DNA from: Tenrec ecaudatus
Taxonomy: Eukaryota > Chordata > Mammalia > Afrosoricida > Tenrecidae
NCBI RefSeq assembly: GCF_050624435.1
Contig: NC_134538.1
Span: 121,493,937-121,557,936, forward strand
Direction of reading: 5' to 3'
DNA length: 64,000 nucleotides
The position numbers and the translations under genes were made by a program. This document shows positions 1 through 64,000 of the stretch, piece by piece. Position 1 is the first letter of the stretch, and each line of letters starts with the position of its first letter. The notes under the pieces were generated by a model. The model was not told the DNA's origin, searched no databases, and worked only from the letters and a program-made list of their open reading frames with translations.

Positions 1-365
1 TTACCAGTAAGTTGCATTCTCACCCCTTAACCAGTCATATCCTTTCACAACAAATGTGGCCCAACCACTTACTCAGCCGCCACCTTCTTTCCAGTCTGAG
101 GATGTACGTAAGGCTCAGGAGGAGGAGAGCAGGCTGCGGGCTGGGGAGTGGGGCGGACACTGCTTCAAGGCTTCCTTTGAGAACCGGTAGCAACCACGAA
201 GCAGGAAGCAGAAAGTGACAAAGAACAAAAAGATGAAATAGTAAATGGAAACCATCCATAAATGTCTTTTCCGGTCTTAATTTTAATGGCATAATTTTTA
301 TGTGGAAGAAAAAAAATTCAGGTCATTCTTAAAATGATACCATTTTAAGAAAAGAGTAAGAACCG

Positions 366-570
366 AAATGAAACTCACTGCCATCAAGCAGTGATGACGC
401 ATAGCAGCCCTGTAGGTGGGGGAGGATTCCCCCTGTGGGTTTCTGAGACTGTACCTCTTGATGTGAGTAGAAAGCCTCATCTTAATCCTGAGGAACAGCT
501 GGTGGTTTCAAACTGCTGACCTTACGGTTAGCAGCCTAGCTCTTAACCAGTATGCTGCCAGGGCTTCTAG
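366..570 (-). mobile_element. AfroSINE
   Basis: Antisense tRNA-derived SINE with AACTCACTGCCATCAAGC at the left and the GTTAGCAGCC and CTGCCAGGGCT head at the right. Confidence 0.88.
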
Positions 571-579
571 AAAGGTATA

Positions 580-1540
580 ACAAGAACCTCGCTCAATTAT
601 GTAGCCCTCTAAGAGGAAAGCATCCGTTTTCTACTTTGGGCAAGCTGTTCAGGAAGGGGAATGATTTTAGCTAAGAACCGGTGGGCAGAGGGTAAATGAA
701 AGCGTGTGGTGATTTGGAAGGCTAAGTGTGGCAAAGGAGAGTGTAAAGAAAATGCTAGACTCAGCTTCTCAGGATTAAAATCTTGACCCAATCTGCAAAT
801 TTCCTTGACCACAATCCTTTGCTTGCTTCTTGTTCTAGAGAACTTCACTTGTAGGGCAACTGTTCTCTGCTTCACAGTGCTCACCACACTGTGGGTAGGT
901 AGGTAGTGCATGCCGAATACCTCATGAACCACATGCTTGTGGCATTTCACTTTATTCCAGGATTTGAAAACCTCGTCCAAGGCAGTGTCCTCGGATGAGC
1001 TGGGCTCCTGTGCTCATTCTGACGCTAAGCCAGGTCTCTTTCTAATAGGCCTGATCTCGTGAGAGGAAGCTGAAGGCTAAAACATCAAAAATTTAGATCC
1101 TAGTATTAATTAAAAGTTTTATTTCACTAAGAGTTGTATTCAGAAAAATACACATTTAAAAAGAGGCGTTGTTTCTTCAGGTGCTGTGTTTGCAATGCAT
1201 TTATCATAGACACATAGAAAAGAACAAGCTAAGAGAAAGAAAGGAAGAAGAGTCCGGGAAGCTTGGGAAGCAAGGAAAGACTTGCAGAGACACTGCCTCG
1301 AGCTTTTATAGGTACTGCATAATTCATCTGCCCACAGAAAACCTGGGTAGCTCTTCTGAAGCAGCTGTGTAGTGAAGTACCAGATTCTAAGGAAGAGTGA
1401 GCCTCAGTGAAGAGTACTGTCCTCATTGCAATTATCACCACAAAATTATACACTTCCACAAAGGTGTCCTTTCACTATTTTAGCTTTATAGATACTACTC
1501 TCTCAAGCTTCTCTGTGTGTAGTTCATTTGTGGATGGTGT
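580..1540. other. No feature recognised
   Basis: Moderately AT-rich unique sequence between AfroSINEs. Open frames are short and codon use is unremarkable. Confidence 0.5.
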
Positions 1541-1541
1541 A

Positions 1542-1715
1542 GGAGCCCCAGTGGTATAGTGGTTACTTATCAACTGTAAGATCAGCGATTCAAAATCAGG
1601 GTGAAGGACAAGATTCACTCCAGTAAAGAGTTACAGTCTCAGGAACCCACAGGGCCATTCTCCTCTGTTCTATAGGCTCACTATGAGTTGACATCAACTC
1701 CCTAACAGTGAGTTT
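1542..1715 (+). mobile_element. AfroSINE
   Basis: GGAGCCCCAGTGGTATAGTG head, internal AGAGTTACAGTCTCAGGAAC, tail CACTATGAGTTGACATCAAC. Confidence 0.88.
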
Positions 1716-1942
1716 TACCAAAACTTTGCCACTAGGATGGTATCCTAGTCATGTACTTCACCTTAGGTGCAGGTGCTGCTTCTTGTTGGTTTCCTGCACA
1801 GTCTTAATGACTGTACTATTCAGGTTGAAAGTGAATGTCCTATTAAAACAGCTACATTAAAGAAAAATCAAAGAGCAATCACTTTTTTAGGTAAAACTGT
1901 TAAGTCTAATTCAAGTTATGAGTCTCTTAGCTGGCAATTTCT

Positions 1943-2735
1943 CTTTTTATATAAATCATTTTATTGGAGGACTCTTATAAACCTTCTAACAATCCATCAT
2001 TCAATTGTACTAAGCACACTTGTGCATATGTTCCCATCAACATTTCCAAAACATTTTCTTTCTACTTGAGCCCTTGGTATCAGCTCCCCTTTTTTTCCCC
2101 CCTCCATCACCCTCTTGAATCCTTGATCAATTATATATTATTGTTTCATGTCCTACACTGTCTGTTGTATCCCTTCACCCACATTTCTGTTGTTCGTCTC
2201 CCTGGGGGTTGGGCTGTATATACAACCTTGTGATGGGTTCCTCCTTTCTCCCCCTTCCTGCCCACCCCCACCCCCACTATCCCCCTAGCCTCATGATATC
2301 ACCTCTCTCACTACTGTTCCTGACTGGTTTATTTGTCCTGATTTCATATGTCAAGAGCTCTTTCTGTACCACTGTGCTACTGGGTCATGGTAGTGGGGGA
2401 GAAGAAGCATTTAGAAACTAGAGGAAGGCTGTGTGTTTCATTGGTGCTATATTGCACCCTGGTTGAATCATCCTTTCCTCGTAATCCTTCTGTGGGGGGA
2501 TGTCAAATTGTCTACAGCTGGCCTTTGGGTCTCCACTCCAGCACTCCTCTTTCACATCGATATAATTATTTTGTTTTGGATCTTTCCACACCTGATACCT
2601 GATCCCGTCAACACCTCGTGATCACACAAGGTAGTGTGCTTCTTCCATGTGGGCTTATTTGCTTCCCTGCCAGATGGCCTTTAAGACCCCAGACACCTTA
2701 TCTTTTGATAGCTGGTGCCCATTCACTTCCTTTCA
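1943..2735 (-). mobile_element. L1 3' UTR fragment
   Basis: A 5'-truncated L1 insertion consisting only of 3' UTR, poly(A) end at the left (minus strand). Exact 12-bp target duplication CTGGCAATTTCT at 1931-1942 and 2736-2747. It shares the CAATAAAATGATTT-type end and the polypurine tract of the other copies. Confidence 0.88.
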
Positions 2736-3029
2736 CTGGCAATTTCTGTTAAGATTTTAAGCCTAATCCTTTCCCCATTTTATCCCTAGATGTGATTTGT
2801 TAGGGGAAAACACTAAGTTCTAGATTTCATGAAATGTTTTCTATCTTTTGGTGAAAAGAGGACAGAAAAAGATGGTATACACAAAACACATTGGAGCCGT
2901 GACTCTCCAGGTAAAGTTGGCCATATCTGACTAAACCAAGATGGACATGTCAAAGTACAAAGCAAAGCAGAGACTTTTTCTGGGTTTGCCCATGTATTCA
3001 GTCTGAAACAATATTTTCTACCTTTTAAG

Positions 3030-3690
3030 ACTGGATTCTATAATCTATTGCAACATTGCAGTGGCTACACAGAACTCACTATATTCCTGATTCATAGCTT
3101 AGTAAGGAAGTTAACAGGTTATATTGCAAATAAGAAAATCTCAAGATAAAGTTGTTCATCAAGACATGTTACAAAATTCTTTAAGGTCTGCTAACAAACA
3201 CCTGAAAGTCATGCCACACCACTGTAAGCCTCAACCCAAAGGCTTTCAGCTCAAACCCCATGGGCTAGCACACCCAGCTCCCTGAATTCAATGCCCAGCA
3301 CCCCACTCAGTAAGCTTCAGGCTGAAGGACCTCCGCTTCACCTCTGTGGGCGGTCAGCTCAGTTCCAAGTAAGTGCCCAGAGGTATCCCAACCCACAAGC
3401 CAGTCTCCCGCCCAAAAGCATTCACCTTTACTTGCTCCATGGGTTGAGAAGTCCACCATTCTGTTCCTTTCTCTGACTCATGGTTCTGTTGCCACTTCTC
3501 TAAGGTCACAGCTGTCTTCTGGATCCAGGAGGCTCGCTGAGCAGGGATCTCATGGCTGGAATGTGCTCCTCTCCTTGCTCTTGCTAGTACTTAAATCCCC
3601 CCTCCTGCGCCTGAGAGGACTCATTTTATACCCAGTAGATGGCATTCTAGTGTAGCCTGCTGACAATTACAAATGAATCTTACCAATATC
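3030..3690 (-). repeat. Unidentified repeat family R1, copy B
   Basis: Aligns on the minus strand to 12.94-13.45 kb and 34.85-35.40 kb. Shared landmarks in order: GTATAAAATGAG, GCTCCTGGATCC, CAGAACCA, AACCCAYRGAGCAAG, CTGGGCACTTA. The TATAAAA near one end suggests an LTR but this is unproven. Confidence 0.6.
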
Positions 3691-3934
3691 TTCCTCCATC
3701 TTCTTCATTAGACCCAGAGAGGAAAAAAGTTGTTTGGGGGGGGGTTAAAAGACTTTGGCTACAAGAGCCACATTAAATAATTCACTGCCTCTACATCCCT
3801 GAAGTCTTAATCTTGCCCTACCATCTTAGCTTGCATGTACTGCCACTGTCCTTCGCCATCACCTTGATCTAGGTCAAGACTGAGTGGTGTGGACAACGAG
3901 TCTCTTCAACTTTTTGAAAGCTGATCAGGATGTT

Positions 3935-4012
3935 TGAATCACAGCCTTGGAACCCTGCATGAAGTGGCCATGTGTCAGAATCAACTTGACAGCAAGAGGT
4001 TTGGCCATTTTT
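3935..4012 (+). mobile_element. AfroSINE 3' fragment
   Basis: Only the tail remains: CAGCCTTGGAACCCTGCATG then TGTCAGAATCAACTTGACAG. Confidence 0.65.
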
Positions 4013-4540
4013 TGTTTTTGTTTTATTGAGTCCATAGGCACAAGTAAGAGAGGCATACAGGTGTGTTATTTTAAAAACTGATGATGATACCAGGGAAAGA
4101 GCTTCTGTGGTTGTCATAGGATAACAAGTCTCGAGTAATGGAGTAGACACTGCAGGTAGGCAGTCACAGGTTGATGTGCTTGTATATGAATTAGCAACTC
4201 AGTGTAAGCATTAAATATCATTTTGATGCCCCAACTAGAGGCCTAAAACAGAACGTAAATACATTAGTAGCAAATGATATTTTCCCCAGATGTGTGGGAT
4301 ATTATTTTTTTTATTGCGTAAGGCATATTTACATTAACTTACATTGTTCTCCCCTCCCCCCAAATAAGGACATGTTTAGTTTAGGGGTTTTTGTTTGTTT
4401 GTTTTGCTAATCAGTGGGGCTGCTTGTAATGCTTCCACTTATGCTCGAGGTGCTCTTACCACCTGTTATGAGTTCCTTTCTTTAGTTGATCCTCAAGTCA
4501 TTGCTATATGGTCTGCTTTGTCTTCTTTCCCACATTAAGT

Positions 4541-4662
4541 ACCGTATGTACTCGTGGATCAGCTGAGGTTTTCAGCACATTTTTATGCAGATTTTGTGGT
4601 GAATTAAGGTGCCTCAGCTGATATTCAGGTCAGCTTATACTTGAGTATGTACTATATTTGGT
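4541..4662 (-). repeat. MITE-like element with terminal inverted repeats
   Basis: About 120 bp with imperfect inverted ends: TACCGTATGTACTCG at the left and the inverted counterpart TACTTGAGTATGTACTA at the right. The size, TIRs and TA-rich ends suggest a non-autonomous DNA transposon. I do not assign a family name. A second copy is at 42.86/48.48 kb. Confidence 0.5.
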
Positions 4663-5058
4663 TAACAAATTATTGGGCACACATATGGTGCCAGACACTG
4701 GTGTTAGGAACATAGCAAAAGACAAGACATCCTCCATGCCCTCATGGAGCTAACCTGGAGCGAACGCTTCAATCACAAAATCTGCTTCTACGTGAGATTT
4801 TTCACTTGTGTTTTGTTCAAGACTGACTACACCAAATTCAGTATCTATTCTATACCTAACATTTTGTGACAACATACTTGACAATATAATAGAAATGCCA
4901 GCAGACACTTATATTGCTAATGTACTATGGGTTAGAATAGTGCACTAGTGGTAGAAACTACAAAAGACAAATCAGCTCTAACTGGAGAAGTCAGGAAAAG
5001 CAGCTCAGGAAAGATCACATGTGAGCTGAATTTCTAATGAATAGTTGGCAAAGAAAGG

Positions 5059-5244
5059 AGTTCTGGTGGCACTGTGGCTTAAGCATTGGGCTTTTAATGA
5101 CAAAGTCATTAGTTCAAACCCAAGCAAGAAAAATGAGACGTTCTGGTCCCATAAAGATGTAGTCTAGGTAACCCTAAGGAGCTGTTTTCCTCTGCCCTGT
5201 AAGGTCACAGTGAGTCAGAATCCACTCAAAAGCAGTGGGTGTGA
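5059..5244 (+). mobile_element. AfroSINE
   Basis: TTCTGGTGGCACTGTGGCTT head and GTGAGTCAGAATCCACTCAA tail. A second copy follows ten bases later. Confidence 0.85.
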
Positions 5245-5254
5245 TCGCTGTACC

Positions 5255-5445
5255 CATGAGCCAGTCGTTGTGACACAGTAGTTACTCGTTGGGCTACTAA
5301 CTGCAAGCTCAGCAGTTTGAAACCACCAGCCAGTCCTTGGAAGAAAGATGAGGCTTTCTACTTCTGTAAAGAGTTACAATCTTGAAAACTCTACCCTGCC
5401 CTGCAGGGTTGACTCAATGGCAGTGGGTTTGATAATAGTTGCAGA
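5255..5445 (+). mobile_element. AfroSINE, tandem neighbour
   Basis: GGGCTACTAACTGCAAGCTC and the GACTCAATGGCAGTGGGTTT tail. Same orientation as the preceding copy. Confidence 0.87.
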
Positions 5446-5584
5446 AGATGGGAGTGGGCTTTGTAGGCTGAGAAAAGAGCATGTGCATAGGGGGTGTTGA
5501 CATGTTCAGTGTGGCATTGTCTGTGGGCAGCTCATTGTGGTCCAAGTATAAAGGACATGAAAACAAAGCCAAATTGTTGGACTT

Positions 5585-5650
5585 TGGAGAGATTCTGACT
5601 CAGCAACCCTATAGAACAGAGCAAATACCCTTGCTCTATAGTGCAGCTCT
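5585..5650 (-). mobile_element. AfroSINE fragment
   Basis: GATTCTGACTCAGCAACCCT then ATAGAACAGAGCAAA is the antisense tail of the SINE; the rest is not recognisable. Confidence 0.5.
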
Positions 5651-5992
5651 AGAAACCCTGACTAGATGGTGCAGAGCCATCGAAGCGTAGGTTTTCCGTT
5701 AGGAGTCCAATTTATATACCTTACCCTTATTCTCTCTCTTTATCCAGTGATTTACTCTCACTTAAAATGGTTTTTTGACTTTACAGTACTTTAAAATACA
5801 TAGTCAACTTAAAGCCACGCTAGTGGAAAACAATTTGTTCACATTTGTGATTGGTATCATTTATAAGAAAACGGGAATTTGGAAATGTTTGACTTTTAGT
5901 TCAAAACAAACAGGATGTTAAGGTGCACAGTTTGGGGTGAGGGGAGATTAAATTAAGAAAAAGGATTATTTAACTTCATTAGGCAGAAGTGG

Positions 5993-6200
5993 GGGGCCAT
6001 GGTGGCGTAGGGGTTCCATGTTGGGCTGCTAACTGCAAGACAGCAGTTCAAAACCATCAGCTGCTCCTCTGGAGCAAGGGGGCCTTTTAACTCCTGTAGA
6101 GTTAGTCTGTTAACTCACAGGGGTCGTTCTACCTTGTCCTATAGGGTGACTGTGAGTCACATGGACTTGATGGCAGTGAGTTTGGTTTTAGTTTTGACTT
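5993..6200 (+). mobile_element. AfroSINE
   Basis: CCATGGTGGCGTAGGGGTTC head, GGGCTGCTAACTGCAAGAC, and the GACTTGATGGCAGTGAGTTT tail. Confidence 0.9.
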
Positions 6201-6509
6201 GGAGCCAAAGTCAGAATATAGGGACCTAGCAACAGAAGTCATAGCTGAGAGCTGTGTATAACTAGTGTGGATAGGACTACAGGTTAGCATCCATTATGAC
6301 AAGAACATAGTCTCCAAATATTGAGAACAACCAGCCCTCTTAATACAAACCATCTGTTAATCATGTGCCTGAGATTCCAGAATAGGATGACTGAGAGAAT
6401 TTTCCAGGCCAAGATTAACACACTAAACTCAGATGTGCACCTTTAGAGAGAAGACCTGTTTATACAGAAATCAGCAACTTACTGCTCAATAGTTTTGTGC
6501 CTTATAGAT

Positions 6510-7050
6510 CTTTATTAACTGTAGAATATTTTATACTTTAGGGGCTTGTTTATAGAAGTCAATGGAAACATTCGGAAATACTACTTTAAAAAAAACTACA
6601 TGTATTTAACAACTTTTCCATTCTTTCTTCAAAGACATCTTGTATCAATGCCCGATATGCAATAATAATGAAGCAGTTTACTGGCCATTTGTAAAAATAT
6701 ATCTATGATGTGTTAAATCATTTGTTTCTGATACTGAATTTGGAAGCTCTAGATTTTGCTGCACATTGCCTATCATTTTTTAGCTGAGCAAGAAGGAATT
6801 CACGTGGATGGGAATGATACATACGTTGTGTGGTTAGTTGGACCTGTGCTTTCAGTTGCTCCTCGGTGGTAGGACTGAATTTATAATAACTCATCCCTCT
6901 CCTCCAGTTCCATCCCCTGTGTGGCATGCCGGTACTTGGTCAAGACTTTGGTGTCTGCTGCCCCCCGGCACACATGTCTCCATCAGGGACTCCCCTTTCT
7001 CTGCAGTCTTCACTGCGCCTTTACCGATGGTCGGTTTTGCTGCACTCATT
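6510..7050 (-). pseudogene. Possible processed pseudogene, parent not recognised
   Basis: On the minus strand an ATG at 7049 opens a hydrophilic frame (MSAAKPTIGKGAVKTAEKGE...). A second frame from about 6960 continues as a Lys/Gln-rich segment that includes TTEEQLKAQVQLTTQR and ends near 6718. A minus-strand AATAAA is at 6516-6511. The pattern suggests an intronless gene copy with a frameshift. I do not recognise the parent, and no clear A-tail or target duplication is seen, so this may be chance. Confidence 0.25.
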
Positions 7051-7139
7051 TCACTATAGTTTTGCTACCTGTGACCGCTAATAAACTCAAGAAGCTGCTT
7101 GTCCAGTTTGGTGTGTGGTTATTTTCTTCTCTCACCTAA

Positions 7140-8090
7140 GAGTTATAGTCAGACTCTAACTGTCATACTGTAACCTGATAAGTTTGGGGCACTATGTATG
7201 CATTTTATTTGCTTAGACTGTTACGAAAACTAGCACTCTATGGGGTGGGGGTGTGGGGTGGGGTTGAAGAAGTTGGTGAAGTTTTCCAGAATAGGGTTTC
7301 TTTTTCCAGGCTCATTTTTATGAGATCAAGATAGTTCGACCTATTTATGGTCTGACAGTCTATAAATCATAGATCAGGGACTTGCCTACTTTTTCTAGTT
7401 GGTCCATATAAGAAGTTAATAAATAGGCCATTCACATGATTGGGTTATCTCAAACCTACCTAGAATCTTCATTCTCAAACCTACCTAGAATCTTCATTCA
7501 CCTAGTGAATCTTTACTAAGCACCTACCATGTGCTACTAGTCATTATTTTGATTTATAAGTACACAGTGATAAAGTAAGCATGATCCAGTCAGGCCTTAT
7601 GGTATAAGAGTACTACACAATGAAGCAAATTTACGTGTACAGTAAACCCTGTGAAAGCCCATACAACTGTAAGCAGAAACCTGTCAAAGAAGGAAAACAA
7701 CGGTTTTCTACAACAAAGAGCAATCAAAAAGTGCTAAGGCAGGAAGCTGACAATATACAGAAAAACAATGCATTCCATCAAGTTTCACTTCTGTGCCCAT
7801 GCTCCTAGGTACGTGTGTTACCAGTTAGGAAAAAAATAAACAGGATTCTACAATAAGAGTAGATGCTACTTAAAATAGGACAGACCATTAATGAGAAAGG
7901 GGGCAGCAGAGTTGGGGAGAAGGCTGTTCAGACAGGGAATTGCTTATGCAAAGGCCTGAGTCTGGAAAGAAGAGTTGGTTAGTCTTGTTCAGGGCACAAG
8001 GCTTTAAAGTCTATGAGAACAAGAATTTTCTCTTTTGTCTACAATATATGTGAAATAGTAGGCACTAAAGAAATACTCGAGTGTGACGGA
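7140..8090. other. No gene recognised
   Basis: Unique sequence. The only structure is a short tandem duplication of about 29 bp (CTCAAACCTACCTAGAATCT twice) at 7448-7500. Confidence 0.5.
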
Positions 8091-8094
8091 ATGA

Positions 8095-8143
<49 letters not shown>
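8095..8143. repeat. (TG)n microsatellite
   Basis: About 24 uninterrupted TG units. Confidence 0.98.
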
Positions 8144-8145
<2 letters not shown>

Positions 8146-8612
8146 ATTTTGTGAATACATGTTGAAGAGTAAGGCAGGAGCCAAGCTCTGTTTAAAAAAC
8201 AGTAGTTGAATCTTACTTGTCGTGAGATGCCAGTGAAAGGTTTTAATAAGGGAAGAGGAGATCGGATGTAACTTCCATTTTTAAAAGAGCGCGCATGACT
8301 GAGTGAGGAAGTTTGGTGGGAATCAGAAACGGAATATGGTAAGTGCGGGTAGTACAGTCAGGATGGACAACAGGTGGGTTCTGCAAGTGAAGATCAATCG
8401 ATTTAACTTCCTGCCCCTGCCACCTCTTCAGGAAAGTGACTGAGTTCTTTGTACCCTAGGCATCCCACTGACCTCCCCTGGTGAGAAGATAGTCTGGCTA
8501 AGAATTTAATCTAGCCCTTGAAGAGAGGAATTTCAAAGTTTCATCCTGGTCTTTGTGTAGTAATCATTTTAAGGAAAATCAAGAGTCTAGATTATTCTGA
8601 GGACAGCTGACT

Positions 8613-8626
8613 GGGGGGGGGGGGGG
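8613..8626. repeat. G homopolymer run
   Basis: 14 consecutive G. Confidence 0.95.
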
Positions 8627-8744
8627 TGCACAGTGAATAGCATTAAAAGGGAAAACAAACTGGACTGTTTTGGTTACCCGTTGGTTGCTACTTAAACTAC
8701 CCTCAACTTCCAGGTGATAAAGCAACTCCTTCATTATGCTCACA

Positions 8745-8896
8745 AGGAGCCCTGGTCGCAGAGTGGATTATATGTTGGGCTGTGGACCACAAGATCAGCA
8801 GTTCAAAACCACTAGCTGCTCCTTAGGAGAAAGATGGGCCATACCTGTCCTCCAAGGGTTGCTATGAGTCAGAATTGACTCAATGACAGTGAGTGG
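8745..8896 (+). mobile_element. AfroSINE, internally shortened
   Basis: GGAGCCCTGGTCGCAGAGTG head and GCTATGAGTCAGAATTGACT tail. The middle is shorter than usual. Confidence 0.87.
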
Positions 8897-8899
8897 GTA

Positions 8900-9395
8900 C
8901 GTTCATGAATTCTGTGGGCCAGGATGTGGACTGGGCATGGAGATTGGCTTGCTGCTGTTTTACAGTATCTTTGACCTCCGCCGAGAAGACGAGCAGGCCG
9001 AGAGAGAAACAGCCAGAGCTGGAGGATATACTTCCAAGAGGGTGTCTTCATGCACTTACCCAATGCCAGAGGTGGGAGGAAGCCCCAGCAGGACCCAGCT
9101 GTGGTTGCCAGTCAGGGAGTCTACCCTGACTTCTCCAGGTCCTGTGAGGAGCATCCTGAGAGCAAGCTTCACAAGAGAATCAAACAGGATTGTATAGTCT
9201 TTCCTGCCTTGGCACACAGCCACACTTGACCTAAGTGTGTTGATTACAAGTGAGCCACAAACCAATCCAGATCATGGGGAGGGAAATTAGACCTCACCTC
9301 TTCCTGGAGGAGTTGGAAGGCCTCCCTCTACAGGAGCATGTGTGTGGGAGCACGTGGGTCATTGTGGCCATTGTTGATAAATATTTACCATAGAA
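8900..9395. other. No gene recognised
   Basis: A 104-codon plus frame (8883-9197) overlaps the AfroSINE tail at its start and matches no family I know; I treat it as chance. Confidence 0.45.
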
Positions 9396-9405
9396 AGTTC
9401 TAGAG

Positions 9406-9581
9406 CAGTGGTTCTCAACCTTCCTAATGCTGTAACCCTTTAATACAATTCCTCATGTTGTGGTGACCCCCCCCCAACCATAAAATTATTTTCGTTGATG
9501 CTTCATAACTAATTTTGCTACTGTTATGAATCAGGCAACCCCCGTGTAATGGTCATTCGACCCATAGGTTGAGAACCACTG
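9406..9581 (+). mobile_element. SPIN-like hAT non-autonomous element, copy 1
   Basis: 176 bp from CAGTGGTTCTCAACCTTCC to GTTGAGAACCACTG, with inverted ends and 8-bp target duplications TTCTAGAG (9398-9405) and TTCTAGAT (9582-9589). The internal text (accataaaattatttt, gctactgttatgaatc) matches my memory of SPIN non-autonomous elements. It is shorter than copy 2 through internal deletion. Confidence 0.75.
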
Positions 9582-9669
9582 TTCTAGATTAAAGAAGTAG
9601 AACAGGCAAATGCAACACATAAACCTTGATTTGCTTTTGGTTACAGACAGCTGTATAAAAGGGACTTGG

Positions 9670-9728
9670 ATATGTGTGGATTGTGATAAGAGTTGTATGA
9701 GCCCCTAATAAAATGTTTTTTTTTTTAA
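9670..9728 (+). mobile_element. Very short L1 3' end insertion
   Basis: Only 59 bp of L1 3' end (TGTGATAAGAGTTGTATGAG, then CCTAATAAAATG and an A/T tail), flanked by an exact 13-bp duplication AAAAGGGACTTGG at 9657-9669 and 9729-9741. Extreme 5' truncation. Confidence 0.85.
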
Positions 9729-10143
9729 AAAAGGGACTTGGGAGATAATTAAATAAGTTAAAAGATTTCAGATGATCAAGAACTTATAGTTCGGTGTTAA
9801 AATGTCTGCTGTTTATTTTCAGTCTGTCAGTAAATGTGGCAAATGTTTCACCAAGATAGTGGATCATTTTGTAAAACTCTTTCAATGTAGTTTCACAATA
9901 ACAAGTGTGAATTATGTAGCTCTTCGATAGGCCTGTGGGCTCAGAGATTTTACAAATTGGTCTGGGAAGGAAAGGAAGATAAAGAAGAGCAAACATGCTA
10001 TTTGATAATATCTACTGGTAATTCCCGTGACAGAGCTGCAGCCCTGAAGATTGTGAAACAAATTGGAAAACATATATATTTTTTGGCTACACATTGGCTG
10101 GGATTGCTATTGTTTCTAAGAAAGAATCTGCATCCTTAGGAGA

Positions 10144-10146
<3 letters not shown>

Positions 10147-10229
<83 letters not shown>

Positions 10230-10237
10230 AGAGAGAT
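10147..10237. repeat. (TG)n(GA)n compound microsatellite
   Basis: TG units followed directly by GA/GGGA units. Confidence 0.98.
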
Positions 10238-10244
10238 TCTTTGT

Positions 10245-10425
10245 GGGCTCTGGAGCCATTGCCCAGTATATGTTGGACTGCTAACCATAAGGTCAGTGGT
10301 TCGAACCCACCAGCCTCTCTGAGGAGGAAGGTTAAGGCTACCTGCTCTCCTAAAGAGTTACAGCCTTGGAAAGCCTTTTTAGAGTTGCTGTGAATCAGTA
10401 TCGACTTGATGGCAGTGGATTTGAC
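10245..10425 (+). mobile_element. AfroSINE
   Basis: GGACTGCTAACCATAAGGTC, then GGTTCGAACCCACCAGC (tRNA B-box-like), tail GACTTGATGGCAGTGGATTT. It follows a (TG)n(GA)n run. Confidence 0.88.
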
Positions 10426-10429
10426 TTCT

Positions 10430-11000
10430 GTGTTTGGTCTGTCTCCAGTAGTTACCCACTAGGTAAGTGACAAACTGTCAACACTACAACCTGGTGAGGA
10501 GGACCCTAAAGGGTCACACATCTTTCTCACTGGTGGTCCCACTAGGCTTGTATACATTTCTGGCTGTGAGCAGGCGATGAATTCTGAGGTAAGCTCAGGC
10601 CTTCTTGAGGGATAGGCAATGCCGGAGATGGGGGGAGGGATGAAAGTGGAAGGCTGAGAAACTAGACTGTAGGTACTGGAGCGTGGAGCCCAGAAAGACT
10701 TGAACAAACCTTCAGCCTGTGAAGTAGAGATTTAGCATGTCACCTTTAGTAGCTTACCTGGTCTTTTCTGCACCACAGTCTCCTTGTAAAGTGGGGGTGG
10801 TGAAAAGAAAGACCTAAGACCGTAGGTCTAGCCTGCTCCGTGTCCCCTCTGATATGACTGTGAGCAGGGAGCGTCTTCTTGTGGCCACTCTTGGTGGGTT
10901 TCTAGTCGGTGAGTCAATCATGATGTCAGGGAGGCCATGGAGAAATTGCTGACATTGAGACAACTCATTCCAACATACACTGAAACATGCCAGGACGCTC
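10430..11000. other. No feature recognised
   Basis: Unique-looking sequence. Nothing coding or repetitive is supported. Confidence 0.45.
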
Positions 11001-11140
11001 AGCACTCGAGGCACTCGGCAGGAGAAAGATGCAGCAGTCTGCCTCCATCAAGATGCACAGCTTTGGAAAGCCCGCAGCTCTGCTCGGCCCTGTACTTTCA
11101 CTGTGCATCTGAGTTCAGCTTCATGGCAGTGGGGTTGAGG
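11000..11140 (+). mobile_element. Diverged AfroSINE 3' part
   Basis: GGAGAAAGATGCAGCAGTCT, CTTTGGAAAGCCC and the tail TTCATGGCAGTGGGGTTGAG; the head is not recognisable. Confidence 0.65.
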
Positions 11141-11534
11141 GCTGGGGAGATTCGAGACTGACAGTTGCTTTATTAGATTAGCACATAAGCTGACATTTAA
11201 TACAGATTTAATGCCTTGTTCCACTTTTTGTATTATTAGAAAGTTATTTCTTTTAACTGAGACAGAGTTCCACTCCACCCCTACTTATTCTCACCCATTG
11301 TATGTTTCTCTGACTAGAACCTCAGCAAATAAGGCTAGTCCCTATTGCTGGAATTTTAAGATTGAATTTCACTTGGAGTGGCTGCTGAGACTACCTTTTA
11401 TGCTTTTAATATACTGCTAGAGAAGCTGAAGAAGGGATGAGTTATGTTTGTCAGAGAGAGTAGATACGTGCATCTGTGGAGGTGAACTTTGTCTTAAGAT
11501 TCGCCAGTCACTTTCTTTAAAGGCGCCTGGTTAG

Positions 11535-11705
11535 GCTGAGAACCACAGCCCTTCATTGGAACCCCAGCTGCTGCACGGGAGAGAGACGTGACAGTCTGCT
11601 TCTGTGAGGAGATGGACAAGCCTGTGGGGGCAGCTTCAACTCCTCTGTCCTGCAAGGTCACTGTGAACTCAAGAGGACTTGATGCCACGGCGCTGGGTTT
11701 GGGTT
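11535..11705 (+). mobile_element. AfroSINE, diverged
   Basis: GGGAGAGAGACGTGACAGTC mid-section and the GGACTTGATGCCACGGCG tail. Confidence 0.7.
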
Positions 11706-12460
11706 TAGGACTGTTTTAGTGAAGCAACTCAGTATGCCCTGAATACCTGCCCCAATCCGGGTGTGCATGCCTCTGGCGAACTAATAGCCAAAGTAATTAA
11801 AAACTAGATCCTTTCCCTATTTGTTCCTCATTCCTAAATTGTGCCCCTTGCATAACCGGGAGAGTGGTGCTATCATCCCTTCTGAGGTCCGTGGGGCCTC
11901 TCCTCACCACCTTGCCCCTGTCTGACCGGGTGTTGCCCTGTCTTGAGATAACCCTGGCTTCTGCCGCAACACCTGGCTGCCTTCGCGGCTCCACTCAGCC
12001 TTTCAGAGAATCTGGCCTGCACTCCCATGCCCTTTTCTCCTCTCAACTCGCTCTTGATCCAGTCATGACAGTCATAAAAAAATCCGACTCTTGCTCAATA
12101 GCAGCATACACCTGGCAGTAACAAATGCCAAGATGCAAGGTGAGAATAACACTGCCTATAATGGTTATGGTTATGTGGCAGCTTAACTAAACCATGATTC
12201 TCAGTGGTTTGGCAGTAATATAATAATATAGTAGTTTCTCATTTTTTTAATCTTTCACAGAATGCTGATTTTTTTATGACTACCTGACCTTTGGAAACTA
12301 ATGTGGATAAGAGAGGACGACATGTATTCCTCCACTATTTTCCTTCATCCAGAATGTTCTCGCTCGGTCTTGGATGAACTTTGTGCTGTTTATTATCATG
12401 CTTTTATGGTTTTTCAAAAATTCCTGTGTTATTTCGATGAGATTGTAAGCTGGAGAAAAG
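11706..12460. other. No feature recognised
   Basis: Unique-looking sequence before the 12.46-kb hairpin. An 85-codon frame is probably chance. Confidence 0.45.
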
Positions 12461-12461
12461 A

Positions 12462-12496
12462 TAAGTTGGCTGATGCATAGTCAATCAGCCAACTTA
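12462..12496. repeat. Perfect 13-bp hairpin with 9-nt loop
   Basis: TAAGTTGGCTGAT at 12462-12474 and its reverse complement ATCAGCCAACTTA at 12484-12496, loop GCATAGTCA. Confidence 0.85.
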
Positions 12497-12939
12497 CTTC
12501 ATGCATCTGATCTTATTTTTTGTGAATTGAATGAGTAACCTAAGTTATAATGAGCGCCTTTTCCCTGCTTTCTTCCCTTGCCAAAGGTTCTTCCTTCTTG
12601 GCCAAACTGACAATGAATGGAACCATGCCTTAAACATATTCCCCTAATTCTTAGGTTTTCAGTTCAGGCTGCTTTACCAATACCTTGCTGGTATTCAAGT
12701 ACTGGGTACTTTGTACTGTTGGGAGACACAGAATAACCCACAGAATGGAAGGAAAGATGGATCATAGCTTGACAGAGACACCCTTCTCCGCCATGTACCC
12801 CACCAGAATTAAACTGGGGTACAGAGGCGGTGGATTATTTAATGTAGCTCTTCTAAGCACTGTGTCTCTAACTCCCATCAAAGGACTCTTTGCTGCATGG
12901 GTCTGGGTAAGAAGGTGGGGGAAGAAACTGATGGGATTC

Positions 12940-13440
12940 ACCTATGAGTCATTGTTAACAGGCTGTAACTGTAAGGGCCATCCTGCTGGGTATAAAATGA
13001 GCCCTTTGGTAGCAAGAATGGGAAACTCATTACCAGTAGAGCTTGGAATGGAGCACATCCTCCGGATCCTTAGGTTCTTGCCCAGTGAAACTTCCTGATC
13101 CAAAAAACAGCTGTGACATCTGAGGAATGGCAACAGAACCAGGAGCCAGAGCATAAGCCAGGGGTGGGCTTCCCAGCCCACAAAGCAAGAAAAGTTCAGT
13201 GCTTGTGGAGTGGGGTGCCTCTGGGCACTTAATTGGGGAAGCTGGACTTGCTGACCTACAGCACTTGAGCTGAATGCCTTCAGGTCAGGCTTACAATGGA
13301 AAGACATGCTCTTTGGCCATGAATTAGCAGCCCTGATACATTTGTACCAAATCCTGACTGAACATCTGTATCCTGAGCCTTTCTCTCCTACATTGTAACC
13401 TGTTAACTGAGAGTTCTATGTGGCCACTGTAATGAATTGT
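12940..13440 (+). repeat. Unidentified repeat family R1, copy A
   Basis: Shows the same ordered blocks: GTATAAAATGAGCCCTTTGG, AACTTCCTGATCCA, CAACAGAACCAGGAG, TCTGGGCACTTAATTGG. Its end abuts the SPIN-like element. The longer open frames here are incidental. Confidence 0.6.
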
Positions 13441-13451
13441 AAAACCTAAAG

Positions 13452-13955
13452 TAGCCGCTCTTAAACTGTGGGTCACGACTCCTGTGGGGGGGCGAACAAC
13501 CCTTTCACAGGGGTCGCCTAAGACCATCAGAAAACAAATATTTCCAATTGTCTTAGGAACTAAGACACCGCTCCTCTATCCCTCTCCAGACAGGTCTGCC
13601 CACATGCAGATATGCCCGCATATGAGTACCCGACGTGAAGACTGTTACCTATGCTGTATCATGCTTCGAGACAAAATTTCATTTATTTGTCAGAAATATT
13701 TCACAATATATAATTACATATTGTTTTTGTGATTAATCACTATGCTTTAATTTTTTTAATCACTGTACTTTCATTATGTTCAATTTGTAACTATGAAAAT
13801 ATATCCTGCATATCAGATATTTATATGACATTTCATAGCAGTAGCAAAATTACAGTTATGAAGTAGCAACAAAACTAATTTTATGGTTGGGGGGTCACCA
13901 TAACATGAGGAACTATATTAAAGGGTCACAGCATTAGGAAGGTTGAGAACCACTG
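13452..13955 (-). mobile_element. SPIN-like hAT non-autonomous element, copy 2 (longest)
   Basis: About 504 bp, inverted relative to copy 1: the left end has GTGGGTCACGAC and the right end GGTTGAGAACCACTG. Flanks ACCTAAAG (13444-13451) and ACCTAGAA (13956-13963) are a diverged 8-bp duplication. It retains the AT-rich core around AACATAATGAAAG/GATTAATCAC that copies 1 and 3 lack. It ends about 260 bp upstream of the TP3-like TATA box. Confidence 0.75.
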
Positions 13956-14216
13956 ACCTAGAAGAAATGGAGAGAGAGAGTATGAGGCAGAACACATGAG
14001 AGAAGGGTGATGGGTCACTTTGGGGTAAAGCCTTTCAGGAGGGTGCTAAGGAAGCACTACTTTTCTACAACCAGATCCTCTTGGCCTCCCCAGCACTCCT
14101 GCGCTCCAGAGATAGGTCAAGAATGGGCCTTTGTGAGGTATGCACTCCCTGTGGGGGGAGGGGTCGTGCCTTGCTGACCAAACAAAGCTGAAAGCTCATC
14201 ATTCCCCTGGAGAGAG

Positions 14217-14227
14217 GTATATATGGA
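14217..14227 (+). promoter_or_regulatory. TATA-like box of the TP3-like gene
   Basis: The sequence GGTATATATGG lies 43-53 bp before the ATG, so a start site about 30 bp downstream would leave a 5' UTR of roughly 20-25 nt. Short TATA-driven promoters are typical of protamine and transition-protein genes. Confidence 0.5.
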
Positions 14228-14269
14228 GAGGACAGGGCTCCCTGGGGTAGACAACTAGGAGGCTTCAAC

Positions 14270-14656
14270 ATGACCAGTGTGACCAGGAAATCAAGGGGGC
14301 CTCGTGCACCTAGGAGGGCACGGACTACAAGCACCAAGAAGGGGAAGAAGAGGAAGACTCTCTCTCAGCCCAGGTCTAGAAGCAGTGGCAAGGTCAGCTC
14401 CCAGGTTCTTGTCCATGCCCTTCCTCCATTGTGTGGCACCAACTCCGCCCCAGCCTCACCTTTCTGTCCCTTCTTTTCTCCCCCAACCCAGTGACTGTTT
14501 GGATTTATCTTGTTATACCAGGTGTTGAAATCACAAAAGAGAGTAAAAAGATCGCTTCGAGGGACTTCAAGGAAAAAATCCAGTTCTAAAGCTAAAACTG
14601 CTTCGAGAAGACAGAAGCGAGCGAGAAGAACCATCAGATTTCATCCATTACCATAG
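14270..14656 (+). CDS. Spermatid nuclear transition protein 3-like, two exons
   Basis: Join 14270-14392 and 14522-14656, giving 85 residues. Composition is 34 Lys/Arg (19 R, 15 K), no Asp/Glu and no Cys, as expected of a DNA-packaging protein that replaces histones in spermatids. The intron is 129 bp, phase 0, with donor AAG|GTCAGC and acceptor ATACCAG. A TATA-like box lies 50 bp upstream of the ATG and AATAAA about 150 bp after the stop, so promoter, splice sites and poly(A) signal are all in place. The segments TTSTKKGKKRKTLSQPRSR and SRRQKRARR closely resemble nuclear transition protein 3 of boar and ram as I remember it. That identification is from memory. A nearer acceptor at 14491 would give an immediate stop, so the 14521 acceptor is required for the full protein. 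It could be a retained copy rather than an expressed gene. Confidence 0.65.
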
Positions 14657-14808
14657 AGAGCCCAAAGCAGCCAGGCCCAGCCGGGTGGGCGCTATGGAAC
14701 TACCCACTCCGAGACGAGACCTGCGGCTTCCTGGCTGCTGAGAAATGGCCAGGCACAGAGCGATGCCAACACCAGTGTGACATGGAAGGTGTGAAAAGCC
14801 CTTCAGAA

Positions 14809-14814
14809 AATAAA
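14809..14814 (+). terminator. Poly(A) signal of the TP3-like gene
   Basis: AATAAA 153 nt after the TAG stop, followed by a GT-containing stretch (CTCGTGTTT). It is in the correct strand and place for the two-exon gene. Confidence 0.5.
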
Positions 14815-15264
14815 ACGAATTAGGCGCACAAACAGCTCGTGTTTCACTCGTGTGAGATTGTCCCTCAAAACGAGAATCTGAGAGAGGTTCAGTGTCTTTG
14901 ATCCAAAGTGAATGCCAGCCTCCCCCGCCCACCCCAGTCTCCCTGCGGAGCGAGCGAGGCAGCCTGCCCGGGAGGGGAGGGTGGGACACTGGGCACCCCA
15001 CACATGTTGGAACAGGGTTCCCCACCTGTGGCAGGCCAGTGAGACAGGCCGTGAGTGAACGCCAAGGGAGCAAGGCCCACACACTTGCAAGTTGTGGTTT
15101 TACATACTTCCTTTTTGATTGAGGTTTTTCACTGTTTTATTTTGTTGTTAGCTTTTTTGTTTCTGTTTGTATGTTTTTCAATATTTGAAATTCAGGGTGG
15201 GTGACTAGAGACAGGAATCGGATTGTTGGTTTCTGGGAGTCCAGCAGGGACGTGACAGGAAAGT

Positions 15265-15395
15265 GGGGAGCAAGTGAGCACTAAAAGAAAATGTAGAAGT
15301 GACTGTAGGAGTGATGGTGTCACTCTTTGATGTGAGCGAACTATTGAATTGTATGACATGTAGGTTATGTCCCAATAAAACTTTAAAAATTAAAA
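15265..15395 (+). repeat. Repeat with shared 3' terminus, copy 1
   Basis: Ends GAATTGTATGACATGTAGG then TTATGTCCCAATAAAACTTT. The same terminus is at 40,340, so this is the 3' end of an interspersed element, possibly an older LINE. The 5' limit is unknown. Confidence 0.5.
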
Positions 15396-15424
15396 AGGAA
15401 TGCCCATGTGTCATCTCTAAACTC

Positions 15425-15620
15425 ATTGCCGTCGATTGATTCCAACTCATAACGACGGGGGTAAAGACAAGGGTAAAACTGCCCATGTAGGTTTCCGAGA
15501 CAGCTTTTTTTTTTTTTTTTGACAGCTATACTTTCCAGAAGCAGAAAGCCTCGTCTTGGAGTGGCTAGTGGTTTTGATTTGTGGTAATCCAATGCATAAT
15601 TATGCCACCAGGACTACTGA
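15425..15620 (-). mobile_element. AfroSINE
   Basis: ATTCCAACTCATAACGACGG near the left and CACCAGGACT head at the right, antisense, with an internal T-run at 15506-15521. Confidence 0.8.
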
Positions 15621-16865
15621 AATGTATTCTAGTTGGCTTAAAGACAATGGGAAGGGAAAAGGAGGAAGCAAAAATGTCCCAGGAGACAGTAACCACCTCT
15701 CAGTTATGATGCATAATTAAGGTGCTGAGGTCACTTGGGTGTGATTCAGGTTGGCAGTTGAAAGTTCCTTGCTTTTGAGGGTTCCCTGGTGTTGTGTCTC
15801 CCTGGTGGTGAGTTGTAACAAACATTAGGACCACATGAGGTTCAACCAAGAGATGAGCGGAAAGCTCATCAAGGTCTGAGTTTGCCTAGTTCCCCGACTC
15901 TCGCCTTCCCCATTAAACGTTCCTTCACCCCAGGCAGGAGGGTTTGTTTATTGGTGGTTTATAAAGAGCTAGCCTCAGCACTAATTTTTTTTAATCTCCC
16001 CAAAAGAATTTTGAAAATCTGGACCCTCAAAAGGTTTTCAATGAACATTCAGAACTTTTCATCATGAGTTTAATTATTTACTAAGGAGGCAATAGAGGTA
16101 ACTTGTGATCGTTTTAAATACTGATATTTATAATAAAACTGTTACATCAGCCTTTTAAAAGTTTTCCATCTGAATTAGATATAAATTCTAGCCCACTTTG
16201 CTACAAAATTAGTCTAGGGAGGCACTACCAGTCAGGGTTATTTTTTTCCCCTCAAAATTTAGAATCTGCTCAGGTAAGATAAGTAATTCTTTACCATGTA
16301 AGAATTGATTGTTTTATTATTATTGTGGTTTGGGTCTGTCATGCTCATTTTTAATGACCAGTGTTCCTAAGTATTGACTGAACCATGAAGAGAATCGCTG
16401 AGGTAGCTCTGGTGTAGTGAGCGTGTCTGCAAACATGAGCACTTCCAAGCAGCGGTGTCTGACCCCACCGGATGCAGTTATTCAGTGCTACTCACTTAAA
16501 AGCACATGTCAAGGTTGTACCGCATATTTTATGAACTTGTCCTCACAATACATTTTATTAAGGAAAAATAGAAGATAGTGTATTTGTATAGATTTGCTGA
16601 AATTTAAAATGTTTATGGCATAACATTGAAAATCCTCTATCCTATATCGCATTTTCCCCAACTCTTGACATTTCTGATAAATTTAAAACTAGTGCCCTTT
16701 CTCTAGAAAGATGGATGCACAGGAAACAGCTTTGGTTTGCCTTGGGAAGAAGAACTGATAGCTGGGCACATGTGGGAGAGAAACAGATCCTTTTGTGGTT
16801 AGTAAATTTTAAGCCATGTGAATATTAATGTAAGATTAATCAAATGTAAGATGTAATTTGGAGAA
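15621..16865. other. No feature recognised
   Basis: AT-rich unique sequence with no supported gene or repeat. Confidence 0.5.
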
Positions 16866-16867
16866 AG

Positions 16868-18870
16868 ATTTTTTTAAATCATTTTATTGGGGGCTTGTAC
16901 AATTCTTATCACAATCCATCATCCATCCATTGTGTCAAGCACATATGTACATTTCTTGCCATCATCCTCCTCAAAACATCTGCCTTCTACTTGAGCCCTT
17001 AATATCGGCTCCTCATTTTTCCCCTCCCTCCCCACTCTCCCTACCTCATGAACCCTTCATCATTCATAAATGATTATTTTGTCATATGTTACACTGTCCG
17101 ACATCTCCCCCCGCCCTCTGCTGTCCATCCCCCAGGGAGGTAGCTATACATAGATTCTTGTAATCGGTTCCCCCTTTCCACCCCACATTCTCTCCACCCT
17201 CCAGGCATTGACACTCTCACCAGTGGTCCTGGAGGGGTCATCTGTCCTAGATTCCCTGTTTCCAGTTGCTATCCGTACCAATGTACATCCTCTGGTCTAG
17301 CTACAGCTGTAAGATAGAATTGGGATCATGATAGTGGGGGGCAGAAAGCATCTAAAAACTAGAGGAAAGTTATATGTTTCATCGTTGCTACCTTGTACCC
17401 TGACTGGCTCATCTCCTTCCCACTACCCTTCAGTAAGGGGGTGTCCATTTGCCTACCAATGGGCTTTGAGTCTCCACTCTGCACTCACCAACATTTACAA
17501 TGATAGGATTTTTTTTTCTTTGATGCCTGATAATTGATCCCTTCGGCACCTCTTGATCACACAGGCTGGTGTGCTTCTTCCATGTGGGCTCTGAGCCAGA
17601 TGGCCACTTGTTTATCCTCAAGCCTTTAAGACCCCAGACGCTGTATCTTTCGATAGCCGGGCACCATCAGCTTTCTTCACCACATTTGCTTATGCACACA
17701 TCAGGAAGCAATCATGTCAGGAAGGTTTGCATCATGGAATGCCAATTTAATAGAACAACGTGTTCTTGCATTGAATAAGTACTTGAGTAGAGGCCCAATG
17801 TCCATCTGCTGCCTTAATACTAAACCTATAAATAAATGCACTTAGATCTATTTCCCCACCCTCCTATATAAATATATTTACATATGTACATGACAGTATT
17901 TAGACCTCTATAAATAAATAGCCTTTGTCACCAAGTTCTTCTATTTTACTTTCCTCGTCCCACTATCATGCTCAGCCTTCATTTGGATTTCAGTAATTTC
18001 TCTCAGTTACCTTGCCCTTGCTGATTCCCTACCAGGCCTCTCACACCCTCCTTGCCACTGATTTTTGGATCACTTGTCGCTCCCCTGTCTCTGAGTTGGT
18101 CAGCACCACCTCCTCACCCCGCCCCCCTTTCCTGTGTCCCCCCGAACCATTTGTCCCGTGTTTTCTCCTTCAAGCTATCCATCCAGCCTATTTTATCTAG
18201 ATAGATTTGTAGAGATAACAATATGCACCAAAAATCAAGCCATAGCAAGATAGGTGATGAATGAGAACACAGTGATGAAAACCAATGACCCGTAAAAGAA
18301 TAAATTAAAAGAAAATAAATTTTAAAAGAAAGAAAAATCTGTAAATAGATCAAGGTCTGATTTTTTATTTCTAGGTGTGTCCTTCAGTTAGGTCCAATGG
18401 GGTACAACGCTGTGACCCCAGAGTCTGTCCTTTGTACTCCTTCGGGGTCTCCCTGCTCTGCTCCCATGGTTGCTCTGCTGCACACCTTTAGTGGTTTGCC
18501 TCAGTGTCACACAATCAGTCCAGGCAAGTACTGACACTGAAAATCCAGTGTTGTCCCCCTTAGGGCCCTGGGCCAGCAAGGGACGGCGTGTCTTGTGGGA
18601 TCAGCCATAAGGGGATATTGTCCTCCAGGCCTGGTGGGTCAGGATGTGCTCCACTCTCTCTTCCTCCCCCTTCATTTGCTCCCATGTACTCTGATCAGAC
18701 ATGCCCCTCTCCCCTAGTTGTAGCTTCAGTGCCGTCCTCTCAAATAAATTCTTCTGGGGTGGCTGCATTTGTCTGGCACTGGCTTTAAGTCTGGTTCCTC
18801 TTTCCCTCCCAATTTTCTGGCCTGGCAGCAGGAGCTCCTGATGGGTGAGTCCTATCGAGTCGCCATTTTC
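16868..18870 (-). mobile_element. L1 3' UTR fragment, about 2 kb
   Basis: Minus-strand copy of the long L1 3' UTR. It holds the terminal CATTTTATTGGGGGC, the polypyrimidine tract, one copy of the ~250-bp module and the upstream segment (GATCAGACATGCCCC) that corresponds to 46.15 kb of the large L1. The right boundary is approximate. Confidence 0.85.
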
Positions 18871-19103
18871 CCCCAAGTCAAGATACATTTTTAAAAACTG
18901 CTTAGAATGATAATAAAATGTGGTAGGTTTTAAAATATTTAAAATAAGAAATATTTCTCTATTTCTTGAAGATATACCTAATTTATCCAATAGCATTTAT
19001 AGCAGTGATAACAGTGACAAAATTATCAGGATGACATCAAAAAGGTATATTGAAGCCAGTTAGCAAGAAGCACAAATGAAGCTAATATTCAGAGGTTCTA
19101 TTT

Positions 19104-19336
19104 CTTTTTTTAAGATCACTTATTGGGGGCTCTTACAACTCTTGTTACAATCCATACATCAGCTGTTTCAGATACAGTTGTATATTTATTGCCATTGTTC
19201 TTTTCTAGACATTTACTTTGTATTGAACCCTTGGGATCAGCTCCTTTTTTTCCCCTCCCCACCCCCACCATTGTGGCCCCTTGAGAGATTATAGATTGCT
19301 GTTATTTTCTTATCTCACACCGACCACTGTCTCCCC
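19104..19336 (-). mobile_element. Short L1 3' end insertion
   Basis: 233 bp of L1 3' terminus in minus orientation between exact 13-bp duplications AGAGGTTCTATTT at 19091-19103 and 19337-19349. Confidence 0.88.
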
Positions 19337-19896
19337 AGAGGTTCTATTTTTATTTCAACTTTCGTATCAAAAATTTGAAATATCCCAACAATGAATATCC
19401 ATATTACTATTCTGTCTAGATTTACCCACTGTAAAGCAAAAAATGTTACAAATGTCATATTTGCTTTTTAACTATGTCATCCTCTTTTGGCTATTGACAC
19501 GCCCAACAGTCTGGAATGCCTCCGGTACTTCGATCTTATGAACAGCTTCATTAGAACGTGGGCCCAGACAGGATTCTCTCAGTGGGAGCCGCTCGAGTGC
19601 TAACCGCAATGTAGGTGCAGACCTGAAGTGGTGCACACTTTTTGACAACTTGCTTTTGGGCTCTTGTGGCATGTGAGAGTCAAGAGAACTCTACATCAAC
19701 TGCACTAGTCCTCAGCACTTCCCGGGGATGCTGGAGGTGCTATGGAACTGGCTAAGGGAAGGGAGGAATCCAGCATCCTAGAGGAAGAAGAGGGGACCAG
19801 CCCTAGACAATGACAAAGGGGGGTGGTGGTAAAGAGCCACTTGAGGCTGCTCCACAACAAGGACTGAAGTAAATTTAAGTTGTAGTGGGCTCGTTC

Positions 19897-19899
<3 letters not shown>

Positions 19900-19945
<46 letters not shown>
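19900..19945. repeat. (CA)n microsatellite
   Basis: About 22 CA units. Confidence 0.98.
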
Positions 19946-19946
<1 letters not shown>

Positions 19947-19949
19947 AAG

Positions 19950-22320
19950 ACCAAGCAGGGGAGAAAGGGAACTGGCGAGGTGGGGAGCGGGAGAGATGTA
20001 GAATAAGCAAATGGATCCAGGGTTCAACTGCCAAGCCTACAGAGAGGAGCAGAATTAAAAAATGAGATTATTATTAGAATATCTGAGCACGTGCTATCAG
20101 GCTAAGAGATTGACTTTTAAAGTAAAAGGTGACAAAACTTTGTGGTTTTGTCTGTATCTGCATGTAAAGACATAGCTGGTAAACCGGGAAGAATTATTTG
20201 TCTACATACTTTGCCCAACAGTGCTTCAGAAGGGGAAATGTTTCCACTGGACAGAGGGGAAGAACAGCTGTTGAGGACCATTCTGGAGAGTATCATGTAT
20301 CTCTTCCTGGTGATCCCTGGGCAATCCTTAAACAGAGATGTACCATACTGGTCTCTGCATACACTGGAAGCTACCCTTATTCCTGAGCTGAAAGATTTTC
20401 ACCAGAACTACGGAGTTCGCCGAAGCCTGGGTCCTAGAGAGGGCCCAATAATGCACTATTTGTTTGTTTGTTTGCTTTTTAAAAAACGTTCTTCACACTT
20501 GGTCTAATGAATTTTACTTCTTAAATGTAATCAGAAGTTGTTTCCATCATCTAAATAGTTTAACTATAAAATGGAATTGAACTGTTTTAATCATAGCACA
20601 TACAAAGTTCCAAGTGAAAGCTCCATTCACTTTCTTAAGAGCATTAATTATTGAAATTTTTATTCAGTGTTTTAACTTCCCTTTAATGTTGTTTGTGTTT
20701 CCCTTTCCTTAATCCCATTATTTGACTTTTTGTTCTCAGTTACTTAAACTTTACCTCAAACTTGGAAACCATCTCTTCACATAGTTGTAGTTAATCGTTC
20801 ATCTTGCCATTGACTGAACATGCCCAGTTGTTCTAACAATTTCTCAGAGGTCTAATTTCACAAACCTTTAATCAGCTGCTCATCTCCTCTGAACACCCTC
20901 CAAGTTTTTCCTTTCATACAGCTGGCATGAAAAATGTAGCTCCTTCCAACTGAAGCCTGCACAATGCCAAATAAAGCAAAAATAATTGCTTCTCTCCTCT
21001 TTTCACACGTAGGCCTTAATGTAATCCTATAAAGTGTATGTCTCTAATTTCAACATAGAGAAGACTCATCCAACTTGACACCATCCCTAAGTGTTGGGTC
21101 TCACTTGGCTCTGTTGCATCTCTGGCTTCCTCAGCTGTTATTTCCACATGTTTGCGACATTTCGGTAGCATAATAAAAGTTAAATGTTAAATCCATAAAA
21201 AGCTTTATACCACACATATTTCCTCCAGAGACTATTCCCTAACAATTGAGATAAATGTGGATTTCAGGTTTGAGTGTCTCAAAAGCCAAGGCGTGAGTGG
21301 TCCTCCGTTGGAAAGGTTCAGATGTGTCTGTACCAGGAGACACTGCTGAGGACTAGAAGAAGCAGGCGACCGTGGTTTTCTAATGTCAAAGTCTTCGCTT
21401 ATAAGCGAGGAAACCAAAAGGAATTCACTGCAAAGATTCCAGTGATCCCAGCAGGCTGGAGAGCCCAGAGCAGCTTAGAACAAAAGTTCCAAGAAGGTTA
21501 TTAGCACCCAGTTGTCAGGGAGTGTTCTTTGGTTCTTCTTCAGTCATTCAGAATTCTAAAGTCTGGCACTGGCTCTTACCAAGAGGGGGATAACAAGACC
21601 CTTATGGCAACCAGTGTCCTTCAGAGCCTTAAAGGTTAGAAGGGAGAGAAACAAATCATGAAATGTGAAACCAGGAGTTGAACAGGCTGTCAGAAAAATG
21701 AATTGCCCTGGGAGCAGGCATTCCGTCCACTCTCGGCGGAAAAGTGGTTTTGCTGGGAGAGTGTGCTGAGCCTCTCTAGAATAACTGCCCAGAGCTTCTC
21801 GCGCCCACTCTTCACTACAACTCATGACACTTCTTGTATGGAAAATGGCAAACTGAAAGCACCCAGAGAAGGATTTACAAGAAGGCCCTGGGTGTTTATG
21901 TTGCACCCTCACGCTGGAAAACACTCACTGTCGGGATAACTTATAATTTTCTTTGATGTCACAACAAAAGCCAACACGTGTTGTCTTCATGTTGTGTAAG
22001 AATGACGTTAAATATGTGGTGATCATATGTATTTGGAATGAAGCACTTGAATTCACTTATTGAGTAAATGCTTATTTTATTGATTGATAAACTTCCTCAT
22101 GGAGAGGAACAGTCAAACTCACAAACCACTCATCTCTAAAGATATATGGACTTCAAACGTTTGTGGAAGAATTCCATTACCTTTTCTTTCCATTTACCCC
22201 ATGAAGTTTTTGAAACCCCCCCATTTAACATCCTGACACATCAGGTTTTCTGAGCTTCTGACCTAACGAACTGCTACTTTGAATCGCCGCATCATGGGAG
22301 GCAAGGACTCCATGCTGCAT
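19950..22320. other. Unique sequence, no gene recognised
   Basis: About 2.4 kb largely free of recognisable repeats, unusual for this window. A 121-codon frame at 20142-20507 and a 122-codon minus frame at 21556-21924 match nothing I know and show no splice or promoter context. Confidence 0.45.
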
Positions 22321-22322
22321 TG

Positions 22323-22349
22323 CTCTCGTTCCAGCAGCTGGAACGAGAG
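22323..22349. repeat. Perfect 27-bp palindrome
   Basis: CTCTCGTTCCAGC and its reverse complement GCTGGAACGAGAG separated by a single A. Confidence 0.9.
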
Positions 22350-22869
22350 AAAGGAATCATGCCATGAAGGTCAATGCTTCTGCCATCGTCTTCTTGCTCG
22401 ATTTCAGATTGAGTCTCTCCTATGACACATGCTGCGAATCCGTTCCGACATTTCCTTAGGACATTACACTTCAGGGTTATTTGGAAGCCCGCCAGTGGCC
22501 AAATACTGTAGGCTTGGAAGGGGTGGGGGGAGGGATTCTTCTTCTATACTGAACTGTTTAAGTGAAGTGTGGACTCGTGTTTGAGATTGTTTTGAACTGT
22601 ATCAAAAAATGAGATAGCTTAATGTATGAAGAGATGAACATACAAACGAATAGATGTGATCAAGGAAATATTTTAAAAACATTAACTGTAACATCTAGGT
22701 GATCAGTAAATGGGTCACTGTAAAATTCATACCTCTTTTATGTATTTGGACATAATTTTATATAATAAAATATAAAAATGTTTTTGTTAGTAGATTTGTG
22801 CCTTGTGTTTTAAAATCAGGAAAAGTGTGCATCAATGTTGTATCCTTTCTTTTTTTATGAATCCTTTCA

Positions 22870-23645
22870 AAATACTGGCCTCAGGCCTGAAGGAAGGCTA
22901 CTTCACCACTGCCGACATGCAGGAGACACACCTTGCTTACTGAAGGGACGAGGACTGGAAGCGAAGATCCCAGACAATGGCTTTCAGTTTGGATGACCTT
23001 TCCCTCAAGAACAAAACCAAAAATCCTCACAACCAGACCAATAAGCAGCAGCATCATAAATGGAGAAATGATTGATGATATCAAGAATTTCATTTTTCTT
23101 GGATCCACAATCAACACAGCAGTCAAGAAAAAAATCAAAGGATTTGCATTTGGAAACTATCCTGCAAAAGACGTCTTTAACATGTTTAAGAAGCAAAGAT
23201 GCCACTTTGAGGCTTCGCTGCACCTGACCCAAGCCATGGCATTTTCCATCGCCTCTTTATGTACGTGAAAGCTGAACAATGAATAAGGGAGACCAAAGAA
23301 TTGTTGGTGCCTTTGAATGATGGTGCTGGTGAATACTGAATATACATAGACTGCCAGAAGAGTGAACCAAGCTGTCTTTGAGGAAACAGCCAGGCTGCTT
23401 CACAGAAGCGAGATGGCAAGACTCTTCCCTAGGCTTTGGGCAGGTTAGCAGAAGGGACTCCTTCGAGGAGGAGGAAATCATGCTTGGAAAGGCAGATGAT
23501 CAGAAAAGGGGGAGATCCGCACTGAGATGGACTGATAGCTTTCTGCTACAGTGTGCTCAAACACTGCAAGTATCGTGAGGGCGGCTCCCATCTGGACGGT
23601 GTTTCCTTCGAGAGAAAGTCGACTCAGTGGCACCTAACAACCACC
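22870..23645 (+). mobile_element. RTE-clade LINE remnant, 3' part
   Basis: Translates with gaps to an RTE reverse-transcriptase C-terminal region: a DDIKNFIFLGSTINT segment, a degraded (K)MARLFP segment and a terminal GRSALRWTD stretch. It ends CGACTCAGTGGCACCTAACAAC. Multiple stops. The pattern fits afrotherian RTE/BovB-like elements; the family name is inference. Confidence 0.7.
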
Positions 23646-23689
23646 GTTCACAGTATTGAATTAAATTGCTGTTCATTCCAATCACAATC

Positions 23690-23965
23690 ATCTACATAGA
23701 ACTCGCTCGCAGGGGGATGGACAACAGAACAGTAGGTGAGGGGAGGCAGCGATCGGTCGGTGTAAGACATGAAAACATTTTTTTTATAACTTATCAAGGG
23801 CTCATGAGGGAAAGGAGGGCAGGGGACAGGGGAGATAAGCTGAAACCAAGGACTCAGGTAGAAAAAAAATGTTTCAAAAATGATGATGGCAACAACATAT
23901 GTGCAGATGTGTATGTGTGTGGATTGTGATGAGAGCTGTAAGGGCCCCCAATAAAATGACTTTAA
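23690..23965 (+). mobile_element. L1 3' end fragment
   Basis: About 275 bp ending GGGCCCCCAATAAAATGAC and an A-run, with the shared GGGGGATGGACAACAGAA start and polypurine section. It lies directly after the RTE remnant. I could not read a clean duplication. Confidence 0.8.
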
Positions 23966-23999
23966 AAAAAAGAACAGATCACTGATAATCGGATTAAAC

Positions 24000-24680
24000 T
24001 TTTAAGTGTTTAAAAATAATTTAGAAGGTTTCAACAATGTCAATGTGAAATCGCAGGATGATTTCCTTTTTTTTTTCCTTCTCTTTTTAAACAGGCTTCC
24101 TCTCCCTAGAATATCTATTTGATAAACCCAGGAGATGGTTTACAAGTTAATTGAATTCTGACAACATTTTCCGTAGCTGCCTTGGTCAGGGTGCAGGTGT
24201 AGAGAGCATTTGTAACTAGTTTCAACAGAAAGGAATGACATGCTTTATCGCAAACGAGTGGCCCCGCGAGCGGAGTGGGCTGTCAGGAGCCCCCTGAGTC
24301 AGAAAGTGACTCGCCCCGGCCTCCAGCGGCCTCACTGCACCAGGGCAAGAACGGTGCCAGCTCGCAGAGCAGCACAGGGCACCAGTCCCGCTGGTTAGTG
24401 GACTCCATCCCACCTGCCTGACAAGTGGGAAGCACTCAGCGGGGTTTATTTGATAAGCCAGGTCTGCCAAGGGGTACTGATGCCTGGAGATTTGCTCAAG
24501 ATTCTTGAAAAGTGAGCTGTGCCGACAGGTTGCCTTGGAATTAGGGCCTTCATAACTGCTTCCAGACAGTGAAGTTGCCACCACCCACCCCACCCCACCC
24601 CCTAAAAAAGCTTTAGGGGTATCTGTTTTCTGAATTTTCTTTTTTCTGGTCTTCCGGGCTCACACGTTTCCCCTTTATTT
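24000..24680. other. No gene recognised; locally GC- and CpG-richer
   Basis: 24,230-24,420 has scattered CpGs (CCCCGCGAGCGGAG) but is too short and sparse to call a CpG island. Confidence 0.4.
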
Positions 24681-24698
24681 GTCGCCCCCTGCTGGTGG
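24681..24698 (-). promoter_or_regulatory. Candidate CTCF-binding motif
   Basis: The minus strand reads CCACCAGCAGGGGGCGAC, a close match to the CTCF core consensus. It sits just before an AfroSINE and about 14 kb from the PTPN12 stop. Motif match only. Confidence 0.5.
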
Positions 24699-24734
24699 GA
24701 TGGGAAAATTAGTTGATGTTCCAACCCTTCCTGC

Positions 24735-24990
24735 GCCTCGGTGGCGCTGTCTGCTAAGCCTTGAATGACTAACAGCAAGGTGGGTCCTGTAAAGAGTTAG
24801 TCTTGGAAACCCTATATAGAGGTTGATATGAGTCAGAATCAATTAGCTGGCAGGTAGCCCTAACCCTTACAGCGCAAGAAAGACAGGGCTTTCAACTCCC
24901 GTAAATGGTTACAGTCTAGGAAACTCACAGGACACTTCAACTCTGCCCCATAGGTCTGGTAGAGACTGGATGGCAATGAATTGTTTGTTT
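24735..24990 (+). mobile_element. AfroSINE, probably two overlapping pieces
   Basis: CCTCGGTGGCGCTGTCTGCT head, then two successive tails (GATATGAGTCAGAATCAATT and GTAGAGACTGGATGGCAATG), so two copies or an internal duplication. Confidence 0.7.
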
Positions 24991-24994
24991 GGGT

Positions 24995-26075
24995 TTTTGG
25001 TTTTTTTAACCCTTACAGCTACTCAAACTACTAAAATCTGTCAATGCTTTTATGTCAAAGAATATAATGCAAAATTTCTATTTCTGTGTTCAAGTGAATG
25101 CAAATGAGAAGAGTTTAAATGTAGAACATGCGAATTGCAGCTTCATATTTCTCCGGGTAGAAAGATATTGGCGAGTGAAAAATTAGTATTAACTAGACAC
25201 TTGAGGCTAAAAAAATGCTAAGTATAATGTATCCTGGCACGCAATAGAAAATCCTTATAAACTGTTTCACTTTTATGAAACAATGAATATGTATATAAAA
25301 GTTTCATTCTGAAAGTGTTTGCTAATGTTAAACTCGGCTACTCTACACCTTTCAAATTATAAGATACATAAAAGTAGGTAACAAAGTATTCTTTTTTTTT
25401 ACTTCCCACAAAGTATTCTAAGGTTCCAGTTTATGCAAACATTTTACTCAGACATTTGTGGAATCCAAACAGAACATGTTTAAACACACCTCTGTGATCA
25501 CTGTGTGATGGCAGAAAAGTTCTCACGGTGACACATGCATTACAACTCATCAGGGCGCCTTCACAATAAGGATATTCTTTGTTCCATGGGAAGAAAAGGG
25601 TTAGTTTCAAATTTTTAAAGAAACTCACAAGGACAATTTCCCAAGTCACTGAAGCATTGCAGCAAGTCTGTGGGACTGCTGCCCAACACGAAATAAGCTT
25701 CTAGATGGCTCAAGCATTTGAATGAAGAAGCTGACTGAAGCCCCAAACCTGGTGGACAACTTCGAATTGTCGTCGATGGGATAGCTACTGAAAGTGGGAT
25801 CTCACATGGCTCAGAATGGTCAGTTTTATTTTTATTTATTTATTTTTTTTAAGCCTGAAGAATGGTCAGTTTTAAATGAGCATTTTGACCCCAGAAAGTT
25901 TTCAGCTTGGATGCCAAAAATCAACTAGCTCAAAGAGATGGATATTTCCATCAGTCTTTAAGCAAGATTGAAGCTAATGACTACAATTGTATGGAAGAAA
26001 CTGTTCACAAGGGTTGAGTCTTGGCTTTATCAATGCCATGCAAAGTTCAAGCTCCAATCCAAACAGTGGCTTGGA
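24995..26075. other. No feature recognised
   Basis: AT-rich unique sequence. Confidence 0.45.
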
Positions 26076-26077
26076 AG

Positions 26078-26229
26078 GTGTGTGAGTAGACTAGAGAAAC
26101 AAATTCAGTGATACTCATATATATGTAAGAGAGAACATTTTATCACAGAGCAATTGTACATTCCAGCCCAGTCCAGATCAAGTCCATATTAGCCCATATG
26201 CCCAATACTAGTCCATAAATTCCTCTTTA
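26078..26229 (+). repeat. Older interspersed repeat X, left part
   Basis: Begins GTGTGTGAGTAGACTAGAGA and runs to the L1 insertion point. It continues as a plausible single element at 29011. Not identified to family. Confidence 0.5.
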
Positions 26230-28996
26230 CGGAGACAGTATGACAAATTTGCGCCCGATCTAATCCCACGACCAAGGCAAAACACTAAGGGGGTGCAACA
26301 GAACAAGGGAACAGAGCGGCGAGGTCCCCAGGGAATGCCGAAGGTGGACTTTGGGGCCAGGGCGTGGTGCCCCAACAGACTGGACTGGAAAACATTCCTA
26401 AAGGCCAACAAACAGTCCTTGAATGAACTGCAAGCTTTTCTCTCTTCTTGTGTTTTGTTTTTTGTCTTTGGTTTGTTTTTTTGTTGTATATTGTTGCTTG
26501 GTCTTGCTCTGTCTTATTTTTGTGCATGTTATTATCTCCGTAGTTCTGTCTAAATAAGATAGGCTGGGTGAACAATCTGGAGGAGAAAACAGCGGGACCA
26601 ACAGTTCTGGGGAACATGGGAGAGGAGGAGGTTGGGGGAAAGGAAGTTAACAAACCCAGGGACAAGGGAACAAGAAGTGATCCAATTCGGTGGTGAGGAG
26701 GGTGTAGGAGGCCTGATAGGGCATGGTCAAGGGTAATGTAATGAAGAGGAATTACCGGAATTCAAATGATGACTGAGCATGGTAGTAGGACAGGAGGAAA
26801 GTAAAAAAATAGAGGAAAGAGCTAGGAGGCAAAGGACATTTATAGAGGTCTAAATAAAGGCGTGTACATATGCAAACATCTCTAAATATGAAGATTGGGA
26901 AATAGATCTATGTGCATATATTTATATGTTTAGTATTAAGGTAGCAGAAGGACATTGGGCCTCCACTCAAGTACTCCCTCAATGCAAGAATACTTCCTTC
27001 TATTAAATTGGCATTGTATGCTGCTCACCTTCCCGATACAACCGCTGAAGACAAAGCAGAAATAAGCAAACGTGGTGAAGAAAGCTGCTATCAAAAGATA
27101 GAGTGTTTGGGTCTTAAAGGCTTGAAGGTAAACAAGCGACCATCTAGCTCAGAAGCAACAAAGTCCACATGGAAGAGCATACCAGCCTGTGTGATCAAGA
27201 GGTACGGAAGGGATCAATTATCAGGCATCAAAGAACAAAATATCATATCATATGTGCTCACATCCATTATACGATCACTGAAGACAAATGTGTGCATAAG
27301 CAAATGTGGCGAATGAAAGCTGATGGTGCCCAGCTACCAAAAGATATAGCGTATCACCTTCCTCACATAATCGCTGAAGACGAAAGTGTGCATAAGCAGT
27401 GTGGTGAAGAAGGCTGATGGTGCCCAGCTACTGAGAGATATAGCATCTGGGGACTTAAAGGCTTGAAACCAAACAAGTGGCCATCTAGCCCAGAAGCAGC
27501 AAAGCCCACACGGAAGCAGCACACCAACATAGGTGATCATGAAGGGCAGAGGAGACCAGGTCTCAAACAACAAAGGCGGGGTGGTGGTGAGAATCACATC
27601 ATCGTGAATGAGGGGGAGTGCGTGATGGGGACCCAATGCCCATCTGTAGACAGCTGGACATCCCTTGCAGAGGGGTAGTGGGGAGGAGATGAGTCACTCA
27701 GGGTTCAGTGTAGCAACAATGAAACTCAAAACCTTCCTTTAGTTCCTGAACGCTTCCTCCCCTCCCAATTATCATGACCCCAATTCTACCTTGCGGACCT
27801 GGTTATACCAGAGGATGTACAGCGGTGCAGTAGGGATCTGGAAGCACAGGGAATCTAGGATAGACGAACCCCTCAACACCCGTGGTAGGAGTGGCAACAC
27901 CAGGATGGAAGGGGGTGTAGAAAGGGAGAACCGATCTTGGAGATCTATGTGTAGCCTCCTCTCTGGAAGATGGGCATTGGGGAGGTAGGTGAGGAGAAAC
28001 GCCGGGGAGTGTAAGATAAGGTATAATAATTATTTATAAACTATCAAGGGACCAGGGGGGAGGGGGGAGCGGGGAGGGAAGGGAAGGGGGGGAGAAGGGA
28101 AACCAAGCTGATTCCAGGAACCCAAGTGGAAGGTGAATTTTGAGAATGATGAGTGCAACGAATGTATAAGGGTGCTTTGCTCAATTGATGTATGTACGGA
28201 TTGTGATAAGAGTTGTATGAGCCCCAATAAAAAGATTCATTAAAAAAAAAGATATAGCGCTTGGGATCTTAAAGGCTTGAAGGTAAACAAGAAGCCATCT
28301 AGCTCAGAAGCAACAAAGCCCATGTGGAAAAAGCGCACCAGCCTGTTTGATGACAAGGTGTTGAAGGGATCAGGTATCAGGCATCATCAGAACAAAAAAA
28401 GATATCATAATGACTGAGGCGGGGAGGCCACTGGACATTCCCTTACAGAATGGTCTCGGGGAGACGAGCCAGTCAGGGTGCGATGTAGCAACGATGAAAC
28501 ATACAACTTTTCTCTACTTCCTAAATGCTTACTCCTCCTCCACTATCATGATCCCAATTTTACCTTACAAATCTGGCTAGACCAGAGGATGTACACTGAT
28601 GCAGATAAGAACTGGAAACACAGGAAATCTAAGATAGATGATTGCTTCAGGGCCAGTGGTGTAAGTGGCGATACTGGGAGGGTGGGTTCGACACGGGGAT
28701 CCGATTACAAGGATCTTCATTCCTCCTTGGGGGATAGACAACAGAAAAGTGAGTGAAGGAAGATGTCGGACAGGGCAAGATCTGACAAAATAATAACTTA
28801 CAAATTATCAAGGGTTCATGAGTGGGGGGAGAACAGGGAGGAAGGGGGGAAATGAGGAGCTGATGCCAGGGGCTTAAGTGGAGAGCAAATGTTTTGAGAA
28901 TGATGAGGGCAATGAATGTAAAAATGTGCTTTACACAATTGATGTATGTATGGATTATGATAAGAGTTGTGTGAGCCCATAGTAAAACAATTTTTT
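26230..28996 (+). mobile_element. L1 3' UTR insertion (L1-A) hosting a nested L1
   Basis: 5'-truncated copy of nearly the whole long 3' UTR, flanked by TAAATTCCTCTTTA (26216-26229) and TAAATTCCTTTTTA (28997-29010), a 14-bp duplication with one mismatch. It contains a second L1 (27352-28246). It ends AGTAAAACAATTTTTTT, a slightly degraded poly(A) signal. Confidence 0.87.
27352..28246 (+). mobile_element. L1 3' UTR insertion (L1-B) nested in L1-A
   Basis: Bounded by exact AAAAGATATAGCG duplications at 27339-27351 and 28247-28259. After it the L1-A text resumes at the interrupted motif. It ends GCCCCAATAAAAAG and an A-run. Confidence 0.87.
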
Positions 28997-29010
28997 TAAA
29001 TTCCTTTTTA

Positions 29011-29350
29011 GACTCACACAGCACATGCAATGACGCCAAATGCAAGAAAATCACAGGCCAGTGGGTGGAAAGTTTTATGGAGCCAATGGTGGCAGAAGCA
29101 TCTCAACCCTGGCAGGGGTCTCCACGTGGCTCCTCCAGCTCAGGGCTCTGGCTCCATGTGGCTTGTCAAGAAGAATGTCTCAGGGAGAGTGTCTTACCTC
29201 CAGGGAGGAAGACAGAGTTCCCATAATCCTCAAGAGAAGGCCATGCCCACACAGAGGCTTCATTGGCTATGACCTGATTGACAGGCTAGACTCCACCCCT
29301 ACACTCAAGTTGGCAGTAGATTATGAAACGGCCACAGAGGGGCTCTGCTG
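29011..29350 (+). repeat. Older interspersed repeat X, right part
   Basis: GACTCACACAGCACATGCAA onward to about GATTATGAAACGGCC. It completes the element begun at 26078 and contains no open frame of note. Confidence 0.5.
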
Positions 29351-29369
29351 CGCCAGTTCAAGGCAGAGG

Positions 29370-29780
29370 TCAGCTCGGGTTATGATAACTATTTTGGAAT
29401 TTCAAGGGTACAGTCTTAATAGACTTTCTGGAAGGGTACAACCATGGGAGCTTTTTATGAAGATGTTTCCAGAAAATGTAAATTGCACTGGTGAGAAAAA
29501 GGCCAGGAAAGTTGTGCTGAGGAATTTCCCCCCATTATGATGTACCTACTTATTCTTCTAGGGTAGCAGGGGCTGTCCTATGAGAATTTTGTTGGGAAGG
29601 CTTTCTCCAACCACCCTATCCCTAGTCTTGCCCCATCCACCCCATCCCTGGTCTTGCCCCTACAGCCTTTTTAGTTCCCAAAACTCAAAGAACATCTGCA
29701 GTGAACACAATTAGTCCATCAAAGGCGTCAAAATTGTTTTGACCAGGTGGCAAATTGACAAATATAGAATTCTTGGGGGA
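29370..29780 (+). pseudogene. Mariner-like transposase remnant
   Basis: In shifting frames the segment spells pieces of a mariner transposase: VMITIFW-like followed by G(T)VLIDFLE, then VLPHPP, then PGLAPTAFLV and PKLKEHL. The last pieces correspond to the YSPDLAPSDFFLFPKLKEHL block with the third catalytic aspartate, here changed to Gly (PGLAP). A 20-odd-bp local duplication (CCCTRGTCTTGCCCC) lies inside. Clearly inactive. Confidence 0.6.
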
Positions 29781-29914
29781 AAGGTTAGGAAAATGGGAAC
29801 ACTTCCTCAGGGGAGTGCAGGCCTGGAGGAAGGTATGTCAAGAAACATTTTGATATTTTATTTAATAGGGTTCTGTGATTTTGTAGCAAGTCTTTTGGAC
29901 TTACCCTCCTACAT

Positions 29915-30095
29915 AGCACCTCGGGTGGAGCTGCTAGGTAAATGCTGGATTGCTAATTGCAATGCTGTGGGTCAAACCCATCAGTTGCTCTGTGGAACAA
30001 AGGGGGACTATCTGCTCCTGCAAAACTCCTGCAGCCTCTGAAACCCTACACACGGTCGCTAGGAGCCAGAATTGACTAGATGGCAATGGGTTTAA
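29915..30095 (+). mobile_element. AfroSINE
   Basis: GCACCTCGGGTGGAGCTGCT head and the GACTAGATGGCAATGGGTTT tail. Confidence 0.85.
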
Positions 30096-30259
30096 GTTGG
30101 CATTTAAAATGTTTGCGTAGAAGGTGCATATAAAATGTTTTGAATACTGAATTCAAATGCAATGGAAAATGGCAAGTACGTAGGTTTTATACTTAATACA
30201 GTAAATTGTTTACCCTTTCACATTTCCATTTTAGAAAATGTTAGAAATATCGCACTAGG

Positions 30260-31207
30260 GTCCTCTACTCAAGTACTCCCTCAACACAAGAACACTTTGT
30301 TTCAATAACCTGGCATTCCGTGATGCTCACCTTCCTGATAAGAACGCTGAAAACAAAATGGGTGCATAGCAAATGTGGTGACGAAAGCTAAGGTGAAGAA
30401 ATGTGGTCATGCCTGGCTATCAAAAGATATAGTATCTGGGGTTTTAAAGACTTGAAGATAAACAAGTGGCCTTCTAGCTGAGAAGCAACAAAGCCCACAC
30501 GGAAGAAGCACACCAGCCTGTGTGATCACGAGGTGTCAATGGGATCAGGTATCAAATGAGGGGCAGCAGGGAGTGGAGACCCAAAACCCATCTATAGACT
30601 AGTGGACATCCACTTACACAAGTGTCACAAGGAAGAGACGAGCCAGTCGGTGCAATATAGCACCAACGAAACATAACTTTCCTCCAGTTCTTATAATGCT
30701 CCCTCTCCCCCCATCATGACCCCAATCCTACCTTACAAATCCGACTAGACCACAGCATGTACAGGGGTACAGATAGGAACTGGAAACAGAGGGAACCCAG
30801 GACAGATAAATCCCTTAGGACCAATAATGAGAGCAGCAATACCAGGAGGGGAAGAGGAAGGGGGAGAGAAAGGTGGGGAGAGAAAGGGGGAACAGATCAC
30901 AATGGTCTACATATAATCCCCTCCCAGAGGGATGGACAACAGAAAAGCGGGTGAAGGGAGACATCGCTCAGTGTAAGACATGAAAAATAATTTATAAATT
31001 ATCAAGGGTTCATGACAGGGGGAGAGGGGAGGAGAAGAGGGAGGGAAGAAAGTGGGAGGGGGAGCTTATATCAAGGTCTCAAGTAGAAAGTGTTTTGAGA
31101 ATGATGATGGCAACACATGTACAAATGTGCTTGACACCATGGATGGATGGATGGATGGATGGATGGTGATAAGAGCTGTACGATCCCCCAATAAAATGAT
31201 TTTTAAA
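30260..31207 (+). mobile_element. L1 3' UTR fragment
   Basis: About 950 bp with one copy of the 250-bp module and the polypurine tract, ending CCCCCAATAAAATGATTTTT. Flanks AGAAATATCGCACTAGG (30243-30259) and AGAAATATGCCAATAGG (31208-31224) form a diverged 17-bp duplication. A (GGAT)n run lies near its end. Confidence 0.85.
31136..31167. repeat. (GGAT)n microsatellite
   Basis: About seven tetranucleotide units grown from a GATGGATG motif in the L1 3' UTR. Confidence 0.95.
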
Positions 31208-31229
31208 AGAAATATGCCAATAGGTTAGA

Positions 31230-32310
31230 GGTATATATATAAGTAAAACTCAGAAGGCATACTACTTCAGTATCTACACATAGATATTCTGAACATTTCC
31301 ATATTTATTCAACTGTTTACTGAATATTTTTTCAATCAGGAAAACTATTTGAAGAAGAATTTAGAACTAGTTTTCAGTCTATTTACTACTTAGTTATTTG
31401 GGTTTAGATCTATAGCAACCAAAGAATATATTCTTTCTAAAATATTGGCAAGAGTTCTCAAGTCACAAATGCTATTACACTAATGCATGACAACAGTCCA
31501 CATGCCATGTTATCTCTGAACTATGCTGGAATCTTTGGAATCCCCTGCCCCCACTCATTCAACAAAGCCCAGATCTGTTGTGGTTTAGAACACATCTCCT
31601 TGAATCCTATTTCCTTGAGATACCCGCACTGCTGCTTTTACACAGATTAAATTTCTTATGGACTAAATATCAAGTATTTGCATATTTTCCAAGCTTTATG
31701 GAAATGACAAGTAGCATTAGAAACAGGTTGTAGCAAAGGAAATAACAGTTAATATTCAAAACTAGATCCACTTTGCACAGTAAGCAGAATATGCCAGAGT
31801 TATTTATTGACTGGATCTATGCCAACATCTTTCTTAGAGCTTCAATTCTCCATCTGCCAATATGAAAATATGAGCGAGCTTCTGTCCTTTAAGAGCTGTG
31901 TACCAAAGAGCCCAAATTAGAGACTATAATAAAACATAAAAATTAATTCACACCTCATTCTCTTGAAAGTTAATAATAGAATCTAAATTTTTGATATTCA
32001 AAATATCATCATCCGAAGCTGGCAAGTTCTGATGAAATACGAAACACCAAGAAGTTCCCCAAATTTAGAACAATCATTTAATCCTTGAGATACACTAGCC
32101 TGACCTCAAGGGTTGCAAGGAAGAGTACTGAATTGCCTTATTTTGATGAATTTCAACAAAACATTAAAATCAGAACATACTTCAAGGTTCAATATAAGAC
32201 TTCAGTCTTCACTTGCATTTCTCTCAAAAGCTTGACTGTAAAATGCAACATAATTCCTTTTATTGCCTTCTCTTCATGTTAAGTATAAAACTAGTTCCTT
32301 TTAGTTTACA
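31230..32310. other. No feature recognised
   Basis: AT-rich unique sequence between L1 fragments. Confidence 0.5.
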
Positions 32311-32311
32311 T

Positions 32312-32410
32312 TGTTAAAAAATATGAGGGAGACTTTAAAAGGCTTTTGACAAACTCCAATTTCTTTGAATTCCATTTTCCATACACGTTGGGAAATGTTC
32401 CATACACTCA
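32312..32410. repeat. Possible mariner-type MITE
   Basis: AAAAATATGAGGGAGACTTT and, farther on, CAATTTCTTTGAATTCCATT resemble non-autonomous mariner ends. Weak. Confidence 0.3.
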
Positions 32411-32941
32411 TCATTAGTGTGTGGTGTCTGAGCCAACCAGGAGCCATGTGTGACACGTATGTCAGCCTTCCGTGTGAAGTTTCAGTGTGAGTCTGTGTTG
32501 GCATCAAGTGTATGTTAAATCATCAAGAGGAATTAAAGTGAAAACTATAAAAGTTGAATCAAAAGATGGTTGGGAATATAAATACAAAACTATGTTATGT
32601 AATAGCTACCTAATATAGGCTATGGTCTAGGATTAAATTAACAGAATTTTCTTCTGTCAGGACAATATTGATGAAAATTATACAACTTTGTACATTTAGT
32701 TGCTTGTTGAGTATACCGATATACCAACATTTTCTCTAAATTTGATGGCCATTTCTCTCAAATGGGGATAGTTGAGAAGGACAATGTGCAAGCATAATGA
32801 ATGTTCCAGGCACAAGGAGGCAGTGGTTAACTGACTTGGTAAAAGGTCAGACAAAATGAAAGTTTAGCAGGAGAATTAACGCTTAAACCAAGTCTTGATA
32901 GATGAGTAGGGCTTAACAGAACAAGGGCAAGAAAATGCATT

Positions 32942-34512
32942 CCAGACAGTATCGGACCCCACCACGCTGGGGTGAAACACTGTAGAGCGTGCAACAAAGC
33001 AGCAAGGGGAGCAAAGGAATGAAGTCCCTGGGAAATGCTAAAGATAGACTTTGGGGCCAGGCCAAGCCACCCCATCACACTCCACTGGAAAACACTCCTC
33101 AAGGTCAACATACAAACTATTTACGGGCTTTTTTTTTGTTGTCAATTTTTAGTTTTATTTTGCTCTGTCTTGTTTTTGTGCTTATTGTCTCTGTATGTCT
33201 AGCTATATACGAGATGGGATAAACAATCTAGAGGAGAAAACAATGGGACCCGTGGTTCTGGGAGACATGGGAGAGGGGATGTGGGGCAAAAGAAGGGGGC
33301 TGTCAACAAACTCAGGGACAAGGGAACAAGTGATCTAAAATTGATGATGAGGAGGGCATAGGATGCCTGATGGGGCATGATCAAGGGCAATGTATCCTAG
33401 AGGAATTACTGAAACCCAAATGAAGGCCAAACATGATCGTGTAACAAGATGAAAGTAAAAGGAAATAGAGGAAAGTAGTAGGAGGCAAAGGAAATTTATA
33501 GAGATCTAATTACAGGCATGTACATATGTATTTATATATAACAGTAGGAAAATGGATCTCTGTACATGTATTTATATGTTAAGGTAGCAGACATTGGGCC
33601 TCTACTCAAGTACTTCCTCAATGCAAGAACTTTGTTCTAATAACTCGGCATTCTGTAATGCCACCTTCCCAACACAATCGCTGAAGACAAAGTGGATACA
33701 TAAGCAAATGTGGTAAAGAAAGCTGGTGGTGTCCAGCTATCAAAAGATGTAGTATCTGGGGGTCTTAAAGGCTTGAAGATAAACAAGTGGCCATCTAGCT
33801 GAGAAGCAACAAAGGCCACATGGAAGTACACCAGACTGTGCGATCACGAAGTGTCAAAGGGATGTTATCAGGTATCATCAGTACAAAAAAATCCTATCAT
33901 TGTGAATGAGGGGTAGTGCAGAGTGGATACCCAAAACCCATCTGTGGACTAGACATCACCCTACGGAAGGGTCGCGGGGAGAAGATGAACCAGTCAGGGT
34001 GCAGTGTAGCAACGATGAAACATACAACTTTCTTCTAGTTCCTAAATGCTTCCTCCCCACCCACTATCATGATCTAAATTCTGCCTTACAAATGCGGCTA
34101 GACCAGAGGATGTGTACTGGTACAAATAGGAACTGGAAACAGGGAATCCAGGACAGATGCACTCCTCAGGACCAGTGGTGAGAACGGTGATACTGGGAGG
34201 GTGGTGTAGAAAGGGGAATGGATTACAAGGATCTACATATAACCCCCTCCCTGGGAAACAGACAATAGAAAAGTGGGTGAAGGGTGACATCGGACAGTGT
34301 AAGGCATGACAAAATAATAATTTATAAATTATCAAGGGTTTGTGAGGCGGGTGGCAGGAGGGTGGGGGAAAATGAAGAGCTGATACCAAGGTCTCAAGTA
34401 GAAAGCACGTTTTAAGAATGATGACGGCAACAAATATACAAATGTGTCTGACACAATGGAGAGATTGTGATAAGAGTTGTATGAGTCCCCAATAAAATGA
34501 TTTGGGAAAAAA
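32942..34512 (+). mobile_element. L1 3' UTR fragment, about 1.6 kb
   Basis: Starts near the GATCTGATCCCACCA-type segment, carries one 250-bp module and ends CCCCAATAAAATGATTTGGG plus an A-run. A possible duplication (AAGAAAATGCATT / AAGAAGCATT) flanks it, but I am not sure of it. Confidence 0.85.
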
Positions 34513-34611
34513 AACATAACAAAGAAGCATTAAGGAATTTTAATGAGACCTCATTAGAAAATAGCAAGGGCACGTCAGGCTAATATTTTGGAAGATCTCT
34601 CTGGTGACACA

Positions 34612-34770
34612 GAGAGCTGGTGGCATTCTTGGGTAAGTGCTGGGCTGGCTAAGCACAAGGGTGGAGGTTCAAATCTACCAACAGTTGCATGAGAGAAAGA
34701 TGAGGCTATCTGCGTCTGTCAACACTGACAGCCTCGGAAACCCTTGATGGGGTCACTGCACAGGCAGTGC
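34612..34770 (+). mobile_element. AfroSINE
   Basis: GAGCTGGTGGCATTCTTGGG head, GAGAGAAAGATGAGGCTATC and CCTCGGAAACCC. Confidence 0.8.
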
Positions 34771-34849
34771 GTGACTTAATGTGGCTCCTCTGACCAGTCT
34801 CTCACTCCTGCCAAGCCCTCTTTCCCTGAAGGTCTGCTGAGGTCAGGGA

Positions 34850-35390
34850 AGATGCTGATATGATTCACCTCTAACTGTGAATAGGCTTCCCTGGAGCGCC
34901 AGCCTGACATGTATGAAATGAGCCCTCTGAGAAGCAGGAAGAGGGATCTTATTTCCAGCAAGAGCTAGGAGTTGAGCATGTCCTCTGGACAGCAGATCCC
35001 TGTGTAGTGAACCTCCTGGATCCAGAGAACAGCTACAATATCAGACGAGAAGCAGCAGACCCAGTAGCTAGAGTATGGAACAGATGGACTTCCCAACCCA
35101 CAGATCAAGTGAAGCCAAGTGCTTCTTTCTATAGAGGAGGTTGGCTAGTGGAGTAGGGTTCTTCTGGGTGTCTAAATTGGAAGTTGGGCTTGCTGACCCA
35201 CAGGAGTGGAGCTGAGTGCTCTAGGGCTGAGGGTACCCTGAGACACTTAATTCAAGAAGTTGGGTTTGCTGACTCATGGAGCTTAAACGGAATGGTTTAT
35301 TTATTAGCCGACTCGACAGAACTTTGTACAGCCATTGCAATAGTTATTAGAAACTAGTGAGTTATAGGATAGACTATTAAGTCAGCATAG
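34850..35390 (+). repeat. Unidentified repeat family R1, copy C
   Basis: Shows ATGAAATGAGCCCTCTGAG, CCTCCTGGATCCAGAG, CTTCCCAACCCACAG, and TTGGGCTTGCTGACCCACAG. An internal part of the right half is repeated (TTGGGCTTGCTGACCCAC / TTGGGTTTGCTGACTCAT). Confidence 0.6.
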
Positions 35391-35440
35391 TCACTCTGAG
35401 TTGGCACTGACTCAATGGCAGTGGGCGTGGCCTTTTGGTT
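35388..35440 (+). mobile_element. AfroSINE tail fragment
   Basis: TCACTCTGAGTTGGCACTGA then CTCAATGGCAGTGGGCGTGG; only the tail remains, after R1 copy C. Confidence 0.6.
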
Positions 35441-35444
35441 TTGA

Positions 35445-36010
35445 TCTGGTGGTCATGCAAAGGAACTTGGACTACAGAGATACAATTCTGGAGCACAGGA
35501 TGAATCCGGTGCCTGATGGGGATGCTATTCCCCACAATATGGACACGGTGTCCATTTTAATATGTAGTATTGTTTCAATAAACATGAATTCTTTGTGTGA
35601 AAATGCACAGATACTGGATACTTTGAGGGTTTTTTGTGTGTGTAAACTGAAGGTGTTAATTAAATGCCCGAATACTCCAGTCAATTCTAGCTCAAATCTG
35701 TATTGCTACCTGCAGATAGGACCTCACTGCCTGAAGTCTAGATTTACTAGTTATCTCAAATTCAACAAAATTCCATTTCTCCTTTGGGATTCCCTATGCC
35801 TATAGTCATCTTAACAGGAGCAGGAATTTTCCCATCGTAAACTCAACCTAAGAGTTGTGGCCTGTCCTTTCTGGGGGCATAACAGTCCCTGTGGGGGGGG
35901 GGGGGAAAGAAGATACGAAGACAAACATGTGCAGTTGACCCTTCAAATTCAAGAATTAAGCAGTTTCAACTCTTTTGATTGTTTACAGTTTATTTGAAAA
36001 TGATATGCTA
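35445..36010. other. No feature recognised
   Basis: A 134-codon frame at 35401-35805 begins inside an AfroSINE tail and has no family resemblance. Confidence 0.45.
35893..35905. repeat. G homopolymer run
   Basis: 13 consecutive G. Confidence 0.95.
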
Positions 36011-36027
36011 TTAAAGTATGTCTGGTG

Positions 36028-37188
36028 CATAAAGGTTAGCGGACAGACCTGGAATTACATATGCTTTTTAATTGTTTTGACTTTTAATTCAATCATTTCT
36101 TTTGTCTCCATTAATGTTGTTTAGCCTACCTATGGAAAATAGGCATGGGAAGCAAGCCCGAGGATAAAGCATCAGGACTGACAGTTCCAGAGGGACTTGT
36201 GGGAAAGAGGAGGCAGGGGAAAGGAGTGGTAAGCAAACAGCACCACAGATAAGGGAATAACTAGGGAAATAAAAAGCAACAGCGAGGAGGACGTGTTGGT
36301 GTTAGAGATTCCGGTGGTGTTGGAGCAACAATATAGCTGAGAGGAATGACTAAGAGGCAGAAGGGTGAGCATGATGGTGGCGCAGGAGAAAGAAAAAAGG
36401 AAACGGAGGAAAGATCTAGGTAGCAAAACTATGGATACAGGAATAAACGTAGGTGTGCACTTATGTAAATATATTAATAAAAATAGAGGCATTGGCCTAT
36501 GTATGTATATTTATATGGAAATACACTGAAGAAGTGGATGGATTTTGGGCCTCTCAAGCCCTCCCACAATGCAGTAACACTTTAACAACCTGCCATTCTG
36601 TGATGCTCACCTCCTGGTACCTGACTATCAAAAGATATAGTGTCTGGGGTCCTATAGGCTTGAAGTTAAACAAAGGGCCAATGAAAAACACAAATATTCC
36701 TCTGGTTCTATGAGGCTTCCTCACCCCTCACCCACCCTACCCCCACTATCATAACCCCAGTCCTGCCTTTCAGTTTTGGCTAAACCACAGCATGTACACT
36801 GGTACAGAAAAGAGCTCATGGCACACGAAATCCAGGTCAGATAAACACCTCAGGTACAACAATGGGAGTAGCGATACCGGTAGGTAGGGGGAGGAGGGGA
36901 GAGAGGGGGAACCGATCACAATGATTGACACATAACCTCCCTCAACCCAAGAGGCACGAATAACAGAAACATGGGTGAAGGGAGACAGCGGTCAGTGTAA
37001 GGTATGAAAATAATAAAGGGGTAATGAGGAGGGGAGGGAGGGAAAAAAGAGGAGCTGATACCAAGGGTCCAAAGAGTAAATGTTTAGAAAATGATTATGG
37101 CAACATAGATACAAATATGCTTGATACAAGTGATATATGGAATGTTATAAGAGCTGAAGGAGCCCCCAATAAAATGATTTTAAAAATA
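36028..37188 (+). mobile_element. L1 3' UTR fragment
   Basis: Flanked by TTAAAGTATGTCTGGTG (36011-36027) and ATAAAGTATGTCTTGTG (37189-37205), a 17-bp duplication with two mismatches. The copy is more diverged than others and the module is largely deleted. Confidence 0.85.
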
Positions 37189-37394
37189 ATAAAGTATGTC
37201 TTGTGAATGTCAAGGGTCTACTGAATTTTCATTTCCATATCTAAGACCAAATATATGAGAAAACTGAAATGCTAAGGAATTAACAAAGACCATTTAGCTT
37301 AAAAAGTTAATGCAGAATTATAGCAGGTTGTTCATAACCATCTTCCTTTTTACTAATGTATTTGTTTATTCCACTTCACTCTGAACTAATGTTC

Positions 37395-37598
37395 GTCACT
37401 GTTCGTAGACAGAGAGAAGACACCACGAGAGTCGCTGCATCAACCTCTCTCAGTGGGGTTTACACTCAGACTGTGTTTAGCAGAGCCTAAGTGTTGGTCA
37501 CTGTTCGTAGACAGAGAGAAGACACCGCGAGAGTGGCTGCATCAACCTCTCTCAGTGGAGTTTATACTCAGACTGTGTGTTTAGCAGAGCCTAAGTGC
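37395..37598. repeat. Tandem duplication, ~102-104 bp unit, two copies
   Basis: GTCACTGTTCGTAGACAGAG begins at 37395 and again at 37497. The two units differ by a few substitutions and a 2-bp GT insertion in the second. Downstream of the PTPN12 3' UTR. Confidence 0.92.
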
Positions 37599-37894
37599 CA
37601 GATGTGCAATGGGAAGAAACCAGTCTTTTTCCCAGCTTCATTTCTGCTTGGTGTTCCACTAAAATCCTGGCAACTAACAATGAGAACGATAAGAAGACTG
37701 CTTCAGGTTGACTCAAGGATAAAGTATTTAGACTTGCAAAGTCATAAGGAAGAAGGCGCTCCCTATTCCTGAAGTAAAAGATTAAGTTCCACTCATGTCA
37801 GCAGTTTAAAAATTAAGACTAACCCAGCTGGAAGGCTGGCAGCATTAGGTCCAACTTCCTAAAATTGAGCAATGAAAACCCAAGGCAACAGATA

Positions 37895-38670
37895 GGCACT
37901 GTAAAATGGTTTGTTTTTTTAATGGCAGGTCAAATATCCTGAAACACATATATTTCCGATCATCTTCTAACCCCGTTGCGTTCAAATATTAAAGTAACAC
38001 ACACAAGCTAAGAGAATTCAATATTGTTCCAAGGCACTTACTGAATCTCCATGACTACGTGAAAACAAACGGTGGACACTTAAGACAGTATATAATATAA
38101 AAATAACCTTTTGCTTACAATTTACAAAATGTATTATTATTACAATCTTTGATCTCTGATAACCTGCAATGCTGGCTGCATGAATCCAGCAATTTTAAAT
38201 TCAGAAACTATTTTCTAAAATTTCAGGGCGAATAATTTACAAATAAGGTACACAAAGATTTAGACCATGCAGAAATTTCTTACATCTTCTGTTAATAATA
38301 TAACTGCAACTTTATCAAATGATATATCTACTTGCCCTGTACAAATACAAAATAATGCATACTTGATAAACCATTAGCAAAAGAGTAGTCTTACACTCAA
38401 TTTATCATAAAAGTATTACTATATTAACAAGTCTACAAGCAGCGTGTAACAGGGTTAAGAGACATTAAGGCAATAATACTTGAAGTTACAAAATAAACCA
38501 TATGTAATACTTTTTCCTAATTGTAGTATAGGCAGGTAGATCGTTCCCGCAAAAACTTGTAACAGTCTGCGCTGCTGTTAGTCCCACATTTCTCAGATGG
38601 AGTACTAATCTGGCTTTCAGTGGCACTTGAATTTTCCAGTAGAATTTAACATGCCTCCTAACTCCCTGAA
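37895..38670 (-). other. PTPN12: PTPN12 3' UTR (probable extent)
   Basis: AT-rich, free of obvious repeats, and lying directly after the PTPN12 stop. A candidate poly(A) signal on the minus strand is ATTAAA at 37922-37917, which would give a 3' UTR of about 770 nt. No transcript evidence is available here, so the end is an estimate. Confidence 0.5.
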
Positions 38671-38732
38671 TCAGGTCCATTCTGAAGGTGGATCTCTTGG
38701 TCCTTTGGGCTTTCCACAGCGATTACCAAAAC
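38671..38732 (-). CDS. PTPN12: PTPN12 exon 18, C-terminal homology tail and stop
   Basis: The last coding exon begins after CTCTAG and contributes 62 bp. It encodes the near-invariant CTH tail ending PPSEWT and then TGA at 38673-38671. In this phosphatase family the CTH tail docks PSTPIP adaptors that recruit WASP. The 3' UTR follows toward lower coordinates. Confidence 0.96.
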
Positions 38733-41700
38733 CTAGAGTCAAAATAACACAATAACTGGTAAGTGTTTTGAGTTATAGTCAATTAACACAGCCCTCTTTC
38801 AGCCATAATCCCTTATGTGATACAATTCTGGGCTTTACAGCCTGTGGCTATTATGCCCTTTTGAAGAGCATTATCTGCTAACAAACGGGTAGGATGGAAT
38901 TAAGACCTGACCTTAGTAGAGGGTGTGAATCAGGCCACATTCTTTGTTTAATGGTTATTTTGATTCCTGTGCTTGTAGTGAATGTAAAGAATGATGTGCT
39001 CTGAGAGGAGAAAAGCGGCTTCTGGAGTGATCTGGGGAAAGGACTGGCTGACTTGGTTTAGGAGGAGACTAATGTCTATTGGAGTCATTCTCCCAGGGAC
39101 CCAGGTCAGATGTGTATAAGTAAGAGATAGTCTAGGAGTGGAGACGAGAGTATTATATTTGGGTATTATTTCCTTAAATTTTCATGGGTTTCTGTGGGGC
39201 ACTGCAGAACTCAGGAACCTGCAGGAACATATTCAAGAGAGGCGTGCGGAGGGGCGGAGGGGGGGTGGAGCCAAATAGCATCATGGAAGAGTTAGACATC
39301 TGTGACATCATCGATCACAAACTCCATGGGACTAGCCGAATATTAATTCTTCTAAAAGACATTATTACCACAGTGGTCAGCAAATAACGAAGCTACCAAA
39401 TTCCTATCTCAACATCTTCACTTTTAGGAGTAAATAAATTTTCACATGGGAATTTAGGATTTAAACCAAAGAAAACTCAAATTATTCTTAGCTCAAGAGC
39501 CAATGTAAATTTGTTTGGGAAATTGAAATAGCTTCTTTAATAAAAAAATTATACTAAGCTTCTGTGATCTAAAGACAACAGTTATACAATTCGAATATGG
39601 CAAAGAGAAACATATCAGAGCTAATACTATGAACGCCTAATTTGTGGAAGACTATGGAAGACAGTGGGATCCCCAAACGCCTCTAGTCAGACTGAGCCCC
39701 TGGCAGATCACTCTAGCCACAGGCAAGTCTCAAACAGCCTTCCTATCTGGCAGAGATCACTGTAACCTTGATTATGCTGGATCAAACTCAATACTTGTCC
39801 AGTTTACCTCGCTAAAAACCCGACCTGAATTTCTTCTGGGTGCAAGAATCTCTTACATGTTCCACGACAGAAATCTCTTCTCTGGCATTCTGAATGTCAT
39901 GAGGGTCTTTTTCCTTCCTGCTTACTCATTATTTGTATTGTTTATCTTTATATTGTTTTATCTTTACTACCTGAGTTTGATTTTATGGTTTCTGTCAGGT
40001 TCCCAGCTGTGAAGCACAGGAGAGACTGCCTCTTAACGATAACGGAATAAAGGGTTTACAGAGGAGGCAGGAGTGGCTGCGTGGGTGACAGGAAGAGAAA
40101 CAGGGCTTCTGGAGTGAAAACGGAAGGGGGAGGGAGCACTAGAGCTGATTGTGAGTGCACAATTCCTTTTATTTTATTGTTCTGCACAATTCATTTTAAA
40201 GGCAATTTAACCAGGGGTGAGCGTGTGTTCTAAAATTGATGTGGTAATGATTGTATGATTCTTCTTGATATGACTGAATGACTGAAATATTGAATTGTAT
40301 GATATGTAAATTATGTTCCAATAAAACTATTGGGAAAAATAAGTGAAAAATAAATTTTGTCACAATGTTAGAAAAAGATCTAAGCTATTTTACACAAATA
40401 AAATATTTTGGTCATGTATTGCAGTTTTTTATATTTCCTATTCCAACAGCAACTAACAAGTTTTCGTCTCAAGGTAAAACAGAAGAATTAAAAAAAAAGA
40501 GAAATAATTTATTTCATGATTAATTCCAAGGTACTTTATTTTAGCTGTTTTAATTTTGTTAAGTCTCATTTTAGTACCAAAATTATAAAACAAAGTCTGG
40601 TCAACTTTGCTCTAGGGAAATTCTGTTATGACCTTTTCTCATTCTTGTCAGCATTTGCTACTTAAAAGTTTTTAATTATATATTAAAATTACCAATATCT
40701 GTGGCTTCAGTGGGACTTTCTGATACTTTATCTTTGTCACTCAAAGTCTCTGTGTGAACACCTCCTGCTGAATGACCTAAAACGTAAAACAAAGACCTTG
40801 TGAATCATCATTTACAGCATTTATCTTGCCCAGCACCACGCACAGGACACTTTAAATGACTTAATGTGGGAAATGAGTTACAAACACAGTGACTGCCCTC
40901 GGACATCAAGCTCAGGAGTCACGTGAGTGCTCGGAAGGGCACCTAAAAGCCTGCAGTGGTTTTGCAATGTGAACAATCTTGTTGTCTTCGCTTTTGTACA
41001 AGCACACCAAGTTCACTTCAAACCACTTCATTTTTATGAAAGCCCTCCATTAGGACATGTTTCTGCTACATGAAAGAAATCCGGAAAGGATGTTGCCCTC
41101 TTTTCTAGGGGGTGGGAGTGAAAACTAGTATTCCGAGTTCTGCAGCCGACTGTTGAAGAGGCAGCACTCCTGAGCAGCATGACTGGTGTCACCACGTTCC
41201 TGCCTGGGACCACACTCAGCCTCCTGCCTCAGCAGCGCACACCACAGAAAGGGGCTTCACAACGTTTATGAAGAAACGGACATTCAAGATAATGGAAATT
41301 TTCTGTGAAAAATTTTAAGCACCTGCCTTCCTCCTCCCTTCCCTACCACCCCCCGCCAAGTTAATGTAGGTTGTATGTGCTATTTGATTTAATTTGATAG
41401 GTTATTTTAGGGGTCTGGGAAAGCTCAAATTTTCTTTCCCATATAAACATATGATAATTGCTTAATTGCTTTTTTGCTCTACCCTACTTGCCGTATGAAA
41501 GGGTTCACAGTTTGGGAAATCTGTGTAATAAACTTAGATCAAGGCATATTATATTGTCTTGAAGTAATTGTATATGTAGCTATACATGTGCTCTAAGATA
41601 ATTACAAACAGAGATGTCAAATTTCAATCAATGACAAATAAGTTCCTAATTAATTATTGCTACCTAAATGCAGTTGATTCTTTGACAGGCTTCTATCTAT

Positions 41701-44700
41701 TCCTAAGATGTTCTGGTGGCTCAACAGGTAAGCGCCGGGTTGCTAACTGAAAGGTCAGTGGTTTGAACCCACCAGTGGCTCCATAGGAGACAAATGTGGC
41801 AGTCTAATTCCAGGAAGCTTACAGTCTTGAAATCCTTGTACAGCAATTTTACTCTGCCCAGTAGGGTTGATATAAAGTCAGAACTGAGTCCCTGGCAACC
41901 AATCTGGTTTGGTTTTCATCCATTCCTACCCTAGCACTCTTGTTAACTTTTTATATTTGAAATAGGAATGAATTCTTTAGTGGTGCCCTAATACATTTAG
42001 AGTTTAGAATGTTGTTTTGTCTTTTGTAATTCTTCCATGATCCATGCACTCTTTCAAAACCTCTTATCAAGTCCCTTATACCTTGTATGGAACCTATATG
42101 GCTACGGAATAGAAATCAAGCCAAAGATAGCCGGTGCGCTCAAAGCGCTTGTAATAGCCTAGTTAGGAACCAGCAATCCCTTTCCAGGAAGAGCTGGGAA
42201 AAAAACACCACAGAACCCATGGCCGTTTAGTCAGTTCCCGGACACACAGTGACCCTTGATGGTAAAGCAAGTGAAAGTGCCCAGAGCCAGACGGTGATCA
42301 CTTGTACAGAAGCTGCCGAGCACATCTTTCACCACAGCATAGGTGAGGGCGTCTCGGTTTCAACCACTGACCTCCACGTTTCACCTGAGTGCACGATCAC
42401 TGTGTCATCAGGGATCCAATAGCTATTTTTTTAAAAGCTATGATGGGATACACAATATATATTTTTAAGTTTTACTGTCAAATATGGGGTCTGTTACATA
42501 ATCATTGATTTTCAAAATGCACAAAAAAATATTCTTTGCTCATGGTGAAAACGAAAATGGACCAAGGGCAGGGTTTTCTCTGTGGATTATAGTTTGCCCA
42601 TCCCTGGTCTAATTAACAGTGTGATAATAAACTAGTTAATATAATTGTGATAATTTTTCAAGAAAAACAGAGTACACAGTGGGGACACAGAAGAAGAGGA
42701 TCAGGGTTCAGCTCTTGGCAGTGAGGCACCTCAGGCCAGCTTCTAGGGAGTAGAGGCCTTGATTTTCTCATCTAAAATAGGTGTTTTATACTGACAAAGA
42801 TTGCTGATTTCAGAAGAAAATTAGTAAATTCAAGAGAACTAGAAAGGGTAATAACTAGATTACCGTATATACTTGAGTATAAGCTAACCGAAATATCAGC
42901 AAAGGCACCCAATTTTACCACAAAAACTGCATTAAAAATGTGCTGGAAGTCAGCAAGACAACCCTACTAATGGCAAAAGAAAATAAATAATAAAAATCAG
43001 GGCTGAGATTCAGGGGAGGGAAAATAAGATAACTACGGAAAGTTACTACTGTTAAAAGTTGGTTCTTTGAAAGGATAAACAGAATCGACAGACCACTGGC
43101 AAACCTAACCAAAGAAAGGATGGAACAAATTCCAATAGCAAGAATAAGGGATGAAAGTGGGGACATTACAACAGACCCTAATGAAATCAAAAGAATAATT
43201 ACACAGTACTACATAGGACTGTACTCCAGTGAATTCAACAACTTGGAAGACATGGACAAATTCTTGGAAAAACAATCCCTCCCTAGACTATCCTCGATGG
43301 ATATCAAGAATCTCAACAGACCCACAGCAATAGAAGAAATAGGCTAGGTTCTCAAGGATTGCCATCCAAAAAATCCCCTTCACTGGAGAATTCTACCAAG
43401 CATTTAGGTAAGAACTAACACCAATCCTACACAAACTCTTTCAGAACATAGAAAAAGACAGCGAACTCCTTCTATGAAGCTAGTATAACTCTGATACCAA
43501 AACCGGACAAGGATCCCACAAGAATCGATAACTACAGACCAATATCCCTAATGAACACTGATGCAAAAATCCTTAACAAAATACTGGCCAATAGAATACA
43601 AAAGCATAAAAAACAAATAATTCACCACAACCAAGCGGGATTCATACCAGAATGGTTCAACATCTGAAAGACCATTAGTATAATTCGCTACATTGACATG
43701 AAAAACTGCCATACTTACCTGGCAGGGGAGATACCATGATCATGACATGAAAAAGTATAAGAAAGAACCACTTGATAATATCGATAGATGCAGAAAAAGC
43801 ATTCGACAACATTCAAAACCAATTCCTCTTTATGACACTTGAGAAGATAGAAATGGAAGGAAAATTCCTCAAGGCAATACAAACTATATGAAAAAACAAC
43901 ACCCAGAGTGGTAGTCAAAGGAGAAAAGACTAACACAATCTCACTGAAAAAGGAGACCAGACAAGGATGCCCCTTGTCACTACTCTTATTTAACATCATG
44001 CTGGAGGTTTTAGATAACAGCATAAGGCAAAGAAAAGACATCAAAGCATTCATCTGGGGAAGGAAGAGGTGAAACTATCATTATTTGCAGATGATATGAT
44101 TTCACATAAGGAAAATCCCAAAAACTCCACAAGAGAATACTGGCAGCAATAGAGGAGTTTGGCAGAGTGTCAGAATACAAGATCAATAAACAGAAGTCCA
44201 TCAGATTGCTATACACATCGGATAAGACCACAGAAGAGGAGATCAAAGAGGTGGCACCCTTCACAACAGCCAAACACAAATTGAAATATCTAGGGATATA
44301 CCTGACTAAAAGATCTATATGAGGAAAACTACAGAACACTATTACAGAACACTATAATAAGAAACCAAGAGTGACCTCAAAAAATAGAAGAATATCCCAT
44401 GCTCGTGGATTGGAAGGCTCAATATACTAAAGATGTCAGTTCTGCCCAAGGCACTATGTAAGTTTAATGCAATCCCGATACAATTAAACTCACCTTTCTT
44501 CAAAGAAATGGAAAAACTGATTACCAACTTCATACGGAGAGGGAAGAAGCCCAGAATACAGTGGGAGGGCTTGCTTTACCTGACTTTAGCACATACTATA
44601 CAAGCACATGTGTCAAAATCGCATGGTATTGGCATAATGAAAGATACTCAGACCAATGGAAAAGAATTGAAAACCCACAAATAAAATCATCAGCATACAG

Positions 44701-47700
44701 ACAACTGATCTTTGATAAGGGCCCAAAAAATATCCAATGGGAAGCAGATATCCTCTTTAACAAGTGGCACTGGGAAAAGTGCCTATCTGCCTGCAGAAAC
44801 ATGAGGCAAGACCCTAATCTCACTCCATGCACAAGGATAAACTCAAGGTGGATCACAGAACTTGAAGTAAACCTCCAAACTATCAGGGCCATCAATGAAG
44901 GAATTGGGACAAACATGAGAACCTTGGCGCAGGGCATACATGGGCTATCAGAAATACGGAAGGACATAGACACAGAGGAGGCACAAACTGACAAGTGGGA
45001 CATACTAAAGATAAAACATCTGTGTACATCAAAAGAATTCACCAAGACAGTAATAAGAGAGTCCACCACGGACTGGGAAAACATCTTCAGCAATGACACA
45101 TCAGACAAAGGCCTTATTACTAAAATCTACAATACTCTTCTAGCTTCCAAAAAGAAAAAAACTAATTGCCCGCTGAGAGTGGGCAAAGGACCTAAACAGA
45201 AGTTTCACAAGAGCAGAAATCTGAATGGCCAATAAAGATGAGAAAAATGTTCCCAATCTTTAGACATACAAGAAATGCAAATAAAAACAACAAAAAACCA
45301 CCTAACACCCTCAAAGATAGCCCAATTCAAAAAATCAGAAAGCAACAAGTGTTGGAGGGGCTGTGGGGAGACAGGAATTCTCATACACTGCTGGTGGGAC
45401 TGTAGGGATGTAGGTATGCACAACCACTATGGAATTCGATCTGGCAATATCTAAAACAGATGGAAATCGAGCTACCATGAGACCCAGAAAGCCCCCTACT
45501 GGGCATATACCCAGAAGAGGCAAGAAACAAACGACAACTAGACATCTGTACTCAAATGTTCATTGCGGCACAATTCACACTTGCAAGGAGTTGGAAATAA
45601 CCAATATTTCGAGCAACTGACGAGTGGTACATACATACAATGGAGTACTACACATCGCTAAAAAGCAGTGATGAACGTATGAAGCATATCGCCCCATGGG
45701 AAGAACTGGAGGAAATCATGCTAAGTGAAGTAAGGATGAGTACCACATGAGTCCATTGAAGTAAGCGTAAAAAAAACGCAAAAGGGGCACAGGGAAAAAG
45801 CTACTATATACAAACATTCCTGGGGCGAGTCCCAGGTAGTATGGTAGTATGGTAGTATGGTAGGGGCCAGACATGTGGTAGGGGGCGGGGAGAGGTAAAA
45901 AATAAAAAAAAGAAATGGGTAGCAGGGGAACAGGGCACTAACCCACTGAAGGGGAGGATATTGTTTATATCTCCACAGGGAAAGAGAGACCAGACTTCAA
46001 CCCGGTGCTGCAAGATGTGAATGCAACATGCCGGCATGGAGTAGGGAGCCAGTGGAGAGGTCTGAGGGTCCGTCCCCAATCACAACTACGTGGACTGCTG
46101 CCCCTCTGCCCAGAAGAATTTATATCAAAGGAAGCACTGAAGCTGCAGCTCAGGGAGAGGGACATGTCTGATCAGAGCAGATGAAGGGAGAGGAAGAGAG
46201 TGGAGCACATCCTGGCCCACCACGCCTTGACGACGATATTCCCACTCAGAGCAGCCAATCTACAGAGATGACCATATGGCCTGCCCCCACTATGAGACAC
46301 AACATTACTCACTGATCCATAGCCCTACAGGGGACAACACTGGAGATAGCCCTACAGGGGACAACACTGGAGTGTGGGAATTGTGCCCGGTCTGATCCCA
46401 CCACACACCGAGGGAAAACACTAAGGGAGTGCAACAGAACAGCAAGGGGAACAGAGCAACAAAGAGTCCCCAGGGAATACTAAAAATAGACTTTGGGGCC
46501 AGGGCTTTGCACCCCATCAGACTTGACCGGAAAACACTCCTAAAGGCCAACAAACAGTCCTTGAACTTACTAGAAACTTTTCTTTTTTGGTTGTTGTTTT
46601 GTTGTAGGATGGTTTTTGATTTTGTTTTTGTCATTGGCTTTTTGTTGTCATTGTTTTGTTTTCTTTTGCTGCTTGGTTTTGCTCTGTCCTGTTTTGTGCA
46701 CGTTATTATCTCCGCAGGTCTGTCTAAATAAGAAAGGCTGGATGAACAATCTGGAGGAGAAAACAGGACTGATGATTCCAGGGGGAAATGGGAGAGGGGA
46801 AGGTGGGGGGAAAAGTTGTGGTGTTAACAAAGCCACAGACAAGTGAACAAGAAGTGATCCAAATTGTTGGTGAGGAGGGTATAGGAGGCCTGGTAGGGTG
46901 TGATCAAGGGTAATGTAGCCGAGAGGAATTACTGAAGCCCAAATGAAGGCTGAGCATGATAGTGGGACAAGAGGAAAGTCAAAGGAAATAGAGGAAAGAA
47001 CTAGGAGGCAAAGGGCATTTATAGGGGTCTAAATAAAGACATGTACATATGCAAATATATCTATATATGAGGGTGGGAAAATAGATCTATGTGCATATAT
47101 TTATAGGTTTAGTATTAAGATAGCAGAAGGACATTGGATCTCCACTCAAGTACTCCCTCAATGCAAGAGAATACTTTGTTCTATTAAACTGGCATTCCAT
47201 GATGCTCATCATCTTCCTGACACGATCGCTGAAGACAAATGGATGCATAAGCAAATTTGGTGAAGAAAGCTGATGGTGCCCAGCTCTCAAAAGATATACC
47301 ATCTGGGGTCTTAAAGACTTGAAGATAAACAAGCGGCCAACTAGCTCAGAAGTATCAAAGCCCACATGGAAGAAGCACACCAACCTGTGTGATTACAAGG
47401 TGCCGAAGGGATGAGGCATCAGGCATCAAGAACAAAAAATCATATCATTTTGTGCTCACCTCCCCAATAGGATCACTGAAGGCAAATGGGTGCATAAGTA
47501 AAGCTTATGTGGTGAACAAAGCTGATGGTGCCCGGCTATCAAAAGATATAGCATAGGGGGGGTCTTAAAGGCTTGAAGGCAAACAAGCGGCCATCTAGCT
47601 CAGAAGCAACAAAGCCCACATGGAAGAAGCACACCAGCCTGTGCAATCATGAGGTGTCGAAGGGATCAGGTATCAGGCATCATCAGAACAAAAAAATCCT

Positions 47701-50700
47701 ATCATTGTCAACAAGGGGGAGTGAGGGGTAGGGACCCAAAGCCCATCTGTGGACAACTGGACATCCCCCTACAGAGTCAGTCATGGTGCAGTGTAGCAAC
47801 GATGAAACATACAACTTTGCTCTTGTTCCTAAATGCTTCCTCCCCACCATCATGATCTAAATTCTACCTTACAAATGCGGCTACACCAGAGGATGTGCAC
47901 TGGTACAGATAGGAACTTGAAACACAGGGAATCTAGGAAGGATGATCCCTTCAGGACCAGTGCTGAGTAGCAATACCAGGAGCGTGCAGGGAGGGTGGGG
48001 TAGAGGGGGGAAAACCGATTACAAGGATCAACATATACCCTCCTCCCTAGGGGATGGAAAGCAGAAAAGTGGGTGACAAAATAATAATTTATAAATTATC
48101 AAGGGTTCATGAGGAAGGGGGGAGTGGAGAGGGAGGGGGAAAATGAGGAGCTGATACCAGGGGCTTACGTGGAGAGCAAATGTTTTGAGAATGAAGAAGG
48201 TAATGAATGTACAAATGTGCTTTATACAATTGATGTATGGATGGATTGTGGTAAGAGTAATATAAGCCCCCAATAAAATTATTTTTAAAAAATCATCTAT
48301 ATGAGACCCAATGGTCACCATATATTCAAAAGCAAATATATGAGAAAGGGGCAGGGAAAGTAGATTACTGGAAATGGAACAACCAGAAAGGAAATAATGA
48401 GAAAGGGGACACACTATGAAAATGTAACCAAAGTCAGTGAATAAATGGTGGTATAGAAATTTTAAAAAAATTGTGCTGGAAAAACTCAGCTAGTATTCAC
48501 AGTAATCTAGTTAGTACCCTTTCTATTTCCAGACAAGGCTAGGCCCTCGCTTTGGATAAAGACCTGGAATTCAATCTGCCAAACTGAGTGGCATTCTCCA
48601 GCAGCTCCCAAGGAGACAATACAACTGTGGAGGCTCCAGGGTGTGCTCGAGGAAGAGGCCAGGTGAAGCAGAATGGAGGACAAGGGCGGAGACAACAGAT
48701 GGATCCATGAATCCAAGGAACTGTACAAGCCACTTGATGAGCAGCTCACAGGTCACTAATTTATAAAAAACTATGGCTGGAAAAGTAATGTGGAAGAAAA
48801 ATCTTCTAAGTTGGCATTGTAACACTAATTAGAACTATATAAGCTTATCAGTCATCAGAAATAAATGTAAAACTTCTAAGAGAAATTTTCAAATGAATTA
48901 TTTATTAAGAGCCAGCCTACATCAATCATCTACATTGTTACGGGGCATTTATTCAAAGCCCTTTGTTAGGATCTAGTTTGTGTTTTTATGAGCAGAAAAA
49001 TATGTTAAGAAAAAAATCTTAAAACAATTTTTCCCCCATTAGCTTACTAAATAACTAAATATTATACTATGTGGGGGCAGGGGAAATTGAGTATTTTCTA
49101 GGTCAATAATGCCATCTGGTCGCACTAATTAACTTAAGAGGAACTAAACTCCATACTTCAGCTTCTATAAGAGTTGCCCTACAGATGTTCACATATAGAG
49201 ATAACCAGAGAACCGAACCAAAACAAACCCACTGACACGGGGTTGATTCTGACTCAGAACGACTCTGTAACACAGAGTAGAACTGCCCACTGTGGGTTTC
49301 TGGGATTCTAAGTCATCCTAGGTATAGAAGGTTTCATTTTTCACTCATGGAATGTATGTGTATATGTGTATACAAACACACAAATAATTGGGTAGCATAT
49401 ACAATAAAATAAATAATTCTATGGAAACGTATTTCTATTCTATACCCGAAAGAAAATCTTTAATCACTCACCACATTTTTCATTTCCAGGGGTCATCAAG
49501 CCCTAAGGAAAACATTCACAGCTGTTATAATATACACTTCTGTTATGGACAAGTAACACTCCTTTTAGTACTGGCTTATAGGTATACAGACCAAGAAATC
49601 AAGGAAGGTGTATCAGGATTCTTAGTGTCAAACAGGAAGAAAACAATGATACTTTTCATTAGCCTTAATTAAAAAAAATGTTATGCTGCTTTATATTGGA
49701 AATTAAAGAACGGAGTAATTATTTTTCCCTATAGATAGCTGGAAGCCTGGAAAGCAGGAACTACTGAACCAAGGAACATCATACAAGCAGCCTTTTGCCA
49801 GCTATCCAATGTATATCATAAAATAGGAGATTACTGATGACAAATCATAAACAGTAAGTTACCATTATTTAATGTCAATTAATAAGATACACCCTAATTT
49901 CAGATGTTGAAATGCTGGGAAGATATTTTTACAATTAATGCTGCAGAAAAATGGTATATCCTGTGGCTAAAATATTTAGCTACAAAATGTTTCCTCACTA
50001 AGGAAAAAAATTGCAGGTGACCTGAATAACCAAGGGAAGAACTCGGTGCCTGGTATTACAGCGAGGGGACAAACCTAAGAAAATACTGTGGCCTTAGAAA
50101 CAGTGGCTCCTGTTTCATTCTTCTGTTTAAAAAAACCTGAAAACAGCATAATTTGCAAATTTCAAAAGTAGCTTTTCAGGTTACCCTTAATAAAAATTTC
50201 AAATCTTACATTTTATATAGGCTTTCCATCTGAATTATTTGTATGTTTAGAAAACTAAATTTAATGGACTTAAAATGACAGTTATAATAAACAACTACAA
50301 GATAATAAGAGAGAAGAAAAAAATGCACATACACAATAAAACAGTACACTATAGATGTTCCAACCCCCAAAGGACTCACTTCAGATTTGGGCTCAGACAA
50401 TTCCTGACTTTGAAGGTTAATTAATTCAGATCTTAGAGATGTATCTGAGAAAAAAGAAGTTTTTTAATTATAATTAACATCTTTAAAGTCTTAAGAACTC
50501 TTTGCATTAACAGACCCTGCACCTTTCTAAAAAACAACACTTCTATAAAAATTCTTTCGGTTTCTATTATTTCAGGAAAATCCTGTAAGTTTCCTATGTT
50601 GAAATGTAACTAAATCAAACATCACAAGTTATTATTAGCTGACAGCAATTTGCAGATATGCATCTAAAACTGTACACAGCTTCAGTCCTTTAGCAACCTT

Positions 50701-53700
50701 AAAACACATAAAAATAAACTATTAACAAACTATGGCGCTAAGAGTAAGCACCCACAATGAGCACGAAACACTGAAAATACCTGGAAGCTATTTCTATGTC
50801 CTTCTTGGAGTAGAGGAGGGAAGAGAAATTCATGTGCAATGACCACATTCTCCCAGTTCTAGTTGATGCTCTCGTGGCCTTCAATGTGTTCCATTTAATA
50901 CCACTAAGATGATGCCCAGCCACAACCCAACAAAACCTGCATCTTACTACACTGGAACCAAGTACAGCAATGAATGCATTTTCATAAAACACGTGCCACT
51001 TGCAGTGCCCGGAAAGAGCCGTCAACATGCAGATGCATTGGTAAGGTCCTGCACTGGTTTCTCAGAGCTAGCCTAACTACAGTAGCCCCTTTAGCAGTCC
51101 CCTCCAAAACCACTACGGCTAAGTATTTTGTTGTAGAAAGAATTAAAAATACTTGTCAATACCAATGCAAATCCGTTACTGGACTTAATCGTGCAGCTAA
51201 ATAGCTACTAGATTAAAAGCAGCTCTGCTGTGGAGAGTTTATCATTAACATAGGAAGAAGAAAACGTAAAAGCAGAAAGACACTCACTGTGTTCACTTGC
51301 TAATACAAAAGATTCAGGCGTTCTCTCAGGTAGGGGAGGAGGTGAATCTTCACTGACATCAACATCTACACAAAATGCATAAAAGTTAGACACATTATTC
51401 AAAATGAGAGCTGTCTTGACATTCTACAAATCCTGTCACAAGGATAAATAACCTAGTTATCAAAAAGTTAAATTTGAGTAAGAAGCCCTTGCCCCTCAAC
51501 TTGTTCTCCAGAAGTATCGTGGAGTTTACTGAGCAAAGAAGGCTGAGCTTCATTGCCACTGCACAGTGCAAACGACTCTCCCGTGACATTCCTTGACACC
51601 CTCCAGACATGAATCACGCTGTCCTCAGGCAGTAGGCCAAGGACTGACTAGCCTGGCCGATGAGGCTTTGAATCCATAAAGGAAAGCTTTGTCATTTGAC
51701 TTAAGCCAGTTGTTTCCCAGATGGACTGAACTGCTTAACTCCTGTCATGATTTTTGCTGTAGTGATGTATCATACGTCTTATTTACTTGACATTTTAAAT
51801 CCCACTCATCTCTTAACTTTAACCCTGTGTAAGGCAGTAACACTGTGAAACACATCTGAGATACCAGCCACTTATAAAATGGCCATGAAAACGTAATTTA
51901 AATTTTAACATTTTTGTTTACTGCTTAAATCTTATGAACAGTGCTGAGTTTCATCCTGATCTTTTTGTACCTACCATCAACACTGGAACCTTCTCTTGCA
52001 CAAATGAAAGTGAGCTACTAAAGAATTAGCGCCTTGTTTCAGGAGCAGTGGCAGTCTGAGCCGTCAGCAGACTTCTTGCTCTCTTGTTTTTAACATTTCA
52101 CAGGAAAGAGATGGTTAATAAAAGCAAGGGACCCACGATCCTGGCCTTGTGATAAAATTTCATAACTGAGAGGACAAACTGGCAAGGGCAGTCTGGTTTG
52201 TTTACTTTGAGAATTTATCCAATCTCTCAGAAACTCTGTACCACTTCACTCTTGGGAGTCTCCCTCTTTTTTTATTTTAAACTTTCACTGTCCATTAGGT
52301 GAAGGTTTACAAAGCAGATTACCATTTTTATATTCAACAACTTATCAAAACTCCAAACGCCCTGCCTTGTGTTCCCATCATTTTGGTCCTACTGCTGGAT
52401 ATTGTCGTGTCCTTCACCTGTCTACCCCGTGACCTCTGATAGGCTCACGCTGAAGGACTAGAGCAGTTCTCAACCTGTGGGTCACGACCCCCTTGAGGAA
52501 GGGCGTCGAACTACCCTTTCACAGGGGTTGCCCAAGTCATAGCAGTAGCAAAATTACAGTGATGAAAGTAGCAACGAAAATAATTTCATGTTTGGGGGTC
52601 ACAACACGAGGAGCTGTATTAAAGGGTCATAGCATTAGGAAGGTTGAGAACCAATGGCCTAGTCTACACGGGTGTTTTCTAATAACGGCCTTCGCTTGAC
52701 GAGGAGCACGGTGGTTCCGTGGGAAAGCATGAGAGCACTGACGGAACGCTGGGCAGTTTGAGCCCACTAGCCATTCAGCAGTAGAAAGACGCTGCCGTTT
52801 ACGGCCTGGAAAACACTATGAGGAAGCAGTTCTACTTATTCCTACCGGGTCAACATGACTCCAAATGGCACGATGGCAGCAATGGGTGGGCCCTTGCTTC
52901 TCCTTGGAGCTCTAGATGATCAGATGTATGTTATATACTTTTGGTTTAGAAGCTGTCCTATTAGTGATGGCACATTTTGAATAATAGGCAAATTTTACCA
53001 AATACTTCATAGACTACAGTATGGTGGAAACACAACTTTTAGGGACATTAGCAAGCAAGCAAACAAACAAACAAAATTCGTGTGCCTCCCTCTACTGGAA
53101 TTTTTGCTTCATTGTTGTGGTCTGGAACTGAATCAGCATCTCCAAGCTGCGCCTGTACTTAAAGCTACAATACAGAGGAAAAAGGAGAGAAATCTTTCCC
53201 TCACAACAATGAAAATATTTTTGAAACATGGTATCCATAATGCAATGTGATCAAGTTACAGTAATAAATGTATGAAAAAAATTTATCTTAAAAAACTCCT
53301 AATTTCTACTGTAGGTTGTTCTAAAGTAGTGTGGAATAAAATATAGCAAACTGACAGTGGTAAAGTGTTTATGGCACTGACCAGTACATAGCAAAAATAT
53401 TTAGGCACTAGATATTATTTTACCTTTTTTAGCACCTGGATATATCGTTCCTGCCGTATCATGTCTAGCAATGGACATTGGCAAAACTTTCCTAGTAGAA
53501 ATGCTTTCAGTACCAGAGGCAGCAGAAACGGTGGCACTTGCTGTAGAAATATTCATTTGATTCTTGGTCAAAGCACCATCCAAGTTCCTTTCGTCTGCGT
53601 CTGAGTCATCAGAGTGAAGGGGATTAGTAAAACTGAGGGGGGCTGTGAACACAGGCAAACTGTTTGGATGATCCACAAGATCATGAGATTCAATTTGTGT

Positions 53701-54639
53701 TGTGGGGCTCGGTGTTAAACTCACAGTTTTCATAACCTGACAGTGGCTATCAGAGGATTTGCCTTCAGAAGAATCACGCACAAGTAGGGCATTTTCAGGT
53801 CCATGAAATGACCACATTGTAAATCCTTTCTCATCAAGAGGCAAACAGTCTGGCCTTGGGGGTGTGTCTGAATTCTCCTGTGTTTCTTCCGATGGAGTAG
53901 CGGGATGCTTGTTTAACTGCGTGACACTGTAGTCCACACAAGAATTCTGAGAAATCTCACCAACTTTTAAATCCCCTGAACTCAGCTCTTGAGGCTTAGC
54001 AATCTTATCAGTTATACAAGGTGTAGCAGGTTTAATTTTAATTGCATGTCCCCTATTCAAGAGTGCGTTCCCTTCAAAACTCTTTGGTCCCTCTTGGAGT
54101 GGGACCTTCTTAATTTCGAAACTTAAATTTCGCTCCAATTTTTTCTCTAGCTGTTCAACAGTGGGTTCATTTTTCCCTGGGAGGTCTGGTGATTTATTAT
54201 AGTTCCTGTTGAGATCTGTGGCATGATGTTCTGTTGAAACCATGTGCAACACTGGCTTTGGGTGATATCTGTCATTGTCCTGCCACACGGTAGTGACTGT
54301 TGGAAACGCTGAAGGGGGCGAAGGTGTCAAGATGGGTGGCACAGGGTGAGGTTCCGGCGGCTGCAGTATTTCTTCCTTAGCATCTCCTTCAACAAGGCAA
54401 CTGAAAAGAGCATAGGGTGTTCATCGTGTTAAAAATGAGTTTATAGAGGGCAACTATTGCAGCTAAGAGTCAAGTTTTGCCATATTCAAATTTTGCAACT
54501 TTCATAAACACAGAATAAAAGTATCCGTTCAAATAAAACGTGACCCACAATACCTGCGGGTCCTTGGTGGCTTGGGGGGAGGAGAATCTTGTTTTTCAGG
54601 ATCTATGGAACTAACCATATTTTCAGTGCCCATTTCATT
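38671..54639 (-). CDS. PTPN12: PTPN12 (PTP-PEST), 3' seven coding exons, joined
   Basis: Protein tyrosine phosphatase non-receptor type 12 is a cytosolic phosphatase that acts on p130Cas, Shc, paxillin-linked and PSTPIP-linked substrates. Exons read on the minus strand: 54639-54554, 54400-53424, 51365-51288, 50444-50380, 49502-49472, 40776-40693, 38732-38671. Every junction has an AG acceptor and GT donor, phases agree throughout, and the joined frame gives 460 codons plus TGA. I recognised it by long matches to the remembered human protein: a proline-rich PPPKPPRTR segment, [21 protein letters not shown], the NPLH motif (known Shc PTB site), [13 protein letters not shown], and the C-terminal homology tail [20 protein letters not shown] (known PSTPIP-binding). 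The catalytic domain is encoded upstream, beyond the window. Seven exons match exons 12-18 of the 18-exon human gene. The reading frame looks functional. The oddity is a short in-frame loss in exon 17. Confidence 0.96.
38735..39640. other. PTPN12 intron 17, unique part
   Basis: Intronic. No repeat or exon is recognised. Confidence 0.5.
39640..40340 (+). repeat. Repeat with shared 3' terminus, copy 2
   Basis: Ends GAATTGTATGATATGTAAAT then TATGTTCCAATAAAACTATT, matching the 15.3-kb repeat. Upstream is a 122-codon frame at 39644-40012 with a hydrophobic C-terminal half. I do not recognise it and think it incidental. Lies in PTPN12 intron 17, antisense. Confidence 0.45.
40693..40776 (-). CDS. 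PTPN12: PTPN12 exon 17, internally shortened
   Basis: 84-bp exon with TTTTAG acceptor and GTAATT donor, phase 1 in and out. It encodes [20 protein letters not shown] and SPTEATDIG. Compared with the human segment as I remember it, about eight residues of a cysteine-containing stretch between the HxE and SDK positions are absent, in frame. The flanks on both sides align well, so the exon assignment is secure. Confidence 0.92.
40780..41705. other. PTPN12 intron 16, 3' part
   Basis: Intronic sequence with no recognised repeat until the AfroSINE. Confidence 0.5.
41708..41922 (+). mobile_element. AfroSINE in PTPN12 intron 16
   Basis: GTTCTGGTGGCTCAACAGGT head, GGTTTGAACCCACCAGTGGC, tail ending TGGTTTGGTTTT. 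Confidence 0.88.
42195..42415 (-). mobile_element. Diverged AfroSINE
   Basis: AACCCATGGCCGTTTAGTCA at the left and TTTCAACCACTGACCTCCAC toward the right match the antisense SINE. Confidence 0.6.
42863..42948 (+). repeat. MITE-like repeat, left part (split by L1)
   Basis: Begins TACCGTATATACTTGAGTAT and matches the reverse complement of the element at 4541-4662. The remainder resumes at 48482-48516 after the L1, where AACTCAGCT and a degraded terminal repeat are seen. Confidence 0.6.
42949..48465 (+). mobile_element. L1 LINE, 5'-truncated, with long 3' UTR and 3' transduction
   Basis: A 5.5-kb insertion bounded by target duplications at 42934-42948 and 48466-48481 (AAAAATGTGCTGGAA, one extra T on the right). 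It begins inside ORF2, between endonuclease and reverse transcriptase. The RT region keeps recognisable [10 protein letters not shown] and FADD motifs (the latter near 44090), and a 224-residue intact C-terminal frame lies at 44561-45235. Several frameshifts and stops make it non-autonomous. ORF2 ends at about 45750. The 3' UTR then runs about 2.5 kb to AATAAA at 48272-48277. A further ~170 bp ends at a second AATAAA (48440) and an A-tract. It sits in PTPN12 intron 16, antisense to the gene. Confidence 0.93.
48291..48463 (+). other. Candidate 3'-transduced sequence carried by the L1
   Basis: Unique-looking sequence after the L1's own poly(A) signal but still inside the target-site duplications. 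It ends with AATAAA at 48440-48445 and an A-run at 48464-48470, so it appears to be flanking DNA from the source locus that was co-transcribed and inserted with the L1. Confidence 0.65.
48482..48516 (+). repeat. MITE-like repeat, right part (after L1)
   Basis: Continues the element interrupted at 42948. AACTCAGCT aligns to AACCTCAGCT of the other copy on the opposite strand, and the end (TTAGTA) is a degraded match to CGGTA. Confidence 0.45.
48520..49205. other. PTPN12 intron 16, 5' part
   Basis: Intronic. Nothing recognised. Confidence 0.5.
49210..49335 (-). mobile_element. AfroSINE, partial
   Basis: AACAAACCCACTGACACGGG, then GATTCTGACTCAGAACGACT; the head is missing. Confidence 0.8.
49472..49502 (-). 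CDS. PTPN12: PTPN12 exon 16 (31-bp microexon)
   Basis: A 31-bp exon with CCTTAG acceptor and GTGAGTG donor encodes [10 protein letters not shown] plus one base, matching the human GLITSENEKC segment. The phase (0 in, 1 out) links exons 15 and 17 without a frame break. The following intron is about 8.7 kb because it holds the large L1 insertion. Confidence 0.9.
50380..50444 (-). CDS. PTPN12: PTPN12 exon 15
   Basis: 65-bp exon with TTCTCAG acceptor and GTGAGT donor. It starts in phase 1 and ends in phase 0, encoding (N)[21 protein letters not shown], collinear with the human segment rich in SQE/SE residues. Too short to call without its neighbours, but phase and splice sites fit exactly. Confidence 0.9.
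51288..51365 (-). CDS. PTPN12: PTPN12 exon 14
   Basis: 78-bp exon flanked by a TGTAG acceptor and GTGAGTG donor, phase 1 in and out. It encodes [19 protein letters not shown] and VLASEH, the second proline-rich motif, which is also shared with the related PEST-family phosphatases PTPN22 and PTPN18. Confidence 0.95.
51370..52265. other. PTPN12 intron 13, unique part
   Basis: Intronic. No feature recognised. Confidence 0.5.
52268..52440 (-). mobile_element. Older L1 3' end fragment
   Basis: ACTTTCACTGTCCATTAGG and GTGAAGGTTTACAAAGCAG resemble the antisense 3' end of an older afrotherian L1 subfamily that differs from the main lineage here. Recognised from memory only. Confidence 0.4.
52464..52656 (-). 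mobile_element. SPIN-like hAT non-autonomous element, copy 3
   Basis: About 193 bp in PTPN12 intron 13, from CAGTTCTCAACCTGTGGGTC to GGTTGAGAACCAATG. Flanks GACTAGAG and GCCTAGTC share the CTAG core expected at these targets. Same orientation as copy 2 with the core deleted. Confidence 0.72.
52700..52892 (+). mobile_element. AfroSINE
   Basis: GGAGCACGGTGGTTCCGTGG head, then GGCAGTTTGAGCCCACTAGC, tail CGATGGCAGCAATGGGTGGG. Confidence 0.8.
53424..54400 (-). CDS. PTPN12: PTPN12 exon 13 (large linker exon)
   Basis: 977-bp exon, the longest in the gene, encoding most of the non-catalytic PEST-rich tail. Acceptor CTCTTTTCAG and donor GGTAAAA are both clear. The frame starts [10 protein letters not shown] and ends GAKK plus one base. 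It includes the NPLH motif followed by an acidic serine patch ([12 protein letters not shown]), an NPXH-type phosphotyrosine-independent Shc-binding site in the human protein. No frameshift or internal stop is seen. It diverges modestly from human, for example in the [17 protein letters not shown] stretch, as expected for disordered sequence. Confidence 0.96.
54554..54639 (-). CDS. PTPN12: PTPN12 exon 12
   Basis: 86-bp exon between a T-rich tract ending in CAG and a GTATTG donor. It starts in phase 0 and encodes [11 protein letters not shown] followed by the proline-rich PPPKPPRTR stretch, which in this family is the SH3-binding region contacting p130Cas. It ends two bases into a serine codon completed by the next exon. 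The intron to exon 13 is only 153 bp. Confidence 0.93.
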
Positions 54640-55330
54640 CTGAAAAAAAAAAGAGGGAAAGTGCTTCATTAAAGTTAGTAGAGAGTTTTCCTTCCTTTTA
54701 AAAATAAATTATTCCTAGGCTTTTAGTTTTTTTAAACAATAGCAATTTTACTGAGAAACAAAAATGGATCTTTTACTGTGACTTTATATAATCGCCTGAA
54801 GAACCAGACTCTAATAAGAGGGAGTTAAATTAAAAACAAAAACAAACAAATCTCAGCACATCTGTAGTTACTGAGAAACAGTAACATACTTCAACTACTA
54901 CCATAGAAGTAGATTTCCTAAGAAATTAAAGATATAAAGAGATACCTATCCCCCTATCATGTGCAAAGAGGGGGAAAACCCACAAAATAGGGGTTATATC
55001 CCCCAGGACTCATTTTCGTGATTTTTGGTTCTACCTTTCCTCTGTCACATCATCAGCCCAATTCCATTGGGGGGGGGGGGCAGCCTCTATATTCCTACAT
55101 AACTGAATATGGGGCAAGGAGATCCCATCCATGAATATTTCTTATGCTCACTGGTCACAAAGCCCAGTAGCACAACTGGCCCGCAGTTTGTTTGCTCAGC
55201 TAAAAGAATCTTTAAGACTGTGTTTGGAACTGTAGAGCAGCTCTCAAATTATAACATAAAACACAGCTTTGAATTAACCTTTGTCTGCGGAAAAGCATCA
55301 TTTTTATACAACCTAACAAACCCTATAGGA
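54640..55330. other. PTPN12 intron 11, proximal part
   Basis: Intronic. Holds a G-run and no exon. Confidence 0.5.
55069..55080. repeat. G homopolymer run in PTPN12 intron 11
   Basis: 12 consecutive G. Confidence 0.95.
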
Positions 55331-55334
55331 AAAC

Positions 55335-55505
55335 CAAACCCAATGCCATGTTGGTTTGGACTCACAGAGACACTACACAAGGTTTCTAAGGCCATCAAGC
55401 TTTACAGTAGCAGATAGTCAGCCTCATCTTTCTCCCTTGGAGTGGCTGGTCAGCTTGAACTACCAACCTTGTGATGCTAACACAACAGTGCCACCATGTC
55501 TCCCT
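55335..55505 (-). mobile_element. AfroSINE in PTPN12 intron 11
   Basis: AACCCAATGCCATGTTGGTT at left and GTGATGCTAACACAACAGTG toward the head. Confidence 0.8.
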
Positions 55506-55849
55506 ATATACACAAAGGGCATGTAAATTCTGAACTAAAGAGCAAGAATCATTTTGAACAATGTCAACTCAAAAGTAATTTTAGCAAAAAGCCATCTTTG
55601 CATATATTGTGAGTAATTTAGGAAAACTACAAATTGCAATTGCCTTTTTTATCCAAAGGCGCCTCCTACTAAATCCATGGTAGCAGTATGTTTTTGTCTT
55701 TGTAACTGTTACTTGCCAATGTCCTCCTTTTTACCAGAAGGAAAATAAAGAACTCAGCTTCCTGGACAAGTTTTAGTGAGTCCTGTTTCCTAATATCCAT
55801 TTGATACAGAAGAGATGTATATGTTTCTTTACAATGTTCAACCTAGAAG

Positions 55850-56010
55850 AATCCGGAGGCCCAATAGTGAAAAGGTGAAACACATGGTTGGTAATTTAAA
55901 CCCAATAGCTCCTCTGCAGGACAGAAGAACTGGTGATGTGCTCTTGTAAGTGGCAGTTCTACTCTATCCTCTGGGCTATCTACTCATCGGAAAAGGCTCA
56001 ATGACACTCA
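55850..56010 (+). mobile_element. Diverged AfroSINE
   Basis: AAACCCAATAGCTCCTCTGC then GTTCTACTCTATCCTCTGGG; the head is weak. Confidence 0.6.
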
Positions 56011-56176
56011 GAAACACAGCAACTGTAAGAACAGAGCTACAAAATGAGACTGGAAGCATTAACCTCAATTACAGCCACATACCATAACAGTGTCAGCTCT
56101 TGCACAGATAGCTGCTATATGTAGGAGGACTACACTTTATTATCCCAAGCAGGGCTCTTGTGAGATTAAAAGTGGG

Positions 56177-56182
56177 GTATGT

Positions 56183-56220
<38 letters not shown>
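56177..56220. repeat. (TG)n microsatellite
   Basis: About 21 TG units with one early TATG interruption. Confidence 0.97.
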
Positions 56221-56221
<1 letters not shown>

Positions 56222-56361
56222 TGACATACAAGCATTAAAACTAAAAAGCAAACATAAACTGGTAAATCAGGACTTTTGACCACCTTAGTCTTAGCACATC
56301 AGAGACCACTAGGCTTTAGAGTTTTAGTTTTGTTGTTGTTGTTTTGTGTACTATGGGGGGC

Positions 56362-56478
56362 AGAGAAAGATGAGCCTTTGTGCTACAGTACTAGAAACCC
56401 AAAGGGGAACTTCTAGTCTGATTTCCCAGGTTTGCTGAGAGTCTGAATCCATTAGACAGGCCTTTGATTTGTTTTTGT
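56362..56478 (+). mobile_element. AfroSINE 3' part, diverged
   Basis: CAGAGAAAGATGAGCCTTTG, AGAAACCCAAAGGGGAACTT, and GAGTCTGAATCCATTAGACA. Confidence 0.6.
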
Positions 56479-56534
56479 ATCATTTTCTGACATACTAATA
56501 GTTCATGTGCTGATTATTTTCATTAATTATATAC

Positions 56535-57525
56535 TACATATATTTATAGGTTGAGTATTAAGAAAACAGATGGACAGTGGGCCCCTGCACAAGTACTCCC
56601 TCCACACAAGAACACTTTGTTCTAACAACTCAGCAGTCTGAGATGCTCACCTTCCTGGCACGATCACTGAAGACAATGGGTGCACAAGCAAATGTGGTGA
56701 AGAAAGCTGATGGTGCCTGACTACCAAAAGATAAAGCACCTGAAGTCTTACAGACCTGAAGATAAACTAGCAGCCATCTAGCTGAGAGACAACAAAACCC
56801 ATGTGGAAGAAGCACACCAGCCTGTGAGATCACAAGGTGTCGAAGGGATCAGGTATCAGGTATCAAAGACCAAAAAAAAAAAATCATAGCATTGTGAATG
56901 AGGGGGAGTGCAGGGTGGGTACCCAGGGCCCATCTGTGGGAAATTGGACACCCCCTTGCAGAAGAGCTGCGGGGAGGAGACGAGTCAGTCAGGGTGCAGT
57001 GTAGCAACGATGAAATATACAATTTTCCTCTAGTTCTTGAGTGCTTCCTCCCCCCACTGTCATGATCCTAATTCTACCTTACATATCCAGCTGGACTGGA
57101 GGATACACACTGGCACAGATAGGAACTGGAAATGCAGGGAATCAGAACAGATGAACCCCTCTGGGAGAGTGGTGAGCTTGGTGATATCAGGAGGGTGGAG
57201 GGAAGGTGAGGGAGAAAGGGGGAACATATTACAAGGTCTACATATAACCTCCGCCCTGGGGAACAGACAAAGAAGAAGTGGGTGATGGTGAGGGAGATGT
57301 TGGGTGGTGTAAGATATGAAAAAATAATAATAATTTATAAATTATCAAGGGTTCAGGGGGGAAAGGGGAGCGGGGAGGGAGGGGAAAAATGAGGAGCTGG
57401 TGCCAAGGGCTCAAGTAGAAAGCAGGTGTTTTGAGAATGATGATGGCAACATATGTACAAATATGCTTGACACAATTGATGTATGTATGGATTGTGAGGA
57501 GTTGTGTGAGCCATTAATAAATTGA
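56535..57525 (+). mobile_element. L1 3' UTR fragment in PTPN12 intron 11
   Basis: About 1 kb with one module copy, a polypurine tract at 57355-57390 and a degraded end (CCATTAATAAATTGATT). Antisense to PTPN12. Confidence 0.83.
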
Positions 57526-57604
57526 TTAAAAATTAAGCATGAATAATCTGAAATTGCTTCATAAAATATAACCTTAGGTTTTTGTAGTATTTTAGACTTT
57601 AGAA

Positions 57605-58384
57605 TTGAAGTTTTTGGCAAGATGGTGGCCAAAGCAGACACACTACCCAAACCCTCTACAACAAAAGCATTAAAGGCCAAACGAAACATATACAGATGAT
57701 ACTCTGGAATCCTGGGCTTCAGAAGAAAGGACAGAGAAATGCGCTGAATACGGACTGGAAGCAGCTAAAGGAACGAGGCCAGAGAGTAATCAGGTGAACT
57801 GTTGACTGCTCTGCTGCAACCCCACTTGATCAGAAGCAGCACAAGCACCCACACCAGGGGCTGCGACCAGAAAGGTGGGCTCTTCCCTTGTTCGCCTCCC
57901 TCTCCTGCTGATCAAAGGAGTGGCTAGTCACACACATAACTCCAATCTGGAAGAGCACAAGCTCTGACCCTTCAGAACAAGCAAAAGGTCCAGGGCTGGC
58001 TAGATAAGCCAGGCTGTTGCCAGTCACCTTGGGTGGGCAGGAGCCATAGCCACATGCCTTGCCCCAGCTGCCCTCTTAGCCCAAGATACTTTTCCTTCCC
58101 TGGAACATGATCGTGACCTCCAACCACCATCTGAGCCTGCAGGAACCCTTCTGGATCAGGTCCATGTCCCAGGTAAGCGCTAAGCCTGCAGGAATTCCAT
58201 TTCAAACCAAGCTCCCATGCCTGTACACCCCCTGTGAACTCCTTAGCTGGCAGGGGACTCAACTCTTCAGTTGTCTTTTCCTTCACTTTCCCCCCCTGCT
58301 TTTTTCAGTTTATTCTCTTCTTTTTTTCTTTTCATAGCTTTTTCTTTAATTGTCTTTTATTTCCCCCTTCCTAGCCTTTGTTAG
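57605..58384 (+). mobile_element. L1 5' UTR region, first part
   Basis: Begins with a GGCAAGATGGTGGCCAAAGC motif like the start of mammalian L1 5' UTRs, followed by GC-richer sequence. An AfroSINE (itself split by an L1 3' end) then interrupts it, and the element resumes near 58,890. Confidence 0.55.
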
Positions 58385-58885
58385 CAGCTAAGTGGCACAG
58401 TGGTTACGCCTTGGGCTGCTAACTGTAAGGTCAGCAGTTTGAAACCATCAGCAGTCCCTCAGAAAAAAAGACAGGGCTTTCTACTCCTGTGAAAAGTTAC
58501 AGTCTCCCCCTTCCCAGGGGGACTGACAACATAAACATGGGTGAAGGGAGACAATAATTGGTGTAAGACATGAAAAAATATTTATAAAATATCAAGGGTT
58601 CACAGAGGGAAAGAGGGTGGGGGAGAGAGGGGAAAAAAATGAGGAGCTGATACTAAGGGCTCAAGTAGAAAGAAAATGTTTTGAAAATGGTGATAGCAAC
58701 ATATGTACAAATGTCCTTAAAACAATGGATGTATGTGTGGATGGATTGTGATAAGAGCTGAAAGAGCCCCCAATAAAATGATTGGGGAAAAAAAAGTTAG
58801 TCTCAGAAACCCAGAGGGCAGTTCTACCCTATCCTCTAGGGTCCCCATGAGTCCAAATCAACTCTGTGGCAGTGAGGGTTTGCTT
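58385..58885 (+). mobile_element. AfroSINE split by an L1 3' end
   Basis: Left half 58385-58506 (AAGTGGCACAGTGGTTACGC) and right half 58805-58885 (tail GTCCAAATCAACTCTGTGGC) are separated by the L1 at 58507-58791. Confidence 0.87.
58507..58791 (+). mobile_element. Short L1 3' end inserted in an AfroSINE
   Basis: Inserted into the AfroSINE between AAAAGTTACAGTCTC (58492-58506) and AAAAGTTAGTCTC (58792-58804). Ends CCCCCAATAAAATGATTGGG and A-run. Confidence 0.87.
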
Positions 58886-58889
58886 ACTT

Positions 58890-59610
58890 TATTTATTGAA
58901 TCCCCCCCTTTCTTTTTCCTTACTCTTGTTTTTACATTCTTTTCCATTTATTATTATTTTCTCATTTTTCTTGTCCCACCCAATTTGACACAGCAACCAT
59001 GCGCACACAGTCCAGCCACACCTGTTCCATCGACAGCACCCCTCAGCGGGTTAGGGCTGCCACCCACCATGTACAGATAGCTGAACACGCCAGCCCAATC
59101 TGCCCTCAACCACGCTGCAGACAGAAACTGTGTGCGCACCCATGTGCACGCATACACAATCACCACCCATCAAGAGACAGGTAGTGAGTGAGTGGCTATG
59201 GATAGTTTGGGTTTCACCAATATACAATCATCAATTAAATACAAATATTACACAACCACCACAAATTTTCAGAGATAACACTCTAAGTTCACATGAAGAG
59301 CAGAGTGGCTCAAACTAGAGACAAACTACAGAGCCTGAAGACCTTACTCAGGAATATGAGGCAGGGGCTAAAGGCATTTCTAATGGAGAAGGAATGCAGG
59401 AGAATGGTACTTGAATTCCTTCAATGGGTTGAGAAAAAAAGTCGAGAAAGGTGCAGAAAGAAGCAAGTGAAAAACAGACTTTTGAACGGCAGCTAAGACA
59501 CTATGGACAGACAGGTGAAATGCACGAGACAAAGTTAAGCACAGGAGGGAACAGAAAAAAATGTAAAGGATATGGTACTAAACTTCAAGAAGTTTATAGT
59601 CTTGGAACGG
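58890..59610 (+). mobile_element. L1 5' region, second part with ORF1 start remnant
   Basis: Continues the L1 5' region. The 59293-59496 frame (SLKTLLRNMRQGLKAFLMEK...) and its continuation are Lys/Glu/Leu-rich, like the ORF1p coiled coil. Frames are broken. Confidence 0.5.
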
Positions 59611-59649
59611 CACTACACATTTCAAAAAGTAAAATGATCAAGCCGTGCT

Positions 59650-60960
59650 GTTTCGCTGTTAGGGAGTTGGCTCCACTCCTGGTGGCCTCACGTAGAGCAG
59701 AGCACTGACGATCTTACTGCTTCTCCACCATCACCGCTCCGTTTGAGTCCACTGTTGGAGCCACGTGTCAGTCGGTCCAGTGGAGAGCTTCACGGGTTTT
59801 CACCCAAATAGGATGTCCTTCCTCTAGCAGTTAATGCAGTGACGGGCTACTGACGCTGTGTCCAAAACAAGCAAATTGAAATCTCGCCATTCTTGCTCCT
59901 AAGGAACACTCCGACGGTACTCCCTTCAAGACTGACTTTTTTGTTCTTTCCCGTCCTTAGCACAGTCAATATTCTTTGCAAACACAATTAAAATGCATCA
60001 ATTTTGTTTATTGATTTTACATTGTCTACCTTTTGCATACAAATGAAAAGATCATGGCTTGTGAGGTGCACCTCAGTCCTCTAAGGAACTTCTTTGCTTT
60101 TTAACACTTTAGAGGTCTTTTGAAGCACACTGGTCCAAGAAAATACATAATTTGAGTTCCTGACTGTTACTTCCAGGTTATTGATTACAGATCCAAGTAA
60201 AATAAAATTCCTGACAACTATAGTGTTCTTCTGTTTATAACGTGCTGCTGATAATTTAGGTTGTGTTTCTGTTTTCTGTTAGGTTATGATTCACAATGGA
60301 GTCTTTCATCATCAGTATATAGTTCGATTTGCTTTCACTTTTGAAAAAGCAACCTTTGGTCATTTGCATATCGGGAGTTTTCCTCCAAACCTGAAGCTGG
60401 ATTCCATTTTCATCTCATCCAGATTTGCATATTATTTGCTCTGCATACAAACTTAAGTATGGTCAAATGATTAACCTGGCTTCACAACTTTTCTAATTGC
60501 AAATCATAAAATATACCTTTATTCAATTAGACCTCTTTCTGGAACTCAACACAGGTTCCATTTGAGCTCAATTAAGTGTTCTGGAATTCCCACTGTTATA
60601 TCCATAATTTGTTATAATTCACAGTCAAATGGCTTTGCATAGGCAACTAAAACAAGCAAACATCTTTCTGATATCAACTGCTTTAAGATCCATCTTATAT
60701 CCATGTCCACTTTTTAATCCAGCTTGAATTTCTAGCCATTGTATGGCTATAGCAGTATATTAATTATCTTCAGTAAAATTTTACTTCCCTGTAATACTAA
60801 TGATATTACTCAGTAATGTCTATATTCCATTGGATCACCTTTCTTTGCAATAGGCAGAAACACATAGTGTGTTAGAAAGGTATTGTCTTCCAAATGTCTT
60901 GGCATACAGTGAGTGCTTCCAGCATTGTATCTGTACAGCAAAGGGACAGATGGGTGGTGG
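59650..60960 (-). mobile_element. RTE-clade LINE remnant, antisense
   Basis: About 1.3 kb resembling the reverse complement of an afrotherian RTE reverse-transcriptase region, with ordered blocks such as GATGTCCTTCCTCTAGCAG, TTGCATACAAATGAAAAGAT and TTACAGATCCAAGTAAAAT. Frames are broken throughout. Confidence 0.6.
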
Positions 60961-60964
60961 GATC

Positions 60965-63160
60965 AAGCTATAAAGAAGTATAGTCAGTAACATGAAGCTA
61001 AGCAATCAAAGAAAGGAGAAGTTACAGTTAAAAATATTAGCCATGTGGTAGGCATGTGGAATGGCATTAGCCAAAAAAGAATGGAGAAGTAAAGAGGGGA
61101 AACAGGGAGGAGAAAAAAGAAAATCAGGAAAGGTACTTGTAGATCAGTGATTACCATTATTTTTACACAAATAAGGAACAAGTTATACAGTTTCTGTAAA
61201 CCACACAGTACCTTTGAACAGTGGAATTCTATGTGTGCTACATATGTATGTGAATTATTTACGTGGGCATGCTAAATAAATAGTACTCATGACAAAAGGA
61301 AAAGCATGTCACAGGGAATTCCTCATGTGGGGTACATAAGAGAACATCAGAACCTTTGAGAAAATGAGCGAGAGGAGGAACAATGTCTGAGGGAGCTGTT
61401 TTCTGAGCACTGATGAAAGGAGTCAATGTGACAGTGCAGAACCACAATTCAGCGGAAAGCCAATGCCCAAACAGAAGTTACCTGTCACTAGATTTACTAC
61501 AGAGTGATTTTTCATTCTTGAATTTCATAGTATTTATTTACTAAACTTTGTATAATTTTTTATCTTCCAATCGCTTATATTAACTACAGTTTTTGTGTCC
61601 CCATTTCCAATGCTCAGATCTACTCCGCTGGATGTAAAAAAATCTTAGAAATTAAATAATCTGTTTGACATTGGATTTCAGTGTAATCTCTCTTTTCAAA
61701 GGAGATTTTGCTAGTTATTTTGTGCCGTTTATAACTCAAAACAGTTCCATGTCCAGTACACCTTTGGTAAAGAACCAATGGCTAGAACATTCTGGAAAGG
61801 AACCAGAGTTGCTATTTTGTATACTAATATTTTTCACCTGTCAGCGCTTGTACTGAGTGCCACAAAGAGAATCTAATTATCAACCACTTAAAGCTATATT
61901 AGTTGCAAAATAAAATATTAAAAATGAAGAGTAAAACAGTTGCTGAACAAAATTTTAAAGTGATATTTCTACAAAAATAATTCTAGGGTATAGACTCTAT
62001 AGAGCTATTATAAAGCCTCCATTAGGCCTCTACACCTTATCATATTCTCAGAGAAATCAGTGGGCATTTATTATTATTGCTCAATCACTTAAAATCACAT
62101 GTGAAAATCAGTGTGGGATAGGAACTAAGGGTGGCAATGTACAATCTGATCAAAGATTGTAGAAGTGAAGTGTCTATCAGATTCTGAGATGCTGCAGTCA
62201 CCTAACAATTTAAAAAAAGAAAAGGACAAACCTGAAATTGTCTTTTAAAAAAAGTAGAGAGAGACACATAGTCCCGACAAGCTCAGTGGCCTATATTATC
62301 TTAGCACATGGAAATCAGCATTCAGTAACAACTCTCTTATTTGGCAAAGGAAAACTGACCTGACCATCCAAAGGGGAAAAGGAAAACTGAGGCTCTGCAT
62401 ATTGTAACTCACATTCTTATTGTACTTCAGTTACACAACGCAGTTGTGACTATGTGAGCTTATCATGACCGCTATCTTAGAGTCAACATAACCAAAGATG
62501 TAAGAATGTCTATGAGCACCTTCAAGGTCAAGTGATTATACAGAAACACCCTCATAAGTGAACGGGTTAGAAGGAAGACGTAGGGGAAAAGCCTGTGAAG
62601 AAAATACAGTATTTTTGTCAGGTTAAAATTTGATAATCCAGCAAGATCTTCTAGCCAGGAATGAAAATGGCATTGAATTACGTGTCAAAAAAGAACCTGA
62701 TTTTGGCACTATAATCTTGTTTAATTAAAAACATGTAAACAACTAACCTTACATTTTATGCTACCATAACCAAGAACAATATAAAATTTATGTAGAAACT
62801 TAGGCAAGGGTGGAACAGATGGGGTGAGAGAACAAAGTCACTATTAAAAATATATATATGTAAGATTTAAGGAACAATACGTTACATGATTTCTGGTATG
62901 TTTGAAATTCAATGTATATATTTTAGAAAATTATTTAACTTGCATTGGAGTCCTTAATAACCCAGATGAAAACAAGATGCAGAAAGAATTAACAAAAGGC
63001 AGCTTAAGTAAATATAATGACTGTCACGGAAATTCTTAAATTAGATAAAATACATGATGAAGATTAAAAGCTAAATATAGCCATGTGTCTCTTAAAGTTA
63101 GCTCAGATAACAACCAACCTCAGACATGAACACCATTGTTCCCATAAGATTTTTTTCTGT
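60965..63160. other. PTPN12 intron 11, AT-rich unique sequence
   Basis: I looked for the exon that would encode the end of the phosphatase domain (LYEIHGAQ-type segment) on the minus strand and did not find it here. Confidence 0.45.
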
Positions 63161-63164
63161 ATTT

Positions 63165-63430
63165 TTTTCAGTTAATCATTTTATTGGGGGCTCTTACAGA
63201 TATTATAACAATCCATAATTCAGTTAAATAAAACATACTTTTACAATTGCTACCACCATCAGTTTCTTTCTTCTTGAACTCTTTGTTATCAGTTCCCCAT
63301 TATCCCCTCCTTCTCCCGCCCCCCCAGGAACCCTTATTTGTATATTATATAATATTATTTGCCGTATCTTACACTATCCAATGTTTATCTGTTCACATGC
63401 AATGCTGTTATTCGTTCCCCTGCCATTAGA
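63165..63430 (-). mobile_element. L1 3' end fragment
   Basis: Starts AATCATTTTATTGGGGGCTC, the reverse complement of the L1 terminus. A likely diverged duplication is CCATAAGATTTTTTTCT (63142) versus CCATTAGATTTTTTTTGC (63423). Confidence 0.82.
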
Positions 63431-63434
63431 TTTT

Positions 63435-64000
63435 TTTTGCTTTAAGAAGCAGTTGTACTTTTGTATATTTTTTCCCCCTAATAGTTTTCATTGAGTCCTT
63501 AGGGCTCCCTCTCCGAATTAATGGGCAGCAATGCTCCAGGGCACATCCCAACCCCTGTGGTACTGCCTCCTTTTTTCCCTCCTCCTGGCTTCACCCACCC
63601 ACCCACCCATCCCAGCACCCGTGCGCATTAAATTCTCATCAAAGGGCAAAGACTGCCATGGGCCACCTTTCAGCTTTTGCTGGAGTTGCAGGGCCAGAGG
63701 TACTAATGTCTTGACTCCAGATAGCTTTGGTCAGAGCCATCAGGGTCAGCTGTGTTACTAAGAACCTGAGGCCACATGCCCCATTTCTAGCCGTATGCCT
63801 CCCTCCCCTACAACAAGTCCCAATGTAGCTATTAGGGTAGCTCCCGACCTACTCGCTCCCTGGCAGAGCCAACCTCATCTATCCAGTACAGCTCTCTGGC
63901 TTTATCCAGTAGACTCTCAAAAGGTTTCAACATAATAGGCTTATGGATAGTATTACAAAGGGTATCCACACAATATCCAAATCAGCTAACAACCCATTTC
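63435..64000. other. Unidentified GC-richer sequence at window end
   Basis: Possibly another repeat; not assignable. Short CCCA repeats at 63,592-63,610. Confidence 0.35.

Follow-up and report, generated by a model that had tools for sequence, protein, structure and literature searches.

A probable two-exon gene for a small, sperm-chromatin-like basic protein between PTPN12 and RSBN1L, with an intronless relative near KDM8

Results

A compact gene-like unit between PTPN12 and RSBN1L

We analysed a stretch of DNA of 64,000 nucleotides, referred to as the window (C80:121493937-121557936). A preliminary description had reported here a compact unit consisting of a TATA box, an exon, a 129-bp intron, a second exon, and an AATAAA signal, and all of these elements were present in the sequence (Table 1). 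Upon recounting, the joined product matched the composition described for it, i.e., 85 residues, of which 34 (40%) are Lys or Arg (15 Lys, 18%; 19 Arg, 22%) and 14 are Ser, with neither Asp/Glu nor Cys.

Table 1. Features of the unit and its surroundings (positions in the window)
Feature	Position	Strand	Evidence or remark
5' flank common to the intronless relative, upstream of the TATA box	13986..14217	+	alignment to L003
TATA-like box TATATAT	14218..14224	+	read in sequence
Coding exon 1, 41 codons, MTSVTRKSRG...RSSGK	14270..14392	+	ATG at 14270, ends in phase 0
Intron, 129 bp, GT-AG, phase 0	14393..14521	+	GT at 14393, AG at 14520-14521
Rival acceptor AG, exon from 14492, immediate TGA	14490..14491	+	splice-site scoring
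Coding exon 2, 44 codons and TAG (14654-14656), VLKSQKRV...RFHPLP	14522..14656	+	
3' UTR, AATAAA at 14809-14814	14657..14830	+	read in sequence
PTPN12 last coding exon, C-terminal residues	38674..38736	-	95% over 21 residues to the human C-terminus
Long open frame, probably large PTPN12 exon	53404..54420	-	identified by sequence resemblance

The C-terminal end of PTPN12 was located within the window, which bears out the earlier placement of the gene downstream of PTPN12. On the other side, about 6.1 kb to the left of the window, a minus-strand frame beginning at C80:121487875 was read as exon 1 of RSBN1L; a 24-residue match was found there (E 1.9e-4), and the longer frame resembles the N-terminus of RSBN1L. 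The gene lies between these two neighbours, both of which run on the other strand; the end of PTPN12 is about 24 kb away and the start codon of RSBN1L about 20 kb. PTPN12 and RSBN1L are both on human chromosome 7, and with these neighbours the gene is autosomal. For the corresponding bovine interval, passages of PMC8622392 name RSBN1L and an adjacent ncRNA. No title in the literature searched concerned a transition protein gene between PTPN12 and RSBN1L.

Comparing the window with itself at E 1e-6 detected repeats at 13832-13963 and 15338-15382 and none over the exons, and we rejected a repeat origin of the exons on this basis. The region from 12000 to 17000 contained no tandem repeats, and searching Rfam at gathering thresholds gave no match. 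Three copies of a short interspersed element, ~88% alike, were observed at 13832-13963, 9398-9530 (minus strand), and 52537-52662, the first of which ends ~310 bp upstream of the ATG; they resemble a hAT-type element that occurs in rodents and tenrecs. The strict AfroSINE motif had no match; looser forms recovered diverged copies, and diverged tails at 8859, 5212, 24830, and L003:1106-1146 resemble this family, in keeping with an afrotherian source. Open frames at 43033-43344 and 44468-45232 resemble remnants of LINE-1 ORF2.

Coding signal in both exons

In purine-rich DNA, codons for Lys/Arg (AAR, AGR) and acidic codons (GAN) are expected in neighbouring phases, and we used the phase of GA dinucleotides as a measure of coding signal on this rationale. 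The coding exons contain 28 GA dinucleotides, 12 in exon 1 and 16 in exon 2, and none of them opened a codon. The counts in the three phases were 0, 10, and 18 in total, 0, 1, and 11 in exon 1, and 0, 9, and 7 in exon 2. If all phases were equally probable, 0 of 28 would have a probability of (2/3)^28, i.e., ~1e-5, uncorrected for the choice of frame.

We also scanned the 17,560 stop-free 40-codon stretches on both strands of the window for loci in which 40 open codons encode 13 or more Lys/Arg and no Asp/Glu, and the two exons were the only such loci. In order-5 Markov sequences of the window, the rate was 0.325 loci per 64 kb, and a count of 15 was reached in 0 of 40 sequences. A real 200-kb stretch of contig C96 contained seven, including the intronless relative described below and another reaching 19 Lys/Arg, so the Markov null understates how often a single basic stretch occurs. 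One stretch on its own is not extraordinary; two in matching phase ~130 bp apart, bordered by a donor among the top 2.7% and an acceptor among the top 3.3% of sites in the window, are, and the argument for a gene rests on this phased pair together with the relative. The C96 locus that reaches 19 Lys/Arg, open and without an acidic residue over 40 codons, is at C96:123190655-123190909 (L012:5656-5910, plus strand). It lies upstream of the relative at a distance of ~65 kb, and neither the window protein nor that of the relative matched it in tblastn at E <= 10.

An intronless relative near KDM8

Using the 85-residue protein as a query against the genome (3.92 Gb, including the window itself, in which both own exons were recovered), we identified a stop-free match at C96:123255330-123255560 with 49% identity over residues 11-84 (E 1.1e-4). 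The corresponding frame (L003:1471-1743) is open over 90 codons from an ATG at 1471 to a stop ending at 1743. Its 90-residue protein contains 30 Lys/Arg, 3 acidic residues, and 1 Cys; the acidic residues indicate that the avoidance of Asp/Glu is not a rule of the family. On the same strand, KDM8 follows the relative at a distance of 64 kb (Pfam ARM_KDM8_N, 6.7e-15). Later exons of KDM8, a gene of human chromosome 16, were putatively recognised by short sequence words.

In a MAFFT alignment of the unspliced window sequence to L003, a gap of exactly 129 bases was opened, placed 5 bases inside the intron. When the gene was spliced as 14392|14522, it aligned to L003 with no gap across AAG|GTG. At the protein level, SSGK|VLK was matched to SSNK|VKK, and LRG-SRKKSS, in exon 2, is common to both proteins and the best-conserved stretch. 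The pair scored 146, compared to 56.8 +/- 8.1 for shuffled sequences, none of 1,000 of which reached 146. Searching the genome in reverse with the protein of the relative recovered window exon 2 (the match L031) only at E 7.9, and exon 1 was absent at E <= 10. This is what splitting a short protein over two exons would give, but the match is weak by itself.

The similarity to L003 extends beyond the coding region on the 5' side. The segment 13964-14217 aligned to L003:1151-1418 with a local score of 97, while random genomic segments reached at most 70.5 (0 of 400). Against order-1 resampled sequences, the flank test was weaker, with 7 of 500 scoring as high upstream of the TATA box and 1 of 500 further upstream. 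From the TATA box to the ATG, the similarity was reached by 0 of 500 resampled sequences and 0 of 400 random segments. The similarity of the 3' UTR was weak and borderline (19 of 400 random segments and 12 of 500 resampled sequences), and L003 showed no similarity to the intron (349 of 400 random segments scored as high) or to the DNA beyond the poly(A) signal (309 of 400). A copy made through RNA, from a transcript begun upstream of the TATA box, is suggested by the missing intron and by similarity that ends near the poly(A) signal. Alternatively, the DNA may have been duplicated and the intron lost afterwards. No branch-point pattern was found in L003.

The entire relative is overlapped on the opposite strand by a 227-codon open frame (L003:1236-1919, minus strand), which is probably a by-product of its codon make-up. 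Among the best-scoring genome candidates, neither protein gave further relatives at E <= 1. Two matches, L004 (E 2.6) and L005 (E 4.1), were rejected as chance; their DNA scores, 40 and 32, were no higher than the maxima of 40 and 37 obtained from 60 shuffles apiece. Two matches obtained with the protein of the relative, L030 (E 1.2) and L032 (E 8.5), were likewise taken as chance.

Choice of acceptor

The donor at 14393 ranked in the top 2.7% of the 3,372 GTs in the window as scored with a splice-site matrix, and has an unusual C at position +3. On the acceptor side, 14522 scored 6.99 (top 3.3% of 4,799 AGs), and the rival 14492, which has the better pyrimidine tract, scored 8.68 (top 1.5%). 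The 30 bases that acceptor 14492 would add are absent from the intronless relative. As the gene spliced to 14522 aligns to the relative without a gap at the junction, 14522 and not 14492 is the ancestral acceptor, in support of the splicing proposed in the preliminary description; use of 14492 would lead straight into a TGA, as was also stated there. A transcript spliced to 14492 and encoding a 41-residue protein from exon 1 alone would have the higher matrix score and the better tract in its favour; against it, the KDM8-side relative lacks exactly the 129 bases 14393-14521, and exon 2 carries its own codon-phase signal. We consider such a product very unlikely to be the one made. The intronless open relative is independent evidence for this junction and for coding constraint, and it suggests that the gene belongs to a small family.

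Signs of coding constraint

Over the 85 codon pairs of the gene and the relative (NG86), dS was 0.99, a value near saturation that rests on about 62 synonymous sites, and dN was 0.505. The resulting ratio of ~0.51 was similar in both exons, and the difference between synonymous and nonsynonymous changes had a Fisher p of 0.017 (rounded counts). In simulations of neutral substitution alone at 0.5 per site, the frame remained open with its ATG in 81 of 5,000 cases for the gene and 82 of 5,000 for the relative; both real frames are open. Outside the intron, the gene-relative protein alignment contains small gaps of whole codons, which are not evidence of constraint because a protein-guided alignment makes them so by construction. 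From this comparison, the gene is apparently under coding constraint.

Comparison with known sperm chromatin proteins

The window protein resembled human TNP1, TNP2, PRM1, and histone H1.0 and H2B tails in composition only: between 325 and 669 of 1,000 shuffles scored as high, including 387 for TNP1, 336 for TNP2, 669 for PRM1, and 512 for the H1.0 tail, the one linker histone used. The relative had a weak excess over shuffles against TNP2 (7 of 1,000), which is one of 11 comparisons. We rejected the possibility that the gene is TNP1, exon 1 of which was found at C102:21906641 (L036) as the sole match in the genome (83% over residues 1-48, E 7.6e-14). Over the aligned part, this exon lacks one residue relative to human TNP1.

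Neither a linker-histone domain nor any other Pfam family was detected in the window protein. The joined protein had no homologue in Pfam or among PDB sequences, and in a protein collection its seven candidates all lay above E 10; exon 1 continued into the intron had no candidate there. Pattern matches numbered 74 in viral contigs and 589 in prokaryote contigs, none of which was confirmed. These null results say little, as the collections contain few or no mammals. With 1 mismatch to TGACGTCA allowed, CRE-like (CREM) sites were absent from the promoter; the nearest of the 13 in the window are at 10921 and 15726.

Discussion

Given its architecture, codon-phase signal, and relative, we consider it very probable that the locus is a real two-exon gene; its small product is very basic and probably packs DNA in developing sperm. 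Our best reading is that of a TP3-type spermatid chromatin gene, i.e., a functional, autosomal two-exon gene whose 85-residue Lys/Arg/Ser-rich protein works like a spermatid nuclear transition protein; we assign this a probability of roughly two in three. From composition and architecture, we infer expression in spermatids, binding to DNA, and a role in the exchange of histones for protamines. In this scheme, haploid spermatids would make the protein, its charge would bring it into the nucleus, and it would bind DNA along its length during the exchange, to be released as its Ser/Thr residues become phosphorylated and protamines are loaded. The preliminary interpretation thus holds for a complete, apparently constrained two-exon gene of sperm-chromatin-like type, spliced to 14522, while its identification with TP3 is retained as a lead only.

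Several other explanations were weighed against this one. The gene could be real and encode a small basic protein that is expressed elsewhere, such as a nucleolar, RNA-binding, or antimicrobial-type peptide. The link to spermatids is drawn from composition, architecture, and general resemblance, the protein matched no Pfam family, and the known sperm proteins were matched in composition only, all of which would fit such a role. The product, however, has no signal-peptide-like start by eye and no Cys, and a Lys/Arg/Ser-rich sequence that runs for 85 residues without an acidic one, encoded by a tiny TATA-driven two-exon gene, is typical of spermatid proteins. We regard expression elsewhere as unlikely. 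We are more doubtful still that the gene is a recently silenced one, i.e., a young pseudogene of a sperm basic protein that is still open. The C at donor position +3 and the better-scoring acceptor that would truncate the product are compatible with decay, but the sequence contains no stop, no frameshift, and no loss of the start codon, of a splice dinucleotide, or of AATAAA. Least probable, below even the truncated product from acceptor 14492, is a chance open frame in purine-rich DNA: basic open stretches do occur about once per 30 kb in the C96 sample (7 loci including the relative), but chance would have to explain that each exon carries a codon-phase signal, that the splice sites match, and that the genome contains a second, homologous frame without an intron.

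Reports of TP3 in boar and ram spermatids date back decades, and the name is scarcely present in the genome-era literature searched. As cited in PMC9258737, TP1 and TP3 were studied in nuclei of boar late spermatids (Akama 1996). In an excerpt of PMC12610818, a vampire-bat protein is described as 74.19% identical to 'spermatid nuclear transition protein 3' of Eptesicus fuscus (E 7.99e-29); by arithmetic, this percentage fits 69 of 93 residues and thus a bat protein of similar size. An excerpt of PMC7685427 places a 'spermatid nuclear transition protein 3-like' gene of water buffalo, the one gene of that name mapped in the literature searched, on chromosome label 25. We read this label as the X chromosome, because X and Y are among the associated chromosomes in that excerpt and bombesin receptor subtype 3 carries the same label. 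As these excerpts already use the name for bat and buffalo genes, the earlier suggestion that the gene is unannotated in most genomes has become uncertain. By this reading of the label, the buffalo gene is apparently X-linked, whereas the window gene sits beside PTPN12 on an autosome; the buffalo name may have been given by composition. The relative on C96 was considered as a counterpart of the X-linked buffalo gene and rejected, given the KDM8 gene 64 kb downstream. Orthology of the window gene to boar and ram TP3 is a plausible lead at most.

A further reading, which we offer as tentative and consider rather doubtful as a whole, is that placentals hold a hidden pair, consisting of an ancestral two-exon TP3-type gene and an intronless, RNA-mediated KDM8-side copy that carried its promoter along, both of which are used. 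If so, this lineage would have two sperm chromatin proteins in addition to TNP1, TNP2, and the protamines, and both genes would be autosomal and away from the site of TP3 in buffalo, which is apparently X-linked as far as the excerpt of PMC7685427 goes. Now that splice junctions, syntenic position, and a relative are defined, it can be asked which mammals keep the gene intact, and the gene model allows its use in spermatids and the growth or shrinkage of the set of transition proteins across placentals to be addressed directly.

Among known systems, TNP1 is close in Lys/Arg content: the window protein has 18% Lys and 22% Arg, and ~19% Lys and 21% Arg are quoted for TNP1 and TNP2 in an excerpt of PMC9258737. 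Like the window gene, TNP1 in this genome encodes a small, basic protein, and its exon 1 in L036 ends at a GT donor. TNP1 is a two-exon gene, and TNP2 and PRM1 are likewise basic, with few or no acidic residues and one intron. In contrast to TNP2 and PRM1, the window protein is free of Cys. The small size, the single short intron, the TATA box, and a 5' UTR that would be very short here recall the genes for protamines and transition proteins in general. Boar TP3 is likewise a small, Lys/Arg/Ser-rich protein without Cys, and this make-up is matched by that of the window protein (85 residues with 34 Lys/Arg, 14 Ser, no Cys, and no Asp/Glu).
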